Notes under the pieces: generated by a model
Databases searched by the model: none
What the model saw: the letters and a program-made list of their open reading frames with translations, nothing else
What the model was told of the DNA's origin: nothing
Position numbers and translations under genes: made by a program
Source: Adhaeribacter arboris
GTDB lineage: Bacteria > Bacteroidota > Bacteroidia > Cytophagales > Hymenobacteraceae
DNA: 64,000 bases
Reading direction: 5' to 3'
Assembly (NCBI RefSeq): GCF_003023845.1
Contig: NZ_PYFT01000001.1
Coordinates: 124,001 to 188,000 of the forward strand
Part shown: positions 1-64,000 of the stretch, piece after piece
Position numbering within the stretch: position 1 is the first letter of the stretch
How the letters are laid out: each line of letters begins with the position of its first letter

Positions 1-599
1 GAAAAGAGTTTTTGGCACAACTCATTCTTCCGGTTTTAGAAGAACAACAAATTACCCGTTTTTCCTTAATGGCTTTTAGTATGGGCGGCAAATTTGCTTT
101 AGCCTTATTAGAAGCCTTTTCGGATGAAATAGATCAGGTTTTACTTATTGCTCCCGATGGCATTAGCACTAGTTTTTGGTATAACGTGGCTACTTACCCT
201 GGTTGGTTACAAGGTTTATTTAAGCGCACCGTTATTCAACCGGCCCGTTTTTTTAAATTTATTAATTGGCTCGACAGTACCCGGTTAGTTGATCCGGGAT
301 TGACCAAATTTGCTGCTTGGCAAATGAATAGTACCCAAAAAAGATTGCGGGTTTATCGAAGCTGGATGGGCTTTCGGACCCTTACTTTTGATATCCGCAA
401 AATTGTGCGTTTACTAAATAGCCAACAAATAAAATTTATTTTGTTTTTAGGGGAATACGATCAGGTTATTTCCGGCAAAAGATTGCAGGTATTTGCCCGC
501 TCAATTCAAAACTGCCAACTTATTCTTTTAAAAACCGGCCACACTTTTTTGCTGCACGAGGTAGCCTCTTACCTCCGCCGCCATCCAGGAGTTTTTTGA
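1..599 (+). CDS. Alpha/beta hydrolase, C-terminal part (5' truncated by window edge)
   Basis: The frame is open from the first bases of the window, so the true start lies upstream; the TTG at 12 is not a credible start because the fold would lack its first strands. The visible part has a nucleophile elbow AFSMGG near residue 26 (Ser is the likely nucleophile, first Gly of GxSxG replaced by Ala), an acidic loop FLGEYDQ, and a catalytic-His context KTGHTFLLHE near the end. This order matches the alpha/beta hydrolase fold (family knowledge). The substrate cannot be told. It is the last gene before the cassette array and reads in the same direction. Confidence 0.75.
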   Translation, partial: KEFLAQLILPVLEEQQITRFSLMAFSMGGKFALALLEAFSDEIDQVLLIAPDGISTSFWYNVATYPGWLQGLFKRTVIQPARFFKFINWLDSTRLVDPGLTKFAAWQMNSTQKRLRVYRSWMGFRTLTFDIRKIVRLLNSQQIKFILFLGEYDQVISGKRLQVFARSIQNCQLILLKTGHTFLLHEVASYLRRHPGVF

Positions 600-1226
600 A
601 GGGGTGTAAAGTTCCGTACATCTAATTGTTCGATTTTTAATTATGGTAATGGAATTAATTACTTCCTACTGAAACGGATGTTAGAAGAAGGCTTCGTAAA
701 CAGGTGAGGATGCACTCACCGGTATTTTGACTGGTTTCGTATTATTAGAAAACATCAGGCAAAAACTACGGAGCTGTACTAAATAAAGCATTATAGCTTT
801 CTGCAACTTTTCTGTTATTAGGTAAACCGGGTACTTTCTAAATCCATCCTTCCAAGGGCTATTTAGCCGTGTTATAAACGTTTATATCCGTTTATAAACG
901 CTTATTAATACGGATAAGCCTCTTGAGAAGGGTGATCAATACCTAATTGGGGCCTCCATTTTTGCCGCGAAGGCCTTTTCGCCCGCTGAGAAAAAGCAAT
1001 ATCATAGGCAGCTATAAAGGCAAATAAGAGAATGTAGCCCAGTCCGGAGCTGCTCTGGAAACAAAAATGAGTGACTGGCAAGATAATTGGTGAATTTTCT
1101 ATATATTACTTCTAGCATGAACCGAGTAGCTAACACCGCTAAAAAAGCTATTACAAGCCTCATTTAAGCAAGTATACCTACTCCATACATAGTGCCGATA
1201 ACCGGAACGACTCCGTATATCTGCTA
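600..1226. other. Gene-less stretch upstream of the cassette array
   Basis: No convincing ORF on either strand. A nine-base unit TTATAAACG occurs at 872-880 and 892-900 and, with CGTTTATA at 879-886, forms a small inverted repeat. An AGCTAAC box at 1128-1134 followed about 100 bp later by the GTTGTGG core at 1227 could be a decayed attC or the remnant of an attI, but I do not see a clean stem. No integrase gene or fragment was recognised here. Confidence 0.5.
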
Positions 1227-1242
1227 GTTGTGGTACATTAAA

Positions 1243-1674
1243 ATGACAGAAGAACAAAAATATTTACCTTCCGAAATCATAAATAAGTCAACTTTAAACA
1301 GTCACGAATATGGCTGGAAAAGAAAAGATTTTAAAGAAGTTGTAGACTACGCTGTAAAAGCTGGACTTGGAGTAGTAGGTGGACAAGTTCAGTTTATGTT
1401 TCCTGATGGAACGTGTGAACTGTACTGGCACAAGTATGATACGAAAGAAAAACTAGCAGGTGAAAGTTGGTTAAGTTACTGTGAAAGAACTAAACAGGAA
1501 TGTCTTGAGCAGTTTGAAGCTCTACCTAATAACCTAAGGTTAATAGAAGAAGGAATAGAAAAATTTAGGTTCTTAAGAGAGAAATCTGAACAAGGAGTAG
1601 AACTTGAAAACTACTTGATATTCATTCTTTACTTTGATAACTCTGAAACAGAGATAGCTAAAAAGGAAAAATAA
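1243..1674 (+). CDS. Cassette 1 protein, unknown function (143 aa)
   Basis: The ATG at 1243 is chosen over the in-frame TTG at 1228 because the TTG lies inside the GTTGTGG recombination core and the ATG follows the A-rich ACATTAAA context seen before several cassette genes. The protein is soluble, acidic, without signal peptide or membrane segment. It starts MTEEQKYLPSEI and has an aromatic stretch FMFPDGTCELYWHKYD around residues 55-70, then a helical, Glu/Lys-rich C-terminal half. I do not recognise a family. It is flanked by matching cores, GTTGTGG before and CCACAAC after (7/7), so it is a complete cassette. Confidence 0.7.
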   Translation: MTEEQKYLPSEIINKSTLNSHEYGWKRKDFKEVVDYAVKAGLGVVGGQVQFMFPDGTCELYWHKYDTKEKLAGESWLSYCERTKQECLEQFEALPNNLRLIEEGIEKFRFLREKSEQGVELENYLIFILYFDNSETEIAKKEK

Positions 1675-1679
1675 CGATA

Positions 1680-1733
1680 CCACAACAACACCTTTACGGT
1701 AGCTACGCCACCGCAAAGCCCAGAACGTTGGGG
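1680..1733 (+). other. attC1 (cassette 1)
   Basis: Inverse core CCACAAC at 1680-1686 pairs perfectly with the GTTGTGG core in front of cassette 1 (1227-1233). Inner arms CTTTACGG / CCGCAAAG form the stem. The site closes with core GTTGGGG at 1727-1733, which opens cassette 2. Same shape class as attC11. Confidence 0.8.
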
Positions 1734-1743
1734 CACATTAAAA

Positions 1744-2202
1744 ATGATAGAAATTGATACACATAAAGTTTCATTAAAGTTTTTTGACTTTGACTGTCCA
1801 CCAGATGAGTTGACAAAAGAACTTGGCCTCGAACCGACTAGGACAGCCTTGAAAGGTCAGGAATATTACATTGGACCAGAAAACAAGAGAGTTAAAAAGA
1901 CTTGGAAATGGAATTTCTGGGAACATCAAATTACTATAGTAGAAAAAGACGTTTGGATTGGCGACCTAATAGATAACTATATAGACAAGGTTTTTCAACC
2001 AAGGCAAGAGAATATAAAAAAAATAACATCTAAATGTCGGTCTGAATTTTCAATAGTACAGTACCTCTATGATGGTTGTAATCCAGGACTGCACTTTAAA
2101 AATAACAGGTTAAAAATCATTGCGGACATAGGAGCAGAAATTGATATTGATATTTATATGCTCGGAAGTGAACAGATTGAAAATAAAGAAAAGGAAGAAT
2201 AA
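1744..2202 (+). CDS. Cassette 2: DUF4279-like protein (152 aa)
   Basis: The N-terminal part (residues about 7-40) reads as a beta strand followed by CPPDELTKELGLEPTRT and a KGQEYYIGPENK segment. This matches my memory of DUF4279, whose signature is a strand, then xxPxELTxxLGLxPTxxxxKG. DUF4279 is a family of unknown role found as a stand-alone protein and in toxin-immunity neighbourhoods. No signal peptide or membrane segment, so cytoplasmic. The C-terminal half (residues about 70-150) is less typical and ends in a charged EQIENKEKEE tail. The gene lies within the best core pair of the array (GTTGGGGC before, GCCCCAAC after). Family call moderate, function unknown. Confidence 0.75.
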   Translation: MIEIDTHKVSLKFFDFDCPPDELTKELGLEPTRTALKGQEYYIGPENKRVKKTWKWNFWEHQITIVEKDVWIGDLIDNYIDKVFQPRQENIKKITSKCRSEFSIVQYLYDGCNPGLHFKNNRLKIIADIGAEIDIDIYMLGSEQIENKEKEE

Positions 2203-2206
2203 CGAG

Positions 2207-2270
2207 CCCCAACACAATGTATACCAAACCCTGCTTCGCAGCGGGCTTGGCATACACGCGGCCGTTAAGG
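2207..2270 (+). other. attC2 (cassette 2)
   Basis: Inverse core CCCCAAC at 2207-2213 is the exact complement of GTTGGGG before cassette 2 (8/8 including the next base). The stem TGTATACCAA / TTGGCATACA encloses a CTGCTTCGCAG tip. Core GTTAAGG at 2264-2270 opens cassette 3. Shares its stem sequence with attC6, attC12 and attC13. Confidence 0.88.
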
Positions 2271-2772
2271 CGTAATAGGAAAAATTTGGGCTGGGAAGGA
2301 GTGGCTAAACAACTGAAATATAGCCATAAAAGCAAAAAATTAGGAGTTTCAACCCGTCTTTGACAGCTAGGTCAAAGAAGAAAAAACAGGAAAAAAGACC
2401 GGATTAAAACCGTTTTTAAGGAAGGTATTTTACCTGTTTTTGGTACTTGTTAAAATAACAATACCTGGTTGAAACGAATAAAAAATGGCTTTTATTGCCT
2501 GCTAAAAAAAAGTTTAGCCCCGTTTTTACCTCTTTTGGCCAGCCCTTTATGGGTGTTTTATAAAAATAAAGGAGCGGGTGACTTCTCTTAGCCTCGCCTA
2601 AATGAAATCATCCCGCCTTTAGTTTTATTTCTTCATTTTTAGGAAAACGTTTGTTTCTCTTTAAAAAGCAGAGAAACCTAAAGAAGGGGAAAGCGGTAAA
2701 TTTTTCCTACTATAAAGGGTAGTTCTTAAAAAATCAGCTACTTTACCTAAAAAAAGAACTACCCCGCCTAAC
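2264..2772 (+). other. Cassette 3: ORF-less cassette with several hairpins, candidate structured RNA
   Basis: About 500 bp between attC2 and attC3 carry no credible ORF; the longest candidate is a GTG-started 20-codon frame. Instead there are perfect or near-perfect inverted repeats: CTTTGAC / GTCAAAG at 2358-2377, AGGTA / TACCT at 2423-2435 followed by a T-run, GCGGGTGA / TCATCCCGC at 2574-2616, GTTTCTCT / AGAGAAAC at 2653-2677, and GGGTAGTTCTT / AAGAACTACCC at 2717-2764, the last directly before attC3. The core before it (GTTAAGGCG) and the inverse core after it (CGCCTAAC) match if one A is treated as inserted. Non-coding cassettes are known in integrons; that this one makes an RNA is inference. 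Confidence 0.45.
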
Positions 2773-2837
2773 TACACCTAAAAGACACCAAACCCCAGCC
2801 AATTGGACAAGGCGTCTTTTAGCCTTGTTCGTTAGCC
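2766..2837 (+). other. attC3 (cassette 3)
   Basis: Inverse core GCCTAAC at 2766-2772; stem CTAAAAGAC / GTCTTTTAG with a longer loop; core GTTAGCC at 2831-2837 opens cassette 4. Shape class shared with attC15. Confidence 0.75.
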
Positions 2838-2855
2838 ATCATTTAAATTAAAAAA

Positions 2856-3224
2856 ATGGGATTGTTTGACAAGTTGTTCGGAAAACAGAAAGGCAATCAA
2901 GAAGAAAATTTAAAAAATAATGAATCGGAGCACGCTGTCATAATCCACTTCAATTACGGAATAGAAGGACTTGAAGCTTTACACGGATTGGAAGATAAAC
3001 TGGAAAAAGTAATTACCGAAAATAATGTAGGGGATTATGATGGACACGAAATCGCAGTAGATTACAGCGATGGGTTCCTCTACATGTATGGTCCAAATGC
3101 TGAAAATCTATTTAAAGCAGTAAAGCCAATATTAGTAATCACTGACTTTATGAAGGGTGCCAAAGCAAAGTTAAGATTTGGTCCACCATATGACGGTGTA
3201 AAAGAAATTGAAGTAGAGCTATAA
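2856..3224 (+). CDS. Cassette 4 protein, unknown function (122 aa)
   Basis: Begins MGLFDKLFGKQKGNQ, the short amphipathic N-terminus common to many unrelated small Bacteroidota proteins, followed by a polar Glu/Asn linker. Residues about 27-120 form a compact alpha/beta domain with HAVIIHFNYGIEGLEALHGLED and a VDYSDGFLYMYGPNAENLF segment. It ends with alternating charged and hydrophobic residues typical of an edge strand. No signal peptide or membrane helix. The layout resembles small immunity-like proteins, but I cannot name a family. The gene lies between matching cores (GTTAGCCA / TGGCTAAC, 8/8), so the cassette is intact. Confidence 0.7.
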   Translation: MGLFDKLFGKQKGNQEENLKNNESEHAVIIHFNYGIEGLEALHGLEDKLEKVITENNVGDYDGHEIAVDYSDGFLYMYGPNAENLFKAVKPILVITDFMKGAKAKLRFGPPYDGVKEIEVEL

Positions 3225-3233
3225 ATAAACGTT

Positions 3234-3299
3234 GGCTAACACAATGCATAAGTAACCCTTGCTGAAGCTGCGGGCTCCTCATGCACGCGGCCGTTGACA
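3234..3299 (+). other. attC4 (cassette 4)
   Basis: Inverse core GGCTAAC at 3234-3240 complements GTTAGCC before cassette 4. Outer arms ATGCAT / ATGCAC with a GCACGCGGCC segment before core GTTGACA at 3293-3299. Variant of the attC2 class. Confidence 0.82.
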
Positions 3300-3311
3300 A
3301 AAATTTAAGAA

Positions 3312-3704
3312 ATGAAAAAGGAACAATGCCCACTTTGTTATTCAGAACTTGAAGCTATAGAATGCGCTCCTTGTCATGATTGTGGGCACTTACCAATAGA
3401 AATAGAGCATTTTAAAAGTGGAATCCACATCTATAGGATTTATGATGTCTATAAAGGATTAAGGCTTCAATTGTGTGATTTTTGTACTTTAGACTTTGGC
3501 TCTTACCGCTCTGAATATCTTGGATTCGATCATAATAAAAGACTAGGATTTGATCAGTTTAACTTTGTTCAGGAATTAACTACTCCGGATTTGGAAAAGG
3601 ATAAATATTGCCCTGATTGCGCTAAAAGATTAAAGTTTTTAAATTTTATACATAATTTGAGAGAGTTAATAGAAAAAGAAAAAACAATTGCCAACCAAAC
3701 CTAA
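3312..3704 (+). CDS. Cassette 5: zinc-ribbon-like protein (130 aa)
   Basis: Four cysteine pairs are visible: CPLC at residues 6-9, CAPCHDCGH at about 17-25, CDFC at about 56-59 and CPDC at about 98-101. This spacing suggests two zinc ribbons or knuckles (structural zinc, by analogy). The central part has an aromatic GFDHNKRLGFDQFNF stretch. The role is unknown. The last five codons overlap the inverse core box of attC5 (TGCCAAC at 3689-3695) and the stop TAA is inside the attC palindrome, so the recombination site encodes the C-terminal ANQT. The 5' core GTTGACA and inverse core TGCCAAC differ at one position. Confidence 0.7.
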   Translation: MKKEQCPLCYSELEAIECAPCHDCGHLPIEIEHFKSGIHIYRIYDVYKGLRLQLCDFCTLDFGSYRSEYLGFDHNKRLGFDQFNFVQELTTPDLEKDKYCPDCAKRLKFLNFIHNLRELIEKEKTIANQT

Positions 3705-3756
3705 ACGTCAGCCTTCGGCCGAGGGCCTTGCCCGTCGTTTAGCAAGACCGTTGGCA
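3689..3756 (+). other. attC5 (cassette 5), overlapping the gene end
   Basis: Inverse core TGCCAAC at 3689-3695; stem CTAAACG / CGTTTAG around a GC-rich inner hairpin; core GTTGGCA at 3750-3756. One mismatch to its own 5' core (GTTGACA). Confidence 0.8.
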
Positions 3757-3773
3757 GCAATTATTTAAAAACA

Positions 3774-4586
3774 ATGAAACAATTTTTAACCTTATTTCTT
3801 TTATTCAGTTTACTAGTCTCTTGTAACCAAGAAGTAAAAAATAAGAAAATAAACAAAAAGGAAGCAGAAAAAAGAAATAAGGTACAAAGGCCTAATATTA
3901 GCTATAGTAATAAAATATCCACAGGGAAATGGTATTTTCTGCCTTATACAGATTCAACAATCATAAATAAATCCATCTTCAAATATTCTCAATCCTGTGC
4001 AAGCTTTGCCTACATGATTTCATATGATAGCAGCAATCCTGACAGTATCTTTTTTAAAGGTTATCATGAAGAGACAATGATGCCACTTATAAAAAGAAGC
4101 GATACTATTTTTTGGGCAGGAGACACCATACAGCATTGGGAAATTACTTTTAATAATGACTTTTCGTCTCTTCAATTTCAAGAGTATATGGATAAATCTT
4201 ATGCTCACAAAGCAGACCCAAGGCTTTTTCAGTTCGCTAAATCTGTTAAGGAGATTCAAAATTTAGCCATTTACTTTAACAAGTTCATTTTGGCAGGTGC
4301 TTATAAAAATGAACAAAGTAAAGTGAGATTTACTGATAAGTTTGAAGTAGTTGGTATTGATAATGCAGCAACCTATGAATTAGTAATTGATTTTTGGGAA
4401 ATGGTTCCACAAATGGACCTTATAAACTTATTTGACAAGAAAGGGGAATTATTAAAACAATTAAACTGGGAATATGATGGTGAGATTCTAAAACTTAGAA
4501 ATGTAAGACAGATTTATGATAAGGATGGAGACTTTGATAGAGGTGTAGCAGAAGATATAATTTATGAACTCAAAAAAATAAAATAA
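3774..4586 (+). CDS. Cassette 6: lipoprotein of unknown function (270 aa)
   Basis: A type II signal peptide MKQFLTLFLLFSLLVSC ends at Cys17 (lipobox LVSC), so the mature protein is probably a lipid-anchored envelope protein. After a Lys-rich linker (NKKINKKEAEKRNK) comes a beta-rich body of about 220 residues with many aromatic residues (GKWYFLPYTD; TIFWAGDTIQHWEITFNNDF; VIDFWEMVPQ). I do not recognise the family. Cores match perfectly: GTTGGCAG before, CTGCCAAC after (8/8). Base composition is A+T-rich like the other cassettes. Confidence 0.75.
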   Translation: MKQFLTLFLLFSLLVSCNQEVKNKKINKKEAEKRNKVQRPNISYSNKISTGKWYFLPYTDSTIINKSIFKYSQSCASFAYMISYDSSNPDSIFFKGYHEETMMPLIKRSDTIFWAGDTIQHWEITFNNDFSSLQFQEYMDKSYAHKADPRLFQFAKSVKEIQNLAIYFNKFILAGAYKNEQSKVRFTDKFEVVGIDNAATYELVIDFWEMVPQMDLINLFDKKGELLKQLNWEYDGEILKLRNVRQIYDKDGDFDRGVAEDIIYELKKIK

Positions 4587-4590
4587 CTTC

Positions 4591-4656
4591 TGCCAACACC
4601 GTGTATACCAAAACCATGCTTCGCTATGATCTTGGCATGCACGAGGCCCGTTAGGG
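4591..4656 (+). other. attC6 (cassette 6)
   Basis: Inverse core TGCCAAC at 4591-4597 complements GTTGGCA before cassette 6. Stem GTGTATACCAA / CTTGGCATGCAC of the attC2 class. Core GTTAGGG at 4650-4656 opens cassette 7. Confidence 0.87.
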
Positions 4657-4670
4657 GTAATTATAGAAAA

Positions 4671-5228
4671 ATGGATAAAGAACAGAGACGGAAACTTAGT
4701 CAAGAATACAAAAGAAAAGACTTAGAAAAGTATCTTGAATCCGGCAATTCTATTTTGGTGAATTATGCTAAAGTCAAATTGGGCTTAAACTCAAAACTAT
4801 TAAAAAGCACGGATATTTTTAAAATTCCTGACGAGCAGTTGATAGAAGTCTTGAATGATAAAATCGAGGAAACTGCAGAAAAAACTTATAGAGAAAACCC
4901 ACAACTGCACAAAAGCAGTGAGAACGTTTTAAAGAGTTTTCCAAGCTCTTACCGACTTGTTTATTATACCAGGCAATTTGAAATGCTTACGGACTTAGGA
5001 GATGGTGATAAGTTTTTTGAAAATACCCCAAAGGAAGAAATAGAGATTGTCGCAGAAAGTTACGATTTGATTGGGTTTAAGAGCTTTAGCAGCCTGATTA
5101 GAGAAGTTTCTAAAAATAACCAAAAGTTAGAGTTGGTTGAAAATGAGTATGCTGTTCTTAAAATAACCATCGATAAATCAAGAATTGAGTTTATAAGAAA
5201 AAACGCATTGCAGTTTGAAATAAAATAA
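4671..5228 (+). CDS. Cassette 7: DUF4375 (DMP19-like) protein (185 aa)
   Basis: The start at 4671 (MDKEQRRKLSQEY) is preferred over upstream in-frame codons because those lie in attC6. Residues about 90-145 read YRLVYYTRQFEMLTDLGDGDKFFENTP followed by an EIVAESYDLIGFKSFSSLI helix pair. This is the helical pattern I associate with DUF4375/DMP19, whose members carry a conserved GG-FxQFF-N motif; here it is degenerate (GDGDKFFEN). Members are often found as immunity-like proteins next to toxins. Cytoplasmic, no signal. Cores match over 9 bp (GTTAGGGGT / ACCCCTAAC). Family call moderate, function not known. Confidence 0.72.
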   Translation: MDKEQRRKLSQEYKRKDLEKYLESGNSILVNYAKVKLGLNSKLLKSTDIFKIPDEQLIEVLNDKIEETAEKTYRENPQLHKSSENVLKSFPSSYRLVYYTRQFEMLTDLGDGDKFFENTPKEEIEIVAESYDLIGFKSFSSLIREVSKNNQKLELVENEYAVLKITIDKSRIEFIRKNALQFEIK

Positions 5229-5232
5229 CAAC

Positions 5233-5299
5233 CCCTAACAAGGTGTAAACGGCATCTTCGGCCGACGGCCTCGCCGCCGCTTACACGAGACCGTTAGCG
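5233..5299 (+). other. attC7 (cassette 7)
   Basis: Inverse core CCCTAAC at 5233-5239 complements GTTAGGG before cassette 7. Arms TGTAAACGGC / GCCGCTTACA with an inner TCGGCCGACGGCC hairpin. Core GTTAGCG at 5293-5299. Confidence 0.87.
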
Positions 5300-5338
5300 G
5301 TAATACAAAGAATAAAATATCCTAATTAAGGGAAAGTA

Positions 5339-5797
5339 ATGAGTAACAACTTTGTGAATCCATTTAAAGAATTTGGAAGCAGTATAATTCCAATTTCAGC
5401 AGACTTTCCTTACAACCTAAACAATCTTTTAAATAGGTTTGAAATAAAATTATGTAATTCAAAAGTTGAATTAGGGAATAAACCATCTTGGATTGAATGG
5501 AATAATTATTCCAAGCATTATTCTTTCTTCTATGATTTTGATGAAAATGAAGAAGTTATAAAAAAATACTTTCAAAACTCAGTACTTAGGAATTACGATA
5601 ATGTATTAATGGACTTTGGATATCAGATTCCGCTTTCAAAAATTCCTGTAGATATCTTTATTAATTATTGGTACGAGTTTGTCATTTTAGCTGGTTATGA
5701 GTCCGTAGTAATTACAGAAGATGGAAAATTATTTATGGAATTTATTAGACGTAGCTACTATCTCAAAAGTAACTTTCAAATTAATCCTAATAGTTAA
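5339..5797 (+). CDS. Cassette 8 protein, unknown function (152 aa)
   Basis: The start ATG at 5339 is preceded by AAGGGAAAG, one of the few Shine-Dalgarno-like sequences in the array. The protein is soluble with no signal peptide. It is rich in aromatic residues (KPSWIEWNNYSKHYSFFYDFDENEE around residues 48-72) and has a C-terminal VDIFINYWYEFVILAGYESVV region (about 108-130). The size and composition fit an immunity-type protein, but no family is recognised. Cores match over 9 bp (GTTAGCGGT / ACCGCTAAC). Confidence 0.7.
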   Translation: MSNNFVNPFKEFGSSIIPISADFPYNLNNLLNRFEIKLCNSKVELGNKPSWIEWNNYSKHYSFFYDFDENEEVIKKYFQNSVLRNYDNVLMDFGYQIPLSKIPVDIFINYWYEFVILAGYESVVITEDGKLFMEFIRRSYYLKSNFQINPNS

Positions 5798-5814
5798 TTT
5801 AAAAATAATACTAC

Positions 5815-5867
5815 CGCTAACCACACCTATACGTCAGCTTCGCCGCCGTTTAGGTACTGTGTTAAAA
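5815..5867 (+). other. attC8 (cassette 8), at the IS110 junction
   Basis: Inverse core CGCTAAC at 5815-5821 complements GTTAGCG before cassette 8. Arms ACCTATACG / CGTTTAGGT; core GTTAAAA at 5861-5867. The last ten bases before the core, TAGGTACTGT (5851-5860), recur at 7041-7050 on the far side of the transposase gene. Confidence 0.75.
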
Positions 5868-7177
5868 GTCAAGTTTATTTTAACAAATTTAGGAAGATGT
5901 CAATTTTTAAATTGCCTCTATCCTGTGCAGCAAGGGCTTGGGCTCTTGCTGTTTTTTTTCAAACTGCGGATTATAGTACTCATTTTTCTTGTACAAACTG
6001 TACATGAGCAGCAGTAGTTTTCGCTGTACGGCTACTAGAGCTATTATAGGCTTTGCTTTGTTGGGCTTGAGTCGGTTGTAAAACTGCTTCAAGGTAGGAT
6101 TGACTCGCACTGCCGTCATGGAAGGCATATGGAGTATGCTCCGGAGATGGCTATTTCCTTTCTTGCTTATTTTGGTGCTGCCTCGGAAGGTGCCGGATTC
6201 CTTAAGCACTACATCATAGCCGGCATAGCTTGCCAGTTGTTTAGCACTGGTGATCTCCTTAAAGCCGCAAGTCTCTCCAACCACTGTTGCCGCTGAGAGG
6301 AAAGATATTCCCGGTATGCTTTCCAGGTACTGGATTTTTTTACCCAGAGCTGCATCCCCGTCTACCAAATCCTTCATCTCCGCTTCAATCTCCTGCAATT
6401 GTACCTCCACCAACTTCAGCCGCTTGGCCTGGCGCTTCACTTCCTTTGGGTTGCTGTAAGCAGAAGTTTCTATGGCGTGTAGCCGGTTTTTCTCTACGTT
6501 CTTTTCCTTCAGTAAAAAGGAGCGCTCTCGGCTCAGGGCTTTCAGGTGCCGCAACGTCTTATCCGGCGGAGACCATGGTGTTAATTTCCGCTCACAACCC
6601 AACATTGCCAACATTCTACAGTCTAAAGCATCGGTCTTAGAACGCTGGCTCAGGCTTTGAGCGTAGCGCTTTACTCTGCCGGATTGCATCACACTGACGG
6701 TATATCCTTTCTCATGCAGGTACACTGCTAGTGCCTCATGGTATACACCGGTTGCTTCCATTACCACCACTAGCTTCTGCGGGTGAACAGAGAGCTTGAC
6801 TAGCCATTTTTCCATTCTTTGGAAGCCTTTGTCATCATTGCTCACGTCGGAGCCTGCTATAAACTGCTTTTCCAAATCCTGGGTCAGGGTGCCCAAACAA
6901 AGGGAAAGAGAATCTTTGGCCACATCTATTCCGAGGGCCTGCTTTAGTACGGGTGGTTCCATAGGCTAATTTTTCTTCAAACCAGCTAACTCTCTTCTTC
7001 GCTTTTGCTCGCTTTTGATTCGGTCTCCTCCAAATGGACCTAGGTACTGTTCAAGCTCTAAGAAAGTGGATAGAAGGGCGGAAATTCTATGCGGCGACAT
7101 CATCTATATGTATCTGGCCAAGTACACCCTATCCCTTCTATCTGGTTTGTTTTGTCAGTAATTTATTTATTTTTAAC
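5861..7177. mobile_element. IS110-family element occupying cassette 9 (bounds uncertain)
   Basis: The unit between attC8 and attC9 opens with core GTTAAAA (5861) and closes with inverse core TTTTAAC (7171-7177), a 7/7 match, so it behaves as a cassette; its only gene is an IS110 transposase on the minus strand. The element ends cannot be fixed: IS110 elements lack terminal inverted repeats. A ten-base direct repeat TAGGTACTGT lies at 5851-5860 and 7041-7050. The roughly 200 bp of non-coding DNA 5' of the transposase (6963-7170) is where IS110-group elements carry their guide (bridge) RNA, known from the family; presence here is inference. Confidence 0.55.
5907..6962 (-). CDS. IS110-family transposase (351 aa)
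   Basis: The N-terminal DEDD RuvC-like domain is visible: Asp13 in GIDVAK, Glu69 in VMEATG, Asp111 and Asp114 in KTDALDC. The C-terminal Transposase_20 domain follows a coiled segment (about 150-205): IPGISFLSAATVVGE near 217-230, LASYAGYD near 243-250, and GNSHLRSILHMPSMTAVR near 269-286, where Ser281 is in the position of the catalytic serine of IS110 recombinases. Length and motif order fit a full, probably active enzyme. It is the only minus-strand gene in the array. IS110/IS1111 relatives that target attC sites are known, which fits its place here. Confidence 0.93.
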   Translation of the reverse strand: MEPPVLKQALGIDVAKDSLSLCLGTLTQDLEKQFIAGSDVSNDDKGFQRMEKWLVKLSVHPQKLVVVMEATGVYHEALAVYLHEKGYTVSVMQSGRVKRYAQSLSQRSKTDALDCRMLAMLGCERKLTPWSPPDKTLRHLKALSRERSFLLKEKNVEKNRLHAIETSAYSNPKEVKRQAKRLKLVEVQLQEIEAEMKDLVDGDAALGKKIQYLESIPGISFLSAATVVGETCGFKEITSAKQLASYAGYDVVLKESGTFRGSTKISKKGNSHLRSILHMPSMTAVRVNPTLKQFYNRLKPNKAKPIIALVAVQRKLLLLMYSLYKKNEYYNPQFEKKQQEPKPLLHRIEAI

Positions 7178-7223
7178 CTACGTTCGATAGCAAATGCTAA
7201 CATACGAGCCAAGTACGTTGGGC
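7171..7223 (+). other. attC9 (cassette 9)
   Basis: Inverse core TTTTAAC at 7171-7177 complements GTTAAAA at 5861. Short stem TAGCA / TGCTA around 7187-7199; core GTTGGGC at 7217-7223 opens cassette 10. The weakest palindrome of the set; an alternative is that it is a scar of the IS110 insertion. Confidence 0.5.
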
Positions 7224-7242
7224 AACATTTATAATCAGCATT

Positions 7243-7848
7243 ATGACTAAAATTCGAAACACTGGAATCATCATTGTTTTTTTACTGTGTTCATGTAAAT
7301 CGGATTCAACAAGTTACACATCTATAAAATTCGGAGGATATAATTTGAAAATTAGACTTCCGAATCAATTTAAATCCGCAAGCCCAAAAGAAACCAAAGC
7401 CCTTTATGAAGATGGCAGTAAAATAATTAAGGATAATGGCTATCCGAGTGATTTAAATCAAACTAGCCTGTTGTTTTTAAATAAAGGAGAGTTCAGTTCT
7501 TTAAAAATTAAATATTCTCCCATTGATAAAGAAGTTATCCAAGATTATAAAAATCAGTAGAAAATTTTAAATAACATGACATTTGCCATACTTACAAAAG
7601 AAAAAATGCCTGAAGCCACATTAGATTCAATATCACGAATAGAAAAAATCAATGGTAGAGATTTCTATGTTTATGAAACAGATATTAAGTTTTTAGATTT
7701 AAATAAGAATAAAACTATTTTTAAATCTGTAAGATATAGTACGCCTTTAATAAATTCAGATTTTGTAATAAATGCGACATACGTCAATCGAATAGATGAA
7801 AAAGAAATTATGGAAGCAATTAAAAGTGTAGAAATTAGTAGTAAATAA
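7243..7848 (+). pseudogene. Cassette 10: lipoprotein gene with an in-frame amber stop
   Basis: The first part (7243-7560) encodes a lipoprotein start MTKIRNTGIIIVFLLCSCKSD (lipobox LLCSC) and about 80 further residues, ending at TAG after DYKNQ. The same frame reopens at once and continues KILNNMTFAILTKEKMPEA to the TAA at 7848, with no frameshift: 7243 and 7576 are in phase. Read through, it would be one 201-residue exported protein. The second half alone (ATG at 7576) lacks a signal peptide, so one gene broken by a nonsense change is the best reading; two genes or stop readthrough are alternatives. Function not recognised. Cores GTTGGGC / GCCCAAC match 7/7. Confidence 0.7.
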
Positions 7849-7853
7849 ACGTC

Positions 7854-7984
7854 GCCCAACACTGCATAATGTGCCATAGCTGGCTTTCTGCACTAAAGAC
7901 ATTTCTCAGGTTAGGGAAATGTGCGTCCTTGCTCCTACATTTTTACTACATTGCCGCAACGGCAATTATGCGATACCGTTGCCT
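7854..7984 (+). other. attC10 (cassette 10), long form of about 131 bp
   Basis: Inverse core GCCCAAC at 7854-7860 complements GTTGGGC before cassette 10. Outer arms TGCATAAT / ATTATGCGA enclose a long middle part that includes TTGCCG / CGGCAA (7951-7965). Core GTTGCCT at 7978-7984 opens cassette 11. Twice the length of its neighbours but within the known attC range. Confidence 0.7.
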
Positions 7985-8002
7985 GTAAGTTTATTAGTAA
8001 AA

Positions 8003-8281
8003 ATGACCAAAGAAGAAGATAATTGGAATAAAGTAAAAGGTAAATTCAAAATTGGAGATGAAGTTGAAGGGGTAGTTGTCCATAAAGCCCCATTTGGTGA
8101 TTTCATCAATATAGGAGTGGAATTTCTTGTCTTATTAGAAATCATCGTAATGAAGGATTTAACTCCAGAAAAATATAGGGAAGGATTGTATAACCCTATA
8201 GGCTCTAAAGTTAAAGCATACATTGTTTCATTTGAGGATTCAAGTAAACAAATCAGATTAGCCCAAAAGCAGCTAGATTAA
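8003..8281 (+). CDS. Cassette 11: single S1-domain RNA-binding protein (92 aa)
   Basis: The ATG at 8003 (MTKEEDNWNKVKGKF) is chosen because earlier in-frame codons lie inside attC10. Residues about 10-90 form one S1 (OB-fold) domain: FKIGDEVEGVVVHKAPFGDFINIGVEFLVLL, then an insertion with LTPEKYREGLYNPIGSKVKAYIVSFEDSSKQIRLAQKQL, which matches the GxxVxxxVxxxxxxGxxVxL..GxxVxxxVxxxDxxxxxIxLS pattern of S1 proteins. S1 domains bind single-stranded RNA; a one-domain cassette protein may act on translation or RNA decay (inference). Cores match 8/8 (GTTGCCTG / CAGGCAAC). Confidence 0.82.
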   Translation: MTKEEDNWNKVKGKFKIGDEVEGVVVHKAPFGDFINIGVEFLVLLEIIVMKDLTPEKYREGLYNPIGSKVKAYIVSFEDSSKQIRLAQKQLD

Positions 8282-8305
8282 AAAGGTGGAAAATGAAAAA
8301 CCTTC

Positions 8306-8359
8306 AGGCAACAAGACCTTCACGACAGCTAAGCCGCCGCAAAGCCAAGAACGTTAGCC
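8306..8359 (+). other. attC11 (cassette 11)
   Basis: Inverse core AGGCAAC at 8306-8312 complements GTTGCCT before cassette 11. Arms CTTCACG / CCGCAAAG with AGCTAAG in the loop, like attC1. Core GTTAGCC at 8353-8359. Confidence 0.82.
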
Positions 8360-8382
8360 ACAATTAAAAATAGGAATAATCA

Positions 8383-8886
8383 ATGGACAAGAACCTATAT
8401 TTACAAGAAATGGAAAACCTTATTAATAAGGCAATTGATAAGATGAAGTCCAATGATGCTTTTAAAATATATACAGCTAGTATCTGGACCGACCCAAACG
8501 CAGCGGCAAGTTCCATTTCATTTGACTCTGAAGAAAATTCAATTCTTAAAGTAAAGAGTTCTGATGAATTTCTTAAGAAGCATTATGACAGATTGATTGC
8601 AAAAGGTGAATTTGAAGAAGCACAATCATTTTTACCTGAAACAAGAAGAAATACCAATCCAGCAGATTTTGAATTGAGGGATTTAGTAGAGATTTCAAAT
8701 TTATCCTTCCCCATAAATTGGGAAGAAGAATCAGACGGCGCCTGTTGGAATGAACTTGAGCCACTTTTATTGAAAATTGGGGAACAAACCTTTCACAGAC
8801 TTCAAGAATTAAATCTTCACCAAGAATTTAAATTAGCAGTGAACGGGCCAGAAGATTGGTACGAACATATTTGGAAAAAAGAATAA
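8383..8886 (+). CDS. Cassette 12: DUF4303-like protein (167 aa)
   Basis: Soluble protein with an N-terminal helix (LQEMENLINKAIDKMKS), a strand pair FKIYTASIWTDPNAAASSISFDSEENS at about 27-53, and a C-terminal helical region with FPINWEEESDGACWNEL and LNLHQEFKLAVNGPEDW. The overall order (helix, YxxxI/xTDx strands, NTEE-like turn, W-rich C-terminus) recalls DUF4303, a family found in polymorphic-toxin immunity contexts. The match is weak and by eye. Cytoplasmic. Cores match over 9 bp (GTTAGCCAC / GTGGCTAAC), so it is an intact cassette. Confidence 0.65.
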   Translation: MDKNLYLQEMENLINKAIDKMKSNDAFKIYTASIWTDPNAAASSISFDSEENSILKVKSSDEFLKKHYDRLIAKGEFEEAQSFLPETRRNTNPADFELRDLVEISNLSFPINWEEESDGACWNELEPLLLKIGEQTFHRLQELNLHQEFKLAVNGPEDWYEHIWKKE

Positions 8887-8890
8887 CAGT

Positions 8891-8956
8891 GGCTAACACC
8901 ATGTATACCAAACCCTCGCTTCGCTTCAAGCTTGGCATACACGCGGCCCGTTATGC
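8891..8956 (+). other. attC12 (cassette 12)
   Basis: Inverse core GGCTAAC at 8891-8897 complements GTTAGCC before cassette 12. Stem TGTATACCAA / TTGGCATACA identical in type to attC2. Core GTTATGC at 8950-8956. Confidence 0.88.
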
Positions 8957-8984
8957 CCAATTATAAAACATTTATATACTCTTA

Positions 8985-9614
8985 ATGAAAACAGTTTATT
9001 TTTCGCTCATTATTCTACTTTTTTCTTCTCAATCGATTTTAGCTCAGAAAAGTAAACCATTAAATCCTAAAGGAATTTATTCCGAAATTAAGGTAGCTAA
9101 GCAGAATAAAATGATCCAGGAGCTTATTGATACTAAAACAAGTGCTAGCTCGATCGAAACAATATTCAATAATATAAACCAGTATAATCCTCCAGTCTTG
9201 TATGTCTTTTCCCAAGCCTTGTTTGTTAACGGAGAATTACAAACAGGTATTGACTGGTATTTATTTGCTCAACTAAATGCTTTATATGATGCTAATCGGT
9301 GTTCTGATAAAACGGCAAGACAAGCAACAACTATTTTAGAATCTAAATTTAGGCCCGCTTATGAGGATTATATTAAATCAAATAAACAGGCATACCTTGA
9401 AAGTATAGACAAAGTAGTTATGCTATTTAATAAAATCCCGCAGGACTATGATATAAGATGGATTAATCTTCATGGAATGGATGCAGTTACTACTTCACTA
9501 AGTGACGAAAAAGAAAATAAAAATGATTTAAGTTTACCTAAAGAGTCTTGGCCTGAAATAAAAGAAAAAACAATTGGGCAATTTATTGAGGCAAATAGAA
9601 ATAGTGTTAAATAA
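8985..9614 (+). CDS. Cassette 13: secreted protein of unknown function (209 aa)
   Basis: A Sec signal peptide MKTVYFSLIILLFSSQSILAQ with an AxA-like site (ILAQ) precedes a mostly helical mature protein. Visible segments are NKMIQELIDTKTSASSIETIFNN, YNPPVLYVFSQALFVNGEL and TGIDWYLFAQLNALYDANRCSDKTARQ; the last resembles helix pairs of Sel1/TPR-like proteins with a Cys, but no family is certain. Likely periplasmic. The cores match over 9 bp (GTTATGCCC / GGGCATAAC), the strongest unusual pair in the array because GTTATGC departs from the usual GTTRRRY. Confidence 0.75.
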   Translation: MKTVYFSLIILLFSSQSILAQKSKPLNPKGIYSEIKVAKQNKMIQELIDTKTSASSIETIFNNINQYNPPVLYVFSQALFVNGELQTGIDWYLFAQLNALYDANRCSDKTARQATTILESKFRPAYEDYIKSNKQAYLESIDKVVMLFNKIPQDYDIRWINLHGMDAVTTSLSDEKENKNDLSLPKESWPEIKEKTIGQFIEANRNSVK

Positions 9615-9622
9615 ATAACTGG

Positions 9623-9688
9623 GCATAACACAATGTATAAAAAACCCTTGCTTCGCAGCAGGCTTTTCATACACGCGGCCCGTTAGCG
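9623..9688 (+). other. attC13 (cassette 13)
   Basis: Inverse core GCATAAC at 9623-9629 complements GTTATGC before cassette 13. Stem TGTATAAAAAACC / GGCTTTTCATACA, tip TTGCTTCGCAGCA. Core GTTAGCG at 9682-9688. Confidence 0.87.
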
Positions 9689-9701
9689 GTAAATCATAAT
9701 A

Positions 9702-10295
9702 ATGAAAAACAAAGGATTCTCCACTTGTATAATATTCATTGCCGCAGTCCTATTTTCCTGCAACTCAAGTCTATTAGGCAAAAAGGTAGATAAGCTTGAT
9801 TGGATGCATTCAGAGCCGAATTATGATAGTCTGCAAATGGAAAACAGAAGGATTGGTAAAAATTATCTAGTTGTTGATAGCTCTTATAATTCTGACTTTA
9901 ACTATAATTTGCTAAATGCAATGGACAGCCTAATTGAAGCTTCCAGAAAATGGCCTGACGCAGAAAGGTTTTTCCTACCAGTAGCTGGTAAATATAAATA
10001 TTATAGGTTTAAGGCAAGGTTCAAGGGCGTTTCTTACGACAACTCACTCAAGGATTTCAATGACATACTAATAATTAAAACGGATAGTGTAAACACCATT
10101 ATCGACGCTTATCAATACACTTTAGAATGGGCAGAGTACCCTTTCACGACCGATTTGTACAGGATTTCAAATAAAGGAGAGCGGTTAGTAGATAAATTGA
10201 ATGTGGATTCACTTGAGATGAAGAAAATCGCAGATTATGAAAATGGAAAGTTGCTGGATGATAAGGGTATTATTTACCTAAAACCTAAGAAATAG
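9702..10295 (+). CDS. Cassette 14: lipoprotein of unknown function (197 aa)
   Basis: The signal peptide MKNKGFSTCIIFIAAVLFSC ends in lipobox LFSC at Cys20, giving a lipid-anchored envelope protein. The mature part is beta-rich with many Tyr and Asp: NYLVVDSSYNSDFNYNLLNAMDSLI, FFLPVAGKYKYYRFKARF and a SLKDFNDILIIKTDSVNTIIDAYQYTLEW region. No family recognised. The 5' core GTTAGCG and inverse core CGCTTAC differ at one position, and that difference hits the AAC triplet (TAC), so excision of this cassette may be impaired (inference). Confidence 0.73.
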   Translation: MKNKGFSTCIIFIAAVLFSCNSSLLGKKVDKLDWMHSEPNYDSLQMENRRIGKNYLVVDSSYNSDFNYNLLNAMDSLIEASRKWPDAERFFLPVAGKYKYYRFKARFKGVSYDNSLKDFNDILIIKTDSVNTIIDAYQYTLEWAEYPFTTDLYRISNKGERLVDKLNVDSLEMKKIADYENGKLLDDKGIIYLKPKK

Positions 10296-10307
10296 AAAAA
10301 AATCTAC

Positions 10308-10375
10308 CGCTTACATTGTATAAAAATTATGCTACGGCCGACGGCCTTGCACGTTTTTTATACTACCCGTTAGAT
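10308..10375 (+). other. attC14 (cassette 14), inverse core mutated
   Basis: Inverse core CGCTTAC at 10308-10314 lacks the canonical AAC. Arms TGTATAAAAA / TTTTTTATAC are well kept. Core GTTAGAT at 10369-10375. Confidence 0.72.
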
Positions 10376-10408
10376 GTAAGTAGCATTTAAAATTGTGCTT
10401 CAATAAAG

Positions 10409-10753
10409 ATGAAAAATCAAAAGAAATCATCACCCTTAGAAGTAGTGTGTACTTTCCTGATTTTAGGTGTACTGTTTACTGGTTTGTTTTTATTTATCAG
10501 TAACAGAAGAAAACAAAAGTTTCAATCAATTAAGCAGGAGTCAGGTATTACACAAGGAATTGTGACTTCAATAAAAGTTTACAAAGGTCGTTCAATCACT
10601 GTAAGGTATAAAGTTTCTGGAAATATTTACGAAGAAAGCGATGGTCTTGACGCTCAAGATAATGTTAATAAATGGGATAGTGTAACAATCAAATATTCAA
10701 TTGCAAAACCTGAATTAATGATTACAGAATTTAATGAAGAATTCTATAAATAG
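10409..10753 (+). CDS. Cassette 15: single-span membrane protein (114 aa)
   Basis: Short positively charged N-terminus (MKNQKKSSPLE), one transmembrane helix (VVCTFLILGVLFTGLFLFIS, residues about 12-31), then a basic stop (NRRKQK) and a small beta domain of about 75 residues: GITQGIVTSIKVYKGRSITVRYKVSGNIYEE and a VTIKYSIAKPELMI strand. This looks like DUF3592-type proteins, which share the beta pattern ITVRYxVxGxxY. Probable inner-membrane anchored with the soluble domain outside or inside (not decidable). Last gene of the array. Its two cores (GTTAGAT, ACTTAAC) pair poorly, so one neighbour may have been lost. Confidence 0.72.
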   Translation: MKNQKKSSPLEVVCTFLILGVLFTGLFLFISNRRKQKFQSIKQESGITQGIVTSIKVYKGRSITVRYKVSGNIYEESDGLDAQDNVNKWDSVTIKYSIAKPELMITEFNEEFYK

Positions 10754-10765
10754 AAATATACCAGC

Positions 10766-10818
10766 ACTTAACCACACCTAAAAAGCACAAACGCACTTTT
10801 TAGCTAAGAACGTTAAGA
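10766..10818 (+). other. attC15 (last site of the array)
   Basis: Inverse core ACTTAAC at 10766-10772; stem CTAAAAAG / CTTTTTAG; terminal core GTTAAGA at 10812-10818. Beyond it no further cassette is seen and the next gene is on the opposite strand. Confidence 0.72.
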
Positions 10819-10893
10819 ACACGCGATTCGTATAAGTTTAGTTAGTTAAATTTTCTGACTCGCCACTTGTCCTTCTTAAATCATCTATCCTGA

Positions 10894-11418
10894 TTAATTA
10901 GCCGATTGCCAAGCCATGCGTTGAAACAAAAAGTAACGACCGTTAATTTTTAAGGCTTCAAAACGGAGGGGGAAAGATTGGTTCGTGCGGGTAGAAAGCG
11001 TAGCGGTCACCGGAATCATGGCTTTATTTTTAGCGCTGTTGGTGCCCGTTCGTACATCGGCTAAAGTAAGCTCGGTTAAATTCAGCGTTTTACTAATGCC
11101 TTCCCGAATTACCGTTTCAAACGATTCCTTCAAACTGCTGGTAATAGCTTCGGAGGTTAATCCTTCCAAAACCGCCAACATATCTTCCGAGGCTTGTTTT
11201 TTTAAGGTTGCTAATTCCGTATCGGTGGGTACGTAAAGCGGGAGTTGTTCAAAGTCGTTCGCCTGAACCGCCGTAAAAACCACATTTGCTAACTCGTTAA
11301 CGGTAGCGGTGCCGCGTTCGGCGGGTATATTGGGTAAGGATGAAGATAATGGATTTGAGGCCAAAGACCAAACTTGAGTAAAAAGGACCAAGGCAAAAAC
11401 AAAAAATAATCTTTTCAT
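10894..11418 (-). CDS. Exported protein of unknown function (174 aa)
   Basis: A Sec signal peptide (MKRLFFVFALVLFTQVWSLAS) precedes a small alpha/beta domain. Residues about 40-75 (NELANVVFTAVQANDFEQLPLYVP) look like the start of an NTF2-like or DUF4878-type fold, and the C-terminus FPLRFEALKINGRYFLFQRMAW fits the last strands of that fold. This is inference from pattern only. It is convergent with the cassette array and ends 76 bp after the terminal core, marking the chromosomal side of the junction; its codon use looks like the rest of the chromosome and not like the cassettes. Confidence 0.75.
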   Translation of the reverse strand: MKRLFFVFALVLFTQVWSLASNPLSSSLPNIPAERGTATVNELANVVFTAVQANDFEQLPLYVPTDTELATLKKQASEDMLAVLEGLTSEAITSSLKESFETVIREGISKTLNLTELTLADVRTGTNSAKNKAMIPVTATLSTRTNQSFPLRFEALKINGRYFLFQRMAWQSAN

Positions 11419-11525
11419 AAGGCTTCACAGGTTGGTGGTAAGTAAGTAGTATATACGGCTAGAATGAATATTAAAGTTCTTTCTGCTGATCTAAATATTT
11501 CTAAGGCAGAATAGCGCGTAATATT

Positions 11526-11533
11526 TACTTTTG
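11526..11533 (+). promoter_or_regulatory. Possible -7 element TACTTTTG upstream of the rim operon
   Basis: Fits the Bacteroidota -7 consensus TAnnTTTG, 78 bp before the first ATG. I find no good TTTG at the -33 spacing, so the call is weak. Confidence 0.3.
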
Positions 11534-11610
11534 CCGTAGAAAAGCTCGGTTAAAACTATTAACGGTTACGTTAGATTACTCGTACGGGATATTTTGAATA
11601 AACAGGAAAT

Positions 11611-12069
11611 ATGCTTTTAAAAACGAAAAAAAGAATTGTGGGCCGCCGCGAGTTAATTCATTTGCCGGCTTTAGAACTTTTTAGCGTAGAAGCTAAAATT
11701 GATACCGGCGCTTTTACTTCGGCTATTCATTGCACCGATATCCGGGAAACAACCTTACCCGATGGTACCCCGGTAATCCGGTTTAATTTATTAGATCCTT
11801 CGCATCCCAAGTATCACCATAAAATATTTGAGTTTACGCAATTCTCGTTGCGCGACATTAAAAATTCTTTCGGCGACGTCCAGGAACGCTACGTTATCCG
11901 GACGCCGATTCAGCTTTTTGATAAAATTCTGGAAGCCGATCTTTCTCTTTCCGATCGAAGAGATATGAAGTACCCCATTTTAATTGGCCGGGCGGTATTA
12001 CAGAAAAATTTTATCGTGGATGTAGCCCGTAAAAATGTAGCCGCCAAAACAAAACATAAAAACAGGTAA
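11611..12069 (+). CDS. RimB/RloA-type retropepsin-like zinc protease (152 aa)
   Basis: The aspartic-protease-like loop [12 protein letters not shown] (residues about 28-39) is the hallmark of the PF05618 family (RloA/RimB, often annotated ATP-dependent zinc protease), and the C-terminal [18 protein letters not shown] is the conserved second lobe motif. Length fits a single-domain member. In Pseudomonas and Shewanella these proteins are encoded with rimK and trim or regulate glutamate tails (family knowledge). Here the gene is 10 bp upstream of rimK and clearly in operon with it. Cytoplasmic. Confidence 0.9.
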
Positions 12070-12079
12070 AGAAATAATT

Positions 12080-12994
12080 ATGAAATTAGCCATTCTATCC
12101 CGGAATGCGAAGCTCTACTCCACCAAAAGGTTGGTAGAAGCGGCTCAGCAACGCGGGCATGAAGTAGTAGTATTAGATCATTTAAAATGTGACTTGGTGA
12201 TTGAAGCGGGGCAACCTGCTATCATATATAAAGGCGTAAAACTTACGGATATAGATGCCATTATTCCCAGGATTGGCGCTTCCGTTACTTTTTACGGTAC
12301 CGCGGCCGTACGCCAATTTGAAATGATGAAAGTAAAAAGCGCCGTTAACTCCCAAGCAATTGTGCGGTCAAGGGATAAATTGCGCTGCATGCAAATTTTA
12401 TCCCGGGCCGGCTTAGGGATGCCGAAAACGGCCTTCACCAATTACTCTAAAGATGTTACCCAACTTATTGCCCAGGTTGGCGGGGCGCCACTAGTGATTA
12501 AATTGCTGGAAGGCACGCAAGGCTTAGGCGTAGTTTTGGCCGAAACCGATAAAGCCGCTGAATCGGTAATAGAAGCATTTCATAATTTAAAAGCCCGCAT
12601 TATTGTCCAGGAGTTTATTGCCGAATCCAAAGGAGCCGATATCCGGGCTTTCGTGGTAAACGGCGAAGTAGTCGGGGCCATGAAACGCCAGGGAAAAGAA
12701 GGAGAGTTTCGCTCGAACCTGCACCGGGGTGGGAGCAGCCAGTTAATAAAGCTAAGCCGGGCCGAAAAAACGGCCGCTCTGCAAGCCGCCAAGGTGTTGG
12801 ATTTAGATATAGCCGGAGTAGATATGTTGCAGTCGGCCCGGGGACCGCTCATTCTGGAAGTAAATTCCTCGCCGGGACTGGAAGGGATCGAAAAAACGAC
12901 CAAGACCGACATTGCCGGTAAAATTATTGAGTACACGGAGAGTTTGGTAGAGAAGAAGAAGTTGAAACGGAGTACTAAAGTTACCAAAGAATAA
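12080..12994 (+). CDS. rimK: RimK-family ATP-grasp alpha-L-glutamate ligase (304 aa)
   Basis: ATP-grasp ligase that adds glutamate residues to the C-terminus of a protein, ribosomal protein S6 in E. coli. Visible motifs are the N-terminal [22 protein letters not shown], the [23 protein letters not shown] region, the ATP-binding [19 protein letters not shown] loop (about 134-152), the [23 protein letters not shown] strand, and the Mg-binding end [13 protein letters not shown]. Full length. The gene sits between rimB and an AstE-like hydrolase, with the next ATG directly after its TAA. The substrate could be S6 or a different protein or peptide, as RimK paralogues vary. Confidence 0.93.
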
Positions 12995-13960
12995 ATGCCC
13001 AAAGAAATTACCATTAATGGCAAAAGTATTTTGCCCGGCCAAAATGTGCAAACCCGCTTGTTGGTTTCGCGGCTGCCGAGTGGTACGGTAATCGATATTC
13101 CGGTATATGTATACCGCGCTAGGGAAGAAGGCCCGGTATTGCTGCTAATGGCTGGTATGCACGGCGACGAAGTAAATGGCATTGAAATTATCCGCCGCAT
13201 GATTCGCCGGAAAATGTTGTATCCAACCCGGGGAACCATTATTGCTATTCCCATTTTAAATATTTACGGTTTTCTTAACTTTTCGCGCGAAGTGCCCGAT
13301 GGGAAAGATGTGAACCGCAGTTTTCCGGGGAACAAATCCGGCTCTTTAGCCAGTCGGGTAGCGGATCGGTTTACCCGGGAAATCTTACCTTATATCGATT
13401 ATGGCATTGATTTTCATACGGGTGGCGCCAGTATCAGCAATTATCCGCAAATCCGCTGCTTAACGGAGTACCCGGAAAACGAACGATTAGCTCGGGCGTT
13501 TGGAGCACCTTTTATTTTAAATGCCGCTTTACGGGCCAAATCATTGCGAAAAGAAGCTTTTCAGCGGGGTAAATATATAATTGTATACGAATCAGGGGAG
13601 TCATTGCGCTTAGATGAAGGAGGTATTAATCTAGCGGTAAAAGGAACCATGCGGGTTCTCCAGGAATTACAGATGCAACCGCCATCAAGCATTAAAGAAA
13701 TTGCTGTGCCGTCGGTGGTTTGTGGTAAATCCAGTTGGATTCGGGCGAAAGTTTCGGGTATTTTCCGTGCAAGAGTAAAGATTGGGCAATATGTAAAAGC
13801 GGGTGAGATTTATGGTAGTCTGGCTGATCCATTCGGCGATATGGCCATTCGGCTTAAAAGTCCTTATTCCGGCTATATTATTGGGGTAAACAACATGACG
13901 GTGGTAAACCAAGGCGATGCTTTGTTGCACGTTGGTATTCCCGAGAACAGTAAAAACTAA
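12995..13960 (+). CDS. Succinylglutamate desuccinylase/aspartoacylase-family hydrolase (321 aa)
   Basis: M14-like zinc hydrolase of the AstE/AspA family. The zinc ligands are visible in AGMHGDEVNG (His and Glu, about residues 54-62) and in YGIDFHTGG (His, about 145-153); NRSFPG (about 107-112) is the substrate-binding Arg region. The C-terminal 80 residues form a biotinyl-lipoyl-like beta sandwich (VKIGQYVKAGEIYGSL, YIIGVNN), as in this subfamily. The ATG starts right after the rimK stop codon, so the two are translationally coupled. A role in removing residues added by RimK is plausible but inferred from order only. Confidence 0.88.
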   Translation: MPKEITINGKSILPGQNVQTRLLVSRLPSGTVIDIPVYVYRAREEGPVLLLMAGMHGDEVNGIEIIRRMIRRKMLYPTRGTIIAIPILNIYGFLNFSREVPDGKDVNRSFPGNKSGSLASRVADRFTREILPYIDYGIDFHTGGASISNYPQIRCLTEYPENERLARAFGAPFILNAALRAKSLRKEAFQRGKYIIVYESGESLRLDEGGINLAVKGTMRVLQELQMQPPSSIKEIAVPSVVCGKSSWIRAKVSGIFRARVKIGQYVKAGEIYGSLADPFGDMAIRLKSPYSGYIIGVNNMTVVNQGDALLHVGIPENSKN

Positions 13961-14008
13961 TTTATTAATTAAAGAGCACTAAAAAGGTAATAATTCAGTC
14001 TAGGTATA

Positions 14009-14027
14009 CTGTTTTTTAAAAAAACAG
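14009..14027. terminator. A/T-rich hairpin between convergent genes
   Basis: CTGTTTTTT / AAAAAACAG between the AstE-like gene and the LuxR-type regulator; could end both transcripts. Low G+C makes it a weak terminator. Confidence 0.35.
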
Positions 14028-14030
14028 GAA

Positions 14031-14711
14031 CTATTTCCTAAACCATTTTCGGTCTATCGCCATTTTAATAGCCGCCCATTTATTTTTTACCTGTAATTTG
14101 TTGTAAATCTTTTTAATATGCGTTTGAACGGTGTGCGAGCTTATAAATAGTTTCTGCGAAATAGTTTGCGCGGTATAACCCACCGTAAGGAGTTCCAGAA
14201 TTTCTAATTCCCGCTTTGATAATGTTTGAAGACTCGATTGGGGCAAAGTTGAAGCCGTAGAAGTGGTATTTTCAGCTGTTTGGGAACGCAAAATTTCTAA
14301 AGCTATTTTAGCAATAGCCGGCGACATGTAAGCTCCTCCGTCTTTTATGTCCCAAATAGCCTGCGCTATGATTGGAGTGGGCTCTTCTTTTAATAAATAT
14401 CCGCTGGCACCAGCCTGTATGGACCTAAAAATATGATCATCATTGTTGTTTACTGCTACTATAATGAATTGCATTTCCGGAAATTTAGCTTTCGCCTGGT
14501 ACGTAACTTCAATGCTATCCAACGCATTCATCTGGATATTAATTAAAACTACTTCGGGTAAACTATCAGAGGTGGATTTTTGAATAATTTCCAGAAATTG
14601 CCAGCCGGTGTTACATACTTGAACTATTAAAATTCCGGGAAACAGCGTTAAACGCTGCTCCAGATTTTCGCGCAACCCAGGGTTATCATCTACGATGGCA
14701 ATTTTAACCAT
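14031..14711 (-). CDS. LuxR-type response regulator with a degenerate receiver (226 aa)
   Basis: A receiver-like domain (1-125) and a C-terminal LuxR helix-turn-helix (about 155-215: LSKRELEILELLTVGYTAQTISQKLF and HTVQTHIKKIYNKLQV). The acidic pair IVDDN (8-9) and the Lys of GYLLKE are kept, but the phosphoacceptor position is Asn (VVLINIQMN instead of LMDIQMP) and the conserved Thr is replaced (IIVAVNN). The DNA reads AAT at the key codon. Such atypical receivers usually work without phosphorylation (family knowledge). The gene is alone and has no adjacent kinase. Target genes unknown. Confidence 0.9.
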   Translation of the reverse strand: MVKIAIVDDNPGLRENLEQRLTLFPGILIVQVCNTGWQFLEIIQKSTSDSLPEVVLINIQMNALDSIEVTYQAKAKFPEMQFIIVAVNNNDDHIFRSIQAGASGYLLKEEPTPIIAQAIWDIKDGGAYMSPAIAKIALEILRSQTAENTTSTASTLPQSSLQTLSKRELEILELLTVGYTAQTISQKLFISSHTVQTHIKKIYNKLQVKNKWAAIKMAIDRKWFRK

Positions 14712-14874
14712 ATAAGTTGCGTTTGAATAATGTATTCGTTTTAAAGTTTTATATTTATTTAACGCTAAAAGCTAGTCAATTAGCTGTTAATGCCGGTTTC
14801 TTTGTGTAACACTAGCTTAAGTGAAAACGAGCATTTTTTTTATTGCTGATTGCATTAAAAAGTATAATATACCG

Positions 14875-15369
14875 TTAAACCGGCATCGCCGTAGCCATCA
14901 ATTCCCCCGGTAAAGTTTCCGCAAACGGTTTATAGTCGAGGGTAAGGGTAAACGGAATCTCCGGAAAGGCATACTCCAAGTCTAAAACGCCATCTACCCC
15001 AATAGCTGCTACATTAACCCGGTCGAAAACCACGTAGCGTTTTCGGCGGTAGTAACAATCACTCTGGTAACTATCAACATGGCCACCTAAACCATAAAAC
15101 CATTTTAGCCCTCGCGCTTGAAAGGCAGAATCGTGTTTTTCGTATATTAAAGGGAGCATTACACCACACCGCCGACTACCGGCACCCAAAATACTTTCTA
15201 CTGCCACCTCATTCTTAATAACTTGTTTGATAGATAAGCCGGTAGCATAATAACCGCCCCGCAAACCAATCCCCGTTTTATAGATACTACCCCCTTTTTG
15301 TGCAAAAAAGGTATTCGTAAAAACAAATAGTAAACAAAAAAGAAAAAAAGTAAAGCTTATTTGCCTCAT
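14875..15369 (-). CDS. Exported protein, probable outer-membrane beta-barrel-like (164 aa)
   Basis: I place the start at the ATG of MRQISFTFFLFCLLFVF (15369), which opens a clean signal peptide ending near FAQ; the longer frame would overlap the upstream methyltransferase gene and run through non-coding-like residues. The mature part has alternating strands with GIGLRGGYYATGLSIKQVI, GAGSRRCGVMLPLIYE, and a C-terminal GVDGVLDLEYAFPEIPFTLTLDYKPF motif. That last motif is common in small Bacteroidota outer-membrane proteins, where it reads GxxGxxGLEYxFxxxPxxLxLDxxP. Function unknown. Confidence 0.78.
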   Translation of the reverse strand: MRQISFTFFLFCLLFVFTNTFFAQKGGSIYKTGIGLRGGYYATGLSIKQVIKNEVAVESILGAGSRRCGVMLPLIYEKHDSAFQARGLKWFYGLGGHVDSYQSDCYYRRKRYVVFDRVNVAAIGVDGVLDLEYAFPEIPFTLTLDYKPFAETLPGELMATAMPV

Positions 15370-15466
15370 AAATGAGATACAGCTTAGATATAAAATATAA
15401 ATTATAGTATATTTTATCCAGCATAAATTATACCACAACCAGATAGAAAGGCAGGTTAAGGAAGAT

Positions 15467-16258
15467 TTAACTCTTGGTTTTGGGTTTGTAAGTTTGGAGG
15501 TAAGCATTTTTTTCTGTCCGGCGGGCAATCAGCCGGAAGAAAGTAATGAGACCTTCAGTATCGGCCGCTAAAGCGCGGGCAAAGGGATCTTTGTGCTGTT
15601 TTCCCTGATAATCACGAATATATTCCTGCCGGATTAGGTCGGCGGCAGGTAATTCTTCGGCGGTAATAATTTCGACTAAGCCGGTTTTCTCCCAGAGTTG
15701 ACGCCACCATTTAATCGAATGAATAAAGTACCAGTAATTTTGAAAATCTTTGCGTAAGAAAAGCGGAACTTCTTGTAAAGTAGTAATTTCGCGGGTAAAG
15801 CACACATCGGCAATAGCTAAATAACCGCCGGGTTTTATAAACTTACAAATATAAGGCAAGTATTTTTCGTCGGTGCCAAAGTAAGTATAAGCATCTACCA
15901 CTATTACGGCATCAAAATATTCTTCCGGAAAGGGCAATTCACGGGCATTACCCTGGAGAGGAAATACCGTATCGGTTACGCCCGCTTCCTGCAAGCGTTC
16001 TAAATTTTCGGTAGGAGCAATTGCTTCATCCACGGCCCACACCCGTACGCCGTATTCTTTCGCCAGAAAAATAGAACTAATGGCTTTGCCGCACCCTAAA
16101 TCCAATAAGCGCATACCTGATTTTAAAGGTACTAGTGCGGTAAGACTTTCCAGGTTAAACAACACATTTTCGCCCATGGAGTGCTGCCGAACCCATTGCG
16201 GATCGTAGCGGGCAGAGCGAGGAAAAGTGGAATATAATTTATTTTTGCTGATAGCCAT
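15467..16258 (-). CDS. Class I SAM-dependent methyltransferase (263 aa)
   Basis: Rossmann-fold methyltransferase: motif I LLDLGCGKAISSIFLAKEYG (residues about 51-70), the acidic loop WAVDEAI, motif II FPLQGNARELPFPEEYFDAVIVVDAYTYFG (about 98-127) and IKPGGYLAIADV (about 140-151). The central insertion RKDFQNYWYFIHSIKWWRQLWEKTGLVEI resembles small-molecule (ubiquinone/menaquinone-type or cyclopropane-like) methyltransferases. The substrate is not known. The C-terminus is basic (TYKPKTKS). Confidence 0.88.
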   Translation of the reverse strand: MAISKNKLYSTFPRSARYDPQWVRQHSMGENVLFNLESLTALVPLKSGMRLLDLGCGKAISSIFLAKEYGVRVWAVDEAIAPTENLERLQEAGVTDTVFPLQGNARELPFPEEYFDAVIVVDAYTYFGTDEKYLPYICKFIKPGGYLAIADVCFTREITTLQEVPLFLRKDFQNYWYFIHSIKWWRQLWEKTGLVEIITAEELPAADLIRQEYIRDYQGKQHKDPFARALAADTEGLITFFRLIARRTEKNAYLQTYKPKTKS

Positions 16259-16269
16259 ACTTTAGTTTA

Positions 16270-16304
16270 TAGACCACAGTCGATGGTCTATGGTCCATAG
16301 TCTA
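16270..16304. repeat. Short GGTCTATGG-type repeat patch
   Basis: A patch of the palindrome-like words GACCACAG, TGGTCTATGG and TCCATAGTCTA in the intergenic space. The same words recur at 16406-16457 and 61079-61110; see findings. Confidence 0.5.
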
Positions 16305-16405
16305 CGGAAAGAATTACAGTATGGATGAATCGTAAAACTTTTCATTAAGCATAAAAGACGTATTTGCGAATCAATTTTTCTATCTCGCTCTAAGTATTTT
16401 GAGTA

Positions 16406-16457
16406 CCATATGGACTGTCGACCATGGACTATCAACCATCGACCATCGACTGTGGAC
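16406..16457. repeat. Second GACCATGGAC-type repeat patch, overlapping a gene end
   Basis: Repeated GACCAT / GGACTAT / CCATCGAC words. The stop codon and last codons of the adjacent minus-strand gene (ending QSMVDG) are built from this repeat. Confidence 0.5.
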
Positions 16458-17133
16458 TAAAAAACTTAGCGGTAGTGGCAATGCGGGATGATGGATAAAT
16501 ACTTATCCCAGCACCATCCTGGGCGGCAGCGTATAACATGGCTTTCGCTACGTCGCGGGCATGGATGGGTTTATAAGGACGTAAGGGGCCTATAAACACA
16601 AAAGGCAATACTTTGGCAACCGCCTGGGCTACTTGTTCGCCCATTCTTTTTTCGGTGCGCTGCCCAAGGAGCAACGAAGGCTGAAATAAGTGCACGCCTA
16701 AAAAGTGTAAAGGCTTAATAGCCGCTTCCATTTTACCTTTAACCTGATTGTAAAAGATACGCGAGTTGGCATCCGCCCCCATAGCCGATACAACCAGAAA
16801 CTGAGAAGCAAAATTCGCGGCGGTGATGCTGGCTAATTTTATCACGTAGGTAAAGTCAACTTTATAGAAGTTTTCTTTCGAACCAGCTTTTTTAATGGTA
16901 GTACCCAGGCAACAAAATATGTCGTCGGCCATTAAACTATGATGATAACTCTCTAAAATCTCAAAGTCTACCAGTTTTTGCTCCAGCTTTGGGTGTTCCA
17001 TAGGCAATAATTTCCGGCCAATCGAAATTACCTTTTTGTAGCGGTTACTTTGTAAAAGCAAGTCCAGGCAATGGCTGCCTACTAAGCCACTGGCACCAGC
17101 AATAATCGCGGTTTTAGGAGCAGTAGAAATCAT
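16432..17133 (-). CDS. NAD(P)H-binding SDR-like protein (TIP30/HTATIP2-like, 233 aa)
   Basis: Atypical short-chain dehydrogenase fold: nucleotide-binding GASGLVGS (residues about 12-19), Arg-containing loop ISIGRKL, and a YxxxK-type pair in SRIFYNQVKGKME (about 124-136), preceded by the SAMGAD strand. This set fits the NAD(P)H-binding (PF13460-like) TIP30/HTATIP2 group. Substrate not known. The C-terminal MVDG and stop are encoded inside an intergenic repeat patch, so the original end may have been different. Confidence 0.85.
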   Translation of the reverse strand: MISTAPKTAIIAGASGLVGSHCLDLLLQSNRYKKVISIGRKLLPMEHPKLEQKLVDFEILESYHHSLMADDIFCCLGTTIKKAGSKENFYKVDFTYVIKLASITAANFASQFLVVSAMGADANSRIFYNQVKGKMEAAIKPLHFLGVHLFQPSLLLGQRTEKRMGEQVAQAVAKVLPFVFIGPLRPYKPIHARDVAKAMLYAAAQDGAGISIYPSSRIATTAKFFSPQSMVDG

Positions 17134-17317
17134 ACGGTTTACGCCTTATAGATGTAGGTGAGGTAGGTGTATTTAAAAAATCTAAAGTAAGGTTATTTTA
17201 CTAATTCAGGTTCATATTAGTTTTGGTAGATTAAAAATTACCTTTTTGCTAGGATATTTTATTAATCAGGAAAACAGGAAATAACTTGAATTGTTTGTTG
17301 TAAAAGAGTTAAATAAT

Positions 17318-18172
17318 TTAACCGGAGGATTGAATAAACTCTAAAATAAACTGATTTACGACATCAGGTTTTTCGTGATGCAGCCAATGAGTGGCCTCGT
17401 CAATAAACTTTAGTTGGCCGTGCCGGCATTTTTCAATGCTAGGTTGCGCCATTTCCGTTCTCAGAAAAACATCTTTTTTACCCCATACCAGCAAGGTTGG
17501 CAAGACTATCGGTTCTGGATTCGTTATTGGTTCGTATCTATAAGCGCGGTACCAGTTAATCATGGCCGTTAACGCTCCTGGTTGCCGCCAGGCTTTTTTG
17601 TATAAGGCTATTTGTGCCGGCGAAAAAGTATTAGGTAGGGCCGTGTTAACCAAAGTTTTTTCAAGAGAGCGATAATTAAAAGCCCGGCACAATAATTCCG
17701 GCAAAATGGGAAGTTGGAAAAAGCCCGCGTACCAACTGCGGTGCCTTTGTTTAGGATTATCTCGCAAGTGCTCGTGCATAACAGCGGGGTGCGGCATATT
17801 CAGAATAATTAGCTTTTCTATTAATTCAGGGTAACGTAAAGCCATGGCCCAGGCTACTGCTCCACCCCAATCGTGCCCAACCAGATACACCTTGCCGGAC
17901 GTAAGCTGCTTGATTAAACCGGCTATATCAGTAGTTAAGTGCTGGATGGTATAGGCTTTTACCCCGGAAGGTTTGCTGCTTTGGTTATAGCCCCGCTGGT
18001 TGGGCGCTACCACGTGAAATCCTGGGCCGGCAAAGAAATATAGTTGCCGGTACCAGGCTTGGCCTAACTCCGGAAAGCCATGCAGAAATAAGATAAGCGG
18101 CTGACCAGCAGTACCTGCTTCATAAGTTTGCAAACCTATGTTGTTTATGGTGTATGTTTTTTGTTTTACCAT
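17318..18172 (-). CDS. Alpha/beta hydrolase, epoxide-hydrolase-like (284 aa)
   Basis: The oxyanion motif HGFPELGQAW (about 30-39), nucleophile elbow VGHDWGG with Asp (about 99-105) and the catalytic His in EATHWLHHEKP (about 260-270) give the Asp-Asp/Glu-His triad of epoxide hydrolases and haloalkane dehalogenases. The acid is likely in VWGKKDVFL. A cap-domain Tyr is available in NWYRAYRYEP. Epoxide hydrolase is the better fit because HDWGG plus a cap Tyr is typical, but dehalogenase cannot be excluded without structure or assay. No signal peptide, cytoplasmic. Confidence 0.87.
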   Translation of the reverse strand: MVKQKTYTINNIGLQTYEAGTAGQPLILFLHGFPELGQAWYRQLYFFAGPGFHVVAPNQRGYNQSSKPSGVKAYTIQHLTTDIAGLIKQLTSGKVYLVGHDWGGAVAWAMALRYPELIEKLIILNMPHPAVMHEHLRDNPKQRHRSWYAGFFQLPILPELLCRAFNYRSLEKTLVNTALPNTFSPAQIALYKKAWRQPGALTAMINWYRAYRYEPITNPEPIVLPTLLVWGKKDVFLRTEMAQPSIEKCRHGQLKFIDEATHWLHHEKPDVVNQFILEFIQSSG

Positions 18173-18403
18173 GATAGTTTGCCTACTGTAAAACTTAAAA
18201 CCAGGATATAAAGAATTAGATAATTTTTAAAATTTATGCGCTGAAATCCACTGGAGCAATTATTTTAGAACCAAATGGGAAATAGCTGATTAAAGCCTTC
18301 CATCTAAAAAAGGTGAAGGATGAAGTATTCTGATTAGTGGCGCTAAAAAATACTATTTCTAGAAATAAAATAATCTGTTTAAACTTACCATTTAAAATAT
18401 AAC

Positions 18404-19024
18404 ATGAATAACCTACGAATGATACGAACCATAATTTTTGACTTAGGCGGAGTGTTCATTGATTGGAACCCGCAGTACTTGTACCGGAAAATATTTAGTA
18501 ATGAAGAAGAGATGACGTACTTTCTGGAGAATATTTGTACCCCGGATTGGAACGAAGAGCAGGACGGCGGCCGAACCATACAAGAAGCGACGGATTATTT
18601 ATTGGCCAAACACCCCGAACACGCGGATAATATCCGGGTGTATTATGAACGATGGTCGGAAATGCTGGGTGGCGTTATTGCCGGAACCGTAGCTATTTTT
18701 AAAGAATTGAAGGAGAAAAATAAGTATAATTTTTATGCGCTTACGAACTGGTCCGCCGAAACGTACCCGATTGCGCAGGAAAAGTATGATTTTTTAGGTT
18801 GGTTTGATGGAGTAGTCGTATCGGGTACCGAAAAAGACCGCAAGCCCTTTGCTTCTTTTTATCAGACTTTGCTGAACCGTTACCAAGTTAATCCCAGTGA
18901 AGCTATTTTTATCGACGATAACCAGCGCAACGTTCACGCGGCAGAATCTTTAGGAATAAAATCAATTCCTTTTACCTCCCCTGAAGCTTTACGACAAGAG
19001 TTAAATGAGTTAAATATCTTGTAG
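18404..19024 (+). CDS. HAD-superfamily hydrolase, subfamily IA (206 aa)
   Basis: Motif I IIFDLGGVFIDWN (residues about 9-21; the second Asp is replaced by Gly-Gly, as in YihX-type HADs), motif II YALTNWS (Thr about 109), Lys in motif III within GTEKDRKPF, and motif IV FIDDNQRNVHAA (about 170-181). This pattern matches YihX-like sugar-phosphate phosphatases (alpha-D-glucose-1-phosphate phosphatase family). The gene could start at the second Met (MIRTIIFDLGG). It is monocistronic and ends at a strong palindromic terminator. Confidence 0.88.
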   Translation: MNNLRMIRTIIFDLGGVFIDWNPQYLYRKIFSNEEEMTYFLENICTPDWNEEQDGGRTIQEATDYLLAKHPEHADNIRVYYERWSEMLGGVIAGTVAIFKELKEKNKYNFYALTNWSAETYPIAQEKYDFLGWFDGVVVSGTEKDRKPFASFYQTLLNRYQVNPSEAIFIDDNQRNVHAAESLGIKSIPFTSPEALRQELNELNIL

Positions 19025-19038
19025 TGGTTGATTCTTAA

Positions 19039-19080
19039 AGGTAAAACGCGGTAAATTTTAAAATTTACCGCGTTTTACCT
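19039..19080. terminator. Perfect 42-bp palindrome, bidirectional terminator
   Basis: Every base from 19039 to 19080 pairs with its mirror. The arm runs from AGGTAAAACGCGGTAAATTTT to the symmetry axis. It lies between the convergent HAD gene and the glutaminyl cyclase-like gene, with A/T tracts on both sides, so it can end transcription both ways. Confidence 0.85.
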
Positions 19081-19100
19081 AAATTTTACTTGCCTGTATT

Positions 19101-19973
19101 TTAGGGCTTGATTTTTATTTCAAAAATACTGGGCCAGAGTTTGCCCGTTATATAAAAGGTGCCCCCCTTTTGATCGTAGGCAATGCCATTCATTTCCAAA
19201 GCATTCGGATTTATTTTTTTTACTTCGTTGATAAGCGAAGTGAGATCCAGAATACCAGTAGCCTGACCACTGGCAGCATCAATTCTTACAATGCTATTGG
19301 TAGTATAAATATTGGCGTACAAAGCCCCATTGACGTATTCCAGTTCATTTAAATTTACGAGCGGGTCGTAATTATACCTTACATTTAAGGTTTTAACAAT
19401 TTTAAAAGTAGTGGGGTCCAGGTAGGTGAGTTGACTAGTGCCATCGCTCATAATTAAATGCGTGCCGTCGGTGGTTAAGCCCCAGCCTTCTTTATTTGGA
19501 AAAGTAAATTCTTGTAATTTCCGGTAAGTTTTGGCATCGTACACAAAACCAACTTTAGTGGTATAAGTGAGCTGGTAAATTTTATCCTTTAAAATAACCA
19601 TTCCCTCGCCGAAGTATTTCGTTCGGTCCAGTTTAACTTTTTCAACGATTTTCCCTGTTTTCATATCCACGGGACCTAATACGGAGCGGGTCCGGGGCAT
19701 TTCTTCTGGCGAACCGGTACTTTCGTACAATTGGCCTTCGTGTAGGAGCAAACCTTCGGTAAAAGCAGTTGTATCGTGCGGAAAGGTACGGATTAATTCA
19801 TAGGTCAGGTTAATGGGCGCAACTACCGCCGGAGTTTCGTTAACGGTTTCAGAATTCGCGGTTTCTTTTTTATCGCTTGAGCAACCAACCAGAATCCCAA
19901 AACTTAATAAAAGGGAAAAAATACTAACAAAGTTATTTTTTAAATTTGATGGAATATAAAAAAGGTATTTCAC
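19101..19973 (-). CDS. Glutaminyl-peptide cyclotransferase-like lipoprotein (290 aa)
   Basis: Signal peptide with lipobox ILVGCSS (Cys about 31). The mature part is a five-bladed beta-propeller-like protein of the bacterial/plant glutamine cyclotransferase family (PF05096): TFPHDTTAFTEGLLLHEGQLYESTG, SVLGPVDMKTGKIV, YFGEGMVILKDKIYQLTYT, GWGLTTDGTHLIMSDGTSQL, LNELEYVNGALYANIYTTN and NGIAYDQKGGTFYITGKLW, all in the usual order. It converts N-terminal Gln to pyroglutamate on exported proteins (family knowledge). Such lipoproteins are common in type IX secreting bacteria, whose cargo often starts with Gln. Monocistronic. Confidence 0.92.
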   Translation of the reverse strand: MKYLFYIPSNLKNNFVSIFSLLLSFGILVGCSSDKKETANSETVNETPAVVAPINLTYELIRTFPHDTTAFTEGLLLHEGQLYESTGSPEEMPRTRSVLGPVDMKTGKIVEKVKLDRTKYFGEGMVILKDKIYQLTYTTKVGFVYDAKTYRKLQEFTFPNKEGWGLTTDGTHLIMSDGTSQLTYLDPTTFKIVKTLNVRYNYDPLVNLNELEYVNGALYANIYTTNSIVRIDAASGQATGILDLTSLINEVKKINPNALEMNGIAYDQKGGTFYITGKLWPSIFEIKIKP

Positions 19974-20084
19974 AGATGAAGGGGGTATATAATGATAATA
20001 GCCGCTAAGTTAGGAGATAGCGGGTAGAATTAATTTACTTATTTTTAAATATTTTGATTAGAATACCATTTTAGGAACGCTAAA

Positions 20085-20918
20085 TTACATTGCTAAATTA
20101 TAAAACCGGATGGCATTCTGGCCCAGAATAGCCGCCTGCTCCGACTCGGAAAGTGCCGCAACAAAATCAATTACTACTTGCATTACTGCTTCGTATTCTG
20201 CCGCTAGCCGGCAAACGGGCCAATCCGAGCCAATCAATAAACGATCCGGACCGAATACTTCTAAAGCTAATTCCAGATAGGGTCGCAAATCAGTTGGCTG
20301 CCAGTTATGCCAATCTGCCTCGGTAACTAACCCGGATATTTTCGCGTGTACCTGTTCGTGACGCGCTAATTGTTTTAAATCGTTGGCCCAAGGCAGCCAT
20401 TCAGCTTTTTTAATGACAGGTTTAGCTAAATGATCCAGAACAAATTTTTGTTCCGGAAAATGGGCCACAAACTTTGCCGCCACCGGTAAATGCCGGGGGT
20501 AAATTAAAATATCATACGTCAAGCCGAGTGGCTGCAGAGCCGAAATCCCTTTTAAAAAATTGGGTTTTAATAAAAATAAACCGTCGGGTTCGTCCTGCAC
20601 AACATGTCGTACTCCTTTAAACAAAGGATTACGGGCAAAATGAGCCAGTCGTTCGGCAGCATTTTCGGCTCGTAGATCTACCCAACCTACCACGCCCTTG
20701 ATAAAAGAGTAATCCGCCGCTAAATTTAGTAAGAATTCGGTTTCAGCTTCGGTTTGCGCAGCTTGCACGGTTATGCAACCGGCAAATCCGGCTTTCTCCA
20801 GTTCCGGTTGCAGATCGGCCGGTAAGTAATGGCGCTGCAATTGGGCCATTTCGGGAGTAATCCAGTCGTGGGTAGTGGCGGAGTATTGCCAGAAGTGCTG
20901 GTGAGCGTCTATTTTCAT
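20085..20918 (-). CDS. Amidohydrolase, L-fucono-1,5-lactonase-like (277 aa)
   Basis: Amidohydrolase-2 (COG3618) fold: DAHQHFWQY (HxH, residues about 4-12), GWVDLRAEN, GVRHVVQDEP, VLDHLAKPVIKK (His about 163), AKISGLVTEADW and GSDWPVCRL (metal-binding Asp about 235). These match L-fuconolactonase / L-rhamnonolactonase-type enzymes that open sugar lactones. Together with the SDR (27589-28371) and the fumarylacetoacetase-like gene (26652-27512) further upstream it could form an oxidative L-fucose route. It starts 3 bp after the stop of the phosphatase-like gene, so they are co-transcribed, which does not need a shared function. Confidence 0.82.
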   Translation of the reverse strand: MKIDAHQHFWQYSATTHDWITPEMAQLQRHYLPADLQPELEKAGFAGCITVQAAQTEAETEFLLNLAADYSFIKGVVGWVDLRAENAAERLAHFARNPLFKGVRHVVQDEPDGLFLLKPNFLKGISALQPLGLTYDILIYPRHLPVAAKFVAHFPEQKFVLDHLAKPVIKKAEWLPWANDLKQLARHEQVHAKISGLVTEADWHNWQPTDLRPYLELALEVFGPDRLLIGSDWPVCRLAAEYEAVMQVVIDFVAALSESEQAAILGQNAIRFYNLAM

Positions 20919-20921
20919 TGG

Positions 20922-22259
20922 TTAGTTAGTGGGCTTAGGCAAAGTATTGATAAAATGACGTTCAGCGTTTACATCTGCTTTTAATTCTATTAATTGGTTT
21001 GGTTTGCCGGCTTGTTTGCGCAGTTCAAAAGTATCGTAAACTTCGCCGGTTACGGTCATAGAACGGTACAAAAGGCGATTATTTTCTACGGTTATAACCT
21101 GGTAAAGCTGCGTATTTTCGGCGGTGCGGTGCATCCAGGGCTTGGCGCTAAGCTCATACATTTTGGGGCCGCTTACCGATACCACGTAGATGGTGCCGGC
21201 TTCCTTGTCTTTATAAGTTACTCCTTGGGGCAAGTTCGTGCCCCGGGCATAATTATGTTCGTGGCCTTGCATCACCAAATCTACTTTATACTTATCAAAA
21301 ACAGGTTTCCAATGTTTAACTAAATTACCAATTTCGGAACGCCCCGACGTGGAAAATACCGGGTAATGAAAAAAAATAAAGGTCCAGGTCTGCGGATTAT
21401 GCTTTAAAACTTTCTCCAGCCAGTCGGCTTGGGCGGGCACGTGCATCATGGAATTCAGCGAAATAATCCGGGCATTCTGGTAATCCACGTAGTAGTTTGT
21501 GTCTTCCAGGCCTTTTACCCCGTTAGCGGGTAAGGTAAATTGGGGCTGCCACAAGCGGGTAAGCGTAGGAATACCCATGGTACGGGTATATTCGTGGTTG
21601 CCCGGACAAGGTAAACTAGGAATGGTAGCATGGATAAAACTCCCTGCTGCAAACCATTCCTGCCATTCTGCATCCGTCTCAGCATGGTTAATTAAATCGC
21701 CGGTGTGCACCAAAAATTTGGCTTGCGGCGCACTGGCATAAGCTGCCCGGATAGTGCGTGACCACAAAGAAAATAATTCGTTTTGCGCATCGCCGAGGTA
21801 GATAAAGGAAAAAGGTTCGGGTTGGTCATTTGCCGTTTTATATTGGTACCATTCGCTCCAATAAATGCCGTCGCCTACCCGGTAAGCGTATAAAGTATTT
21901 GGTTTTAAGCCGGTAAAATTTACGTGATGGTAAAAAGCCACGCCACTTTCGGTTTTGAGCGGTTCGGAACCGGCCGGAGTAACCTGGGCCAGAGTTGTAA
22001 AAAAGGGGGAGGCATTGGCTACAGCTACTTCGGCCTGAGGCGTTTTAACCGTATTATCGGTGCGCCAGGTTACGGTAAATGAATGAGCAGGGTCGCTTAC
22101 CCAACTCAGGATTATCCGGTCGGGCCGCGGCGAAGGAGTAGCGTTAACCGGTGACAAGGGTGTTTTTTCCTGATTCTGCGACCAGCATTTACCCTGCGGG
22201 AATACCAAAAAAATTAAATTTCCGAAGAAAAACCAAATCCAGCCAACTCTCGGCAACAT
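20922..22259 (-). CDS. Purple acid phosphatase-like metallophosphoesterase, exported (445 aa)
   Basis: An N-terminal signal/anchor (WIWFFFGNLIFLVFPQ) leads to a fibronectin-like domain (about 45-145: WRTDNTVKTPQAEV, YAYRVGDGIYWSEWYQYKT) and a metallophosphoesterase domain with the full metal ladder: FIYLGDAQNE, VHTGDLINHAETDAEW, CPGNHEY, FFHYPVFS and MQGHEHNYARG. Domain order is that of purple acid phosphatases (N-terminal Fn3 plus phosphatase, PF16656 + PF00149). Likely periplasmic. Runs into the amidohydrolase gene. Confidence 0.9.
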   Translation of the reverse strand: MLPRVGWIWFFFGNLIFLVFPQGKCWSQNQEKTPLSPVNATPSPRPDRIILSWVSDPAHSFTVTWRTDNTVKTPQAEVAVANASPFFTTLAQVTPAGSEPLKTESGVAFYHHVNFTGLKPNTLYAYRVGDGIYWSEWYQYKTANDQPEPFSFIYLGDAQNELFSLWSRTIRAAYASAPQAKFLVHTGDLINHAETDAEWQEWFAAGSFIHATIPSLPCPGNHEYTRTMGIPTLTRLWQPQFTLPANGVKGLEDTNYYVDYQNARIISLNSMMHVPAQADWLEKVLKHNPQTWTFIFFHYPVFSTSGRSEIGNLVKHWKPVFDKYKVDLVMQGHEHNYARGTNLPQGVTYKDKEAGTIYVVSVSGPKMYELSAKPWMHRTAENTQLYQVITVENNRLLYRSMTVTGEVYDTFELRKQAGKPNQLIELKADVNAERHFINTLPKPTN

Positions 22260-22639
22260 ACAATCCGCTATTTAAATCTGCTTAGACTAGCGTAATTTAA
22301 TGGAATGAGTTGTCCGTTTAAGTTAATTATACTTAAATATTTATATGCAGCACCCAAGCTTTTGGTTGTATTCCCTTGAAACAGCTATAATTTAAACTTT
22401 TAATCGCTTACTGGTTTTCTGTTTTATAAAAAATTATTCCGAAGCAGATAAAATGCTTTCTTCTATTTTTAAAGTTTAATTGATAAACAAGATTGTTCGC
22501 ATCCTAAATTCTATAGGAGAAAAGAAGTTAGTATTTCCCTTTTCAAGCTAGTTTCGAGTAATTGTGGTACTAAAGCAACTAGTTAAGTTATGCCACAAGT
22601 GGAGCTGTTAACAAAGCTTATTTACGATGGCAGTTTTTC
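22260..22639. other. Gene-less stretch between the hybrid kinase and the phosphatase gene
   Basis: No ORF, no clear hairpin terminator and no conserved promoter match seen by eye. It probably holds the promoter of the downstream minus-strand phosphatase unit. Confidence 0.4.
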
Positions 22640-25600
22640 TCAAACCATACTGGATGATAAGACTTCCGATTTGGTATGCTTCGCAATTTTAAGGTACAGT
22701 TCCGTTGGGTCAAAAGGTTTACTCACATAATCGTTCATGCCTGCTTGCAGCACTTTATAGCGTACATCGAGCATAGCATTAGCCGTTAAGGCAATTATAG
22801 GCATGATCGCATTCCGTTCGCCCATGTTCCGAATCTGCCGGGTAGCTTCAAAACCGTCCATCACCGGCATTTGCAAATCCATTAAAACAATATCGTAAGG
22901 CTGTTGCTGCACTTTTTCCAGGGCATCTTTCCCATTTACAGCATAATCGGGTTTAATGCCCCATTTCTCCAGAAAACGGGTAGCAATAAGTTGATTGATT
23001 TCGTTATCTTCCACTAACAGCAGGCAGATATGTCCTAAATCCGGCAGAGTAGGACTAGAGGAATACTGGTCCGCCGGAACGGCATTCTGCAGGCTCTTTT
23101 TGAACGGTACAGTAACGGTAAATACCGTGCCGAAGTTTACCTTGCTTTCAACCGTAATTTGCCCGTTTTGCAGTTCTACTAAACGTTTGGTAATGGTTAA
23201 GCCCAAACCGGTGCCACCAAATTTGCGCGTAGTATCCGACTGCGCTTGCGTGAAGCTATCAAAAATAACCGAAAGTTTCTCTTCCGGAATACCAATACCG
23301 GTATCGGTTACGGCAAACGAGATTTCCATTTGCTCATGGGTTTCCTTTTCCAGGATTACATCAATGGCAACAGAACCTTTAGCGGTAAATTTAATGGCGT
23401 TACTGAGCAGATTGGTGATAATTTGATTTAACCGAACCGGATCTCCGATTACCATATTAGGTAAGGAAGCATCCAAACAAGCTTTTAACTTAATACCTTT
23501 TTCGTTAGCCTGGTAGTTAAACGATTGCCGGATACCCGTAATTAAATCGGGTAAATGAAAGTCTACTTCTTCAAAGGTTATTTTTCCGGCCTCAATCTTA
23601 TTAAAATCCAGAATATCGTTGATCAGCGCCAACAAGTTCTCACCGGCAAAACGAAGTATTTTTAAATTTTCGACTTGTTCCATCCTGGGATTTCCTTGTA
23701 AGAGCAAGTGCGACATACCAATTACGGCATTGAGCGGCGTACGAATTTCGTGACTCATCATGGATAAAAACATTTCCTTCGCCCGAACGGACTCTTCGGC
23801 TTGTTCTTTTGCCTGAATTAATTCTTGTTCGGCGTATTTTTGATCGGTAATGTCCTGCAAAGTACCTACCAGACGACTGGGTTCATTCGCTTGATCAAAT
23901 TCAATCCGGCCCCGGCTCAGAGTATACCGAATCCGACCATCAGGTAAGGGTACTCTTAACTCAATGCTGTAAGATTCCCGATTTTCTATAGCTTTAGCCA
24001 CCTGTTCCGTAAGCAAATTAGCATCTTCCGTATGAAATAATTTTAAAACATCTTCAAAGGAAATAGCTTCTTCCTTAGGTTCCAGGCCAACAATACGGAA
24101 GGCTTCATCCGAAGCAAACATATTCCAGGTAGTAATATCCAGAGTCCAGGATCCTAAATGGGCTATCTGTTGCGATTCGGTAAGTAAATCCCGGCTTTCG
24201 CGCAATTTCCGTTCTGCCTTTTTGGCCTCGGTAATATCTGTAGCAATGCATAAAACCTGTACTTGATAATCTTGCTGAATAAAGGGCACTTTTAATAAAT
24301 GAAAGCACAAAGCCTGTTTATTCAAGGAATGGGTAACGCGCATCTCATTCACTTCTACGGACTGGCCTGTTTGCAGTACCTTATTATCCTGTTTCAAGCT
24401 TAAAGCCGCTTCTTCCGGCGAAGGTTCAAATTCCTGAGCGTACCGGCCTAGTAAATAATTTGCTGGCAAACCCAGGAAATCGGCGAATGCTTTATTGACT
24501 AAGGTAAATTTTCCATCGCTATCCTTCAGGTAAATTAAGTTAGGATTGGTATCAATTACCTGTTGTACCAATTCTTTCTGGTACTGGAGTTCTGTTTCTA
24601 TTTCTTTGCGATCGGTAATATCAAAGCCATAACCAATTACAAATTGAAGGTTACCTGTGTGGTCAAAGATGGGATTAAAGCGCCGTAAATGGTAAGTAGG
24701 TTTACGGTTAGCGATAATGCTTTTGTCCTCCCAATGCACAATTTGTTTTCCGTGTACCGCTAACTTAAATGCCCGCTCCCGCTCATAGGCAATTTCCAAA
24801 TCACGGTTACGATGAACACAGTATTCGCGATCATTTTTACCAATCATCCATTCCCTCACCGCCGGATCTTTTACCGCCATTGGGTTAATAAACATATACC
24901 GTTGTTGCGGATCTAATACCGCTACATCCGAAGGAATATTGTTCAGAATGCTTTCGTAGAAGGTGCGCTGTTGTTCTAATTGTAATTCGCCGCGCTTGCG
25001 TTCTGAAATATGATTGGATAGTAGTATGAGCCCGTCCTCTACTTTATTGGCAATAAACTGAAACCAGTATTCCTGATTATCTGAACCAAGAAAAACAATT
25101 TCCTGCTGCAAAGGAATATTATCTTCCACAACTGGTTTAAATAAAGATAATAGAATAGTAAAATTTGCCGGGTCGGCGAAGGAAGAAAGTGGGGAACCTA
25201 TTAATTCTATAGCTTTTTTGCCGGAAAATTTTTCTATTGTTTTGTTGAGCATCGACCACTCAAAATCTACGATTTGACCAGAATTATTTCGGATGCTCCG
25301 GAACGCACAAATACCCAAAGGGGAATTATCTAATACGTGAATTAATAAGTTTTCCAGGTTCAGGTTTTCGCTGCCGGATTTCCGTAATTCGGTAATATCT
25401 CTTCCGGTGGCAAACCATTTATTGGCGTGGCTCTGTGCGCTCCAACTTATCCAGCGGGGCGAGCCGTCTTTAGCGTAAAACTGCAGTTCTAATTCTTTAA
25501 TCGAGTTACCGGAATGGGGTAGTAAAAATTGTAATAATTGAGGTTGGTCAGCCGGATAAACAAAGTCCTTTATCGATTTTCCCACTAAATCCGAAGCATC

Positions 25601-26248
25601 GTCGTAGCCCATTGTAGCTTTAAAGGCCGCATTTACTTCTAAAAAATTCCCGGATTTACTATCTAAGATGCACATTATTTCAGAACTATGATTAAAGAGC
25701 ATCTGATAAAGGTGCAACCGTTGGTTTTCTTGTTCCAGGCTTTTCCGGTGGCGGCGCAGTTCTAAATGGGATACTACTTCCCGAGCCAGGGTTTGCAGCG
25801 CCTGACGTTGGGCATTGGTTAAAGTTCTAGGATTGGCATCAATGACGCACAAGGCACCTACCCGGTAACCCTCCGGATTAATTAAGGGAGCGCCGGCATA
25901 AAACCGAATGTGCGGATCGTCTACAACTGAAGCATAAGTACTAAATAAGGCGTGCTGCCGGGCATCGTTTATTTCCAGAATACCGTCATTTAAAATGGTG
26001 TACTGGCAAAAAGAAGTATGGCGCGGAGTTTCGGTAAAATCAATGCCGATGGAAGATTTAAGCCATTGCCGGTTCTCATCAATCAGGGAAATATGAGAAA
26101 TGGGCGTATTGCAAATATAAGCCGCCAATTGAGTAATAGCGTCAAAGTCAGCCTCGGCTTCTGAATCTAATATATCGTACTGATAAAGTACATTTAATCG
26201 TTCCGTTTCTTCTTGCGGAGTAAGTAAGTTAAATTTATAATCAGACAT
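22640..26248 (-). CDS. GAF/multi-PAS hybrid sensor histidine kinase (1202 aa)
   Basis: Soluble hybrid kinase with no transmembrane helix: an N-terminal GAF domain (about 27-165, with FYAGAPLINPEGYRVGALCVID), then about five PAS/PAC units (about 185-805, among them FLEVNAAFKATMGYDDASDLVGKS, DSDGKFTLVNKAFADFLGLP and GSWTLDITTWNMFASDEAFRIVG), a HisKA box MMSHEIRTPLNAVIGMSHLL (His about 835), a HATPase with N, G1 and G2 boxes (NLLSNAIKF, DTGIGIPEEK, GTGLGLTITKRLV), and a C-terminal receiver LLVEDNEINQL with IVLMDLQMPVMDG (Asp phosphoacceptor). Complete phosphorelay except for the HPt partner. Signal unknown; a cytoplasmic cue is likely. Stands alone. Confidence 0.95.
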   Translation of the reverse strand: MSDYKFNLLTPQEETERLNVLYQYDILDSEAEADFDAITQLAAYICNTPISHISLIDENRQWLKSSIGIDFTETPRHTSFCQYTILNDGILEINDARQHALFSTYASVVDDPHIRFYAGAPLINPEGYRVGALCVIDANPRTLTNAQRQALQTLAREVVSHLELRRHRKSLEQENQRLHLYQMLFNHSSEIMCILDSKSGNFLEVNAAFKATMGYDDASDLVGKSIKDFVYPADQPQLLQFLLPHSGNSIKELELQFYAKDGSPRWISWSAQSHANKWFATGRDITELRKSGSENLNLENLLIHVLDNSPLGICAFRSIRNNSGQIVDFEWSMLNKTIEKFSGKKAIELIGSPLSSFADPANFTILLSLFKPVVEDNIPLQQEIVFLGSDNQEYWFQFIANKVEDGLILLSNHISERKRGELQLEQQRTFYESILNNIPSDVAVLDPQQRYMFINPMAVKDPAVREWMIGKNDREYCVHRNRDLEIAYERERAFKLAVHGKQIVHWEDKSIIANRKPTYHLRRFNPIFDHTGNLQFVIGYGFDITDRKEIETELQYQKELVQQVIDTNPNLIYLKDSDGKFTLVNKAFADFLGLPANYLLGRYAQEFEPSPEEAALSLKQDNKVLQTGQSVEVNEMRVTHSLNKQALCFHLLKVPFIQQDYQVQVLCIATDITEAKKAERKLRESRDLLTESQQIAHLGSWTLDITTWNMFASDEAFRIVGLEPKEEAISFEDVLKLFHTEDANLLTEQVAKAIENRESYSIELRVPLPDGRIRYTLSRGRIEFDQANEPSRLVGTLQDITDQKYAEQELIQAKEQAEESVRAKEMFLSMMSHEIRTPLNAVIGMSHLLLQGNPRMEQVENLKILRFAGENLLALINDILDFNKIEAGKITFEEVDFHLPDLITGIRQSFNYQANEKGIKLKACLDASLPNMVIGDPVRLNQIITNLLSNAIKFTAKGSVAIDVILEKETHEQMEISFAVTDTGIGIPEEKLSVIFDSFTQAQSDTTRKFGGTGLGLTITKRLVELQNGQITVESKVNFGTVFTVTVPFKKSLQNAVPADQYSSSPTLPDLGHICLLLVEDNEINQLIATRFLEKWGIKPDYAVNGKDALEKVQQQPYDIVLMDLQMPVMDGFEATRQIRNMGERNAIMPIIALTANAMLDVRYKVLQAGMNDYVSKPFDPTELYLKIAKHTKSEVLSSSMV

Positions 26249-26594
26249 TCAGGATTCGTAATGGATTAAACGGCTATTAAATACAGCTTCGCTTTATTGG
26301 AAGAATTATAATTGTTAATACAACCAAAGTTAGAAAATAATTCAGAGTAAATAAAATCTTTCAATTTCTTGACTTGGATTTGATTATAAATATTCAATGA
26401 TTTTACCGGTATTTCAAAGGTTATTATGCTCCTCGAAATGAAATAAGGAAAATCAAGTACTTGGGCGTAACATAAGTAGTAATAAATTGTCTAGGTAAAT
26501 TAAAATAAAAATAATACAAAACGGCTTGTTATTAGATTTAAAGAAGCATTAGTTCTGTCGTGGCTTGATGAGGTAAGGTTTTAAAAAACAAAAA
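26249..26594. other. Gene-less stretch, likely promoter region of the hybrid kinase
   Basis: CAAAGTTA at 26325-26332 is the reverse complement of TAACTTTG and fits the -7 consensus TAnnTTTG for the minus-strand kinase, about 77 bp before its ATG; the -33 partner is imperfect. The rest shows nothing. Confidence 0.35.
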
Positions 26595-26628
26595 GCAGGC
26601 AGTAAACCGCAAAGATTTTACTGCCTGC
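26595..26628 (-). terminator. Intrinsic terminator after the fumarylacetoacetase-like gene
   Basis: GCAGGCAGTAAA (26595-26606) pairs with TTTACTGCCTGC (26617-26628); on the minus strand it is followed by TTTTTGTTTTTT. Classic stem plus T-run 24 bp after the stop. Confidence 0.88.
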
Positions 26629-26651
26629 CCGTATTTACTTATTTTACTATT

Positions 26652-27512
26652 TTACTTTAAGCTGTATGCTTTGGCAACCTGTTTAGAAGTTCCTAATCCT
26701 TCAATTCCTAATTCTACCACATCGCCCGGTTTTAAATATTGCGGCGGCTTAAAACCCAAACCTACTCCGGCCGGCGTACCCGTAGAAATAACATCGCCGG
26801 GCAGTAACGTCATAAACTGGCTCAAATAACTCACCACAAAAGGAACGTTAAAGATAAGATTGCTGGTATTTCCATCTTGCTTCTTTTCTCCGTTCACAGT
26901 AAGCCATAACCGGAGATTATGTACATCCGGAATTTCGTCTTTGGTAGCGAAGAACGGTCCTAGCGGCGCAAAAGTATCGCAACTTTTCCCTTTTACCCAC
27001 TGTCCTCCCCGTTCTAACTGAAAGGCGCGTTCGCTGTAATCGTTGTGTAAGGCATAGCCGGCAACGTAGTCCAGGGCTTCCGCTTCGGCTACGTACGACG
27101 TTTTTTTACCGATAATGACGGCTAGTTCTACTTCCCAATCGGTTTTTTCGCTGTTTTTGGGGATAATTAAATCATCGTTGGGGCCTACTAAAGAGGAAGT
27201 TGCTTTGAAAAAAACAATGGGCTCTTGGGGAGTAGGCGCATTTGTTTCTTTGGCATGATCGGAGTAATTCAAGCCAATGCAAATTATTTTACTAGGGCGC
27301 GCAATGGGAGGGCCCAACCGAGTATCGTTGGTTACTACGGGAGCCGAATCGGCATTGGCATCTGCCCAGGCTTGCAGGCGGGTTAAACCATCGCTGGCAA
27401 AAAAATGTTCGGTATAATCTTCTCCGAAAGCACTTACGTCTATGCGGCGATCATCGGGTAATTGCAAACCTGGCTTTTCCTGACCAGGCGCACCAAAACG
27501 AATTAGTTTCAT
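26652..27512 (-). CDS. Fumarylacetoacetase-family hydrolase, 2,4-diketo-3-deoxy-L-fuconate hydrolase-like (286 aa)
   Basis: FAH fold: ICIGLNYSDHAKETN (about 76-90), FFKATSSLVGPNDDL, metal-binding DWEVELAVIIGKK (about 121-133), FQLERGGQWVKGKSCDTFAPLGP (about 160-183) and TGTPAGVGLGF (about 245-255). The motif QLERGGQWxKGKSxDTFxPxGP is typical of the enzymes that cleave 2,4-diketo-3-deoxy sugar acids or ureidoglycolate-like substrates. The SDR gene just upstream (77 bp) would supply the diketo acid by oxidising 2-keto-3-deoxy-L-fuconate, giving pyruvate and lactate as products. Substrate assignment is by context; generic FAH family is firm. Confidence 0.88.
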   Translation of the reverse strand: MKLIRFGAPGQEKPGLQLPDDRRIDVSAFGEDYTEHFFASDGLTRLQAWADANADSAPVVTNDTRLGPPIARPSKIICIGLNYSDHAKETNAPTPQEPIVFFKATSSLVGPNDDLIIPKNSEKTDWEVELAVIIGKKTSYVAEAEALDYVAGYALHNDYSERAFQLERGGQWVKGKSCDTFAPLGPFFATKDEIPDVHNLRLWLTVNGEKKQDGNTSNLIFNVPFVVSYLSQFMTLLPGDVISTGTPAGVGLGFKPPQYLKPGDVVELGIEGLGTSKQVAKAYSLK

Positions 27513-27588
27513 TTATACTATAGATTGTAAGAGTTAGGTTACAAGGAATGTTTTAAATTAATTTTAGCTTGGCCTTTAGGGGGCAGGG

Positions 27589-28371
27589 TTAACTATTGAG
27601 GGTAATAAAACCACCATCAATCGGGTAATCGGTACCAGTAATAAAGCTGGCTTCGTCGGAACTCAGATAAAGAGCCAGATACGCAATCTCCGTAGGAGCT
27701 CCCATGCGACCAATAGGTTGAGTTTTAGATAATTTCTCGAACATTTCCTGCTCCCGGCCGGGATAGTTTTTGGCAATAAAGCCGTCCACGAAAGGAGTAT
27801 GTACCCGACCCGGCGAAATACAATTGCACCGGATGTTAAAGGGCAGGTAATCGCGGGCTACGGAATAGGTCATGGCCATTACGGCGCCCTTGCTCATAGA
27901 ATAAGCAAACCTATCCGGAATGCCTACCGAAGCAGCTACCGATGCCATATTGACAATAACTCCCCGGTTAACATTTTTCATGCTTTTTACCGCGGCCAGC
28001 ATGCAGTTGTACATGCCTTTTACATTTACCGAATAAATGCGGTCCATGTCGGCTTCGGTGGTATTTTCTAAATTTCCTACGTGGGCAATCCCCGCGTTAT
28101 TAATCAAAATAGTAATGGGTCCGGCTTCCTGTTCAATAGTAGCAAATACCTGTTGCACTTCTGCTTGTTGAGACACATTGCAGGTACGTAAAATAGCTTT
28201 GCCGCCGGCAGTAGTAATTTCCTGAATGGTTTGTTCACCGGCTTCGGCGTTTAGCTCCAGAATATACACTTGAGCACCTTGCTGCGCGAATAATTGAGAA
28301 ATGCTTTTACCAATACCACTACCGCCGCCGGTAACCACGGCTGTTTTGCCGGTTAGATCGAATATAGCCAT
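27589..28371 (-). CDS. SDR-family dehydrogenase, 2-keto-3-deoxy-L-fuconate dehydrogenase-like (260 aa)
   Basis: Classical short-chain dehydrogenase: VTGGGSGIGKS (about 10-20), NNAGIAHVG, catalytic Ser in NMASVAASVG, YSMSKGAVMAM (Tyr and Lys), and PGRVHTPFVDGF. The loop reading INPGRVHTPFVDGFIAKNYPG followed by a Met-rich FEKLSKTQPIGRMG is the form I know from 2-keto-3-deoxy-L-fuconate dehydrogenases in Cytophagales. NAD is probably the cofactor, as the loop after strand 2 has YILELN (acidic residue favours NAD). Encoded with an FAH-family hydrolase. Confidence 0.88.
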   Translation of the reverse strand: MAIFDLTGKTAVVTGGGSGIGKSISQLFAQQGAQVYILELNAEAGEQTIQEITTAGGKAILRTCNVSQQAEVQQVFATIEQEAGPITILINNAGIAHVGNLENTTEADMDRIYSVNVKGMYNCMLAAVKSMKNVNRGVIVNMASVAASVGIPDRFAYSMSKGAVMAMTYSVARDYLPFNIRCNCISPGRVHTPFVDGFIAKNYPGREQEMFEKLSKTQPIGRMGAPTEIAYLALYLSSDEASFITGTDYPIDGGFITLNS

Positions 28372-28499
28372 ACAAGATTTGTTAAAACCTGAATTTTAAG
28401 CGTGAAATAGGCAAGCAACTTATGGCTATTCCGAATTTGAAGCAACAAGTAAAAGAAGATAATTTTTTAAAAACAATTTTTTAGAAAATAACTTGCTAT

Positions 28500-28541
28500 A
28501 AAACGAGTAAGGCTCCCAATTATCGGAGCCTTACTCGTTTT
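28500..28541 (-). terminator. Intrinsic terminator after the DUF1080 gene
   Basis: AAAACGAGTAAGGCTCC (28500-28516) and GGAGCCTTACTCGTTTT (28525-28541) form a perfect 17-bp stem with an 8-base loop, 43 bp past the stop of the minus-strand DUF1080 gene. Confidence 0.88.
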
Positions 28542-28583
28542 ATAAATATCTTCTCAAACTAATTTGATTAGGGAAAATTTAAA

Positions 28584-29402
28584 TTATAATTCCCGAATCC
28601 AGATGTTACGGAAGCTAATTGGTTCGCTTGGATCGCCGTGATCTTGCAATTTAATGGGCGCTTTGCCATGCGGTTGGTTGTAATCCGGGATGCCAATGTA
28701 TTGAGTCGGCCCTTTAATCATGGTGTTGTTTTGAATAATTACCCCGTTGTGAATTACCGTTACCCGGGCTGGCGAGAACAAAGAACCATCTTCTTTAAAA
28801 CGGGGAGCGGTAAAAACTACATCGTATACGTTCCATTCGCCCGGTTTGCGCATGGCATTTACCAAGGGGCGGTATTGCTTGTAAATACTGCCGGCTTGTC
28901 CGTTGGCGTAAGTACGGTTATTATAGCTATCTAAAACTTGCAATTCGTAACCGGCATCGCCGTTGCCTACAGAGGCTAAGAAAATTCCGCTGTTGCCACG
29001 AGCCTGGCTTTTACCGGTAATAGTAGCGGGTATTTGCCACTCGATGTGCAATTGGTAATCCTGGAAAGATTGTTTGGTTTGAATATTACCGGTACCTTTT
29101 TTAACGGTAAATACGCCTTTGTTTACAGTCCAGGGAGCGGGTGCATTCGGATCCTTTACCGAAACCCACTGCGATAAGTCTTTGCCATCGAACAAAATAA
29201 TAGCATCGGAAGGGGCGGTCATTCCGGCGCCGGTTCCGGGGGTAATAACTTTTACTTCCGGCTCCCAGAACTCGGTCATTTCGGGTACCATTTTGGGCGG
29301 AGTAGGCACAGTTGCCTGCGTTTGGGCCTTAGCAAGAGTAAATACGCCCAGCAGCATACCAGCCAGGATAAACTTTTTAGAAGAAGTGAAGTGTACGTTC
29401 AT
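28584..29402 (-). CDS. Exported DUF1080 protein, 3-keto-glycoside hydrolase-like (272 aa)
   Basis: Signal peptide KFILAGMLLGVFTLAKAQ (AxA site) followed by a concanavalin-like sandwich of PF06439: IILFDGKDLSQWV (residues about 65-77), FTVKKGTGNIQTKQSFQDYQLHIEW, GNSGIFLASVGNGDAGYELQVLDSYNN and a C-terminal ISFRNIWIREL. The motifs FDGKxLSxW and NSGxFL are the family hallmark. PF06439 members hydrolyse 3-keto-disaccharides. The Gfo/Idh/MocA oxidoreductase upstream (94 bp) could oxidise the sugar first (context inference). Probably periplasmic. Confidence 0.9.
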   Translation of the reverse strand: MNVHFTSSKKFILAGMLLGVFTLAKAQTQATVPTPPKMVPEMTEFWEPEVKVITPGTGAGMTAPSDAIILFDGKDLSQWVSVKDPNAPAPWTVNKGVFTVKKGTGNIQTKQSFQDYQLHIEWQIPATITGKSQARGNSGIFLASVGNGDAGYELQVLDSYNNRTYANGQAGSIYKQYRPLVNAMRKPGEWNVYDVVFTAPRFKEDGSLFSPARVTVIHNGVIIQNNTMIKGPTQYIGIPDYNQPHGKAPIKLQDHGDPSEPISFRNIWIREL

Positions 29403-29496
29403 GTTAGAATAAATAATGGGAGATTTGTAAACCGGGTTGAAAATTAAACAAAAGTTTGTAAAAAGCTACATTCCAAAAAATCTTTCGCGAACAGAA

Positions 29497-30828
29497 TTAC
29501 ACAACCGGTAATTTCCAGTTGTTCTGGTAATGCGCGTGCATAAGTTGGTCCGCTTCTTTATCATTTTTAAATTTAGCTTCCGTATCAAGCCAATGCAATT
29601 GCCGCCCCAGGCGGTAAGAGGTATTACTTAGTTGAGCGCACAAGGCCGCATGGCGGCCATTTACAATACTGGTAGTAGGAGTTTGCCGGGATTTTATGCA
29701 ATCCAGAAAGTTGCGGGTGTGCTTGTCCAAGGCATTGTCTTTAGAGGGCTGCGTGGGCAAAGCTTCCGTGAGGTAAGCGCCGTTTTCTATTTCCGGGTAA
29801 ATATCCCATTTACTACGATCTATCACTAAAGTACCTTTATTACCGATAAATGCTACTCCGGCATCACGGTTATAAGGCGCTTGGCCCATGCCTAAGCCGT
29901 GTTCCCAGAGCATCGTAAAATTTCCAAAATCAAAAATGGATTGCTGGGTATCCGGCGTATCGCCGTCGTTATTGGGGTAGCCAAATTTACCACCCACCGT
30001 GGATACCGTTTTAGGAGCGCTAGCATTCATTCCCATTAAAGCAATATCCATCATATGCACTCCCCAATCGGCGCCTAAGCCGCCGGCATAATCCCAGAAA
30101 TACCGGAAACTTCCGTGAAAACGATTTTTATTAAACGGCCGTTTGGGCGCTGGCCCCAACCACATGGTATAATCTACGCCCGCGGGCGCAGCAGTGTCCG
30201 GTACTTTCGAGAAATCTTTGCCGTAAGTCATGTAGGCCCAGGTTTTCACCAGCCGAATAGTACCTAACTTGCCCGATTGCACATACTTAACGGCATCCTG
30301 ATAGTGTTGGCCACTGCGTTGCCACTGGCCTACCTGCACTACCCGGTTATACCGTTTGGCAGCCGCTACCATCAGGTTAGCTTCTTGTACGGTGTTGGCA
30401 ATGGGTTTTTCTACGTATACATCTTTCCCAGCCTGGCAAGCTTCTATCATGATCAATGGGTGCCAATGGTCCGGGGTACCGATAATAATGGCGTCAATTT
30501 CTTTATTTTCTAATAATTTGCGGTAATCGCTGTACAGCGTGGGTGAGTTTTTGGTTAATTTTTGCACATCCGCGGCGCGTTGGTTCAATACCGTACTATC
30601 CACGTCGCAAAGGGCTAGGCAAGTGGCGTCGGGTTGTTTAAGCGAAGAAGACAGGTCGGCAAAGCCCATCCCGCGGCAACCGATTAATCCTAGTCGTATT
30701 TGGTCGGCTGGCGCTACGAGCTTGGTAGCCGCAAATGTTTTAGCGGTATCGGACAAAGAAAGCAAGCCAGCGCCCGCTATCATTTTAGAAGAATTTTGCA
30801 AAAACTGGCGACGGGTAAAAGCGGGCAT
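29497..30828 (-). CDS. Tat-exported Gfo/Idh/MocA-family oxidoreductase (443 aa)
   Basis: Twin-arginine start TRRQFLQNSSKMIAGAGLLS, then the dinucleotide-binding LGLIGCRGMGFADL (residues about 46-59) and EKPIANTVQEANLM (about 140-153), and the C-terminal Gfo/Idh beta domain with DYAGGLGADWGVHMMDIALMGM (about 247-268) and an extended end DCIKSRQTPTTSIVNGRHAALCAQL. Export of the folded protein with bound NAD is the rule for this subgroup. With the DUF1080 gene downstream it may form a periplasmic sugar-oxidation and cleavage pair. Start codon fits the Tat signal. Confidence 0.92.
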   Translation of the reverse strand: MPAFTRRQFLQNSSKMIAGAGLLSLSDTAKTFAATKLVAPADQIRLGLIGCRGMGFADLSSSLKQPDATCLALCDVDSTVLNQRAADVQKLTKNSPTLYSDYRKLLENKEIDAIIIGTPDHWHPLIMIEACQAGKDVYVEKPIANTVQEANLMVAAAKRYNRVVQVGQWQRSGQHYQDAVKYVQSGKLGTIRLVKTWAYMTYGKDFSKVPDTAAPAGVDYTMWLGPAPKRPFNKNRFHGSFRYFWDYAGGLGADWGVHMMDIALMGMNASAPKTVSTVGGKFGYPNNDGDTPDTQQSIFDFGNFTMLWEHGLGMGQAPYNRDAGVAFIGNKGTLVIDRSKWDIYPEIENGAYLTEALPTQPSKDNALDKHTRNFLDCIKSRQTPTTSIVNGRHAALCAQLSNTSYRLGRQLHWLDTEAKFKNDKEADQLMHAHYQNNWKLPVV

Positions 30829-31101
30829 AGTTTTCAGGTTTCAGATGAATAATGCCGAACGGGCATAGTTGAAAGATACACATATTACTAGTGCTTCGCC
30901 AAATTTAAATTAGAAATTCAGGTTTAAAAGGGGGGCAGGCTAGAATGGATGTTAGCTTTATTTCTGCAAATTAAATTGGGATAGCATAAATTTCAACCCA
31001 AAAGAGAATATTTTAAAATAGAATTGTAAACGGCTCTTTTACCAAAATACTCTAATTAAATTAAAAATTATTTGTTATTTCGAGAGATTGGGAATCGATT
31101 T

Positions 31102-32010
31102 CTATGACTTCCGAAGTACTAAATTATCTGAATCTAGTTTGTTTATCTTTAAATAGTGTTCTGGTTCCGGACAGGGTATTAAAGCTCCAGCGGTATTAAT
31201 CGCAAATGTTTCATAACCTGATTGCTGCAATATCAAAAGGGCCTGTTGGTGAGTAGCATTGAGGCGGGTAGGAGCCAGGTATTCCATTACAATAATGGGA
31301 GCTACCCCCGACCAGGTTTGAGCACCCCCTTTTATTACCTGTAATTCTCCTCCTTCCACATCAATTTTAATAATTTTAGGAGTCAATTCTTCTTGTTTCA
31401 CAATGAAGTCGATGGTAACGGCCGGAACGGTAATTTTTTCGGGTGCGTACTTCCGGAACCAAGGTTCGTGTTGGTATTGCGTTATATCGCGGGAATTGTA
31501 TTCGGAAAATTGAATGGGAAATTGGTAAAAGGTTAATGTGCCTTCCTGGTCAGAAAGGGCACGCTGAAAACAACTTATAGGTTCTATACCGGCGGTATTC
31601 TCTTGTAATAAACTAAAATTAATGGAAGAAGCTTCAAAAGCTAATACCCGGCCCGACGTACCTACTAATTTAGCGGCCAATAAAGTAAAATAACCGAAGT
31701 GGGCACCAATATCTAAGAATTGATCGCCTGGTTTCAGATTCTGAATTAAAAAACGAGCCAACCGGATTTCGGAATCGTGGGATTTACCGCCGGTGAGGTA
31801 AATATCGGTGGCGGCTGGTAAGGCTACCCGCATGGGCAAACCAAAAAAGGTTTCAACTTTTTGATAAGCTGGCCTCCGTGTGCGGGGGTAAACTAATTGC
31901 CGGAATAAAATGGCCCAAGTATACCGCACGGGGTGGGCCAAAAAGCGCTGTAGCTTCGAAGCGCGGGCAAGGCGTTCTACATTAGTTAAAGCTCGTGTTA
32001 GTGGGTACAT
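31102..32010 (-). CDS. FkbM-family methyltransferase (302 aa)
   Basis: SAM-binding FLDIGAHFGYFTLLAAKLVG (residues about 97-116), VLAFEASSINFSLLQEN (about 122-138) and the FkbM hallmark PKIIKIDVEGGELQVIKG (about 209-226). The N-terminal 70 residues are basic and form the family's helical cap. The family methylates hydroxyl or carboxyl groups on polysaccharides or polyketides; the target cannot be told here. No glycosyltransferases nearby. Soluble. Confidence 0.9.
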   Translation of the reverse strand: MYPLTRALTNVERLARASKLQRFLAHPVRYTWAILFRQLVYPRTRRPAYQKVETFFGLPMRVALPAATDIYLTGGKSHDSEIRLARFLIQNLKPGDQFLDIGAHFGYFTLLAAKLVGTSGRVLAFEASSINFSLLQENTAGIEPISCFQRALSDQEGTLTFYQFPIQFSEYNSRDITQYQHEPWFRKYAPEKITVPAVTIDFIVKQEELTPKIIKIDVEGGELQVIKGGAQTWSGVAPIIVMEYLAPTRLNATHQQALLILQQSGYETFAINTAGALIPCPEPEHYLKINKLDSDNLVLRKS

Positions 32011-32085
32011 TTAAATGGCTATAAAGAACCCAATAAAAATATAGAATAGGCTAAGATTCAACTATTTAAATAATACTATATTCTA

Positions 32086-32667
32086 CTAATCTTTTGAAAG
32101 AACTTTACTGCTTAGCTGGGCTCTATTGTTATATTTATTGATAAATGAGCGTAAAGTGTCATAATTAAATGATTTAAATGATAAGTACTGGTTATATAAT
32201 TCAGAATCATCCTTAAGTAGTTCTTCAAAGGCTGCTTTGCGTTCTTTGCGGGCAATGGTAGCACCCCAATTTGTTTTTAGCTCTATTAAAGGTTCATCGT
32301 TTTTGCTGACATACCACTTTATAATGTACGTGTTGCCAGTTGCTCCTGTACGTTTATAATACTCATATAAGGCAATACTGCCCGCTTCTAACCTTTGCAA
32401 AAACAAGGGTTTTGCTTCACCTGGCACATTTTTAGAATTAAAAATCTTCTTATTGGTTCTATATTCTTGTACCTGATTTGAGGAGAGTTTTTCAAACTTA
32501 GTTCCGGTCAGGTCTTTAAACTTCAAGGAGGTAAACCGTTCTCCTATTATGGTTCCAGCAAGCGTATCGCCTTTAAATGTTATAACAATATCAAATTTTT
32601 GAGCGTTTGCATGAATGGCTAAAAATGTAAAAAGAATAATTCCAGTTAGGCGTTTAAATTTTTTCAT
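32086..32667 (-). CDS. Exported protein of unknown function (193 aa)
   Basis: Signal peptide KRLTGIILFTFLAIHANAQ, then KFDIVITFKGDTLAGTIIGERFTSLKFKDLTGTKFEKLSSNQVQEY. This is the LxxxxGDTxxGxI / fxxxx strand pattern frequent in small Bacteroidota envelope proteins of unknown role. The rest is mixed helix and strand and ends in a basic helix. Periplasmic or outer-membrane attached. Function unknown; monocistronic. Confidence 0.75.
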   Translation of the reverse strand: MKKFKRLTGIILFTFLAIHANAQKFDIVITFKGDTLAGTIIGERFTSLKFKDLTGTKFEKLSSNQVQEYRTNKKIFNSKNVPGEAKPLFLQRLEAGSIALYEYYKRTGATGNTYIIKWYVSKNDEPLIELKTNWGATIARKERKAAFEELLKDDSELYNQYLSFKSFNYDTLRSFINKYNNRAQLSSKVLSKD

Positions 32668-32822
32668 GTAATAGTAGTTGTCTATATAGTTATAAAGCTT
32701 AGGTTTCTAACCGCAGACTTGCTATTAATAGTTCCGACTTTACAAGTGGTTAAATAAATACTTTTGAAGCTTTATTAATTTTTTGACTTACCTTAATGTT
32801 AATACTCCATTAATAAGCCTAT

Positions 32823-33872
32823 CTAACTTTCGGCTTTATAAAATAACTGGTAAAAGTGCTGGGCACGTTCTTCGTCGTAGCCTTTCTGCATATTCTCCGA
32901 GTTGCCGTGCACGTAAATATGAAAGTTCTTGTCGAGCTTAATCACACTTTTCATGAACCGGGTATTTTTCTTAAAGGCATTTTCGTGAATGTCAAACTCC
33001 GGTATAATTTCGAACCCGCGATTGGACTCAAATTCTGTTTTGTAACTTTTAAAACTCTGAATTAAATCCGGCTGGGCAATAACCTCATTCTGAAATTCCT
33101 GTAAATCAAAAATTTCTTTTTCTTTTAAAAATTTTACGGACTTGTTTAGTAAATCGGCTTGTTCGCCGCGGGATACCTCAAATTCTTCGGGTAGGCGTTT
33201 CTCCACGAAGTTTTTGCAAAGGCTCATAATATTCTGGGTGTGGTGGTAGGCATCCTGGCGCGATTTTACTTTCAAAAAATCATCTTTCCAGTAAATGGCT
33301 TCTTCGCGTTTGTTCAGGTTATCTACGGTGAGCACTACAAAACCATGTTCGCGGTCTTTATTCAAAATCAAACAACCTTTATCGAGTTTATTAATGTTTA
33401 CGCCGTCTTCGCTGTCAATGTCAAAAGTTTCGCCGTTGGGATATACTTTAAGGTAGGTTTCGCGACTTTCGGATTTAAATAATCCTACTGCTTCCAGCGC
33501 TTCCCCATCCAGCACTAAGTCGCGCATATAAGTAACGTAAAATTCACCGGATTTTACGTTTGGGTGAGTGCTTTGCTCATAAAGGTGCCGGGCCAGGTTT
33601 TCTGATTGTTCCATAATACCCGAAGGACTATCCAAAATGCGGGAAACAAAAGCAAACACCTCATTCAAGTTAATATCCGATTCGTGAAATAAGTTAGAAT
33701 AAGCTTCGGACTTAAACGGCGACAAAAAATAACGTTGCAAAAGATCTTTCACGGTATCATTCAGGTCCAACGGTTTTTTAGAAAACTGAATAACTTCGTT
33801 GCGGCTTTTATTGCCCACTTTGTGCAGGATAATGTGATCTAATTTTACTTCGGTAGTAACAAGCATAAACAC
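32823..33872 (-). CDS. Nucleoid-associated protein of the NdpA/YejK family (349 aa)
   Basis: N-terminal strands VKLDHIILHKVGNKSRNEVIQFSKKPLDLND, the helical core LLQRYFLSPFKSEAYSNLFHESDINLNEVFAFVSRILD, and the C-terminal GFEIIPEFDIHENAFKKNTRFMKSVIKLDKNFHIYVHG region. This is the layout of the 37-kDa nucleoid-associated protein family (PF04245). Length matches. It may bind and bend DNA and may be the phage-targeted protein of this family (the known E. coli YejK interacts with topoisomerases). The start may be the second Met (MLVTTEVKL). Stands alone. Confidence 0.88.
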   Translation of the reverse strand: MFMLVTTEVKLDHIILHKVGNKSRNEVIQFSKKPLDLNDTVKDLLQRYFLSPFKSEAYSNLFHESDINLNEVFAFVSRILDSPSGIMEQSENLARHLYEQSTHPNVKSGEFYVTYMRDLVLDGEALEAVGLFKSESRETYLKVYPNGETFDIDSEDGVNINKLDKGCLILNKDREHGFVVLTVDNLNKREEAIYWKDDFLKVKSRQDAYHHTQNIMSLCKNFVEKRLPEEFEVSRGEQADLLNKSVKFLKEKEIFDLQEFQNEVIAQPDLIQSFKSYKTEFESNRGFEIIPEFDIHENAFKKNTRFMKSVIKLDKNFHIYVHGNSENMQKGYDEERAQHFYQLFYKAES

Positions 33873-33996
33873 TGACCGGTAAATTTTCCGGGTGGCAAAG
33901 ATACTTATTTATCCTTAATGGCAGTTTAGTATTTAGTTAAATGAACGGTAATAGAACTAGCCTTGGTAAGGGTCAAGGTTGTAAATAAAGGTCAAA

Positions 33997-34155
33997 ATGC
34001 CTACACTTGCATTGCTAATGGATCGCGAACGACTAAAACGTTATTTTAAAAGATTAGGCCTAGCCGGTTTCTTGTTCTTTTTAATTAAAGGACTTATTTG
34101 GCTTTTTATTTTCCTGGGCGGCTGGAAAATAGTTAATCGCTTTCTAGACAGCTAA
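33997..34155 (+). CDS. Small membrane protein (52 aa; 45 aa from the internal Met)
   Basis: Short plus-strand frame not found among the long ORFs: MPTLALLMDRERLKRYFKRL followed by a hydrophobic stretch GLAGFLFFLIKGLIWLFIFL and GGWKIVNRFLDS. The basic N-terminus and one membrane-spanning helix suggest a genuine small inner-membrane protein; the segment MDRERLKRYFKRLG resembles a conserved small-ORF family I have seen in Cytophagales. An AAAGG sequence precedes the first ATG. Its 3' end overlaps the stop of the convergent SET gene by 12 bp, which is a sign that the downstream end is real. Function unknown. Confidence 0.6.
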   Translation: MPTLALLMDRERLKRYFKRLGLAGFLFFLIKGLIWLFIFLGGWKIVNRFLDS

Positions 34156-34752
34156 AGCTACTTTAGAGGGCTGGTAATAGCAGTTCAGGATGGAATCCGG
34201 GTCCGTTAAACCAGCCGCAATCTCCTTCACTTTTTCCTGATATTGTTCCTCAATCAGTTCGCCGAGCGGTTGCGCTACCTGGTTAAAATAAGTAAAAGCA
34301 TCTTTAATCTGGGCATCCCATTCTCGGTGAAAATGTAATAAATCATCGGGCATTACCTTGGTGCGGGTAGTGCCGGGCTCCGGCAAACACTCAAACGGCT
34401 CCGTTGCATTTAAATAACCATAATCGTCGGTAAGTTCTTCGCCGGGGTAAATATCCCGCACGGCTATTTCAAAATTATACGCCGTAGATATGCAGTTAGA
34501 ATGAAACGAGTGGTTGACAAAGCGGGAATGATCCCAGCACAAAATAAAATCGCCTTTATTATCGCGGTAAGAGTAAGTATTTACAATCTTCTGAAAAAAT
34601 GGGGCTAATTGCCTTACTTTTTCGGGGGTAAAAACCTGATCCAGGGGGTCAAAGGCCCAAGTAATAGTACCCTTCGGAATGAAGTGTGTAGCCACTACGC
34701 CGTAGCCTTTTTCAGCGCTAATAAATTGAAGTTTAGTGTGCGGATGAATCAT
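34144..34752 (-). CDS. SET-domain protein, lysine methyltransferase-like (202 aa)
   Basis: SET-domain motifs in order: EKGYGVVATHFIPKGTITWAFD (residues about 14-35), the WDHSRFVNHSFHSNCISTAY core (about 72-91; NHS plus Cys/Asn is the SAM and catalytic region) and IYPGEELTDDYGYLN (about 97-111). The C-terminal 80 residues are a helical extension. SET proteins methylate protein lysines; bacterial targets are mostly unknown. Soluble. Possible target is a ribosomal or nucleoid protein, no evidence here. Confidence 0.88.
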   Translation of the reverse strand: MIHPHTKLQFISAEKGYGVVATHFIPKGTITWAFDPLDQVFTPEKVRQLAPFFQKIVNTYSYRDNKGDFILCWDHSRFVNHSFHSNCISTAYNFEIAVRDIYPGEELTDDYGYLNATEPFECLPEPGTTRTKVMPDDLLHFHREWDAQIKDAFTYFNQVAQPLGELIEEQYQEKVKEIAAGLTDPDSILNCYYQPSKVALAV

Positions 34753-35000
34753 AAGTAATATAAGATTACAGCTTTAATGCTTGTCCGAGTGGTACAGATT
34801 TAATTAAATAATGGCTACGGATATTAAGACCAGCTAGTTATATAATAATAGATAAATCTTCCGAATAAATAACATCGCTAGCGACGAACATGATTATTTT
34901 TAGAAGCAAACCGGCTGCATTATCTACATGATTTACATAAATTTTAATTTCTTCAGAGTAGGTGGTCCAATTTCTTAGCGTAAACGGTTAATAAAAATAA
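34753..35000. other. Gene-less stretch downstream of the small hydrophilic gene
   Basis: A/T-rich, no ORF or conserved motif seen; ends at the terminator at 35003-35031. Confidence 0.35.
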
Positions 35001-35002
35001 AA

Positions 35003-35031
35003 AAACTCTGCTGCTTCAAGCAACAGAGTTT
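35003..35031 (-). terminator. Terminator hairpin after the small hydrophilic gene
   Basis: AAACTCTG / CAGAGTTT with inner TGCTT / AAGCA; T-run on the minus strand side. Confidence 0.75.
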
Positions 35032-35060
35032 ATCTGAAAAGTTAATGTATATACCAGTAT

Positions 35061-35261
35061 TTAATGACTGCCCGCCGAAGTGCCGACATCCTGACCACCG
35101 TCTTCGGTGCTGTTCGCCTCGTGCCGGCCTCCCTTGGCTGGCCTTTTGGGATCGTCTACATTTTCGTTGCCGCTCCGGTTCATAGGGGCCTTGTCAACGG
35201 AACGAATATCTTTTAAAATAGCATCTTTCTCTCCGGGGTTTTTACCTTGCTTATCTTTCAT
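35061..35261 (-). CDS. Small disordered hydrophilic protein (66 aa)
   Basis: Very polar, no hydrophobic core: MKDKQGKNPGEKDAILKDIR, then SVDKAPMNRSGNENVDDPKRP and a Gly/His/Asp-rich end GGRHEANSTEDGGQDVGTSAG. Such proteins are often stress- or desiccation-related in Bacteroidota (impression only). I choose the Met at 35261, preceded by an A-run, over the Met at 35285 whose upstream is G+C-rich. Function unknown. Confidence 0.6.
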   Translation of the reverse strand: MKDKQGKNPGEKDAILKDIRSVDKAPMNRSGNENVDDPKRPAKGGRHEANSTEDGGQDVGTSAGSH

Positions 35262-35358
35262 AGTCTTTTTTTTTGAATGAAACATGCCCGGCTTACTAAA
35301 GGGCCGGTTAGTTGTTTACGCAGAACAGACCCGGAAGTAGCAGAAAAATGAAATATAA

Positions 35359-36006
35359 TTACTTAATGTTCAGTTTAGCTTTGACCAGCGGCATAATATT
35401 GTGGCTGTCTTTGGCGTAAATAAAGGAGCCAGTGCTGGCATCAAAAATATAATCGTAGCCATTTTCTTTACCCACGTCTTTTACCGCTTTTTCGGCTTTA
35501 TCTAAAATAGGCTTAAATAATTCTTCGCGTTTAGCTGCTACTTTTTGCTGTCCCGATGCTTGTGATTGTTGCAGTTGCTGCTCTAAGTCCTGAATGGCTT
35601 TAATTTTAGTTTGTTTTACCGCGTCTACCATGGTTTTTTCCTGCGCTTGAAAATCAGTAACCTGCTTTTGATAACTGGATTGTAAACCGCCAAATTGCTT
35701 TTCTAAACCGTTTACGTAGGCTTGCAAACTCGCTTCGGCCTTTTTGGTTTCGGGCATTACTTTTAATAAATCGGCGGAGTTAATGTAGCCAAGCTTTTGC
35801 TGGTTTTGGGTGGCAGCAGGCACACTTGCCTGCGTTTGCAGGGTCACGGAATCCGATGCCGGTAAATTAACCTGAGGTTTATCTGTTGCGGCAGGGGTGC
35901 CAGCCGGGCTTTTTTCTTTTACTTTAGCGTTTTGCTGACAGCCCGAAAGAAAAAGATTTCCACTAAAACAGGCACTTATTACTAACAGATAAAATGATTT
36001 TTTCAT
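35359..36006 (-). CDS. OmpH/Skp-like periplasmic chaperone, lipoprotein form (215 aa)
   Basis: Lipoprotein signal with lipobox LSGCQQ (Cys about 23), a Pro/Ala/Thr/Gln-rich linker (about 24-68), then the OmpH domain (PF03938): KLGYINSADLLKVMPETKKAEASLQAYV, a long charged coiled coil (about 100-165: QSSYQKQVTDFQAQEKTMVDA) and the YDYIFDASTGSFIYAKDSHN end (about 185-205). Skp-type proteins chaperone outer-membrane proteins. The lipid anchor and linker are less common than the soluble Skp form and are the special point here. Confidence 0.88.
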   Translation of the reverse strand: MKKSFYLLVISACFSGNLFLSGCQQNAKVKEKSPAGTPAATDKPQVNLPASDSVTLQTQASVPAATQNQQKLGYINSADLLKVMPETKKAEASLQAYVNGLEKQFGGLQSSYQKQVTDFQAQEKTMVDAVKQTKIKAIQDLEQQLQQSQASGQQKVAAKREELFKPILDKAEKAVKDVGKENGYDYIFDASTGSFIYAKDSHNIMPLVKAKLNIK

Positions 36007-36221
36007 TATTAAAATAGATGGTTACTAGTACTAGTTTGATTTATTATAATACGAAATAGCACGATTTCTCCTCTATTTCCTACTGCTTGTTTTTAATTTT
36101 TAAAATGGATGAAGGAAGAATAGTTGCCCAATAAAGGTCAACTGCTCCTTTAAATCTTGATTTAAAAGCAAAAATCGCTCAAAGTAGACTTAAACTAAGC
36201 TTTTCCTTTAAGAGCGCCAGC

Positions 36222-37112
36222 TTATCTTTTGCCGGTAGTAGCTTTTGGTACCATTCTACTGGTGCGGGGTTTAGGTGGTGTGGCAGTTTTTAAATTGAGC
36301 AAACGTAAATTGCGGAAATCAATCGCGTGGCTTTCTGCCTGTAGGGCAATGTAACCTTGTTTCAGAGGCGCGCCATCTTGGGCCTTCCATATTTTACTGT
36401 AAGCATCTTCTTTGCCTTGCTTCCAGGCAACTTCCCCGATTTCCGGTTTTTGGTAGGTTAATACCGTATCACCTTCAATAATATGCCGCACGAGCGAGTC
36501 GCCGTATACCTGTATTTCGGCTTTTACCCAACGATCGCCGTTGTAGGTTTTAGAATCAGAATCAATGCAATGCTCCGAAACCAACTGGCCCTGCAGGTTA
36601 TGCATTTGAGTACCAGGCGTGCATAAATTACCGGTATGACGTTCGCCGGTGCCCAGCCCACCTAATAATTGTACTTCCAAGGATACCGGAAACTCTTGCG
36701 TCATGGTTAAGCTTTTCGCCGATTGCGAATGGTACATAATACCGCTATTCCGTACGTTCCATTCCTCCCCGCCCGGCACCTGATTGCCTAAAAACCGGTA
36801 CTCGAACCGCAAAATATAATGTGAATAAGGTGTTTTATAGTACATGTGCCCGTATTTGCCATCAAAATTTTGGTATTGGTCGTAGGCTACCCGGATCATA
36901 TCGCCCTCTGCCCGGAAAGTATTTTTGTAGTTATCGTTTAGCTTTTGGCCCGCAATTTTAATATCCCAGCCGGTTAAATCTTTGCCATTATACAACGAAA
37001 TCCATTTCTCCTGACCAGTTTTCAGCTTTTGCTGAGCAAACGTCAGATTTACAGAATAACCAAAAAATAAGCTTAAACAAACTAGCAGGCGTAAATAGGA
37101 ATTATAAAACAT
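36222..37112 (-). CDS. Exported DUF1080 protein, 3-keto-glycoside hydrolase-like (296 aa)
   Basis: Signal peptide RLLVCLSLFFGYSVNLTFAQ, then KWISLYNGKDLTGWDIKIAGQ and the domain core (about 70-250) with MYYKTPYSHYILRFEYRFLG, RNSGIMYHSQ, MHNLQGQLVSEHCID and a C-terminal IDFRNLRLLNL. This is the second PF06439 protein of the window and is more divergent from the first (28584-29402). The gene follows the PD40-repeat gene on the same strand with a 93-bp gap, so they may be one unit. Likely periplasmic. Confidence 0.9.
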   Translation of the reverse strand: MFYNSYLRLLVCLSLFFGYSVNLTFAQQKLKTGQEKWISLYNGKDLTGWDIKIAGQKLNDNYKNTFRAEGDMIRVAYDQYQNFDGKYGHMYYKTPYSHYILRFEYRFLGNQVPGGEEWNVRNSGIMYHSQSAKSLTMTQEFPVSLEVQLLGGLGTGERHTGNLCTPGTQMHNLQGQLVSEHCIDSDSKTYNGDRWVKAEIQVYGDSLVRHIIEGDTVLTYQKPEIGEVAWKQGKEDAYSKIWKAQDGAPLKQGYIALQAESHAIDFRNLRLLNLKTATPPKPRTSRMVPKATTGKR

Positions 37113-37205
37113 TCGCTTGAACAGTAAAGGATAGTTGATAAGGTTAAAAGAATATAATGTAAAATTGAAACGGGGTACTTTAAACTAACCACGCACGTTA
37201 CCAGC

Positions 37206-38747
37206 TTATTTTGCCGGAGCTGCGCCCGTATCTGTGTTGCTGATAAAGGCAATTCGTTTACTATCCGGCGACCACGACGGCGTATTAATGGAACCTTGTC
37301 CGCCGTAAACATACGCAATAACTTTGGGCGTGCCGCCGGTAATGGGCATCAGGCGTAAGTAAACGTGCTTGTAAAACGGGTGATCGCCCGATTTTACTTC
37401 GTCTTTGTTAAAAGATAACATGACAATCCATTTGCCATCGGGCGATACGTGCGGAAACCAATCGTGGAATTCGCCGGTGGTAACGGCTTCCTGCTGGCTG
37501 CCGTCAGGGCGCATGCGCCAGATTTGCATGGTGCCGGAACGGTTGGAGTTAAAATAAACCCATTTACCATCAGGGGTATATTCCGAACCATCGTCTAAAC
37601 CTTGGGCAGTAGTTAAACGGGTTTCCGGGCCGCCGCTTGCGGGTACTTTATAAATATCAAATTCTTTATTGCGCTCGCCGGTAAACAGCAACGTTTTGCT
37701 GTCCGGCGACCAGCCGTGCAGGTAGGAGGGACCCGTAGGCGTAATTAATTTAGGTTTGCCCCCAGTTATTGGTACGGTATATACCTGCGAACCTTGTTTG
37801 GGGTCGTCGCCGGAACTGCTTAAGCCCAGCATTTTGCCGTCGAAGGAAAGCACGTGGTCGTTGTTGTTTTTCTTAACGTAATCGGTATTTAAAGCCTGAG
37901 GAGTGCGCTTGGCTAAATCGAAGGTATACATTAACCCTTCCGCGTTATAAATTAATCTTTTGCCGTCGGGTGTCCAGTTAGGCGCTTGTAAAGATTTGGG
38001 CGAGTTATAAATAATTTGCCGGTTTCCGGTGGCTACTTCCAATAATTCAATTTGGCTGCCGATATATTCTTTGTAAGGTACAAAATTAGCCCGGGCCGGA
38101 ACGGAGATGCGTACATCCCGGAACATACCGCGTTCGCTTACTTGAGGGTTATGCGAACAGACAAATAAACCCACGTATACCTGGTCGCCTAAGTCGACGT
38201 TGGTTAACTCCGTAGAGACAAAAGGCTGCCCAAACTTAGCCACCTTCATTGTATATTTACCTCCGCGCCGCTCCAATTGAATAACATCCGGACCCGTAAC
38301 GGTAGAACGGATTTCTTCGGTAGCGGCACCGCTGGTTCGCCGGTATTGCAAAGCGGTTAAGCCATCGCCGTGCACGGAAGCATTTACGTGGGCGGCACTC
38401 GAATCTAAGCTCTGCCGGACAATCCAGCCAATTTTGCGGTGCGGATCCACGCCTTTGCCCAGCAACTGACCGCGGGTATACAAGATAAAGTCGCCTTTCA
38501 AGCGTTTCCAAACAAAATGAAATTCGTCGTGCGTGCCCCACATGTTGGTGCCGGAGCCGGTTAATTCGTATTCGCCGGTAGTGGTTTTATAAGTGGCTTT
38601 GCCTGCTTGCCGCACTTTTCCCACATCGGTTTGTCCTTCAAAAATTCCTAAAGCAGTTTTTTGCGCAAACGCAGCAACCGCTAACAGAAGAAATAAACCA
38701 GAGCATACCGAAACTCTTAGGCTAAAGTAGTAGAACTTGTTTTTCAT
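37206..38747 (-). CDS. Exported PD40 beta-propeller protein with N-terminal sandwich domain (513 aa)
   Basis: Signal peptide YYFSLRVSVCSGLFLLLAVAAFAQ, an N-terminal jelly-roll-like region (residues about 28-215: DEFHFVWKRLKGDFILYTRGQLLG, DVGKVRQAGKATYKT), then WD40-like PD40 repeats typical of TolB: APNWTPDGKRLIYNAEG, HGWSPDSKTLLFTGERNKEFDIY, SEYTPDGKWVYFNSNRSGTMQIW, HVSPDGKWIVMLSF and SWSPDSKRIAFISN. Known for carbohydrate-sensing or surface-protein modules. No enzymatic signature seen. Co-oriented with the DUF1080 gene downstream. Confidence 0.9.
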   Translation of the reverse strand: MKNKFYYFSLRVSVCSGLFLLLAVAAFAQKTALGIFEGQTDVGKVRQAGKATYKTTTGEYELTGSGTNMWGTHDEFHFVWKRLKGDFILYTRGQLLGKGVDPHRKIGWIVRQSLDSSAAHVNASVHGDGLTALQYRRTSGAATEEIRSTVTGPDVIQLERRGGKYTMKVAKFGQPFVSTELTNVDLGDQVYVGLFVCSHNPQVSERGMFRDVRISVPARANFVPYKEYIGSQIELLEVATGNRQIIYNSPKSLQAPNWTPDGKRLIYNAEGLMYTFDLAKRTPQALNTDYVKKNNNDHVLSFDGKMLGLSSSGDDPKQGSQVYTVPITGGKPKLITPTGPSYLHGWSPDSKTLLFTGERNKEFDIYKVPASGGPETRLTTAQGLDDGSEYTPDGKWVYFNSNRSGTMQIWRMRPDGSQQEAVTTGEFHDWFPHVSPDGKWIVMLSFNKDEVKSGDHPFYKHVYLRLMPITGGTPKVIAYVYGGQGSINTPSWSPDSKRIAFISNTDTGAAPAK

Positions 38748-39185
38748 AAACCAATTTAATAAAAATGGATGAAATTAAAATGTACACCGCCCGAAGCAGG
38801 TTGTATTTTGACGGGTACAAGATAATTAAATGCCGGATGTGGAAATAATAAATGCTTAATTTATTATACTTAAACAGGTATTACGTTTCACGTTCTAGGT
38901 TATACGTTTGTAAACTGCTATCTATCAAAAATTTACTTACATTACTACTTATGCTTCATTTCAATCCGATACTCATTCGTATAAGTAACCCTGGTATTTT
39001 AGTTCATTAACTTCGGTTTATATGGAAGCACCCAGAGAAGAATATGCAGCTTTTGCACACGAGGATGCACATTATTTAACCGAGTGGCGAAACATAAAAG
39101 AATTTGAGATCTCTACTTTTAACTAGTATGCTTTCTTTTTCGGAATATTCTGGCTGCTTTACCGAAAGCTAAATATTTTATATAG
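38748..39185. other. Mostly gene-less stretch
   Basis: Only a 34-codon frame at 39022-39126 is seen; the rest has no hairpin or promoter signature I trust. Contains the upstream region of the minus-strand PD40 gene. Confidence 0.35.
39022..39126 (+). CDS. Possible small ORF (34 aa)
   Basis: MEAPREEYAAFAHEDAHYLTE followed by WRNIKEFEISTFN and TAG. Acidic, soluble, no family recognised. Too short to be sure; codon composition looks plausible. Confidence 0.22.
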   Translation: MEAPREEYAAFAHEDAHYLTEWRNIKEFEISTFN

Positions 39186-39647
39186 TTACCGCAACTCTTC
39201 AAACGCATACTGGGCATCGCTCCAGAAGGCATCCAAGGCAATAATCCGGGGCTTGAAAAACGAAATCAAAGTTGGCCAATCGTCGCTGTTAAATACACTC
39301 ACCTTAGAAATTTCCTGGTAAATACGACTAATAATCCGGCCGTTTTCGTCAGTGCTGTGTAAATCCCATTGCCATTCTTCGCCAACTATTTCTTCCAGCA
39401 AGGTTTTATGAAAGGTGAACTGTTCAAAAATTAATTCTTGCATTTCGGTATCCGGGTGAGTGATTTCAATGGCAATAGAAGCCGTTTTTTTATCAGCCCG
39501 CATCCGGAAATAAAGGTGTTTAAAACCGGTATTATAGTTTATCCAGTTGGCTTTTAAACCTTCCGCTGAAAGTACCGGAGTCATGTATTGGCCAAAGGCC
39601 GTCCAAAACGCTTGACGGAGTTGGGAGGCTTGTTCGCGGGTGTACAT
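39186..39647 (-). CDS. DUF4268-family protein (153 aa)
   Basis: Starts YTREQASQLRQAFWTAFGQYM and continues with NYNTGFKHLYFRMRADKKTASIAIEI, which are the features of PF14088 (DUF4268): a helix then an IxYxTGxKxxYFxxxAD strand pair. The C-terminal ISKVSVFNSDDWPTLISFFKPRIIALDAFW completes the typical length. Such stand-alone proteins have a fold related to restriction-endonuclease-associated or nucleotide-binding domains; the role is not established. Soluble. Confidence 0.85.
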   Translation of the reverse strand: MYTREQASQLRQAFWTAFGQYMTPVLSAEGLKANWINYNTGFKHLYFRMRADKKTASIAIEITHPDTEMQELIFEQFTFHKTLLEEIVGEEWQWDLHSTDENGRIISRIYQEISKVSVFNSDDWPTLISFFKPRIIALDAFWSDAQYAFEELR

Positions 39648-39776
39648 GCCAAGAGAATTTCTGTATAAATGGTGGTATACTTTAACTAATTAAATCCGGT
39701 TTTAAGATTTAGTTAAAAGGGGAGAAATTACAATTATAAAGAATAGTGAAAATTTCCTTCAATGTGAAAATGAATT

Positions 39777-40694
39777 TTAAACTTCATTTACGTAAAGCGA
39801 TTCCAGTGCTTGATCGAGGTAATTATATTCAAAGGTAAAACCAGTTTGCAATACTTTGTTGGCACTTACCCGCGAGCCGCCTAGTACGGTTTCACTCATT
39901 TCTCCTAACATTAATTTTAACCCAAAGGCCGGTACTTTTAAACCGGAAAGGGGCTTATGCAGAATCTCGGCCAGGGTACGCGTAAATTCCTCGTTGGTAA
40001 TTGGGTGTGGGGCTACCGCATTGTATACGCCACGGAACTGATGATCTTCGATAGCAGCAATAAACAGGCGGCATAAATCGTCCAGGTGAATCCAGGAAAT
40101 ATACTGCTGACCCGAGCCGAGCGGAGCACCAACCAAATACTTAATAGGTCTGGCTAATTGGGGCAAGGCACCCCCTTCTTTACTTAAAACAATACCTATC
40201 CGGAAAATAATGGTACGAATTCCCAACTGAGTAGCCTCATTAGCCGCGTTTTCCCAATCCCGGCATACATCCGCTAAAAAATCATTTTCGGCGTAGCTGC
40301 TTTCTTCGGCTACCAAACGTTCGCCGCTGTTACCGTAAATACCCACCGCCGAGGCAGAGATAAAGCCTTTCACGTGGTGCATCGTTTTTTGTAATTGATT
40401 TATCAGCAAGTTGGTGCTTAATATCCGGCTATCGCGAATTTCCTGCTTGCGTTTATCCGTCCATTTGCCATCGGCTACGCTCGCACCCGCCAGGTTAATA
40501 ATATAATCGGTGTAGGTGAGGGCAGCTTCTTCAATGTAATTTTTATCGATATCCCATTTAAATGTTTGGTATTTCGAATGCTTCGAACTGCTCCGGCTTA
40601 GGTGAGCTACTTCGTAGCCCAAGTCGATGAGCATTTCCGAAAGACGGGTGCCAATCAGGCCCGTACCGCCGGTTATGAGTATTTTACCTGCCAT
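39777..40694 (-). CDS. TIGR01777-family (YfcH-like) SDR oxidoreductase (305 aa)
   Basis: Extended SDR: ITGGTGLIGTRLSEMLIDLGYEV (about 6-28), IINLAGASVADGKWTDKRKQEIRDSRI (about 64-90), SASAVGIYGNSG (about 112-123; YG in place of the usual YxxxK), FRIGIVLSKEGGALPQL, then a DUF1731 C-terminus (LSGLKVPAFGLKLMLGEMSETVLGGSRV). All features and the length fit the TIGR01777 family. Its substrate is unknown; some link it to nucleotide-sugar or cell-division phenotypes. Its position near the folE / PTPS pair does not prove pterin metabolism. Confidence 0.9.
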   Translation of the reverse strand: MAGKILITGGTGLIGTRLSEMLIDLGYEVAHLSRSSSKHSKYQTFKWDIDKNYIEEAALTYTDYIINLAGASVADGKWTDKRKQEIRDSRILSTNLLINQLQKTMHHVKGFISASAVGIYGNSGERLVAEESSYAENDFLADVCRDWENAANEATQLGIRTIIFRIGIVLSKEGGALPQLARPIKYLVGAPLGSGQQYISWIHLDDLCRLFIAAIEDHQFRGVYNAVAPHPITNEEFTRTLAEILHKPLSGLKVPAFGLKLMLGEMSETVLGGSRVSANKVLQTGFTFEYNYLDQALESLYVNEV

Positions 40695-40857
40695 GAAATT
40701 TGTTTACGCTGAACTCGGATACGTGAATTAGATTACTGAAACGAAACAACTCAACAAGTAGTAAATAGGCGCGGGAATAAGTAATAAGCCACAATATACA
40801 ATAATTAATTATTAAATTTATATATATAAAAAATTATTTATTTAATTACCGCTATTT

Positions 40858-41538
40858 TTATTTTCGGATGTACTGTAAAAACTCCTGCCGGTACTTATCT
40901 TCCTGAAAAAGGCCCGAAAATTCGGTGGTAATAGTGCTGCTGCCTACGTCGTTTACTCCCCGGCTCATGACGCATAAATGGTCGGCTTCGATGTAAACGG
41001 CTACATTTTGAGTGTGGAGAACTTGCTTTAATTCATCGGCTATTTGCATAGTGAGGCGTTCCTGTACCTGCGGACGTTTGGCAAAATACTGCACAATCCG
41101 GTTTAATTTAGATAATCCCACCACATTTTTCTCCGGCATATAAGCCACGTGAGCTTTACCAATGATAGGCACAAAGTGGTGCTCACAGTAAGAATAAATG
41201 GTAATATCGCGCTCTACCAACATTTGATTATACGCGTACCGGTTTTCGAATAATTTCGCGTGCGGTTTATTTTCCGGGTTCAGGCCGCGAAATACTTCGT
41301 TAACGTACATTTTTGCTACGCGGTGGGGAGTACCCTGTAAGCTATCGTCCGTCAGATCTAAGCCTAGCGTATGCATAATCTCCCGGAAATAAAAAGTAAT
41401 GCGCTCAATCTTTTCGGCATCGCTCAGGGCAAAAGCATCCGGGCGCAATGGGGTTTCTATGGCAGAATGAACGGATATAGGGTCGGTCTCTTCAGATTCC
41501 AAATCTAGTGGTATGTTAGGGGTGAGTGGTTTATCCAT
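40858..41538 (-). CDS. folE: GTP cyclohydrolase I (226 aa)
   Basis: First enzyme of folate and tetrahydropterin synthesis: GTP to 7,8-dihydroneopterin triphosphate. Signature stretches: YSYCEHHFVPIIGKAHVAYMP (Zn Cys and two His), VVGLSKLNRIVQYFAKRPQVQERLT, and DHLCVMSRGVND (second Zn Cys). An N-terminal extension of about 40 residues precedes the core. I pick the ATG at 41538 (MDKPLTPNIPL), which overlaps the last codons of the upstream PTPS-type gene by 8 bp (the sequence ATGGATAA holds both the start and the stop), so translation is probably coupled. Confidence 0.95.
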   Translation of the reverse strand: MDKPLTPNIPLDLESEETDPISVHSAIETPLRPDAFALSDAEKIERITFYFREIMHTLGLDLTDDSLQGTPHRVAKMYVNEVFRGLNPENKPHAKLFENRYAYNQMLVERDITIYSYCEHHFVPIIGKAHVAYMPEKNVVGLSKLNRIVQYFAKRPQVQERLTMQIADELKQVLHTQNVAVYIEADHLCVMSRGVNDVGSSTITTEFSGLFQEDKYRQEFLQYIRK

Positions 41539-41941
41539 GGTATTCAACAAAATTGCGGTCGGTTTCAAACAAGGTAACAGATAATTCGTAGGCCGCCGAA
41601 ATTTTCTCCCGTAGCAGGTTCCAGATCACGATAGCAATATTCTCGGCAGTAGGGTTTAAATTTTTAAATTCTTCGGTATCCAGATTTAAATTGTGATGGT
41701 CGAATTTAGCAAGGATCTCCGTTTGAATTAAATCGCTGAGTAGTTTCATGTCGTACACATAACCCGTGTCGGGGTTAATGGATCCGGTTAATTTAACCGT
41801 GAGGGAATAATTATGGCCGTGATAATTTGGATTATTACACTTGCCAAATACCCTCTGATTCATTTCGGGGCTCCAGGCTGGGTTATTCAGCCGATGAGCG
41901 GCATTAAAATGTTCTTTTCTGCAAACGGTTATTTTCATCAA
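41531..41941 (-). CDS. 6-pyruvoyl-tetrahydropterin synthase / QueD family (136 aa)
   Basis: Zn-binding HFNAAHRL (His about 16), catalytic Cys in FGKCNNPNYHGHNYSL (about 34-49), the HHN of FDHHNLN and PTAENIA end the active site. The Cys-to-HGH spacing CNNPNYHGHN is that of eukaryotic-type 6-pyruvoyl-tetrahydropterin synthase and not of the CxxxHGH of E. coli QueD. It lies upstream of and overlaps folE, so both pterin steps are co-expressed. The likely product is 6-pyruvoyl-tetrahydropterin or 6-carboxy-tetrahydropterin (queuosine); the motif favours the former. The ORF begins MMK; either Met could start it. Confidence 0.85.
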   Translation of the reverse strand: MMKITVCRKEHFNAAHRLNNPAWSPEMNQRVFGKCNNPNYHGHNYSLTVKLTGSINPDTGYVYDMKLLSDLIQTEILAKFDHHNLNLDTEEFKNLNPTAENIAIVIWNLLREKISAAYELSVTLFETDRNFVEYHG

Positions 41942-42064
41942 TAGAGCTTAACAGACTAAGGTAGTAAAATGTTCTGGTTATAAATTCTTTCGGCTACACC
42001 GTTTAAGTTATTATACGCAGCCGTTCTATTTGAATACAATAATTTAAAAAATCTGAATAAAATA

Positions 42065-42133
42065 AGCTTCTAATCCACTTTTTTAGAAGCTAGAATGGAA
42101 AATAAAAAACCCTCCTGCTTTTTAGCAGAAGGG
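42065..42133 (-). terminator. Two hairpins after thioredoxin
   Basis: CCCTCCTGCT / AGCAGAAGGG (42110-42133) with TTTTTTATT on its minus-strand 3' side, and AGCTTCTAA / TTAGAAGCT (42065-42091) just beyond. The first ends the trxA transcript; the second may be a back-up. Confidence 0.8.
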
Positions 42134-42156
42134 CTTTTGTAGTAATAAAATATAGA

Positions 42157-42483
42157 TTAAGCTATTTGGGCGTCTAACTTTTGTGCAAGAGCAGCTTTTG
42201 GCACGGCACCTACTTGTTTATCCACTACCTGACCATTTTTAAATACGAGCAGAGTAGGAATGCTACGAATACCAAACTTAGCCGATGTTTGCGGGTTAGC
42301 GTCTACGTCTACCTTACCAACTACCACTTTCCCTTCGTATTCGCCGGCTAACTGTTCTACTACCGGACCTACCATGCGGCAAGGTCCGCACCATTCGGCC
42401 CAAAAATCTACCAGTACAGGTTTATCAGAGTTAATAACTTCATCGAAGTTTGCATCGGTTATTTCAATTGCTTTGTGTGCCAT
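42157..42483 (-). CDS. trxA: Thioredoxin (108 aa)
   Basis: Canonical thioredoxin: [22 protein letters not shown] with the CGPC active site (residues about 30-33), [36 protein letters not shown] with cis-Pro (about 75), and a C-terminal helix. Length is typical. Cytoplasmic disulfide reductase partnered with thioredoxin reductase. Monocistronic with its own terminator. Confidence 0.97.
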
Positions 42484-42772
42484 AACTTTTTAATTAAGCA
42501 TTAAGTTAAATAATTATTATAGAAATATAGGCTTCAAATATGGTTCCAAGCGGTATTACTGCCATATCGGCTTACTTCTTATAACTCCAAATCCAGGATT
42601 TGGTTTTAAAAAGAAGAAAAGTTTTGTAAATCTATCGTAAAAACACGATAAAAGCAAATATTTCTTTTGCCTGACAAGCTGGCCGATAATCCTGACAGTC
42701 TTTCAAGCAGCTTCAGGCTGGTGGTACCGCATCTTTAACTTAGGCGTGAGGTAAAGCTACTTAAATTGAATT

Positions 42773-43321
42773 CTATACCGACAAATTAGTGGGTAATCCG
42801 TCTAAACTTAGTAAATTTTTTTCCTGCATGTACGCTGCTAACCCATCAGCACCTTTTTTCTGCGCCCAATCAAAATGAATGTCGCGCTCACCCGTGTAAT
42901 TATAAAGGGGCACTCCAAAGCCACAGGAAGTCTGGACCAGGTGAATATCGGCTACTATAATCTGGCGGGTGCTGGGGTGAATTTTAAAGTGAGGCGCATA
43001 GGTATTCCATTCTAGGGAATGGGGTAGTACCGTAAAACCCTTACCGTATAACCGCAAAATGTTGGGCGTACCCGCAAAGGAGCAAAACATAAAAGTGATG
43101 CGACCATTTTCTAGGGTATGCGCCGATGTTTCGTTGCCGCTGCTAATTAAATCCATGTACGCTACCTGGTTCTCCGACAAAACCCGGAAACAATCCAATC
43201 CTTTCGGCGACAGATTAATGTGCCCTTCCGGACTTAAGGGAGCGGTACTTACAAAAAATATGTGCTGATCTTGAATAAATTGCTGGTGCGCCGGTTTTAT
43301 GGAGTCGTGAAATTTGCCCAT
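42773..43321 (-). CDS. Pyridoxamine 5'-phosphate oxidase-family flavin protein (182 aa)
   Basis: Split-barrel FMN-binding fold: IFFVSTAPLSPEGHINLSPKGLDCFRVLSE (residues about 22-51), VAYMDLISSGNETSAHTLENGRITFMFCSFAGTPNILRLYGKG (about 53-95) and a helical C-terminus. The pattern INLSPKG plus NGRITFMFCSF is that of the PF01243 family annotated as general stress or F420/FMN oxidoreductase-like. Substrate unknown. The gene stands alone. Confidence 0.85.
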   Translation of the reverse strand: MGKFHDSIKPAHQQFIQDQHIFFVSTAPLSPEGHINLSPKGLDCFRVLSENQVAYMDLISSGNETSAHTLENGRITFMFCSFAGTPNILRLYGKGFTVLPHSLEWNTYAPHFKIHPSTRQIIVADIHLVQTSCGFGVPLYNYTGERDIHFDWAQKKGADGLAAYMQEKNLLSLDGLPTNLSV

Positions 43322-43639
43322 GCGTATAATTCGTTTATGGCTGTGTTACGAAAAATAATAATAAGATAGGAGGGAAGCAACTATAGATTCTTGCCTTGTC
43401 CCGCCTCGGTGTTTGGCAAGTACAAACAACTAGATTTAAATACCTTTTTAAAGCCGATAAGATTATGAAATACGCCTTCGGCATAAAAGAACAAAGGATG
43501 AAATAACCATTAAAAAATTTTTGGCGGATGTAAAATAGTTGAATATAAGGGGAAGTCTGTAAAATAATAGGTATTTGATTACCTCTGTTTTAAGTTTAAA
43601 TTCAGGCAATCTTAAAATTAACAATCCGCTACGTTATTT

Positions 43640-44227
43640 ATGGAATTAAAAGCAGGCATCAAAACTTTTTATGCCGCCACGCGCGCAGAGTGGCGGCAGT
43701 GGTTGGAAGAGAATCACCAAAAAGAAAAATCGGTATGGCTCATTATTTACAAAAAAGAAAGTAAAGTACCTAGTGTGTATTACCCCGAGGCCGTAGACGA
43801 AGCCCTTTGCTTTGGTTGGATAGATAGTAAGGCCAATAAACGCAATGCTATTAGTTACTACCAGTTTTTTAGTAAACGAAAAACAAAGAGCAAATGGAGC
43901 CAGGTAAATAAAATTAAGATAGAAAAATTACTGGCTGATAATTTAATGGCTCCGGCGGGACTGGCCATTATAGAGGTGGCAAAACAAAACGGCTATTGGT
44001 CGGCTTTAGACGAAGTAGAGGCTCTTCTTATTCCGGAGGATTTGCAAAATGCATTGAATAATGATAAAAAGGCATTAGATAATTGGAATAAATTTCCGAG
44101 GTCGGCTAAACGGGCCATTTTAGAATGGATTTTGAACGCTAGACGCCCGGAAACCCGGGAAAAAAGAATTACAGAAACGGTAACTTTAGCTAATAAAAAC
44201 CTCCGGGCCAATCAATCCCGTCCCTAA
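43640..44227 (+). CDS. YdeI/OmpD-associated family protein (195 aa)
   Basis: Typical start KTFYAATRAEWRQWLEENHQKEKSVWLIIYKKES (residues about 9-42), then VDEALCFGWIDSKANKRNAISYYQFFSKRKTKSKWSQVNK, the hallmark of the PF13376 family (bacteriocin-protection YdeI/OmpD-associated). C-terminal helices EDLQNALNNDKKALDNWNKFPRSAKRAILEWILNARRPETREKRI. In Salmonella YdeI helps resist polymyxin with OmpD; the role in Bacteroidota is not known. Cytoplasmic or periplasmic cannot be told, no signal seen. The gene is preceded by a 300-bp gene-poor region. Confidence 0.85.
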   Translation: MELKAGIKTFYAATRAEWRQWLEENHQKEKSVWLIIYKKESKVPSVYYPEAVDEALCFGWIDSKANKRNAISYYQFFSKRKTKSKWSQVNKIKIEKLLADNLMAPAGLAIIEVAKQNGYWSALDEVEALLIPEDLQNALNNDKKALDNWNKFPRSAKRAILEWILNARRPETREKRITETVTLANKNLRANQSRP

Positions 44228-44579
44228 ATAAAACCAGAAGTCTTCCCTATTTACATTTAGCAAATCTCGTATTCTAAATCCTATTTACGTTTTCTTTTTT
44301 TTAATGCGCACCAGGTATAATTTCACATTTTTCAAGAACTTTGAGTATACTATCTCCCGCAAAATATTTATGGCAGGTGGGAGTTAGATTAAACATCAAT
44401 CTGAAATTATTTAGTATTTAATCGGAAAACTTTAACGATACTCGCTAAAATAGACTTATTCCGAACGGCAAGTTATTTTCCCTTATTCTTATAAATTAGA
44501 TAACTATCATTGGTAAGCTACATTTAGTTATTAAAAATCTTAAATTTGAAGTCGTTTTTTAACCCATGTTCCGGAGCTT
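44228..44579. other. Gene-less stretch between the YdeI-like and DUF3179 genes
   Basis: A/T-rich, no ORF on either strand, no strong inverted repeat or promoter motif seen. Confidence 0.35.
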
Positions 44580-45725
44580 ATGAAAAAACTTTTTTACGCT
44601 GGTATTTTAGGTTTTTTGTTGTTTGAAATTGCTAATGTATATTTTATCATGCCGATGCCGGGCAGCCAGGAAATGAATAGCATCACTTTAGCTTATTTTC
44701 TGTATTCCTGGCGCTGGTTATTCCGGATAATTTTCGCTTTTCTCATTATTGTAGGCTTTAGAAATGCCTATAAACGTTCCCGGATTGTCTCCGTGCTTTC
44801 TTTGGTTATCTTATCCGGGATTGTGTACGCCGCTAATTTTCAAATGGCGGCTGATGCTATGTTTCTATCTCCTAAAACCCTGCGCATGAGTAATGCCGAT
44901 AACAACCAGGTAGATTTGAACCGGCAAGTGCTCGGAGTTGAACGTAACGGGGAAGCCAAAGCTTATCCAATCCAGTATTTAGGTTACCATCACCAGGTTT
45001 TAGATACCATTGCCCAGCGACCCATCATGATTACTTATTGTACCGTTTGCCGTACCGGGCGCGTGTTTGAACCAATTGTTAACGGAAAAGCGGAAACTTT
45101 TCGGTTAGTGGGTATGGATCATTTTAATGCTATGTTTGAAGATAAAACTACTAAAAGTTGGTGGCGGCAAGTAACCGGCCAAGCCATTGCCGGGAAATTA
45201 ACCGGCCAGAATTTGCCGGAAGTAAAAAGTTCGCAATTAGCTTTAAACCAATGGTTAGAGCTTTATCCGAACAGCTTAATCATGCAACCTGACCAGGATT
45301 TTACGGCAGAATACGATAGTTTAAGTAATTATGAAACGGGTAAGCGCAAAGGAAAATTAACCCGCCGCGACACCCTTTCGTGGCAGGATAAGTCGTGGGT
45401 AGTGGGCGTTGTATCCGGCCAGGAAAGTAAAGCTTATGACTGGAATACTTTACTAAAAGAACGGATTATTTACGACGAACTAAACGGGCAGCCAATAGCC
45501 GTACTAGTTGCTAATGACAATAAAAGTTTTGCTGCTCTGCAACGCCTTACTAAAAACCAGAAACTTATTTTAAAAGGTAATACGTTGCAAGATCCTCTGA
45601 ACAGTTATAATTTGCTGGGTGCCGCCCTCAATCCCTTAGTTCCGAGTCTGCCCAGATTAAACGCTTACCAGGAATATTGGCATAGCTGGCGAACGTTTCA
45701 CCCCAACACTAAAAAATATGAATGA
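44580..45725 (+). CDS. DUF3179 protein with N-terminal membrane helices (381 aa)
   Basis: Three membrane helices at the start (LFYAGILGFLLFEIANVYFI, RWLFRIIFAFLIIVGF, VLSLVILSGIVYAANF), then the DUF3179 domain (PF11376) from about residue 115: VLGVERNGEAKAYPIQYLGYHHQVLDT, PIMITYCTVCRTGRVFEP (CxxC, about 159-162), TFRLVGMDHFNAMFEDKTTKSWWRQVTGQAIAG and DWNTLLKERIIYDELNGQPIAV. Known only as a domain of unknown function, with the CxxC suggesting thiol or metal chemistry. The protein faces the periplasm if the three-helix topology is right (inference). Confidence 0.9.
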   Translation: MKKLFYAGILGFLLFEIANVYFIMPMPGSQEMNSITLAYFLYSWRWLFRIIFAFLIIVGFRNAYKRSRIVSVLSLVILSGIVYAANFQMAADAMFLSPKTLRMSNADNNQVDLNRQVLGVERNGEAKAYPIQYLGYHHQVLDTIAQRPIMITYCTVCRTGRVFEPIVNGKAETFRLVGMDHFNAMFEDKTTKSWWRQVTGQAIAGKLTGQNLPEVKSSQLALNQWLELYPNSLIMQPDQDFTAEYDSLSNYETGKRKGKLTRRDTLSWQDKSWVVGVVSGQESKAYDWNTLLKERIIYDELNGQPIAVLVANDNKSFAALQRLTKNQKLILKGNTLQDPLNSYNLLGAALNPLVPSLPRLNAYQEYWHSWRTFHPNTKKYE

Positions 45726-45911
45726 TGGTTTTTAATAATGTGCTTTTATTAAGCTTCATGGATCAAAAGTAAAAGCTATCTTTTAAGCCCTTAGTCGTTT
45801 GCGCCTAAGTAAAGGTTAATTGTTTTATTTATTAACTCCGCTTCATTATTGTTTATTTGAGGCAAATAGTTTTAATCTATTCACTTGAGTTTTTATCAAT
45901 CTATAAATAAA

Positions 45912-45943
45912 CAAGTCCCGGGTTAACCTTAACCCGGGACTTG
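45912..45943. terminator. Bidirectional terminator, 15-bp perfect stem
   Basis: CAAGTCCCGGGTTAA / TTAACCCGGGACTTG with a 2-base loop, between the convergent DUF3179 and polysaccharide-lyase genes. Confidence 0.88.
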
Positions 45944-45963
45944 CAGCATAAAACAGAATATTG

Positions 45964-45997
45964 TGTGCTTTACAGTTATTTGTGCTTTACAGTTATT
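45964..45997. repeat. 17-bp tandem duplication at a gene end
   Basis: Two exact copies of TGTGCTTTACAGTTATT lie head-to-tail (45964-45980, 45981-45997); the stop codon of the polysaccharide-lyase-like gene (45993-45995) is in the second copy. Confidence 0.7.
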
Positions 45998-47504
45998 TTA
46001 GAATAATACCATCGGAAGCGGTTGCCGACATGATGCCCATTACATTTTTTACCTGCACTTTTACCCATTTTGAACCTACTCCGTTGGATAAAGTCCAAGG
46101 CCGGGTAGGAGCAATTGGTTCCCAGTTGGTCCAGGTGCTATTAGCATTGTCATAAAACCGCATGTGGGTGGCATTTACCGCTTTAATAGAAAGGGTGGCC
46201 TGGGTAGAATAAGTAATAGAGGCATTATCGTTGATTAAAATACTTGCCACTGGGGTACCTGTCCCATCGGTAGCATTATTCACTACGGTAAAGTTAACCG
46301 AACTGGTGCTGGTTCCATTGGTGCTGCTGTAAGTGGTTACATTCAAAGTGTATTTTCCTATGCCCGGAGTCCAGAAGTTCGGGTTGCCATTGGTATAACC
46401 ATACAAAGCATAAGGGGCAGTGGTTTGGGTAACATTTTGTGTTTTTGTTCCCGTTAAATTAAATCTTACGCTGTCTGCTTGATAATTAGGGATTGCCATT
46501 ATGTTAAGATTAGTAGTGCTTATCGCCGCTAAATCCAGAGTATCGCCGTTGGTAATCGTTTTTAAGAGTTGATTAGTATTAGCATTGAGCCAGGATATTT
46601 TTAGCGGCTGAGTAGAATAGGAAGCACTGGCACTGGTTATTGGAAAAGATGAAAGTGGATTGTAAGAGCCGTAAGGAGCCACATCTTTATAAGAGGCATC
46701 GCTGTTACCCGTCCGGACCTCATCTAAATATAAAACCCGTTTCGTAATATCGTACCATCTTCTTTTGTAAATACCCGCTTTAAAATACGGATAAACCTGG
46801 TCGTTGTAACAATTTGGTCCTTTGTAGTCCACCACTTTAATCCCGTTTTTCCATACTTCTAGTATCCCATCCGATTCGTGCGAGAAGTTTATGTGGTACA
46901 CCATATCTAACCATTTATCTTTCTCTAACGGACCTAAATCAAATACTTTTTTGCCACTTACGGAACCATTGGTATTAGTAGCCTCTGTTGCCCAATTTAT
47001 AACAAACGAAAGCCGTCCTTTAGCCACAGTTAAGGAAAGCGGAGGAAGACGGGCATCTTCGCCGGCATCTTCTACGGCGTGCCACTGTGATATAATGTCC
47101 CAGCCTTCTGCATTGTAATCGTTTTCCCAAGAATCACTTGGCAGGTATAAACTGGTACCATACCAACGGTTACTTTCCGTTTCGGCGGACAAAAGAATTT
47201 CGGAACGGACACTGCCATCTCCGTTGCGCATTTCAAAACGCGCCGCATTGGCGCCGTTACGGACAAAATCATTATTTATAGCAAGGGCATAGGGAGTAAA
47301 AACCTGTTTTCTAAAATAAGAACTTAAAACAGGTTCAAATAGAGCTTCTGATAGTAAATTAGGTCGGCCATCGGAACTAACGATAGCGTTGGAAACCGAA
47401 GTTTTGCTCACGGAATAAGGCTTGGGAGCAACTAACTCCTCCGGCTCGCAAGACATGGTAAATAAGGATAAAAAGGACAAACCAATAAGTAGATTTTTCT
47501 TCAT
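45993..47504 (-). CDS. Polysaccharide-lyase-like lipoprotein (503 aa)
   Basis: Lipobox TMSCEPEE (Cys 19), then a heparin-lyase-I-like / PF14099 polysaccharide-lyase domain (residues about 50-295): NGDGSVRSEILLSAETESNRWYGTSLYLPSDSW, DIISQWHAVEDAGEDARLPPLSLTVAKGRLSFVINW, LEKDKWLDMVYHINFSHESDGILEVWKNG and KAGIYKRRWYDITKRVLYLDEVRTG. The C-terminal half (about 300-500) is two Ig-like/bacterial-adhesion beta domains with Ser/Thr-rich strands. An outer-membrane surface enzyme acting on a uronate polymer is likely (PL20 or PL7-like; substrate unknown). Codon use is normal. Catalytic Lys, Tyr or His not certain by eye. Confidence 0.78.
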   Translation of the reverse strand: MKKNLLIGLSFLSLFTMSCEPEELVAPKPYSVSKTSVSNAIVSSDGRPNLLSEALFEPVLSSYFRKQVFTPYALAINNDFVRNGANAARFEMRNGDGSVRSEILLSAETESNRWYGTSLYLPSDSWENDYNAEGWDIISQWHAVEDAGEDARLPPLSLTVAKGRLSFVINWATEATNTNGSVSGKKVFDLGPLEKDKWLDMVYHINFSHESDGILEVWKNGIKVVDYKGPNCYNDQVYPYFKAGIYKRRWYDITKRVLYLDEVRTGNSDASYKDVAPYGSYNPLSSFPITSASASYSTQPLKISWLNANTNQLLKTITNGDTLDLAAISTTNLNIMAIPNYQADSVRFNLTGTKTQNVTQTTAPYALYGYTNGNPNFWTPGIGKYTLNVTTYSSTNGTSTSSVNFTVVNNATDGTGTPVASILINDNASITYSTQATLSIKAVNATHMRFYDNANSTWTNWEPIAPTRPWTLSNGVGSKWVKVQVKNVMGIMSATASDGIILK

Positions 47505-48019
47505 AAAATATAGATGTTTCGGATTTTAATTAAATTAAGGTGTAATAGTTAAGTACAATTGCAATGAGTTTTATAGATGATATATAAGTGTTATTGATAG
47601 TATAGATACATCTTATTAAATAGGATTATTCCTATTAAAACATTCTTTAAATAGTTATTGAACGAAATATTATATGATTTTTTTATTTTATCATCCTTGT
47701 GTACCGGCATTTACAAAAACGGGGCTAAAAATAGCAGGCTCAACAATGCACAATAAAATATTTGTCATTATCCAATCCTTATATTTATATAATTATATAT
47801 AATATAAAATCTAAAAGGTATTCAGAATAAAGATTTAGACAGATTAAGGATTTATAAACAGGTATTTAAATGGAGGGAATTCTTTTTAAACAGGTATTTT
47901 GCCATTGTTTGGCAAAAGGGATAAAATTTTATAAATTTCTTCTAATAATGTCCAATTTGGTTTGAGTCAATTGATATAAGGTTGTAGTAAGTATATTCAC
48001 AACTTTAAACACTAACAAA
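47505..48019. other. Gene-less, strongly A/T-rich stretch between divergent genes
   Basis: About 515 bp with no ORF on either strand. It contains the promoters of the lyase (minus) and the DGPF gene (plus), but no -33/-7 pair could be called with confidence. Confidence 0.4.
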
Positions 48020-48388
48020 ATGGATGAATTTCTTTTAATTTTTCGGCACGAAGATGGGCAAAAAATAGCTTCGCCGGAGCAAATACAAACCTGGATGAAA
48101 CAAACTATGGACTGGATTGGTGGTATTGCGGCTCAGAACAAATTTAGCGGGGGTAATGGCTTACCATTTGAGGATGCCCGGGTAGTAAGACCCAACAACC
48201 TAGTGACCAATGGACCTTTCGGAGACATTAAAGAAACTATAGGCGGCTACATTATTGTAAAAGCCCATTCTGTTGACGAAGCCGTTGAATTTGCCAAAGG
48301 TTGTCCGGTATTGCAGGGCCATGGTAATAGTGTAGAGGTCCGGAAAATAGCAAAAAACGATACCATTCAACACGATACCATTCATTAA
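48020..48388 (+). CDS. YCII-related DGPF-domain protein, partner of an ECF42 sigma factor (122 aa)
   Basis: Dimeric alpha-beta barrel protein of the DGPF/YCII family (PF03795): MDEFLLIFRHEDGQKIASPEQIQTWMKQTMDW, then NGPFGDIKETIGGYIIVKAHSVDEAVEFAKGCPV (the second position of the motif reads NGPF) and VEVRKIAK. DGPF genes are next to ECF42 sigma factors in many bacteria (established for the ECF42 group). The gene ends in a hairpin followed at once by the sigma gene. Cytoplasmic; the ligand is unknown. Confidence 0.9.
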   Translation: MDEFLLIFRHEDGQKIASPEQIQTWMKQTMDWIGGIAAQNKFSGGNGLPFEDARVVRPNNLVTNGPFGDIKETIGGYIIVKAHSVDEAVEFAKGCPVLQGHGNSVEVRKIAKNDTIQHDTIH

Positions 48389-48396
48389 CTGCTTTA

Positions 48397-48429
48397 AACG
48401 CTTCTGTAGTTTAACGGAAGCGTTTTTTT
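48397..48429 (+). terminator. Hairpin plus T-run between the DGPF gene and the sigma gene
   Basis: AACGCTTC (48397-48404) / GAAGCGTT (48417-48424) followed by TTTTT. The ATG of the sigma gene begins only 3 bp after the T-run, so the structure could attenuate sigma expression. Confidence 0.75.
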
Positions 48430-48432
48430 ATT

Positions 48433-49665
48433 ATGTCACACGAGTTAGTACCCCATTTATTTCGGACCGAATACAGCAAAATAGTAGCCGTTATAGGAAA
48501 GTTTTTAGGATTGGAACACCTTGAAATAGCTGAAGATATTGCCAGCGAAACCTTTATCGCTGCCCTGGAGACTTGGCCTTATAAAGGAATTCCGGAAAAC
48601 TCTACTGCCTGGCTGTACGCAGTAGCTAAAAATAAAGCTAAAAACTATCTTACTCGCCACCACCATTATACGGAAAAAATTGCACACAAAATAAAATCTA
48701 CTGCTACCCAAAGCCCGGAAATAAATCTGGACTTATCAGATCAAATTATTAAAGATAGTCAGCTGCAGATGTTATTTGCAGTTTGTCATCCGGTTATTGC
48801 TCCGGAGGCACAAATTAGTTTGGCTTTGCGTTTTTTAGGAGGTTTTGGGATTGAGGAAATAGCCAATGCCTTTTTAACGAATAAAGAAGTTATTAACAAA
48901 CGCTTATTTCGGGCAAAAGAAAAATTACGCGAGGCAAAGATACAAATAGAATTGCCGCCGGAAGCAGAGATAGATAATCGATTGGAAACAGTTCTGACAA
49001 CCTTATACTTATTTTACAACGAAGGTTATTATTCTGAAAGTCGGGATGTTGTTTTGCGGGAGGACCTTTGCTTAGAAGCCATGCGCCTCACTTACTTGCT
49101 CCTTCAAAACGAAAAAACGAACCAGCCCGCCGTAAATGCTTTATTGTCTTTAATGTGTTTTCATGCTTCCCGGTTTCCGGCTCGGAAAGATAATAACGGG
49201 GAAATAATTTTGTACCAAGAGCAAGACGAAACACTTTGGAATAAGGAGTTAATTTCGAAAGGAATATACTTTCTGCGCCAAGCTGCTCAAGGTAATAAAA
49301 TTTCTAAATACCACTTAGAAGCGAGTATTGCCTACTGGCACACCATAAAAGCAGATACTCCAGAAAAGTGGGAATCTATTTTACAATTGTACAACCAATT
49401 ATTATTACTAGAATATTCTCCGATTGCTGCTCTCAACCGAACCTATGCGCTTGCTAAAGCAAATAACAAGCAAGAAGCCCTAATTCAGGCCGAAAAATTA
49501 CAGCTTACTCATAACCCTTATTACTACACTTTACTCGGAGAACTTTACTTGGATATAGATACTGCTAAAGCTAAAATCTATTATGAAAGAGCGTATACCT
49601 TGGCCAAAACGCAAACGGATAAACAAACAATCCAAAAGAAATTAAATAAACTTGCTTTTAAGTAG
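48433..49665 (+). CDS. ECF42-type sigma factor with C-terminal TPR-like domain (410 aa)
   Basis: Sigma region 2 (AEDIASETFIAALETWPYKGIPENSTAWLYAVAKNKAKNYL, residues about 36-76) and region 4 (ISLALRFLGGFGIEEIANAFLTNKEVINKRLFRAKEKLREAK) lie in the first 175 residues. They are followed by the DUF6596 core LYLFYNEGYYSESRDVVLREDLCLEAMRL (about 193-221) and a TPR-like C-terminus (YTLLGELYLDIDTAKAKIYYERAYTLA). This fused architecture, together with a DGPF gene upstream, defines the ECF42 group. No anti-sigma factor is seen; regulation by the C-terminal domain is known for the group. Target genes unknown. Confidence 0.92.
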   Translation: MSHELVPHLFRTEYSKIVAVIGKFLGLEHLEIAEDIASETFIAALETWPYKGIPENSTAWLYAVAKNKAKNYLTRHHHYTEKIAHKIKSTATQSPEINLDLSDQIIKDSQLQMLFAVCHPVIAPEAQISLALRFLGGFGIEEIANAFLTNKEVINKRLFRAKEKLREAKIQIELPPEAEIDNRLETVLTTLYLFYNEGYYSESRDVVLREDLCLEAMRLTYLLLQNEKTNQPAVNALLSLMCFHASRFPARKDNNGEIILYQEQDETLWNKELISKGIYFLRQAAQGNKISKYHLEASIAYWHTIKADTPEKWESILQLYNQLLLLEYSPIAALNRTYALAKANNKQEALIQAEKLQLTHNPYYYTLLGELYLDIDTAKAKIYYERAYTLAKTQTDKQTIQKKLNKLAFK

Positions 49666-49790
49666 TGTATACGCTAATACTATTTATACAAAATTAAATT
49701 CTACTTCCACCTGAAGCATAACTCCTTTCCTGTATAGTTGATAACATAAAGGCAAGCAAACTCTTTGATTATGATTGTTGGGAGGAAATA

Positions 49791-49825
49791 AAAATAAAAG
49801 TCCGGGTTTGCCGGACTTTTATTTT
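49791..49825. terminator. Bidirectional terminator between sigma gene and secreted protein 1
   Basis: AAAATAAAAGTCCGG / CCGGACTTTTATTTT, 15-bp stem with a GTTTG loop, between convergent genes. Confidence 0.87.
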
Positions 49826-49850
49826 TATTGTTAGAAGAAAGACAGCTTTT

Positions 49851-52598
49851 TTACCGCACTATTTCTACCCAGCCTTTGTAAGTTTTGCGGGCATTTTTAG
49901 GATCTAAGGTAAAGAACTCAACCTCGGCCTGGTAGTAATAGACGCCATCTGGTACTTTATTGCCGTTATTATCTAACCCTTTCCAGTTAATGAGCGGATC
50001 GGAGCTGCCTTCGTACAACTTTGCGCCCCAGCGGTTAAATACGGTAAACTTCGTCGATTTTATAAAGCTAGGTCGTTTATCATCGGGTTTAAACACGTCG
50101 TTTTTACCATCGTTATTCGGTGTAAAAATGTTTGGCAAACTAAAATAGAAGCAGTTGTCTTTACAAACTTCATTACTTACGGCGCTTTCATTGCCGGATG
50201 CATCGGTGGCCGTAACTACATAGCAACCCGCAAACGACGTTAGATTCTGGTGCGTGTACGTAGTAATATCCGGGCCGGTAAAGGCAATGGAGTCGTACTC
50301 ACTTTCCGGCGAAGCTTTAAAATAAATAGTATAATAGGCAATATCCTTACTACACGGCGGCGTAACATTTGGTACCCAAGTTAAGATGTTCTGAATAGGA
50401 GTATTGGCCGTTAACTTATCGCAATCCAGTTCATTTAAGCTAAGTACTGGCGGGCACGGTGCCGTTACATCCTCGAACAGGACACAGGAAATCTGACTAT
50501 CGTTGAGTAGTAAATACGGAATTCTGGGATTGGAGTAACGGCCTTTGGTGGTAACGTAGTAACAATATTCCTGATTTTCCTGCAAAGGTTGGTTATTAAA
50601 AGTACCCTGATCCGTGTACGTGCCGCCGTTAATGGTAGCGTCCACACTGTCTATTAATACAAAGTTGTTATCAATGCGCCGGTAAATTAAATGCTTCCGT
50701 GCGGTATTATTCCACGGTACGCGGTAAGTCCAGGTGAGAATGTTTGTTTTGTTTTCCGATACCGTAGTGAGGCGCACACTCGAACCCGGGGAGGCAGTGT
50801 CTACTAATGCTGTTGGAGTACCGCCATTAGGTGAATGGAAAAACTCGATCTTATAGGTATAGGCATTAACCTCGGTATTCAGGTTAGTATCCGTGTAGGT
50901 AGTATCGTTTAAATTGTTGGTTTGGTAAATTTGGGCAAAAGCTGCCACGGTACCTACCTGCCCTTCGGCCCGGGATAAACGGTATTGCAAGGGCGGCGTT
51001 AAACCTTCCACGCCTTCGTGCGGCTTGGTCCATTTAACTAATATTTTACCGGTAGTAGGGGAAGTTTCCGTAACACTTACGTTGGTAAGCATGGGTACAT
51101 TATCGGGCAAGGTAATGCATACCGGCGGAGCCGCTAAACTTTCGCCATTGCCCGGAGGTGCCCAGGCGGCGTAAATAGTATAACAATAAGTTTGTCCTCT
51201 TTTTAAGCCACCGGCTATGCCATTATCGTAAAAGGTAACTACTCCATTGTTTACCTCTCCCACTCGTACAAAACCAGTGGAGGCGGGTACGCCGGTAATG
51301 CATATTTGGGGAACAAAATCTGACTCGCCTTCTTTGCGGTAAATGAATAATTTCTCGGCGTTCTGGCATTCGTAATTTTGCCAGTTCAACCGGATTCCTC
51401 CTCCTTCAATGGTGGCCGTTAAACCCTGCGGAGCCGGCCCAATTACCCGAATGCTCCAGGGCTTTAAGTCCGCCAGCGGTACGGCCGCATTATCTACTGC
51501 CCGAAATACTACCTGGTAAGGTTTATCCCGGACATCGGTACAACTGGTAAGCCAGTTAAATTGCCCGTTGTTGTTATTAATCTGGTTAAATAGGGCCGGG
51601 GGCAAAATACCACCGTAGGCTTGTATCTTCAAGATATTTCCAGGGTCCGGATCGTTAGCCGTAATAATTTCACTTATAGTAGTTCCGGCCACCACGCAGA
51701 GATCTTTCTGGTTAAGCACCGGCGGTCTATTTTCAGTGGGCAAAACCCGGATTTGCATATCGCGCAGCACTTCCCCGATTTTACGCCCATCGCGCCATTC
51801 TTCCACAAAAAAAGCTACGTTGTAGTCGCCTAGGCGCCCCGGGGTATTCCAGGTAATTTGGCCCGTAATCGCATCAATGGTGAACGTGGGCGGACCACCC
51901 GGTGGATTGGGCAAAGCCGTACCACCAAACATATTCGGCCACTGAAACCCAAATACATTGGCTAGTATGGGGTTGCTAATATCATCCGTTAAATTTTGTT
52001 GCGAGGGAAATAACCGGAAAGCAATGCTGTCGCCGTCGGCATCAAAAGCCCCCGGATTATGCACGTATAACTGACCTGAAGTAGCCACATCAATGGGCGG
52101 GACTAATAATTGAGGGGTGTGGTTAATCGGTTCGAATAAATCAATGGTAAGCGTAGTTTTTATAACAAAATCCTGCTGATCGGATTGAGTCATGTTAACC
52201 ACGTTTTTACTGCGGTTTACTTCGTAATATATAATGGTGTAAGTACCCGGTCCGGAATAAGTATGTTCAAAATAATAAACGTTACGCCAGGTATCAGGAG
52301 TAATTTTTTCGTGCCTTGCCCGGTCTCCATTAGGTGGTTGCGAAATGGTACCATCACCAAAGCTCACTGTAGATTGAGGATTATCGGCTTGGGAGTTAAC
52401 ATCGGCGTATTGCACCATTTTAAAAAAGTAGCGCAGCGGATTTCGATTAGCTACGGGTAAGGTAGTATCACTTTGAGCAATAATTTCGCCGGCCCGGATG
52501 TGCGTGGCCTGCACCTTGGTTGAAAAGCCCAAACACCAAACCAGCACACATAAGCAGAAAACCGGTATGGCTGTTTTGGAGGGTAAATTTATGCGCAT
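49851..52598 (-). CDS. Type IX-secreted multidomain protein with CHU_C C-terminus (915 aa)
   Basis: Signal peptide from MRINLPSKTAIPVFCLCVLVW to VQA; the ATG at 52598 is chosen because its paralogue also starts MRINL. Then come repeated beta-sandwich domains: an N-terminal PKD-like HIRAGEIIAQSDTTLPVANRNPLRYFF region, cadherin-like NHTPQLLVPPID, LTATIEGGGIRLNWQNYEC and VLSLNELDCDKLTANTPIQN fibronectin-type units. The C-terminal gliding-motility-associated CHU_C domain reads FYFSLPNIFTPNNDGKNDVF, TKFTVFNRWGAKLYEGSSDP and VPDGVYYYQAEV (T9SS type B sorting signal). Secreted to the surface. It is a close tandem paralogue of 53456-56215. Confidence 0.92.
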   Translation of the reverse strand: MRINLPSKTAIPVFCLCVLVWCLGFSTKVQATHIRAGEIIAQSDTTLPVANRNPLRYFFKMVQYADVNSQADNPQSTVSFGDGTISQPPNGDRARHEKITPDTWRNVYYFEHTYSGPGTYTIIYYEVNRSKNVVNMTQSDQQDFVIKTTLTIDLFEPINHTPQLLVPPIDVATSGQLYVHNPGAFDADGDSIAFRLFPSQQNLTDDISNPILANVFGFQWPNMFGGTALPNPPGGPPTFTIDAITGQITWNTPGRLGDYNVAFFVEEWRDGRKIGEVLRDMQIRVLPTENRPPVLNQKDLCVVAGTTISEIITANDPDPGNILKIQAYGGILPPALFNQINNNNGQFNWLTSCTDVRDKPYQVVFRAVDNAAVPLADLKPWSIRVIGPAPQGLTATIEGGGIRLNWQNYECQNAEKLFIYRKEGESDFVPQICITGVPASTGFVRVGEVNNGVVTFYDNGIAGGLKRGQTYCYTIYAAWAPPGNGESLAAPPVCITLPDNVPMLTNVSVTETSPTTGKILVKWTKPHEGVEGLTPPLQYRLSRAEGQVGTVAAFAQIYQTNNLNDTTYTDTNLNTEVNAYTYKIEFFHSPNGGTPTALVDTASPGSSVRLTTVSENKTNILTWTYRVPWNNTARKHLIYRRIDNNFVLIDSVDATINGGTYTDQGTFNNQPLQENQEYCYYVTTKGRYSNPRIPYLLLNDSQISCVLFEDVTAPCPPVLSLNELDCDKLTANTPIQNILTWVPNVTPPCSKDIAYYTIYFKASPESEYDSIAFTGPDITTYTHQNLTSFAGCYVVTATDASGNESAVSNEVCKDNCFYFSLPNIFTPNNDGKNDVFKPDDKRPSFIKSTKFTVFNRWGAKLYEGSSDPLINWKGLDNNGNKVPDGVYYYQAEVEFFTLDPKNARKTYKGWVEIVR

Positions 52599-52766
52599 AG
52601 AAAAGCTTTTTAGCAATAGAACGAAGGTGTGAGTAATATTAATATTATTAATTATAATAATTTAATAAAAAGCAATGTATGTTTGGGGTTGTAAACAATA
52701 ATCCTAAGTTAGTAGCCAACTTGTTGTATATCCTTAAACATATCTTAATTACTTGTTCCTTCATAA

Positions 52767-53165
52767 TCATTCTTTATTGATTTTAATACCCGTTAATTTA
52801 AAATTGTAATTTACTCTGTCAGTAGGTCCGGCGGGCGCTTCATCTATACACGTAGATTTTTCATCGCCGCTGTAAATAACCTTAATCGATGAATTCTTAT
52901 GATTTCTAGCTAGTTTTCTTAATTGCTTGGTAGTAGAACAGATAAAATGGAAGCTCTCCATATTATCGGAAGTTTGATCGACAATAATATACTGGTTCCT
53001 TTCCGAATTGTAGTGTAAAGTTCCCTTAGCGTTAGCAAGAGTACGTACGGTAGGATTTTTACACCCGCAATCAAATTCTTCTTTCTCGCAACCGGCAATA
53101 GTAAAAAAGAATACTCCTGCAAGGAACAAAACAGGTATAGTTTTTTTGATTTTTATAATTTTCAA
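52767..53165 (-). CDS. Small lipoprotein between the two secreted paralogues (132 aa, TTG start)
   Basis: I place the start at the TTG at 53165 because MKIIKIKKTIPVLFLAGVFF then TIAGC forms a proper lipoprotein signal; the longer ATG frame would add an unlikely N-terminus. The lipobox is TIAGC. The mature part has three Cys near the lipid Cys (EEFDCGCKNPTVRT), a FHFICSTTKQLRKLARNHKN helix and ends VNYNFKLTGIKINKE. Function not recognised. Located between two nearly identical T9SS genes, which suggests an accessory role for them or simple chance. Confidence 0.65.
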   Translation of the reverse strand: MKIIKIKKTIPVLFLAGVFFFTIAGCEKEEFDCGCKNPTVRTLANAKGTLHYNSERNQYIIVDQTSDNMESFHFICSTTKQLRKLARNHKNSSIKVIYSGDEKSTCIDEAPAGPTDRVNYNFKLTGIKINKE

Positions 53166-53259
53166 AATAAAAATACTAGCTAAGAAGTTTTTGGTATTAG
53201 CACAGTTACTTTCTATTGCCGTTACTTTACTTATTATAGTCAACCGTACTTGTTATAAG

Positions 53260-53296
53260 CTAACTCAATTTTACTAATAAAGTTAAATTGAGTTAG
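53260..53296. terminator. 12-bp inverted repeat downstream of secreted protein 2
   Basis: CTAACTCAATTT / AAATTGAGTTAG with a 13-base loop, about 160 bp past the stop of the second paralogue; may end its transcript or be a structured leader of the lipoprotein gene. Confidence 0.4.
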
Positions 53297-53455
53297 TCAG
53301 TTATGCGCAAATTAGTGGTTACTATTACTATAAGGTGGTAAAATTAAAATAACTAGTAATCCCGCAAAACAGAAAAGACCGGATTTTCCTCCAGCCTTTC
53401 CCTTATAATTGTCAAGAAAAACAACTTTTAACTTTCCAACTTTTAAACCAACACC

Positions 53456-56215
53456 CTATCGTACTATTTCCACCCAGCCTTTGTACGTTTTGCGGGCATT
53501 CTGCGGATCTAAGGCATAAAACTCTACTTCGGCCTGGTAATAGTAAATGCCATCGGGTACCCGGTTACCGCTTTTATCTACTCCCTGCCAATTGATTTTC
53601 GGATCAGCGCTGTTTTCGTAGAGCTTAGCGCCCCAACGATTAAACACCGTAAACTTCGTGGCCTTAATAAAACTTGGGCGTTTTTCGTCGGGTTTAAACA
53701 CGTCGTTTTTATTGTCGCCGTTTGGCGTAAAAATATTGGGTAAGCTAAAGTAAAAACAACTGTTTTCTTTACACACTTCGTTGCTTAATGTACTCTCATT
53801 GCCCGCTGCATCTGTGGCAGTTACCACGTAACAACCCGCAAACGATGTTAAATTTTGATGCACAAACGTGGTAATTTCCGGCGCCGTGAAACCAATAGAA
53901 TCATACGCGCTGGCGAGAGAAGCCTTATAATAAATAGTGTAATAAGCAATATCCGGACTGCAGGGGGCTGTTATATTCGGTACCCAGGTTAATAAATTTT
54001 GAATTGGAGACTCTTCGTCTAACTGGTCGCAGTTTATTTCATTTAAACTAAGTACCGGTGGACAAGGAGCGGTTACATCCTCCATAAGCACGCAGGAAAT
54101 CTGGCTATTGTTGAGCAGTAAATTCGGGATTCTAGGAATGGCGTACCGCCCTTTGGTAATAACGTAGTAACAATATTCCTGATTTTCTTGCAGTGGCTGG
54201 TTATTATAAGTACCCCGGTCCACGTACGTGCCTCCATTAATGGTAGCATCCACGCTATCGATAAGGATAAAAGCATTGTTAATTTGCCGGTAAATTAAGT
54301 GCTTGCGGGCGGTATTATTCCAGGGTACCTGGTAGGTCCAGTTTAAGCTAATGGCGCCCCTTTCGGACGATGTAGTTAGCCGGACGCTCGACCCCGGAGA
54401 AGCGGTATCGACTAAAGCCGTCGGTGTTCCGCTCGTTGGGGAGTGAAATAGCTCTATTTTGTAGGTATAGGCCAGTTCTTCGGTATTCAGGTTAGTATCG
54501 GTAAATGTAAGTTCATCCAGATTATTAGTCTGAAATACGGGTGTATAAGCAGCAATGGCTCCTACCTGTCCTTCGGCGCGGGAAAGTCGGTATTCTAAGG
54601 GAGAAGTTAACCCTATAACTTCGCTTGGCTTAGTCCATTCTACTAAAATTTTACCGGTAGTAGTGGCTGTTTCGGTTACACTAACTTTGGTTAATAAAGG
54701 CACATCGTCCGGTAAAACTACGCAGGCCGGTACGGCAGCTAAACTTTCGCCGTTGCCGGGAGTCGGCCAGGCCGCGTAAATGGTATAGCAATAGGTTTGG
54801 CCCCGTTTTAAACCACCAGCAATACCATTGTCGTAAAAGGTAACATCATTTTTATTTACTTCCCCAATCCGGACAAAGCCTGAAGAAGGTGGTACTCCGG
54901 TAATACACACGGCAGGCACAAAATTGGACTCGCCTTCCTTGCGGTAAATATATAGTTTCTCGGCGCCTTGGCACTCGTAGTTTTGCCAGTTCAAACGAAT
55001 TCCTCCTCCTTCGATAGTTGCTGTAAAATTTTGCGGTGCCGGGCCAATTACTCTTATATTCCATGGTTTTATGTCGGCCAACGGAAGAGGAGCATTGTCA
55101 ACTGCCCGAAAAACTACTTGGTAAGGCTTATCCCGGACATCGGAACAATTGGTTTGCCATTTGAATGTAGCGGTATTGTTATTAATTTGGTTAAATAAGG
55201 CCGGCGGCAAAATACCACTGTATGCCTTTATTTCTAAAATGTTTCCGGGATCTGGATCTGTAGCCGTAATAATTTCACTTATAGTAGTTCCAGCTACCAC
55301 GCAGAGGTCTTTCTGGTTAAGCACTGGTGGCCTATTTTCGGTGGGCAAAACCCGGATTTGCATATCGCGCAGCACCTCCCCAATTTTACGCCCGTCTCGC
55401 CATTCTTCCACAAAAAAAGCTACGTTATAATCCCCTAAGCGCCCGGGCGTGTTCCAGGTAATTTGGCCGGTAATGGCATCAATGGTAAAAGTGGGTGGAC
55501 CACCTGGTGGATTAGGTAAAGCTGTACCTCCAAAGTTATTAGGATATTGAAAGCCAAATACATCGGTTATCATGGGATTATTTCTGTCCTCGTTCAAGTT
55601 TTGTTGCGAAGGAAATAACCGGAAAGCAATGCTGTCGCCATCAGCATCAAAGGCACCAGGATTATGCACAAAGAGTTGTCCCAGAGTAGCAAAGTCAATG
55701 GGTGGTACTAATAGTTGGGGCGTATGGTTAATGGGTACAAATAAATCAATGGTAATGGTAGTTTTTATCACAAAATCCTGATCTGTAGAATTGGTCATGT
55801 TTACCACGTTTTTACTGCGGTTTACTTCGTAATAAACCAGCGTAAAAATACCTGGGCCAGAGTAAACATGTTCAAAATAATAGACATTCTGGTAAGTGTC
55901 TGGCGTAATCAAAACTTTGGAAAACCGCTTGACGCCTTCCTTGCTGGCCGGGGTACTCGTGGAGGTTCCGTCGCCAAAGCTTACGATGGCGTACTCATTG
56001 TCGGCATTTGAGTTTTTATCCGCGTATTGTACTAACTTAAAAAAGTACCGGAGAGGGTTTCGGTTAGCGACGGGAAGGGTGGTATCACTTTGAGCAGTTA
56101 TTTCGCCGGCCCGGATGTGCGTAGCCTGCACTTTGGTAGAAAAAACCAAACACCAAACCAACAACCATGCGCAGAAAACTGGCACGGCAGTTTTAGAGAG
56201 TAAGTTTATGCGCAT
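53456..56215 (-). CDS. Type IX-secreted multidomain protein with CHU_C C-terminus, paralogue 2 (919 aa)
   Basis: Same domain order and most of the sequence as the upstream copy: MRINLLSKTAVPVFCAWLLVW signal, THIRAGEITAQSDTT, NHTPQLLVPPIDFATLGQLF, the shared IDAITGQITWNTPGRLGDYN and AFFVEEWRDGRKIG regions, and the CHU_C end SCFYFSLPNIFTPNGDNKND, TKFTVFNRWGAKLYENSADP and VPDGIYYYQAEVEFYALDP. Differences are mostly substitutions plus a short insertion (STSTPASKEGVKRFSKVL) near the N-terminus. The two genes look like a tandem duplication separated by the small lipoprotein gene. Surface-exposed. Confidence 0.92.
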   Translation of the reverse strand: MRINLLSKTAVPVFCAWLLVWCLVFSTKVQATHIRAGEITAQSDTTLPVANRNPLRYFFKLVQYADKNSNADNEYAIVSFGDGTSTSTPASKEGVKRFSKVLITPDTYQNVYYFEHVYSGPGIFTLVYYEVNRSKNVVNMTNSTDQDFVIKTTITIDLFVPINHTPQLLVPPIDFATLGQLFVHNPGAFDADGDSIAFRLFPSQQNLNEDRNNPMITDVFGFQYPNNFGGTALPNPPGGPPTFTIDAITGQITWNTPGRLGDYNVAFFVEEWRDGRKIGEVLRDMQIRVLPTENRPPVLNQKDLCVVAGTTISEIITATDPDPGNILEIKAYSGILPPALFNQINNNTATFKWQTNCSDVRDKPYQVVFRAVDNAPLPLADIKPWNIRVIGPAPQNFTATIEGGGIRLNWQNYECQGAEKLYIYRKEGESNFVPAVCITGVPPSSGFVRIGEVNKNDVTFYDNGIAGGLKRGQTYCYTIYAAWPTPGNGESLAAVPACVVLPDDVPLLTKVSVTETATTTGKILVEWTKPSEVIGLTSPLEYRLSRAEGQVGAIAAYTPVFQTNNLDELTFTDTNLNTEELAYTYKIELFHSPTSGTPTALVDTASPGSSVRLTTSSERGAISLNWTYQVPWNNTARKHLIYRQINNAFILIDSVDATINGGTYVDRGTYNNQPLQENQEYCYYVITKGRYAIPRIPNLLLNNSQISCVLMEDVTAPCPPVLSLNEINCDQLDEESPIQNLLTWVPNITAPCSPDIAYYTIYYKASLASAYDSIGFTAPEITTFVHQNLTSFAGCYVVTATDAAGNESTLSNEVCKENSCFYFSLPNIFTPNGDNKNDVFKPDEKRPSFIKATKFTVFNRWGAKLYENSADPKINWQGVDKSGNRVPDGIYYYQAEVEFYALDPQNARKTYKGWVEIVR

Positions 56216-56603
56216 AGAAAAGGATTTTAATAATAAAACGTAGGTGCTGGTAATATTAATATTATTCCACGGAATTATTTACTCTTAAAGGATAAAGAAA
56301 AGAAAACACTTTACTTACGGTTATTTATTTAAAAATTACTTCTAAAAGTTTTCTTTAAGCCAAGCCTTGTTAAAAGGTATTCTGTCCAATATTATAGTTA
56401 AAGAAACATAGGAGAATTTAGTAACAAAACAAAAATAAATACTGTTATAGATACAGCGGAAATCAGAATATAAACGGGTCTAATTTCTCTAATTTAGATT
56501 CATTCAAAATATGCATTTGTTTTGTTTTATATACCCTCCGCCATTACCTTTGAACACGTAACAAAACAATGCTTAACCTATCACTTAAACTTTATTTGTA
56601 TAA
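56216..56603. other. Intergenic region upstream of the sdh operon
   Basis: A/T-rich, no ORF; holds the sdhC promoter near its right end. Confidence 0.5.
56521..56552 (+). promoter_or_regulatory. Predicted promoter of the sdh operon
   Basis: TTTG at 56521-56524 and TACCTTTG at 56545-56552 are spaced by 20 bp, which matches the Bacteroidota sigma-ABfr promoter (TTTG / TAnnTTTG). Transcription would start near 56559, about 45 bp before the sdhC ATG. Confidence 0.6.
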
Positions 56604-57284
56604 ATGAGTTGGTTCACAAAAACGTTTTCCAGTACTATTGGCAGAAAACTTATTATGTCCCTAACGGGCCTGTTTCTCTGTTCCTTTTTAGTGGTTCATT
56701 TAATCGGCAACCTGCAGTTATTTAAAGACGATGGCGGCGAAGCTTTTAACATTTATTCTAAGTTCATGGGCCATAACCCGGTTATTCGCACCCTGGAGTT
56801 GGTACTCTTGGCCGGTTTTGCGTTCCATATCTGGGATGCCCTGGCGCTAACCCGGCGTAATAAATCGGCCCGGTCAGTGGGTTATGCCGTTAATCACCTC
56901 GATCAGAACAGTAACTGGTCGTCGCGGAATATGGGTTTGCTGGGTACGGTAATTTTAGTTTTTTTACTAATTCACTTGTATAACTTTTTCTGGCGCGCCC
57001 GGTTCGGCGACTTACCGGTACAGACGATTGAAGGGGAAGAATATGAGGATTTGTACTCGGTAGTCGTGGAATCCTTTCAGATTTGGTGGTACGTCACTAT
57101 TTACGTAATTGCCATGGCGGCATTGTGCTTTCATTTAATCCACGGTTTTGCGAGTGCTTTCCAAACGTTGGGCCTGAATCATAAAAAGTACACGCCGGCT
57201 ATTCAAGCCATCGGCTATGGTTTCTCTATATTGGTATGTTTGGGTTTTGCCGCCATGCCACTTTACTTTTTCTTTCAGCGATAA
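56604..57284 (+). CDS. sdhC: Succinate dehydrogenase cytochrome b subunit (226 aa)
   Basis: Membrane anchor of the Bacteroidota-type (b558-like) succinate dehydrogenase: WFTKTFSSTIGRKLIMSLTGLFLCSFLVVHLIGNLQLF (residues about 3-40, His ligand in VVHLIGN), GHNPVIRTLELVLLAGFAFHIWDALALTRRN (His in FHIWDA), MGLLGTVILVFLLIHLYNFFW, YVTIYVIAMAALCFHLIHGFASAFQTLG and a fifth helix at the C-terminus. The five helices and four His are the family pattern (PF02301-like, TIGR02046). Works with SdhA and SdhB in respiration and the TCA cycle. Confidence 0.95.
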   Translation: MSWFTKTFSSTIGRKLIMSLTGLFLCSFLVVHLIGNLQLFKDDGGEAFNIYSKFMGHNPVIRTLELVLLAGFAFHIWDALALTRRNKSARSVGYAVNHLDQNSNWSSRNMGLLGTVILVFLLIHLYNFFWRARFGDLPVQTIEGEEYEDLYSVVVESFQIWWYVTIYVIAMAALCFHLIHGFASAFQTLGLNHKKYTPAIQAIGYGFSILVCLGFAAMPLYFFFQR

Positions 57285-57302
57285 TTTAATTCATCTGCTT
57301 AT

Positions 57303-59216
57303 ATGCTATTAGATGCAAAGATTCCCGAAGGCCCATTAGCCGAAAAGTGGGAAAAACATAAATTTAACGTGAAGCTGGTAAACCCGGCCAATAAAAGAAA
57401 ATACGATATTATTGTGGTAGGTACCGGTCTGGCCGGTGCTTCGGCGGCGGCTACTTTGGCCGAACTGGGATATAATGTAAAAGCGTTCTGCTACCAGGAT
57501 AGTGCCCGCCGCGCCCACAGTATTGCGGCGCAAGGCGGTATTAATGCCGCTAAAAACTACCAGAACGATGGCGATAGCGTGTACCGTTTATTTTACGACA
57601 CTATCAAAGGAGGTGACTATCGGGCCCGGGAAGCCAACGTGTACCGTTTGGCGCAAGTGTCTGTAAACATCATCGATCAATGCGTGGCGCAAGGCGTACC
57701 CTTTGCCCGTGAGTACGGTGGGTTATTGGCCAACCGTTCGTTTGGGGGAGCTCAGGTATCGCGTACGTTTTACGCCCGTGGCCAGACCGGACAACAATTA
57801 CTACTGGGTGCCTACAGCGCCCTTAACCGCCAGATTGCAGCGGGTAAGGTATTAATGTTCCCGCGTACTGAAATGCTGGATTTAGTAGTGGTAGACGGCA
57901 AAGCCCGGGGCATTATTACCCGCCACCTAATTACCGGCAAAATTGAAACGCATAGTGCGCACGCCGTAATTTTAGCCACTGGCGGTTATGGCAACGTCTT
58001 TTATTTATCCACTAATGCTATGGGTTGTAACACCACGGCTATCTGGCGGGCACACAAAAAAGGCGCTTTCTTTGGCAATCCGTGCTTTACGCAAATTCAC
58101 CCAACCTGTATTCCGGTTTCCGGCGAGTACCAGTCTAAATTAACGTTAATGTCGGAATCGTTGCGGAACGATGGTCGCGTTTGGGTGCCCAAAGCGGTGG
58201 GCGACAAACGGGCACCACAAGACATCCCGGAAAATGAACGCGATTACTTCCTGGAACGTAAATATCCTTCGTTTGGCAACTTGGTGCCGCGCGACGTAGC
58301 CTCCCGTAACGCCAAACAAGCCTGCGACGAAGGACGTGGCGTAGGATCTACTGGCCTGGCCGTTTACCTCGATTTTGCCGATGCTATTCAACGCGACGGT
58401 TTAGATAAGGTAAGCCAGAAATACGGTAATTTATTTGATATGTACGCCAAAATTACCGGCGAAAACCCGTATGAATCGCCAATGCGCATTTATCCGGCCG
58501 TACATTATACCATGGGCGGTTTATGGGTAGATTATAATTTAATGACGACTATTCCGGGCTTATACGCCACTGGTGAATGTAACTTTTCGGATCACGGGGC
58601 TAACCGTTTAGGTGCCTCGGCTTTAATGCAAGGTTTAGCAGATGGCTATTTTGTTATTCCGTATACCATTGGCGATTACCTGGCTCAGATGAAAACGGAA
58701 AAGGTAACCACAGATCACCCGGCTTTTAAAGAAGCGGAACAACAAGTTACATCTCGCATTAATAAATTTTTATCGATCAACGGTACTAAAACCGTCGATC
58801 ATTACCATAAAGAACTGGGTTTACTCATGTGGGATTACTGCGGCATGGCCCGTAACGCCGAGGGTTTGCAGCATGCCAAACAAAAAATAAGCGAACTTCG
58901 CGCTGATTTCTGGCAAAATGTGCGGGTATTAGGCGAAAATGAGGAACTGAACATGACGCTCGAAAAAGCCGGCCGCGTTGCCGATTTTCTGGAATTAGGC
59001 GAACTAATGGTGGACGATGCCCTGAACCGGAACGAATCGTGCGGTGGCCATTTCCGGGAAGAATACCAAACTCCGGAAAACGAAGCTCTCCGCGATGATG
59101 CTAATTTTGCCTACGTAGCGGCTTGGGAATATACTGGCGACAACCAACCGGAAAACCTGCATAAAGAAGCACTAGATTTTGAGAATGTAAAACTCACGCA
59201 ACGGAGTTATAAATAA
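57303..59216 (+). CDS. sdhA: Succinate dehydrogenase / fumarate reductase flavoprotein subunit (637 aa)
   Basis: FAD binding [27 protein letters not shown] (residues about 37-63), the covalent flavin His in [14 protein letters not shown] (about 75-88), substrate-binding [12 protein letters not shown] and an active-site Arg in LRNDGRVW, plus [21 protein letters not shown]. The C-terminal domain is complete. Oxidises succinate in the TCA cycle and passes electrons to SdhB. The gene starts 18 bp after sdhC. The sdhA-sdhB gap is unusually wide (155 bp). Confidence 0.97.
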
Positions 59217-59371
59217 TTTATTAAATTAAAAATTAGAAATTATGGATTAGAAATTAAAATTAGGCAAATAAGAAATGGACAAAAAAGTAGGTTATGTGCA
59301 AGTGAGTCGTTTCTAATTGCTAATTTATAGTTCCTAATTTATTATTCATCATTCATAATTGAAAGATAAAA
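59217..59371. other. Low-complexity spacer inside the sdh operon
   Basis: A/T-rich words ATTAGAAATT and their complements AATTTCTAAT-like alternate (AAATTAGAAATTATGG; TTCTAATTGCTAATT; TCATTCATAATTG). No ORF. Spacer between genes of one complex, so it may be a repeat insertion. Confidence 0.5.
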
Positions 59372-60157
59372 ATGGCTGGTAATAATCCCAACGCAGCGCC
59401 AATGAACCTGACACTTCGGGTTTGGCGTCAAAAAAACGCGAGAACCCCAGGTAAACTGGTAACCTATAAAGTAAATAATATCTCGCCGGACATGTCTTTC
59501 CTGGAAATGATCGACGTGGTAAACGAAGATTTAACCCTGAAAGGTGAAGACCCGATTGCTTTTGACCACGATTGCCGCGAGGGTATTTGCGGTATGTGCA
59601 GCATGTACATTAACGGCAGGGCGCATGGCCCGGAAAAAGGCACCACTACCTGCCAGTTGCACATGCGTAAATTCCAGGATGGTCAAACCATTACCATTGA
59701 GCCGTGGCGTGCCAATGCTTTCCCGGTGCACAAAGATTTAAGCGTAGACCGTTCCGCTCTCGACCGTATTCAGCAGGCGGGTGGTTACATCTCCGTTAAT
59801 ACCGGCGGTGTACCAGACGCCAACGAAATTCCAATTCCGAAAGATATTGCCGATAAAGCTTTTGATGCCGCCACTTGTATCCAGTGCGGTGCTTGTGTGG
59901 CCGCTTGTAAAAATGCTTCGGCTATGTTATTCGTGAGTGCCAAGGTATCGCAGCTAGCTTTATTGCCGCAAGGTAAAGTTGAGCGCAAAACCCGCGTAGA
60001 GAATATGCTCGCCCAACACGATGCCGAAGGCTTTGGCGCTTGTTCTAATATTGGTTCCTGCGCCGCTGAATGTCCGGTGGGTATTTCCTTGGAAAACATT
60101 GCGATGCTGAACCGGGAATACCTGGGTGCGAAACTTACTTCCGAGAACGTAGGTTAA
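59372..60157 (+). CDS. sdhB: Succinate dehydrogenase iron-sulfur subunit (261 aa)
   Basis: The N-terminal 2Fe-2S domain with [22 protein letters not shown] (Cys about 69, 74, 77) and the C-terminal 4Fe-4S/3Fe-4S ferredoxin domain with [13 protein letters not shown] (about 169-181) and [23 protein letters not shown]. Cys-Ser-Asn and Cys-Pro-Val are the family's 3Fe-4S pattern. Transfers electrons from SdhA to SdhC. Ends just before a terminator. Confidence 0.97.
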
Positions 60158-60173
60158 TACAAGAGTTGAAAAT

Positions 60174-60205
60174 AAAAAAAAGCGGACTGGAAGGTTCGCT
60201 TTTTT
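60174..60205 (+). terminator. Intrinsic terminator of the sdh operon
   Basis: AAAAAAGCGGAC / GGTTCGCTTTTTT with a short loop, 17 bp after the sdhB stop. The upstream in-frame start of the next gene overlaps its T-run and is rejected. Confidence 0.85.
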
Positions 60206-60322
60206 ATGGACTACTATTTACCAGCCTTACTTTACCTTTTTGCTGAAAACGCTGGTTCAAAACAAAAGTGTACTTTTTATGGTAGCAAATACGTAGGTTT
60301 AAATTTATTAAGCTTTTTATTC

Positions 60323-60847
60323 ATGATTACCATTATATCCGGTACCAACCGTCCCCGTTCCAATGCTAGGGTTATATCTACTATCTACGCGAGTTTATTG
60401 GACAAGCGCGACATGCCTAATCAAATCTTAGATTTGTTAGATTTACCGCCTGATTTTGTTTTCAGCGCTTTGTACCACAACGCTGGCAAAAATGAACAAT
60501 ACAACGAACTGAATAAATTAATTGAAACCACCGATAAGTTTGTTTTTATTGTGCCGGAATATAATGGCTCATTCCCGGGGGTATTAAAAGCTTTTATTGA
60601 TGGCTTAAGTTATCCGGGAAGTTTCAAAAATAAAAAAGCCGCATTAGTAGGAATATCCACCGGTTCACAGGGCGGTGCTTTAGCTCTAAGCCATTTAACC
60701 GACGTTTTACATTACATGGGAATGCACGTACTAGCCGCCAAACCGCGTTTAAACTACATATCTAAAAGCTTGCATAACGGGGAGCTTACCAATACTTTAT
60801 ACGAAAGCTTATTGCTGGAGCAAATAGAATCTTTTATCAATTTTTGA
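60323..60847 (+). CDS. NADPH-dependent FMN reductase (174 aa)
   Basis: Flavodoxin-fold reductase of the PF03358 family: ITIISGTNRPRSNARVIS (residues about 2-19), FIVPEYNGSFPGVLKAFIDGLSYP (about 79-102) and LVGISTGSQGGALALSHLTDVL (about 110-131). Reduces FMN or quinones or azo dyes. The start MITIISG at 60323 is chosen because the upstream extension has no fold match and its first codons lie in the sdh terminator. Likely monocistronic. Confidence 0.9.
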   Translation: MITIISGTNRPRSNARVISTIYASLLDKRDMPNQILDLLDLPPDFVFSALYHNAGKNEQYNELNKLIETTDKFVFIVPEYNGSFPGVLKAFIDGLSYPGSFKNKKAALVGISTGSQGGALALSHLTDVLHYMGMHVLAAKPRLNYISKSLHNGELTNTLYESLLLEQIESFINF

Positions 60848-61003
60848 ATAGAAAAACTAAGAATCGTATAGGTTACAAAACTATGTTATCATTTAAAGTT
60901 TTGCCATTTCAATTCGAACTAAAAATTTAAAAATTTTATATCGCGATCGAGGACGCTCGCTGCATAAGGGCAACTTAAAGTTTTAGACATACTTAAAAAC
61001 AAA

Positions 61004-61025
61004 AAGACCGGATTACTCCGGCCTT
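61004..61025. terminator. Hairpin between the FMN reductase and htpG
   Basis: AAGACCGG / CCGGCCTT between convergent genes, followed by A/T. Confidence 0.6.
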
Positions 61026-61078
61026 CTTATCATTCTTTAGGTTTCATCTAAAACCAAGGGGCATTCAAGAAGTAATAG

Positions 61079-61110
61079 CCATGGATTATGGTCTATGGAC
61101 AATGGTCTAA
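61079..61110. repeat. Third GGTCTATGG-type repeat patch, at the htpG 3' end
   Basis: CATGGATTATGGTCTATGGACAATGGTC-like words just past the htpG stop, similar to the patches at 16270 and 16406. Confidence 0.5.
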
Positions 61111-61113
61111 ATA

Positions 61114-62937
61114 CTACTCTTTTTCGATCAATTCTACACTACGTTTTACGAAGGCCGTTAAAGCCGGACCAGTGAGCATGTTTTGCGATAATAAAGCTAA
61201 ATCAAAGGCTTGTTTCGCAATTTTTTCTTTGCTCTCGTCACCCGCTTTCAATACGCGTTGGTTAATCGGGTGGTTGGCATTCACACTCACGTTGTACGTA
61301 TCCGGCATATTACCCATAAATAGCATACCGCCGCCACCGGTGCGGCTCATGTCTTTCATGCGGCGCATAAATTCCGGTAAAGTGATAATTACCGGCTGGT
61401 CTTGCGGCGAAAGCGGCTCGATAGAAACGTGCATGTTAGTGTTGTTAATGGCTTTCTCGTAGATTTCCTTTAACTGCGTTTTCTCGTCTTCGCTCAGTAC
61501 CGATTCCTTGGTTTCGTCTTTCTCGATGAGTTTATCTACGGTTTCGGCATCTACGCGCTTCAGGGTAACTTTTTCGAGTTTCTGCTCCAACATGCCAATA
61601 AAGTGGCTGTCAATCATCGTATCCAGCTTTAACACATCGTAGCTACGGTCCTTGGCCGATTCCACAAAAGCGTGTTGCTTTTCTTCGTCGCTGGTATACA
61701 GAATTACCAGGTTATCGCTTTTATCTTTTTGATTGGCCTGAATGTATTCTTTATACTCATCAATGGTAAAATATTTACCTTCGGTATTTTGAACCAGGGC
61801 GAAATCTTTGGCTTTTTCGTAAAATTTATCGTCGGAAAGCATGCCGTACTTCACGAAAATATTAATGTCGTTCCATTTATCCTGAAAGTTCTCGCGCTCT
61901 TTCTTAAAGATTTCGGCCAGTTTATCAGCTACTTTTTTGGTGATATAGGTATTGATTTTCTTTACGTTCGAATCGGCTTGCAGGAAGCTTCGCGATACGT
62001 TCAGCGGAATATCGGGTGAGTCGATAACCCCGTGCAGTAGCATTAAAAACTCGGGTACTACATCTTTTACCTCATCGGTAATAAACACCTGGCGGCTGTA
62101 CAGCTGAATTTTGTTTTTCTGAAATTCAAACTCGTTTTTTAGTTTCGGGAAGTACAGAATGCCCGTTAAATTAAAAGGATAATCTACGTTCAGGTGAATC
62201 CAAAACAGCGGATCCTCGGAGAAAGGATACAGTTCTTTGTAGAAATTCTTGTAATCTTCGTCGGTTAATTCTGCTGGCGATTTGGTCCAAATTGGGGTGG
62301 GATTATTAATTACTTCGCCTTTAAACTCAACCGGTACTGGTAAAAATTTGCAATATTTATTCAGAATAGTCTGAATGCGGGCTTCGTCTAAAAATTCTTC
62401 CGAATCAGCGGCTATATTTAAAATGATATCGGTGCCTCGTTCTGCGCGTTCGGCTTCGGTAATAGTGAATTCCGTAGAACCATCGCAAGTCCAGTGAGCC
62501 GCCGGAGCATCGTCCTGGTAAGATTGAGAGATAATCTCTACGGTATCGGCTACCATAAACGAGGAATAGAAACCTAAACCAAAATGACCAATGATCTGGT
62601 TCGCATCTGGCTTGTCTTTGTATTTCTCTACGAACTCCGTAGCGCCGGAAAAGGCAATCTGGTTAATATATTTTTTTATTTCATCGGCGGTCATCCCAAT
62701 ACCATTATCACTTACCATAATGGTACGGGCTTCTTTGTCAACGGCTACTTTTACCTTCAGGTCGCCCAATTCCCCTTTGTACTCCCCAATTGCCGATAAC
62801 CGCTTTATTTTTTGCGAGGCATCCACCGCGTTAGATACCAGCTCGCGCAAAAATATCTCGTGATCGGAGTACAAAAACTTTTTAATTATTGGGAAAATAT
62901 TCTCGGTGTGAATCGAAATATTACCTTTTTCTGCCAT
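61114..62937 (-). CDS. htpG: Molecular chaperone HtpG, Hsp90 family (607 aa)
   Basis: ATP-binding Bergerat fold in the N-terminal domain: ELVSNAVDASQKIKRL (residues about 34-49), VSDNGIGMT (about 75-83), IGHFGLGFYSSFMVAD (about 118-133), and the middle domain LPEFRxxxx-like WIHLNVDYPFNLTGILYFPKL with RQVFITDEV; the C-terminal domain is complete and ends in a KRSVELIEKE tail. Heat-shock chaperone in the cytoplasm. Length and order match family members. No CIRCE-like element was seen upstream. Confidence 0.97.
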   Translation of the reverse strand: MAEKGNISIHTENIFPIIKKFLYSDHEIFLRELVSNAVDASQKIKRLSAIGEYKGELGDLKVKVAVDKEARTIMVSDNGIGMTADEIKKYINQIAFSGATEFVEKYKDKPDANQIIGHFGLGFYSSFMVADTVEIISQSYQDDAPAAHWTCDGSTEFTITEAERAERGTDIILNIAADSEEFLDEARIQTILNKYCKFLPVPVEFKGEVINNPTPIWTKSPAELTDEDYKNFYKELYPFSEDPLFWIHLNVDYPFNLTGILYFPKLKNEFEFQKNKIQLYSRQVFITDEVKDVVPEFLMLLHGVIDSPDIPLNVSRSFLQADSNVKKINTYITKKVADKLAEIFKKERENFQDKWNDINIFVKYGMLSDDKFYEKAKDFALVQNTEGKYFTIDEYKEYIQANQKDKSDNLVILYTSDEEKQHAFVESAKDRSYDVLKLDTMIDSHFIGMLEQKLEKVTLKRVDAETVDKLIEKDETKESVLSEDEKTQLKEIYEKAINNTNMHVSIEPLSPQDQPVIITLPEFMRRMKDMSRTGGGGMLFMGNMPDTYNVSVNANHPINQRVLKAGDESKEKIAKQAFDLALLSQNMLTGPALTAFVKRSVELIEKE

Positions 62938-63304
62938 AATGCATTCTTTAATTTATATAAACTCTGTTTTCGTTTACGTTCTACGGTAAAACTCCGGTTT
63001 CAAAAGTTATTCCAGCTAACCCGTTTTCTTAAAAATGTGACAGCTTGGCAGATTAAAAATTCGCCAGGTTTTAAAAACTGGCGGGTTTGCTCGATGTCAG
63101 TTGTGGATAAGAGCTGTGGATAAATTGTAGAGAAGTAATCGTCTTAAAAATTTACTATCCGGTCAGAATTAGGGTAATTTGTTTTTGGGTTATATCCTTA
63201 TTATTTTCTGTATTTTCTGCTACAAACTATACCGGCCTCAAAGCCATACGTGTAACCAGATTAGCCTAAGTAAACCCGTATTTGAATTCTTTTCGCTGAA
63301 TACT
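62938..63304. other. Intergenic region between htpG and the transglycosylase gene
   Basis: No ORF. Contains the hairpin CGCCAG / CTGGCG (63062-63083) and two DnaA boxes. Confidence 0.5.
63102..63123. promoter_or_regulatory. Pair of perfect DnaA boxes
   Basis: TGTGGATAA (reverse complement of the consensus TTATCCACA) occurs at 63102-63110 and 63115-63123, 13 bp start to start and in the same orientation. Confidence 0.6.
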
Positions 63305-64000
63305 ATGAGGAAAAATCTCTTATTGCTTCTGTTAGGTTTGTTTTGTTTGGCAGCTAAAGCCCAAACCGTAGTAGTGCCGAATAACATTTACTTTGCGGAT
63401 CAGCATTTAACGATTAACGAAGATGCCCGAAAAGCTATCCAGAAACAGGTAGATGCTTTACTCAAGTATCCCCAGTATTTTCAGGCTAAAATAGACCGGT
63501 CGGATGCTTATTTCCCCATTATATCCCGCATTTTTGCCGAAGAAGGTTTACCCGATGATTTTAAATACCTGGTTTTACAGGAAAGCGGGCTGGTTTCGGA
63601 TGCGGTTTCTACTTCAAACGCGGTAGGTTTCTGGCAATTTAAAAAAGAAGCCGCTGCCGATCATGGTTTGCTTATAAACGCCGATGTGGACGAACGTAAA
63701 CACATTGTTAATTCCAGCCGGGGAGCCGCCAAATACCTGGTAAAAAGCAATACTACTTACTATAAAAATTGGTTTAACACGCTATTATCTTACTATTTAG
63801 GCTTTACCGGCGCCAAATCGTTCGCCAAACCGGAGCACGTAGATAGCAAAGAAATGGAAGTTTCCGGCAAAACCAACTGGTATATCTTAACTTTTCTGGC
63901 TCATAAAGTAGCTTTCGAAAATTCTATCGGTAAAAATCCCAATCCGCCGGTTGTGATTCAAGAAGTGCCCGTAACAGTTGGCCAAAGTTTAAGCGATGTT
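63305..64000 (+). CDS. Lytic transglycosylase, MltD-like (partial, truncated by window end)
   Basis: Signal peptide MRKNLLLLLLGLFCLAAKAQ with AKA site, then the lytic transglycosylase domain: YPQYFQAKIDRSDAYFPIIS, EEGLPDDFKYLVLQESGL with the catalytic Glu in LVLQESGL (residues about 93-98), and SNAVGFWQFKKEAAADHGL, plus VNSSRGAAKYLVKSNTTYY. The frame stays open to the window end (232 codons) and runs beyond it. Cleaves peptidoglycan glycan strands in the periplasm; LysM domains usually follow. Located next to two DnaA boxes. Confidence 0.9.
   Translation, partial: MRKNLLLLLLGLFCLAAKAQTVVVPNNIYFADQHLTINEDARKAIQKQVDALLKYPQYFQAKIDRSDAYFPIISRIFAEEGLPDDFKYLVLQESGLVSDAVSTSNAVGFWQFKKEAAADHGLLINADVDERKHIVNSSRGAAKYLVKSNTTYYKNWFNTLLSYYLGFTGAKSFAKPEHVDSKEMEVSGKTNWYILTFLAHKVAFENSIGKNPNPPVVIQEVPVTVGQSLSDV

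Follow-up and report, generated by a model that had tools for sequence, protein, structure and literature searches.

Background

The closest described system to the locus reported here is the sedentary chromosomal integron, with its integrase (IntI), attI site, and attC sites. The array that we describe has in common with it G/TT cores, R''/L''/L'/R' hairpins, an attI where the array begins, cassettes that mostly hold a single ORF, and implied circular intermediates. According to the available part of PMC7790495, integron integrases gained single-strand recombination through the acquisition of I2, and intermediates are lacking. The origins of CALINs, that is, at least two attC sites without an intI nearby, include an IntI elsewhere in the genome (PMC8618304, available text). 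An initial annotation of this DNA counted the phylum as part of what is unusual; integrons have, however, already been recorded in Bacteroidota (available portions of PMC8618304 and PMC9668308), and in the accessible part of PMC9024848 a single complete integron is listed for Bacteroidetes proper, that of Salinibacter ruber M1, as well as integrons in Chlorobi and Ignavibacteriae. There is also an integron-like tyrosine recombinase subgroup, whose insertion-less members are not tied to attC arrays in the available text of PMC8138268.

The window analyzed is a stretch of 64,000 nucleotides from Adhaeribacter arboris (contig NZ_PYFT01000001.1, positions 124,001 to 188,000). Judging from sequence, we consider it quite probable that the window contains an integron array whose attI-like platform is among about 14 scattered over the chromosome, and that a tyrosine recombinase without I2, here called rec A, supplies it with cassettes in trans. 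Such a system would differ from a sedentary chromosomal integron in its integrase, in its attC stems, and in having many dispersed attI-like platforms per genome.

A cassette array downstream of an attI-like site

Fourteen cassettes and one IS110 insertion fill positions 1227-10818, downstream of an attI-like site at 1183-1229. Each cassette begins at its core (the first coordinate of its line below), and the final core lies at 10812. With 14 attC sites and no intI nearby, the window array would count as a CALIN; it differs from one in having an attI-like site and cassettes in common with the array of another kind of recombinase.

1075..1223, plus strand: platform sequence common to other attI-like loci of the genome (blastn of upstream flanks)
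1183..1229, plus strand: attI-like site, comprising the CATAGTGC box, the imperfect inverted repeat CCGGAAC..TCCG, then TA directly followed by GTT
1227..1726, plus strand: cassette u1, ORF of 143-148 aa, attC 1678-1734
1727..2263, plus strand: cassette u2, 152 aa, DUF4279, attC 2205-2271
2264..2830, plus strand: cassette u3, without evident gene, attC 2764-2838
2831..3292, plus strand: cassette u4, 122 aa, attC 3232-3300
3293..3749, plus strand: cassette u5, 130 aa, attC 3687-3757
3750..4649, plus strand: cassette u6, 270 aa, attC 4589-4657
4650..5292, plus strand: cassette u7, 185 aa, weak DMP19 match (below cut-off), attC 5231-5300
5293..7216, plus strand: cassette u8, 152 aa, attC split by an IS110-family element (broken attC 5813-5868)
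5907..6962, minus strand: IS110-family transposase, 351 aa (DEDD_Tnp_IS110 and Transposase_20)
7217..7977, plus strand: two-ORF cassette (105 and 90 aa), attC 7852-7985 with a long loop
7978..8352, plus strand: cassette u11, 92-120 aa, S1 RNA-binding domain, attC 8304-8360
8353..8949, plus strand: cassette u12, 167 aa, attC 8889-8957
8950..9681, plus strand: cassette u13, 209 aa, attC 9621-9689
9682..10368, plus strand: cassette u14, 197 aa, attC 10305-10376
10369..10811, plus strand: cassette u15, 114 aa, attC 10764-10819, the array end

The array, its limits, its G/TT cores, and its palindromes, all proposed in the initial annotation, were borne out by the core and closure analysis and by folding. 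Its count of 15 units was not, as the apparent extra unit is the IS110-family element within the attC of the eighth cassette. One small plus-strand gene per unit describes most cassettes, but not u3 or the two-ORF cassette. When the 14 cassette ORFs and the transposase were compared with Pfam, just the DUF4279, S1-domain, and transposase proteins of these 15 passed the cut-off.

The start of each window cassette is complementary to that cassette's own R'' box (71/84 matches, against a mean of 33.8 and a maximum of 60 in 200,000 permutations), which argues for movement of the cassettes in circular form, with cutting at G/TT. By this evidence they are of the integron type, as first claimed, and would circularize and insert at G/TT. 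R''/R' and L''/L' pairing is present in the attC sites of the window and of related arrays. Upon folding of 13 of the 14 window sites (the IS-broken one excluded), z was below -2 in 7 of the 13, and one site gave +0.35. An attC model, R2, built from 87 sites of which 7 are window sites, recovers 12 of the 14 at E<=0.5, the broken site at just E=0.079, and misses 7852-7985, with its long loop, and 10764-10819. An Rfam scan of the window gave nothing at gathering scores.

Dispersed platforms and shared cassettes

The annotation had placed a missing platform to the left, and an attI-like site is in fact present there. The same genome (G000) holds 14 copies of this site at <=3 mismatches and 0 copies of the reversed pattern. 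The array is not isolated: across the stretches of G000 examined there are 85 attC sites in 24 clusters, a count from which 4 opposite-strand duplicates were removed by hand. The proviso that the palindromes might be dispersed singly outside cassettes does not describe this genome, in which attC sites on the correct strand follow 12 of the 14 attI-like copies. Upstream flanks are also related; by blastn, the platform sequence at 1075..1223 matches the G000:C1:374567 locus at 88.6% over 149 bp, and the flank matches the 2836673 locus at 78.1% over 169 bp. We considered whether 1.5 kb shared upstream of two platforms might be an integrase relic, but it contains a transposase-like gene instead.

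The inverted repeat of the window attI-like site is imperfect (P = 0.18). Such a repeat was rejected as a general rule for attI, being significant in just 22 of 63 sites, and characterizes only some members of the clade.

Cassettes recur between arrays. On the same contig, u1 (500/500) and u13 (732/732) have identical copies, core to core, in the array at 6.68 Mb that follows rec A. The array at 2.84 Mb has a copy of u2 (94.4% over 537/537). Cassette u3 has copies at 99.6% and 95.8% in the rec A array and another, at 99.5%, in the 2.84 Mb array; the alignments at the 99% level leave out the first 4 bases of u3. For u6, copies lie at two other loci (99.9% and 99.7% over 900/900). Of the origins first suggested, a distant integrase acting in trans is favored by these core-to-core cassettes. 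Given that cassettes are common at 100% to different arrays, movement looks recent.

A candidate integrase without I2

Rec A is a 480-aa tyrosine recombinase (G000:C1:6676229-6677665) encoded directly before its own attI-like site and array; the attI-like sequence found in the window also lies 3' of rec A (G000:C1:6677790-6677817). The gene is 6.5 Mb from the window along the contig; were the 7.04-Mb contig a closed circle, the distance would be about 0.5 Mb. The window array itself has an attI-like site without a recombinase gene. Consistent with the original report that an integrase was absent, tblastn of rec A against positions 1-12000 returned just a 23-residue chance match, and two recombinase searches placed no match in the window.

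Chain residues 208-249 of VchIntIA, the insert of about 42 residues with the I2 helix, have no counterpart in rec A when the two are aligned. According to the available part of PMC3053210, this insert includes the residues that contact T12'' and the majority of those contacting G20''. The spacing between the Lys motif and HxLRH is 64-65 in 28/28 rec A-clade rows, 106-108 in 11/13 IntI rows (one was mismeasured and one had no match), 68-73 in 10 Xer, and 62 in 5 archaeal XerA. Rec A scores 201 bits against TIGR02249 (cut-off, 265) and groups outside the IntI clade in our tree; one I2-less sequence from Bacteroidales does stand beside IntI. Lacking the I2/patch III insert of an IntI and grouping elsewhere, rec A is, by its sequence, not an IntI. 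Its best NCBIfam model is the archaeal XerA model NF040815 (208 bits; cut-off, 220), and the spacing in XerA is close to its own; however, archaeal XerA forms a separate clade, and rec A has an N-terminal extension of about 200 aa with no Pfam match.

The rec A clade consists mainly of Bacteroidota, Xer/XerA-like recombinases with catalytic residues and without the I2-helix insert. Named relatives are Hymenobacteraceae (Pontibacter, Rufibacter, and Adhaeribacter), in agreement with the Bacteroidota host first proposed. As expected of an attI adjoining an integrase gene, the attI-like site follows the recombinase gene by about 25-200 nt, and the gene points toward the array, whereas IntI arrays of the phylum lie mainly on the divergent side (62 versus 6 sites).

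Stem architecture of the attC sites

The attC sites of related arrays (sets of 167 and 190) were detected without a covariance model, and the detectors require complementary arms and stems, so that counts are of passing sites and possibly include chance sites. Among 190 rec A-clade sites (25/26 loci yielded sites), 127 were unbulged, 6 were L''-bulged, 8 were L'-bulged, and 49 were ambiguous; the extrahelical base in the L stem is thus mostly absent, in contrast to sedentary chromosomal integrons. The same detector applied to IntI arrays gave 37 sites (8/16 loci), of which 20 were L''-bulged, 2 unbulged, and 15 ambiguous. The difference extends to the phylum: 40 of 62 sites on the divergent side of same-phylum IntI arrays were L''-bulged and 0 unbulged (13/20 loci yielded divergent sites), compared with 18 unbulged and 0 L''-bulged of 28 at I2-less loci of the class and phylum (3/20 loci were left out because of a short downstream stretch).

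Do these sites act as folded single strands? In Hymenobacteraceae and Flavobacteriaceae arrays of the rec A clade, stem T.G mismatches number 56 on the bottom strand and 10 on the top, a bias spread over several stem positions. The wider I2-less set (6 versus 5) and the IntI arrays of the phylum (2 versus 3) showed no such bias, and in the first IntI set it was not significant (8 versus 2). The IntI control covers the divergent side only, with one detector for both groups, as a both-strand count is uninformative for strand bias. Rec A might instead be an integrase of double-stranded sites, the palindromes merely placing recombinase protomers. The missing I2, the rare L-box bulge, the inverted repeats that some clade members have at attI, and the even wobble counts of the wider I2-less set would all suit this reading, but the bottom-strand bias in the two families does not, and we judge it unlikely. 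The bias would instead fit rec A using folded single strands.

Co-occurrence of rec A and attC

In a survey of 80 genomes of the family (rec A threshold, E<=1e-50), attC sites were found in 49, of which 45 have rec A and 4 (G004, G007, G042, and G057) do not, while 2 of the 31 attC-free genomes have it, each with an identity of 46-48% that is confined to residues 208-480; since the genomes are related, this co-occurrence comes close to contrasting genera with one another (4 with and 2 without). All 19 rec A loci examined hold attC sites, and the 20th of 20 stretches, which surrounds a distant homologue in a genome free of attC, does not. The recombinase-attI-cassette layout is found at 16/19 loci of class and phylum relatives. 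Closure behind the recombinase of at least 8 nt occurs at 44/50 loci, against 113/500 shuffles, and of at least 9 nt at 16/19 loci of class and phylum relatives, against 22/190, although the best GTT is at times not the attI's own (e.g., at L068). These values come from a best-closure scan, as a scan that settled on the earliest GTT gave too much noise, with 28% chance hits.

Could the cassettes be moved by the host's own XerC/XerD, the proposal made for pdif modules? In the latter, 28-bp XerC/XerD sites lie at the junctions. The tyrosine recombinases are related and XerD is present in 80/80 genomes, but this includes all 31 without attC; the sites here are hairpins with a G/TT core, and it is rec A, not Xer, that follows attC and adjoins attI. 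We regard a role for XerC/XerD as very improbable.

It is also conceivable, if doubtful, that the arrays are relic CALINs, built in an ancestor by a classical IntI that has since decayed, with rec A an unrelated neighbor. G000 and G004 do retain an IntI above the family cut-off. The intI sought elsewhere in the genome by the initial annotation exists in G000, as a single gene, but it is interrupted by an in-frame stop, and the 40 kb around it yielded no attC; that of G004 has the conserved His of its HxxR and LLGH motifs replaced, and its surrounding 20 kb likewise gave none. Moreover, these two degenerate genes are the only IntI in the 80 genomes, far fewer than those bearing attC, and neither the 100% cassette identity between arrays nor attC stems unlike those of same-phylum IntI arrays fits such a relic.

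A proposed mechanism

In total, we favor a model in which rec A catalyzes cassette movement. Rec A would recombine bottom-strand attC hairpins, cutting at G/TT, and would excise and insert cassettes as circles. The attI partner would, in part of the clade, carry its own inverted repeat at a distance of 5-7 nt to the crossover. With I2 and the L-box extrahelical base both absent, site polarity would need to come from another feature; we speculate that this is the asymmetric central spacer.

Implications

We found no description of I2-less integrons of the rec A kind in the titles and abstract openings of the open-licence literature. We lean toward the view that an integron class lacking both I2 and the extrahelical base read by I2 is widespread in Bacteroidia, with one integrase serving many attI. 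Such a class would represent either the missing intermediate that links Xer-like recombinases to IntI or an independent, second way of capturing cassettes through single strands. If functional, such integrons would alter the I2-acquisition account and offer a direct test of it. Integrons of Bacteroidia may also be undercounted, because IntI-keyed searches would class rec A arrays as integrase-less. Finally, the attI-like platforms would represent a natural case of a single integrase for many genomic sites.

Cassette array and attI-like platforms

The initial annotation described fifteen cassette units without an integrase in this Bacteroidota chromosome. The array of cassettes holds up, and its content is revised to 14 cassettes, with cores from 1227 to 10812 (reading of 1-11800), and one IS110-family insertion that interrupts the attC of the eighth cassette. 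The sequence AGGTACTGT occurs at about 5851 and 7042, one copy on either side of this element and close to its likely ends. In a circle-borne cassette, the bases 3' of GTT are expected to complement the bases 5' of the cassette's own AAC. Such closure was found at 71 of 84 positions (six in each of 14 units) versus a permutation mean of 33.8 and a maximum of 60 (200,000 permutations), and the R'' box of the attC hairpin matched the start of the next unit less well (mean, 3.0/6 over 13 pairs) than that of its own (5.07). The bottom strands of 13 of the 14 attC, when folded, gave z-scores from -4.3 to +0.35.

The window spans 124001-188000 of contig 1 in the A. arboris genome (7.25 Mb, two contigs), and several of its cassettes have copies at other loci there. 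Cassettes u1 and u13 (numbered by the original units) recur as 100% copies, core to core (500/500 and 732/732), in an array at 6.678 Mb; u6 has copies at two further loci (99.9 and 99.7% over 900/900), and u2 and u3 also have copies elsewhere. With a covariance model built on six window sites, akin sites were present in 8/8 genomes of the genus (E<=1). A widened model gave 85 attC in the stretches fetched from this genome, after removal of 4 opposite-strand duplicates, in 24 clusters that each lie on a single strand; further attC may exist because the genome searches scored first-look candidates only in part. By anatomy and by cassette history, the window array is an integron array.

The window and 6.678-Mb arrays have in common an attI-like sequence at the array start. 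It occurs in 14 copies in the genome (<=3 mismatches), 12 of them with an attC on the correct strand within 1.4 kb, and the pattern read backwards gave no copy at the same tolerance. Several copies share about 80-170 bp, and the platforms themselves therefore seem, from this likeness, to have spread. Two of them are preceded by ~1.5-kb stretches (L056 1618-3150, and in L051) that are 90% alike and carry a 510-aa transposase-like gene.

A candidate integrase

The 6.678-Mb array sits behind, and on the same strand as, the gene for a 480-aa tyrosine recombinase, rec A, whose named relatives are Hymenobacteraceae. The catalytic residues are kept in 13/13 aligned members. The N-terminal ~200 aa have no Pfam match; in L068 (4226-4820) this part resembles two similar ~70-aa units (LYLNPLEHQGK.., VRLIPLLHQGK..), likewise with no Pfam match. 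Profile scores fall below the cut-offs for both XerA (208 bits; cut-off, 220) and integron integrase (201 bits; cut-off, 265). The 28 rec A-clade rows measured have a Lys motif-to-HxLRH spacing of 64-65, against 68-73 in 10 Xer, 62 in 5 archaeal XerA, and 106-108 in 11/13 rows of the classical integrase, IntI (of the other two, L202 was mis-measured and the G004 IntI had no match). The stretch absent from rec A corresponds to VchIntIA residues 208-249. Most of the residues reported to read the two extrahelical bases fall within that stretch (P232, H240, and H241; K209, Y210, and W219; PMC3053210). In a 58-row tree, IntI forms a single clade (100/99) with rec A outside it; the 27 Bacteroidota and Balneolota rows unite at 90/88 only, and a Bacteroidales sequence (L188) without I2, the helix of the IntI insert, is sister to IntI (96/91). 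Behind the L188 gene is a 9-nt closure.

Among 80 genomes of the family, attC (E<=0.001) were present in 49, including every sampled genome in four genera and none in two genera. Rec A (E<=1e-50) was present in 47, namely 45 of the 49 with attC and two attC-free genomes with partial homologues; it was not found at this cut-off in four attC-bearing genomes. XerD (E<=1e-60) occurred in 80/80 and IntI (E<=1e-60) in 2/80. Of 198 genomes sampled in the phylum, 69 had the rec A family (E<=1e-75) and 58 had IntI (E<=1e-70); the first count takes in remote branches, some of them without a demonstrated link to integrons. Among the 49 listed genomes of the window's class, order, or family, the numbers were 32 and 2 (A. 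arboris and G116).

The single A. arboris IntI above the TIGR02249 cut-off lies 1.47 Mb from the window and carries an in-frame TAG; the 40 kb surrounding the gene yielded no attC. The sole other IntI of the family sample, in G004, has an open frame, and the conserved His is missing from both its HxxR and its LLGH motif. No attC was found near either vestigial gene (L009 / L017-L018, A. arboris contig 1, 1659408-1660301; L019, G004). Both adjoin the same kind of hydrolase gene, in two species of the genus.

attC shape and attI position

Stems of rec A-clade and IntI arrays were compared with one detector, independent of the covariance model. The 190 rec A-clade attC (25/26 loci) comprised 127 unbulged, 6 L''-bulged (extrahelical base in the L stem), 8 L'-bulged, and 49 ambiguous sites; 37 IntI attC (8/16 loci) comprised 20 L''-bulged, 2 unbulged, and 15 ambiguous. 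IntI arrays of the same phylum gave, on the divergent side, 62 attC (13/20 loci; 40 L''-bulged, 3 L'-bulged, 0 unbulged, 19 ambiguous) and, on the co-directional side, 6 sites (2 L''-bulged, 1 L'-bulged, 1 unbulged, 2 ambiguous). In I2-less loci of the class and phylum, 28 attC (17 loci examined) included 18 unbulged, 0 L''-bulged, 1 L'-bulged, and 9 ambiguous. Bulge counts thus differ between I2-less and phylum IntI arrays (Fisher test, p=3.6e-35, on sites that are not independent), and attC shape therefore goes with integrase type. The right-hand spacer exceeds the left by a mean of 2.64 nt in rec A attC and 1.28 nt in IntI attC, an asymmetry that is a possible source of polarity. Stem mismatches of the rec A clade (T.G on the bottom strand, 56; top strand, 10) point to the bottom strand as the one folded; no such bias was seen among the wider group of I2-less loci (6 versus 5) or among IntI arrays from the phylum (2 versus 3).

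In Hymenobacteraceae, a CATAGTGC-type box and then TA/GTT follow the rec A stop codon, with the GTT about 120-200 nt on and, in many species, an inverted repeat between the two; in Flavobacteriaceae, the stop-to-GTT distance is shorter. The best closure from a GTT within the first 250 nt was at least 8 nt at 44/50 loci versus 113/500 shuffles; at loci chosen from the phylum search (20 fetched, of which one was too short), closure was at least 9 nt in 16/19 versus 22/190. The inverted repeat was significant in 22/63 sites, 18 of those 22 at 5-7 nt from GTT. About 10 nt 3' of the rec A stop, many Hymenobacteraceae loci have a (C)TATATTAGC-like motif, perhaps a cassette promoter.

A proposed integron lineage that uses another integrase

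Two defining features of classical integrons, the I2-bearing IntI and the extrahelical base of attC, are missing here, and they are absent together. We infer that rec A is the catalyst of cassette recombination. The array is best read as part of an integron lineage whose integrase is of another kind, in which rec A, encoded at the 6.678-Mb array, would supply cassettes in trans to dispersed attI-like sites, that of the window array included.
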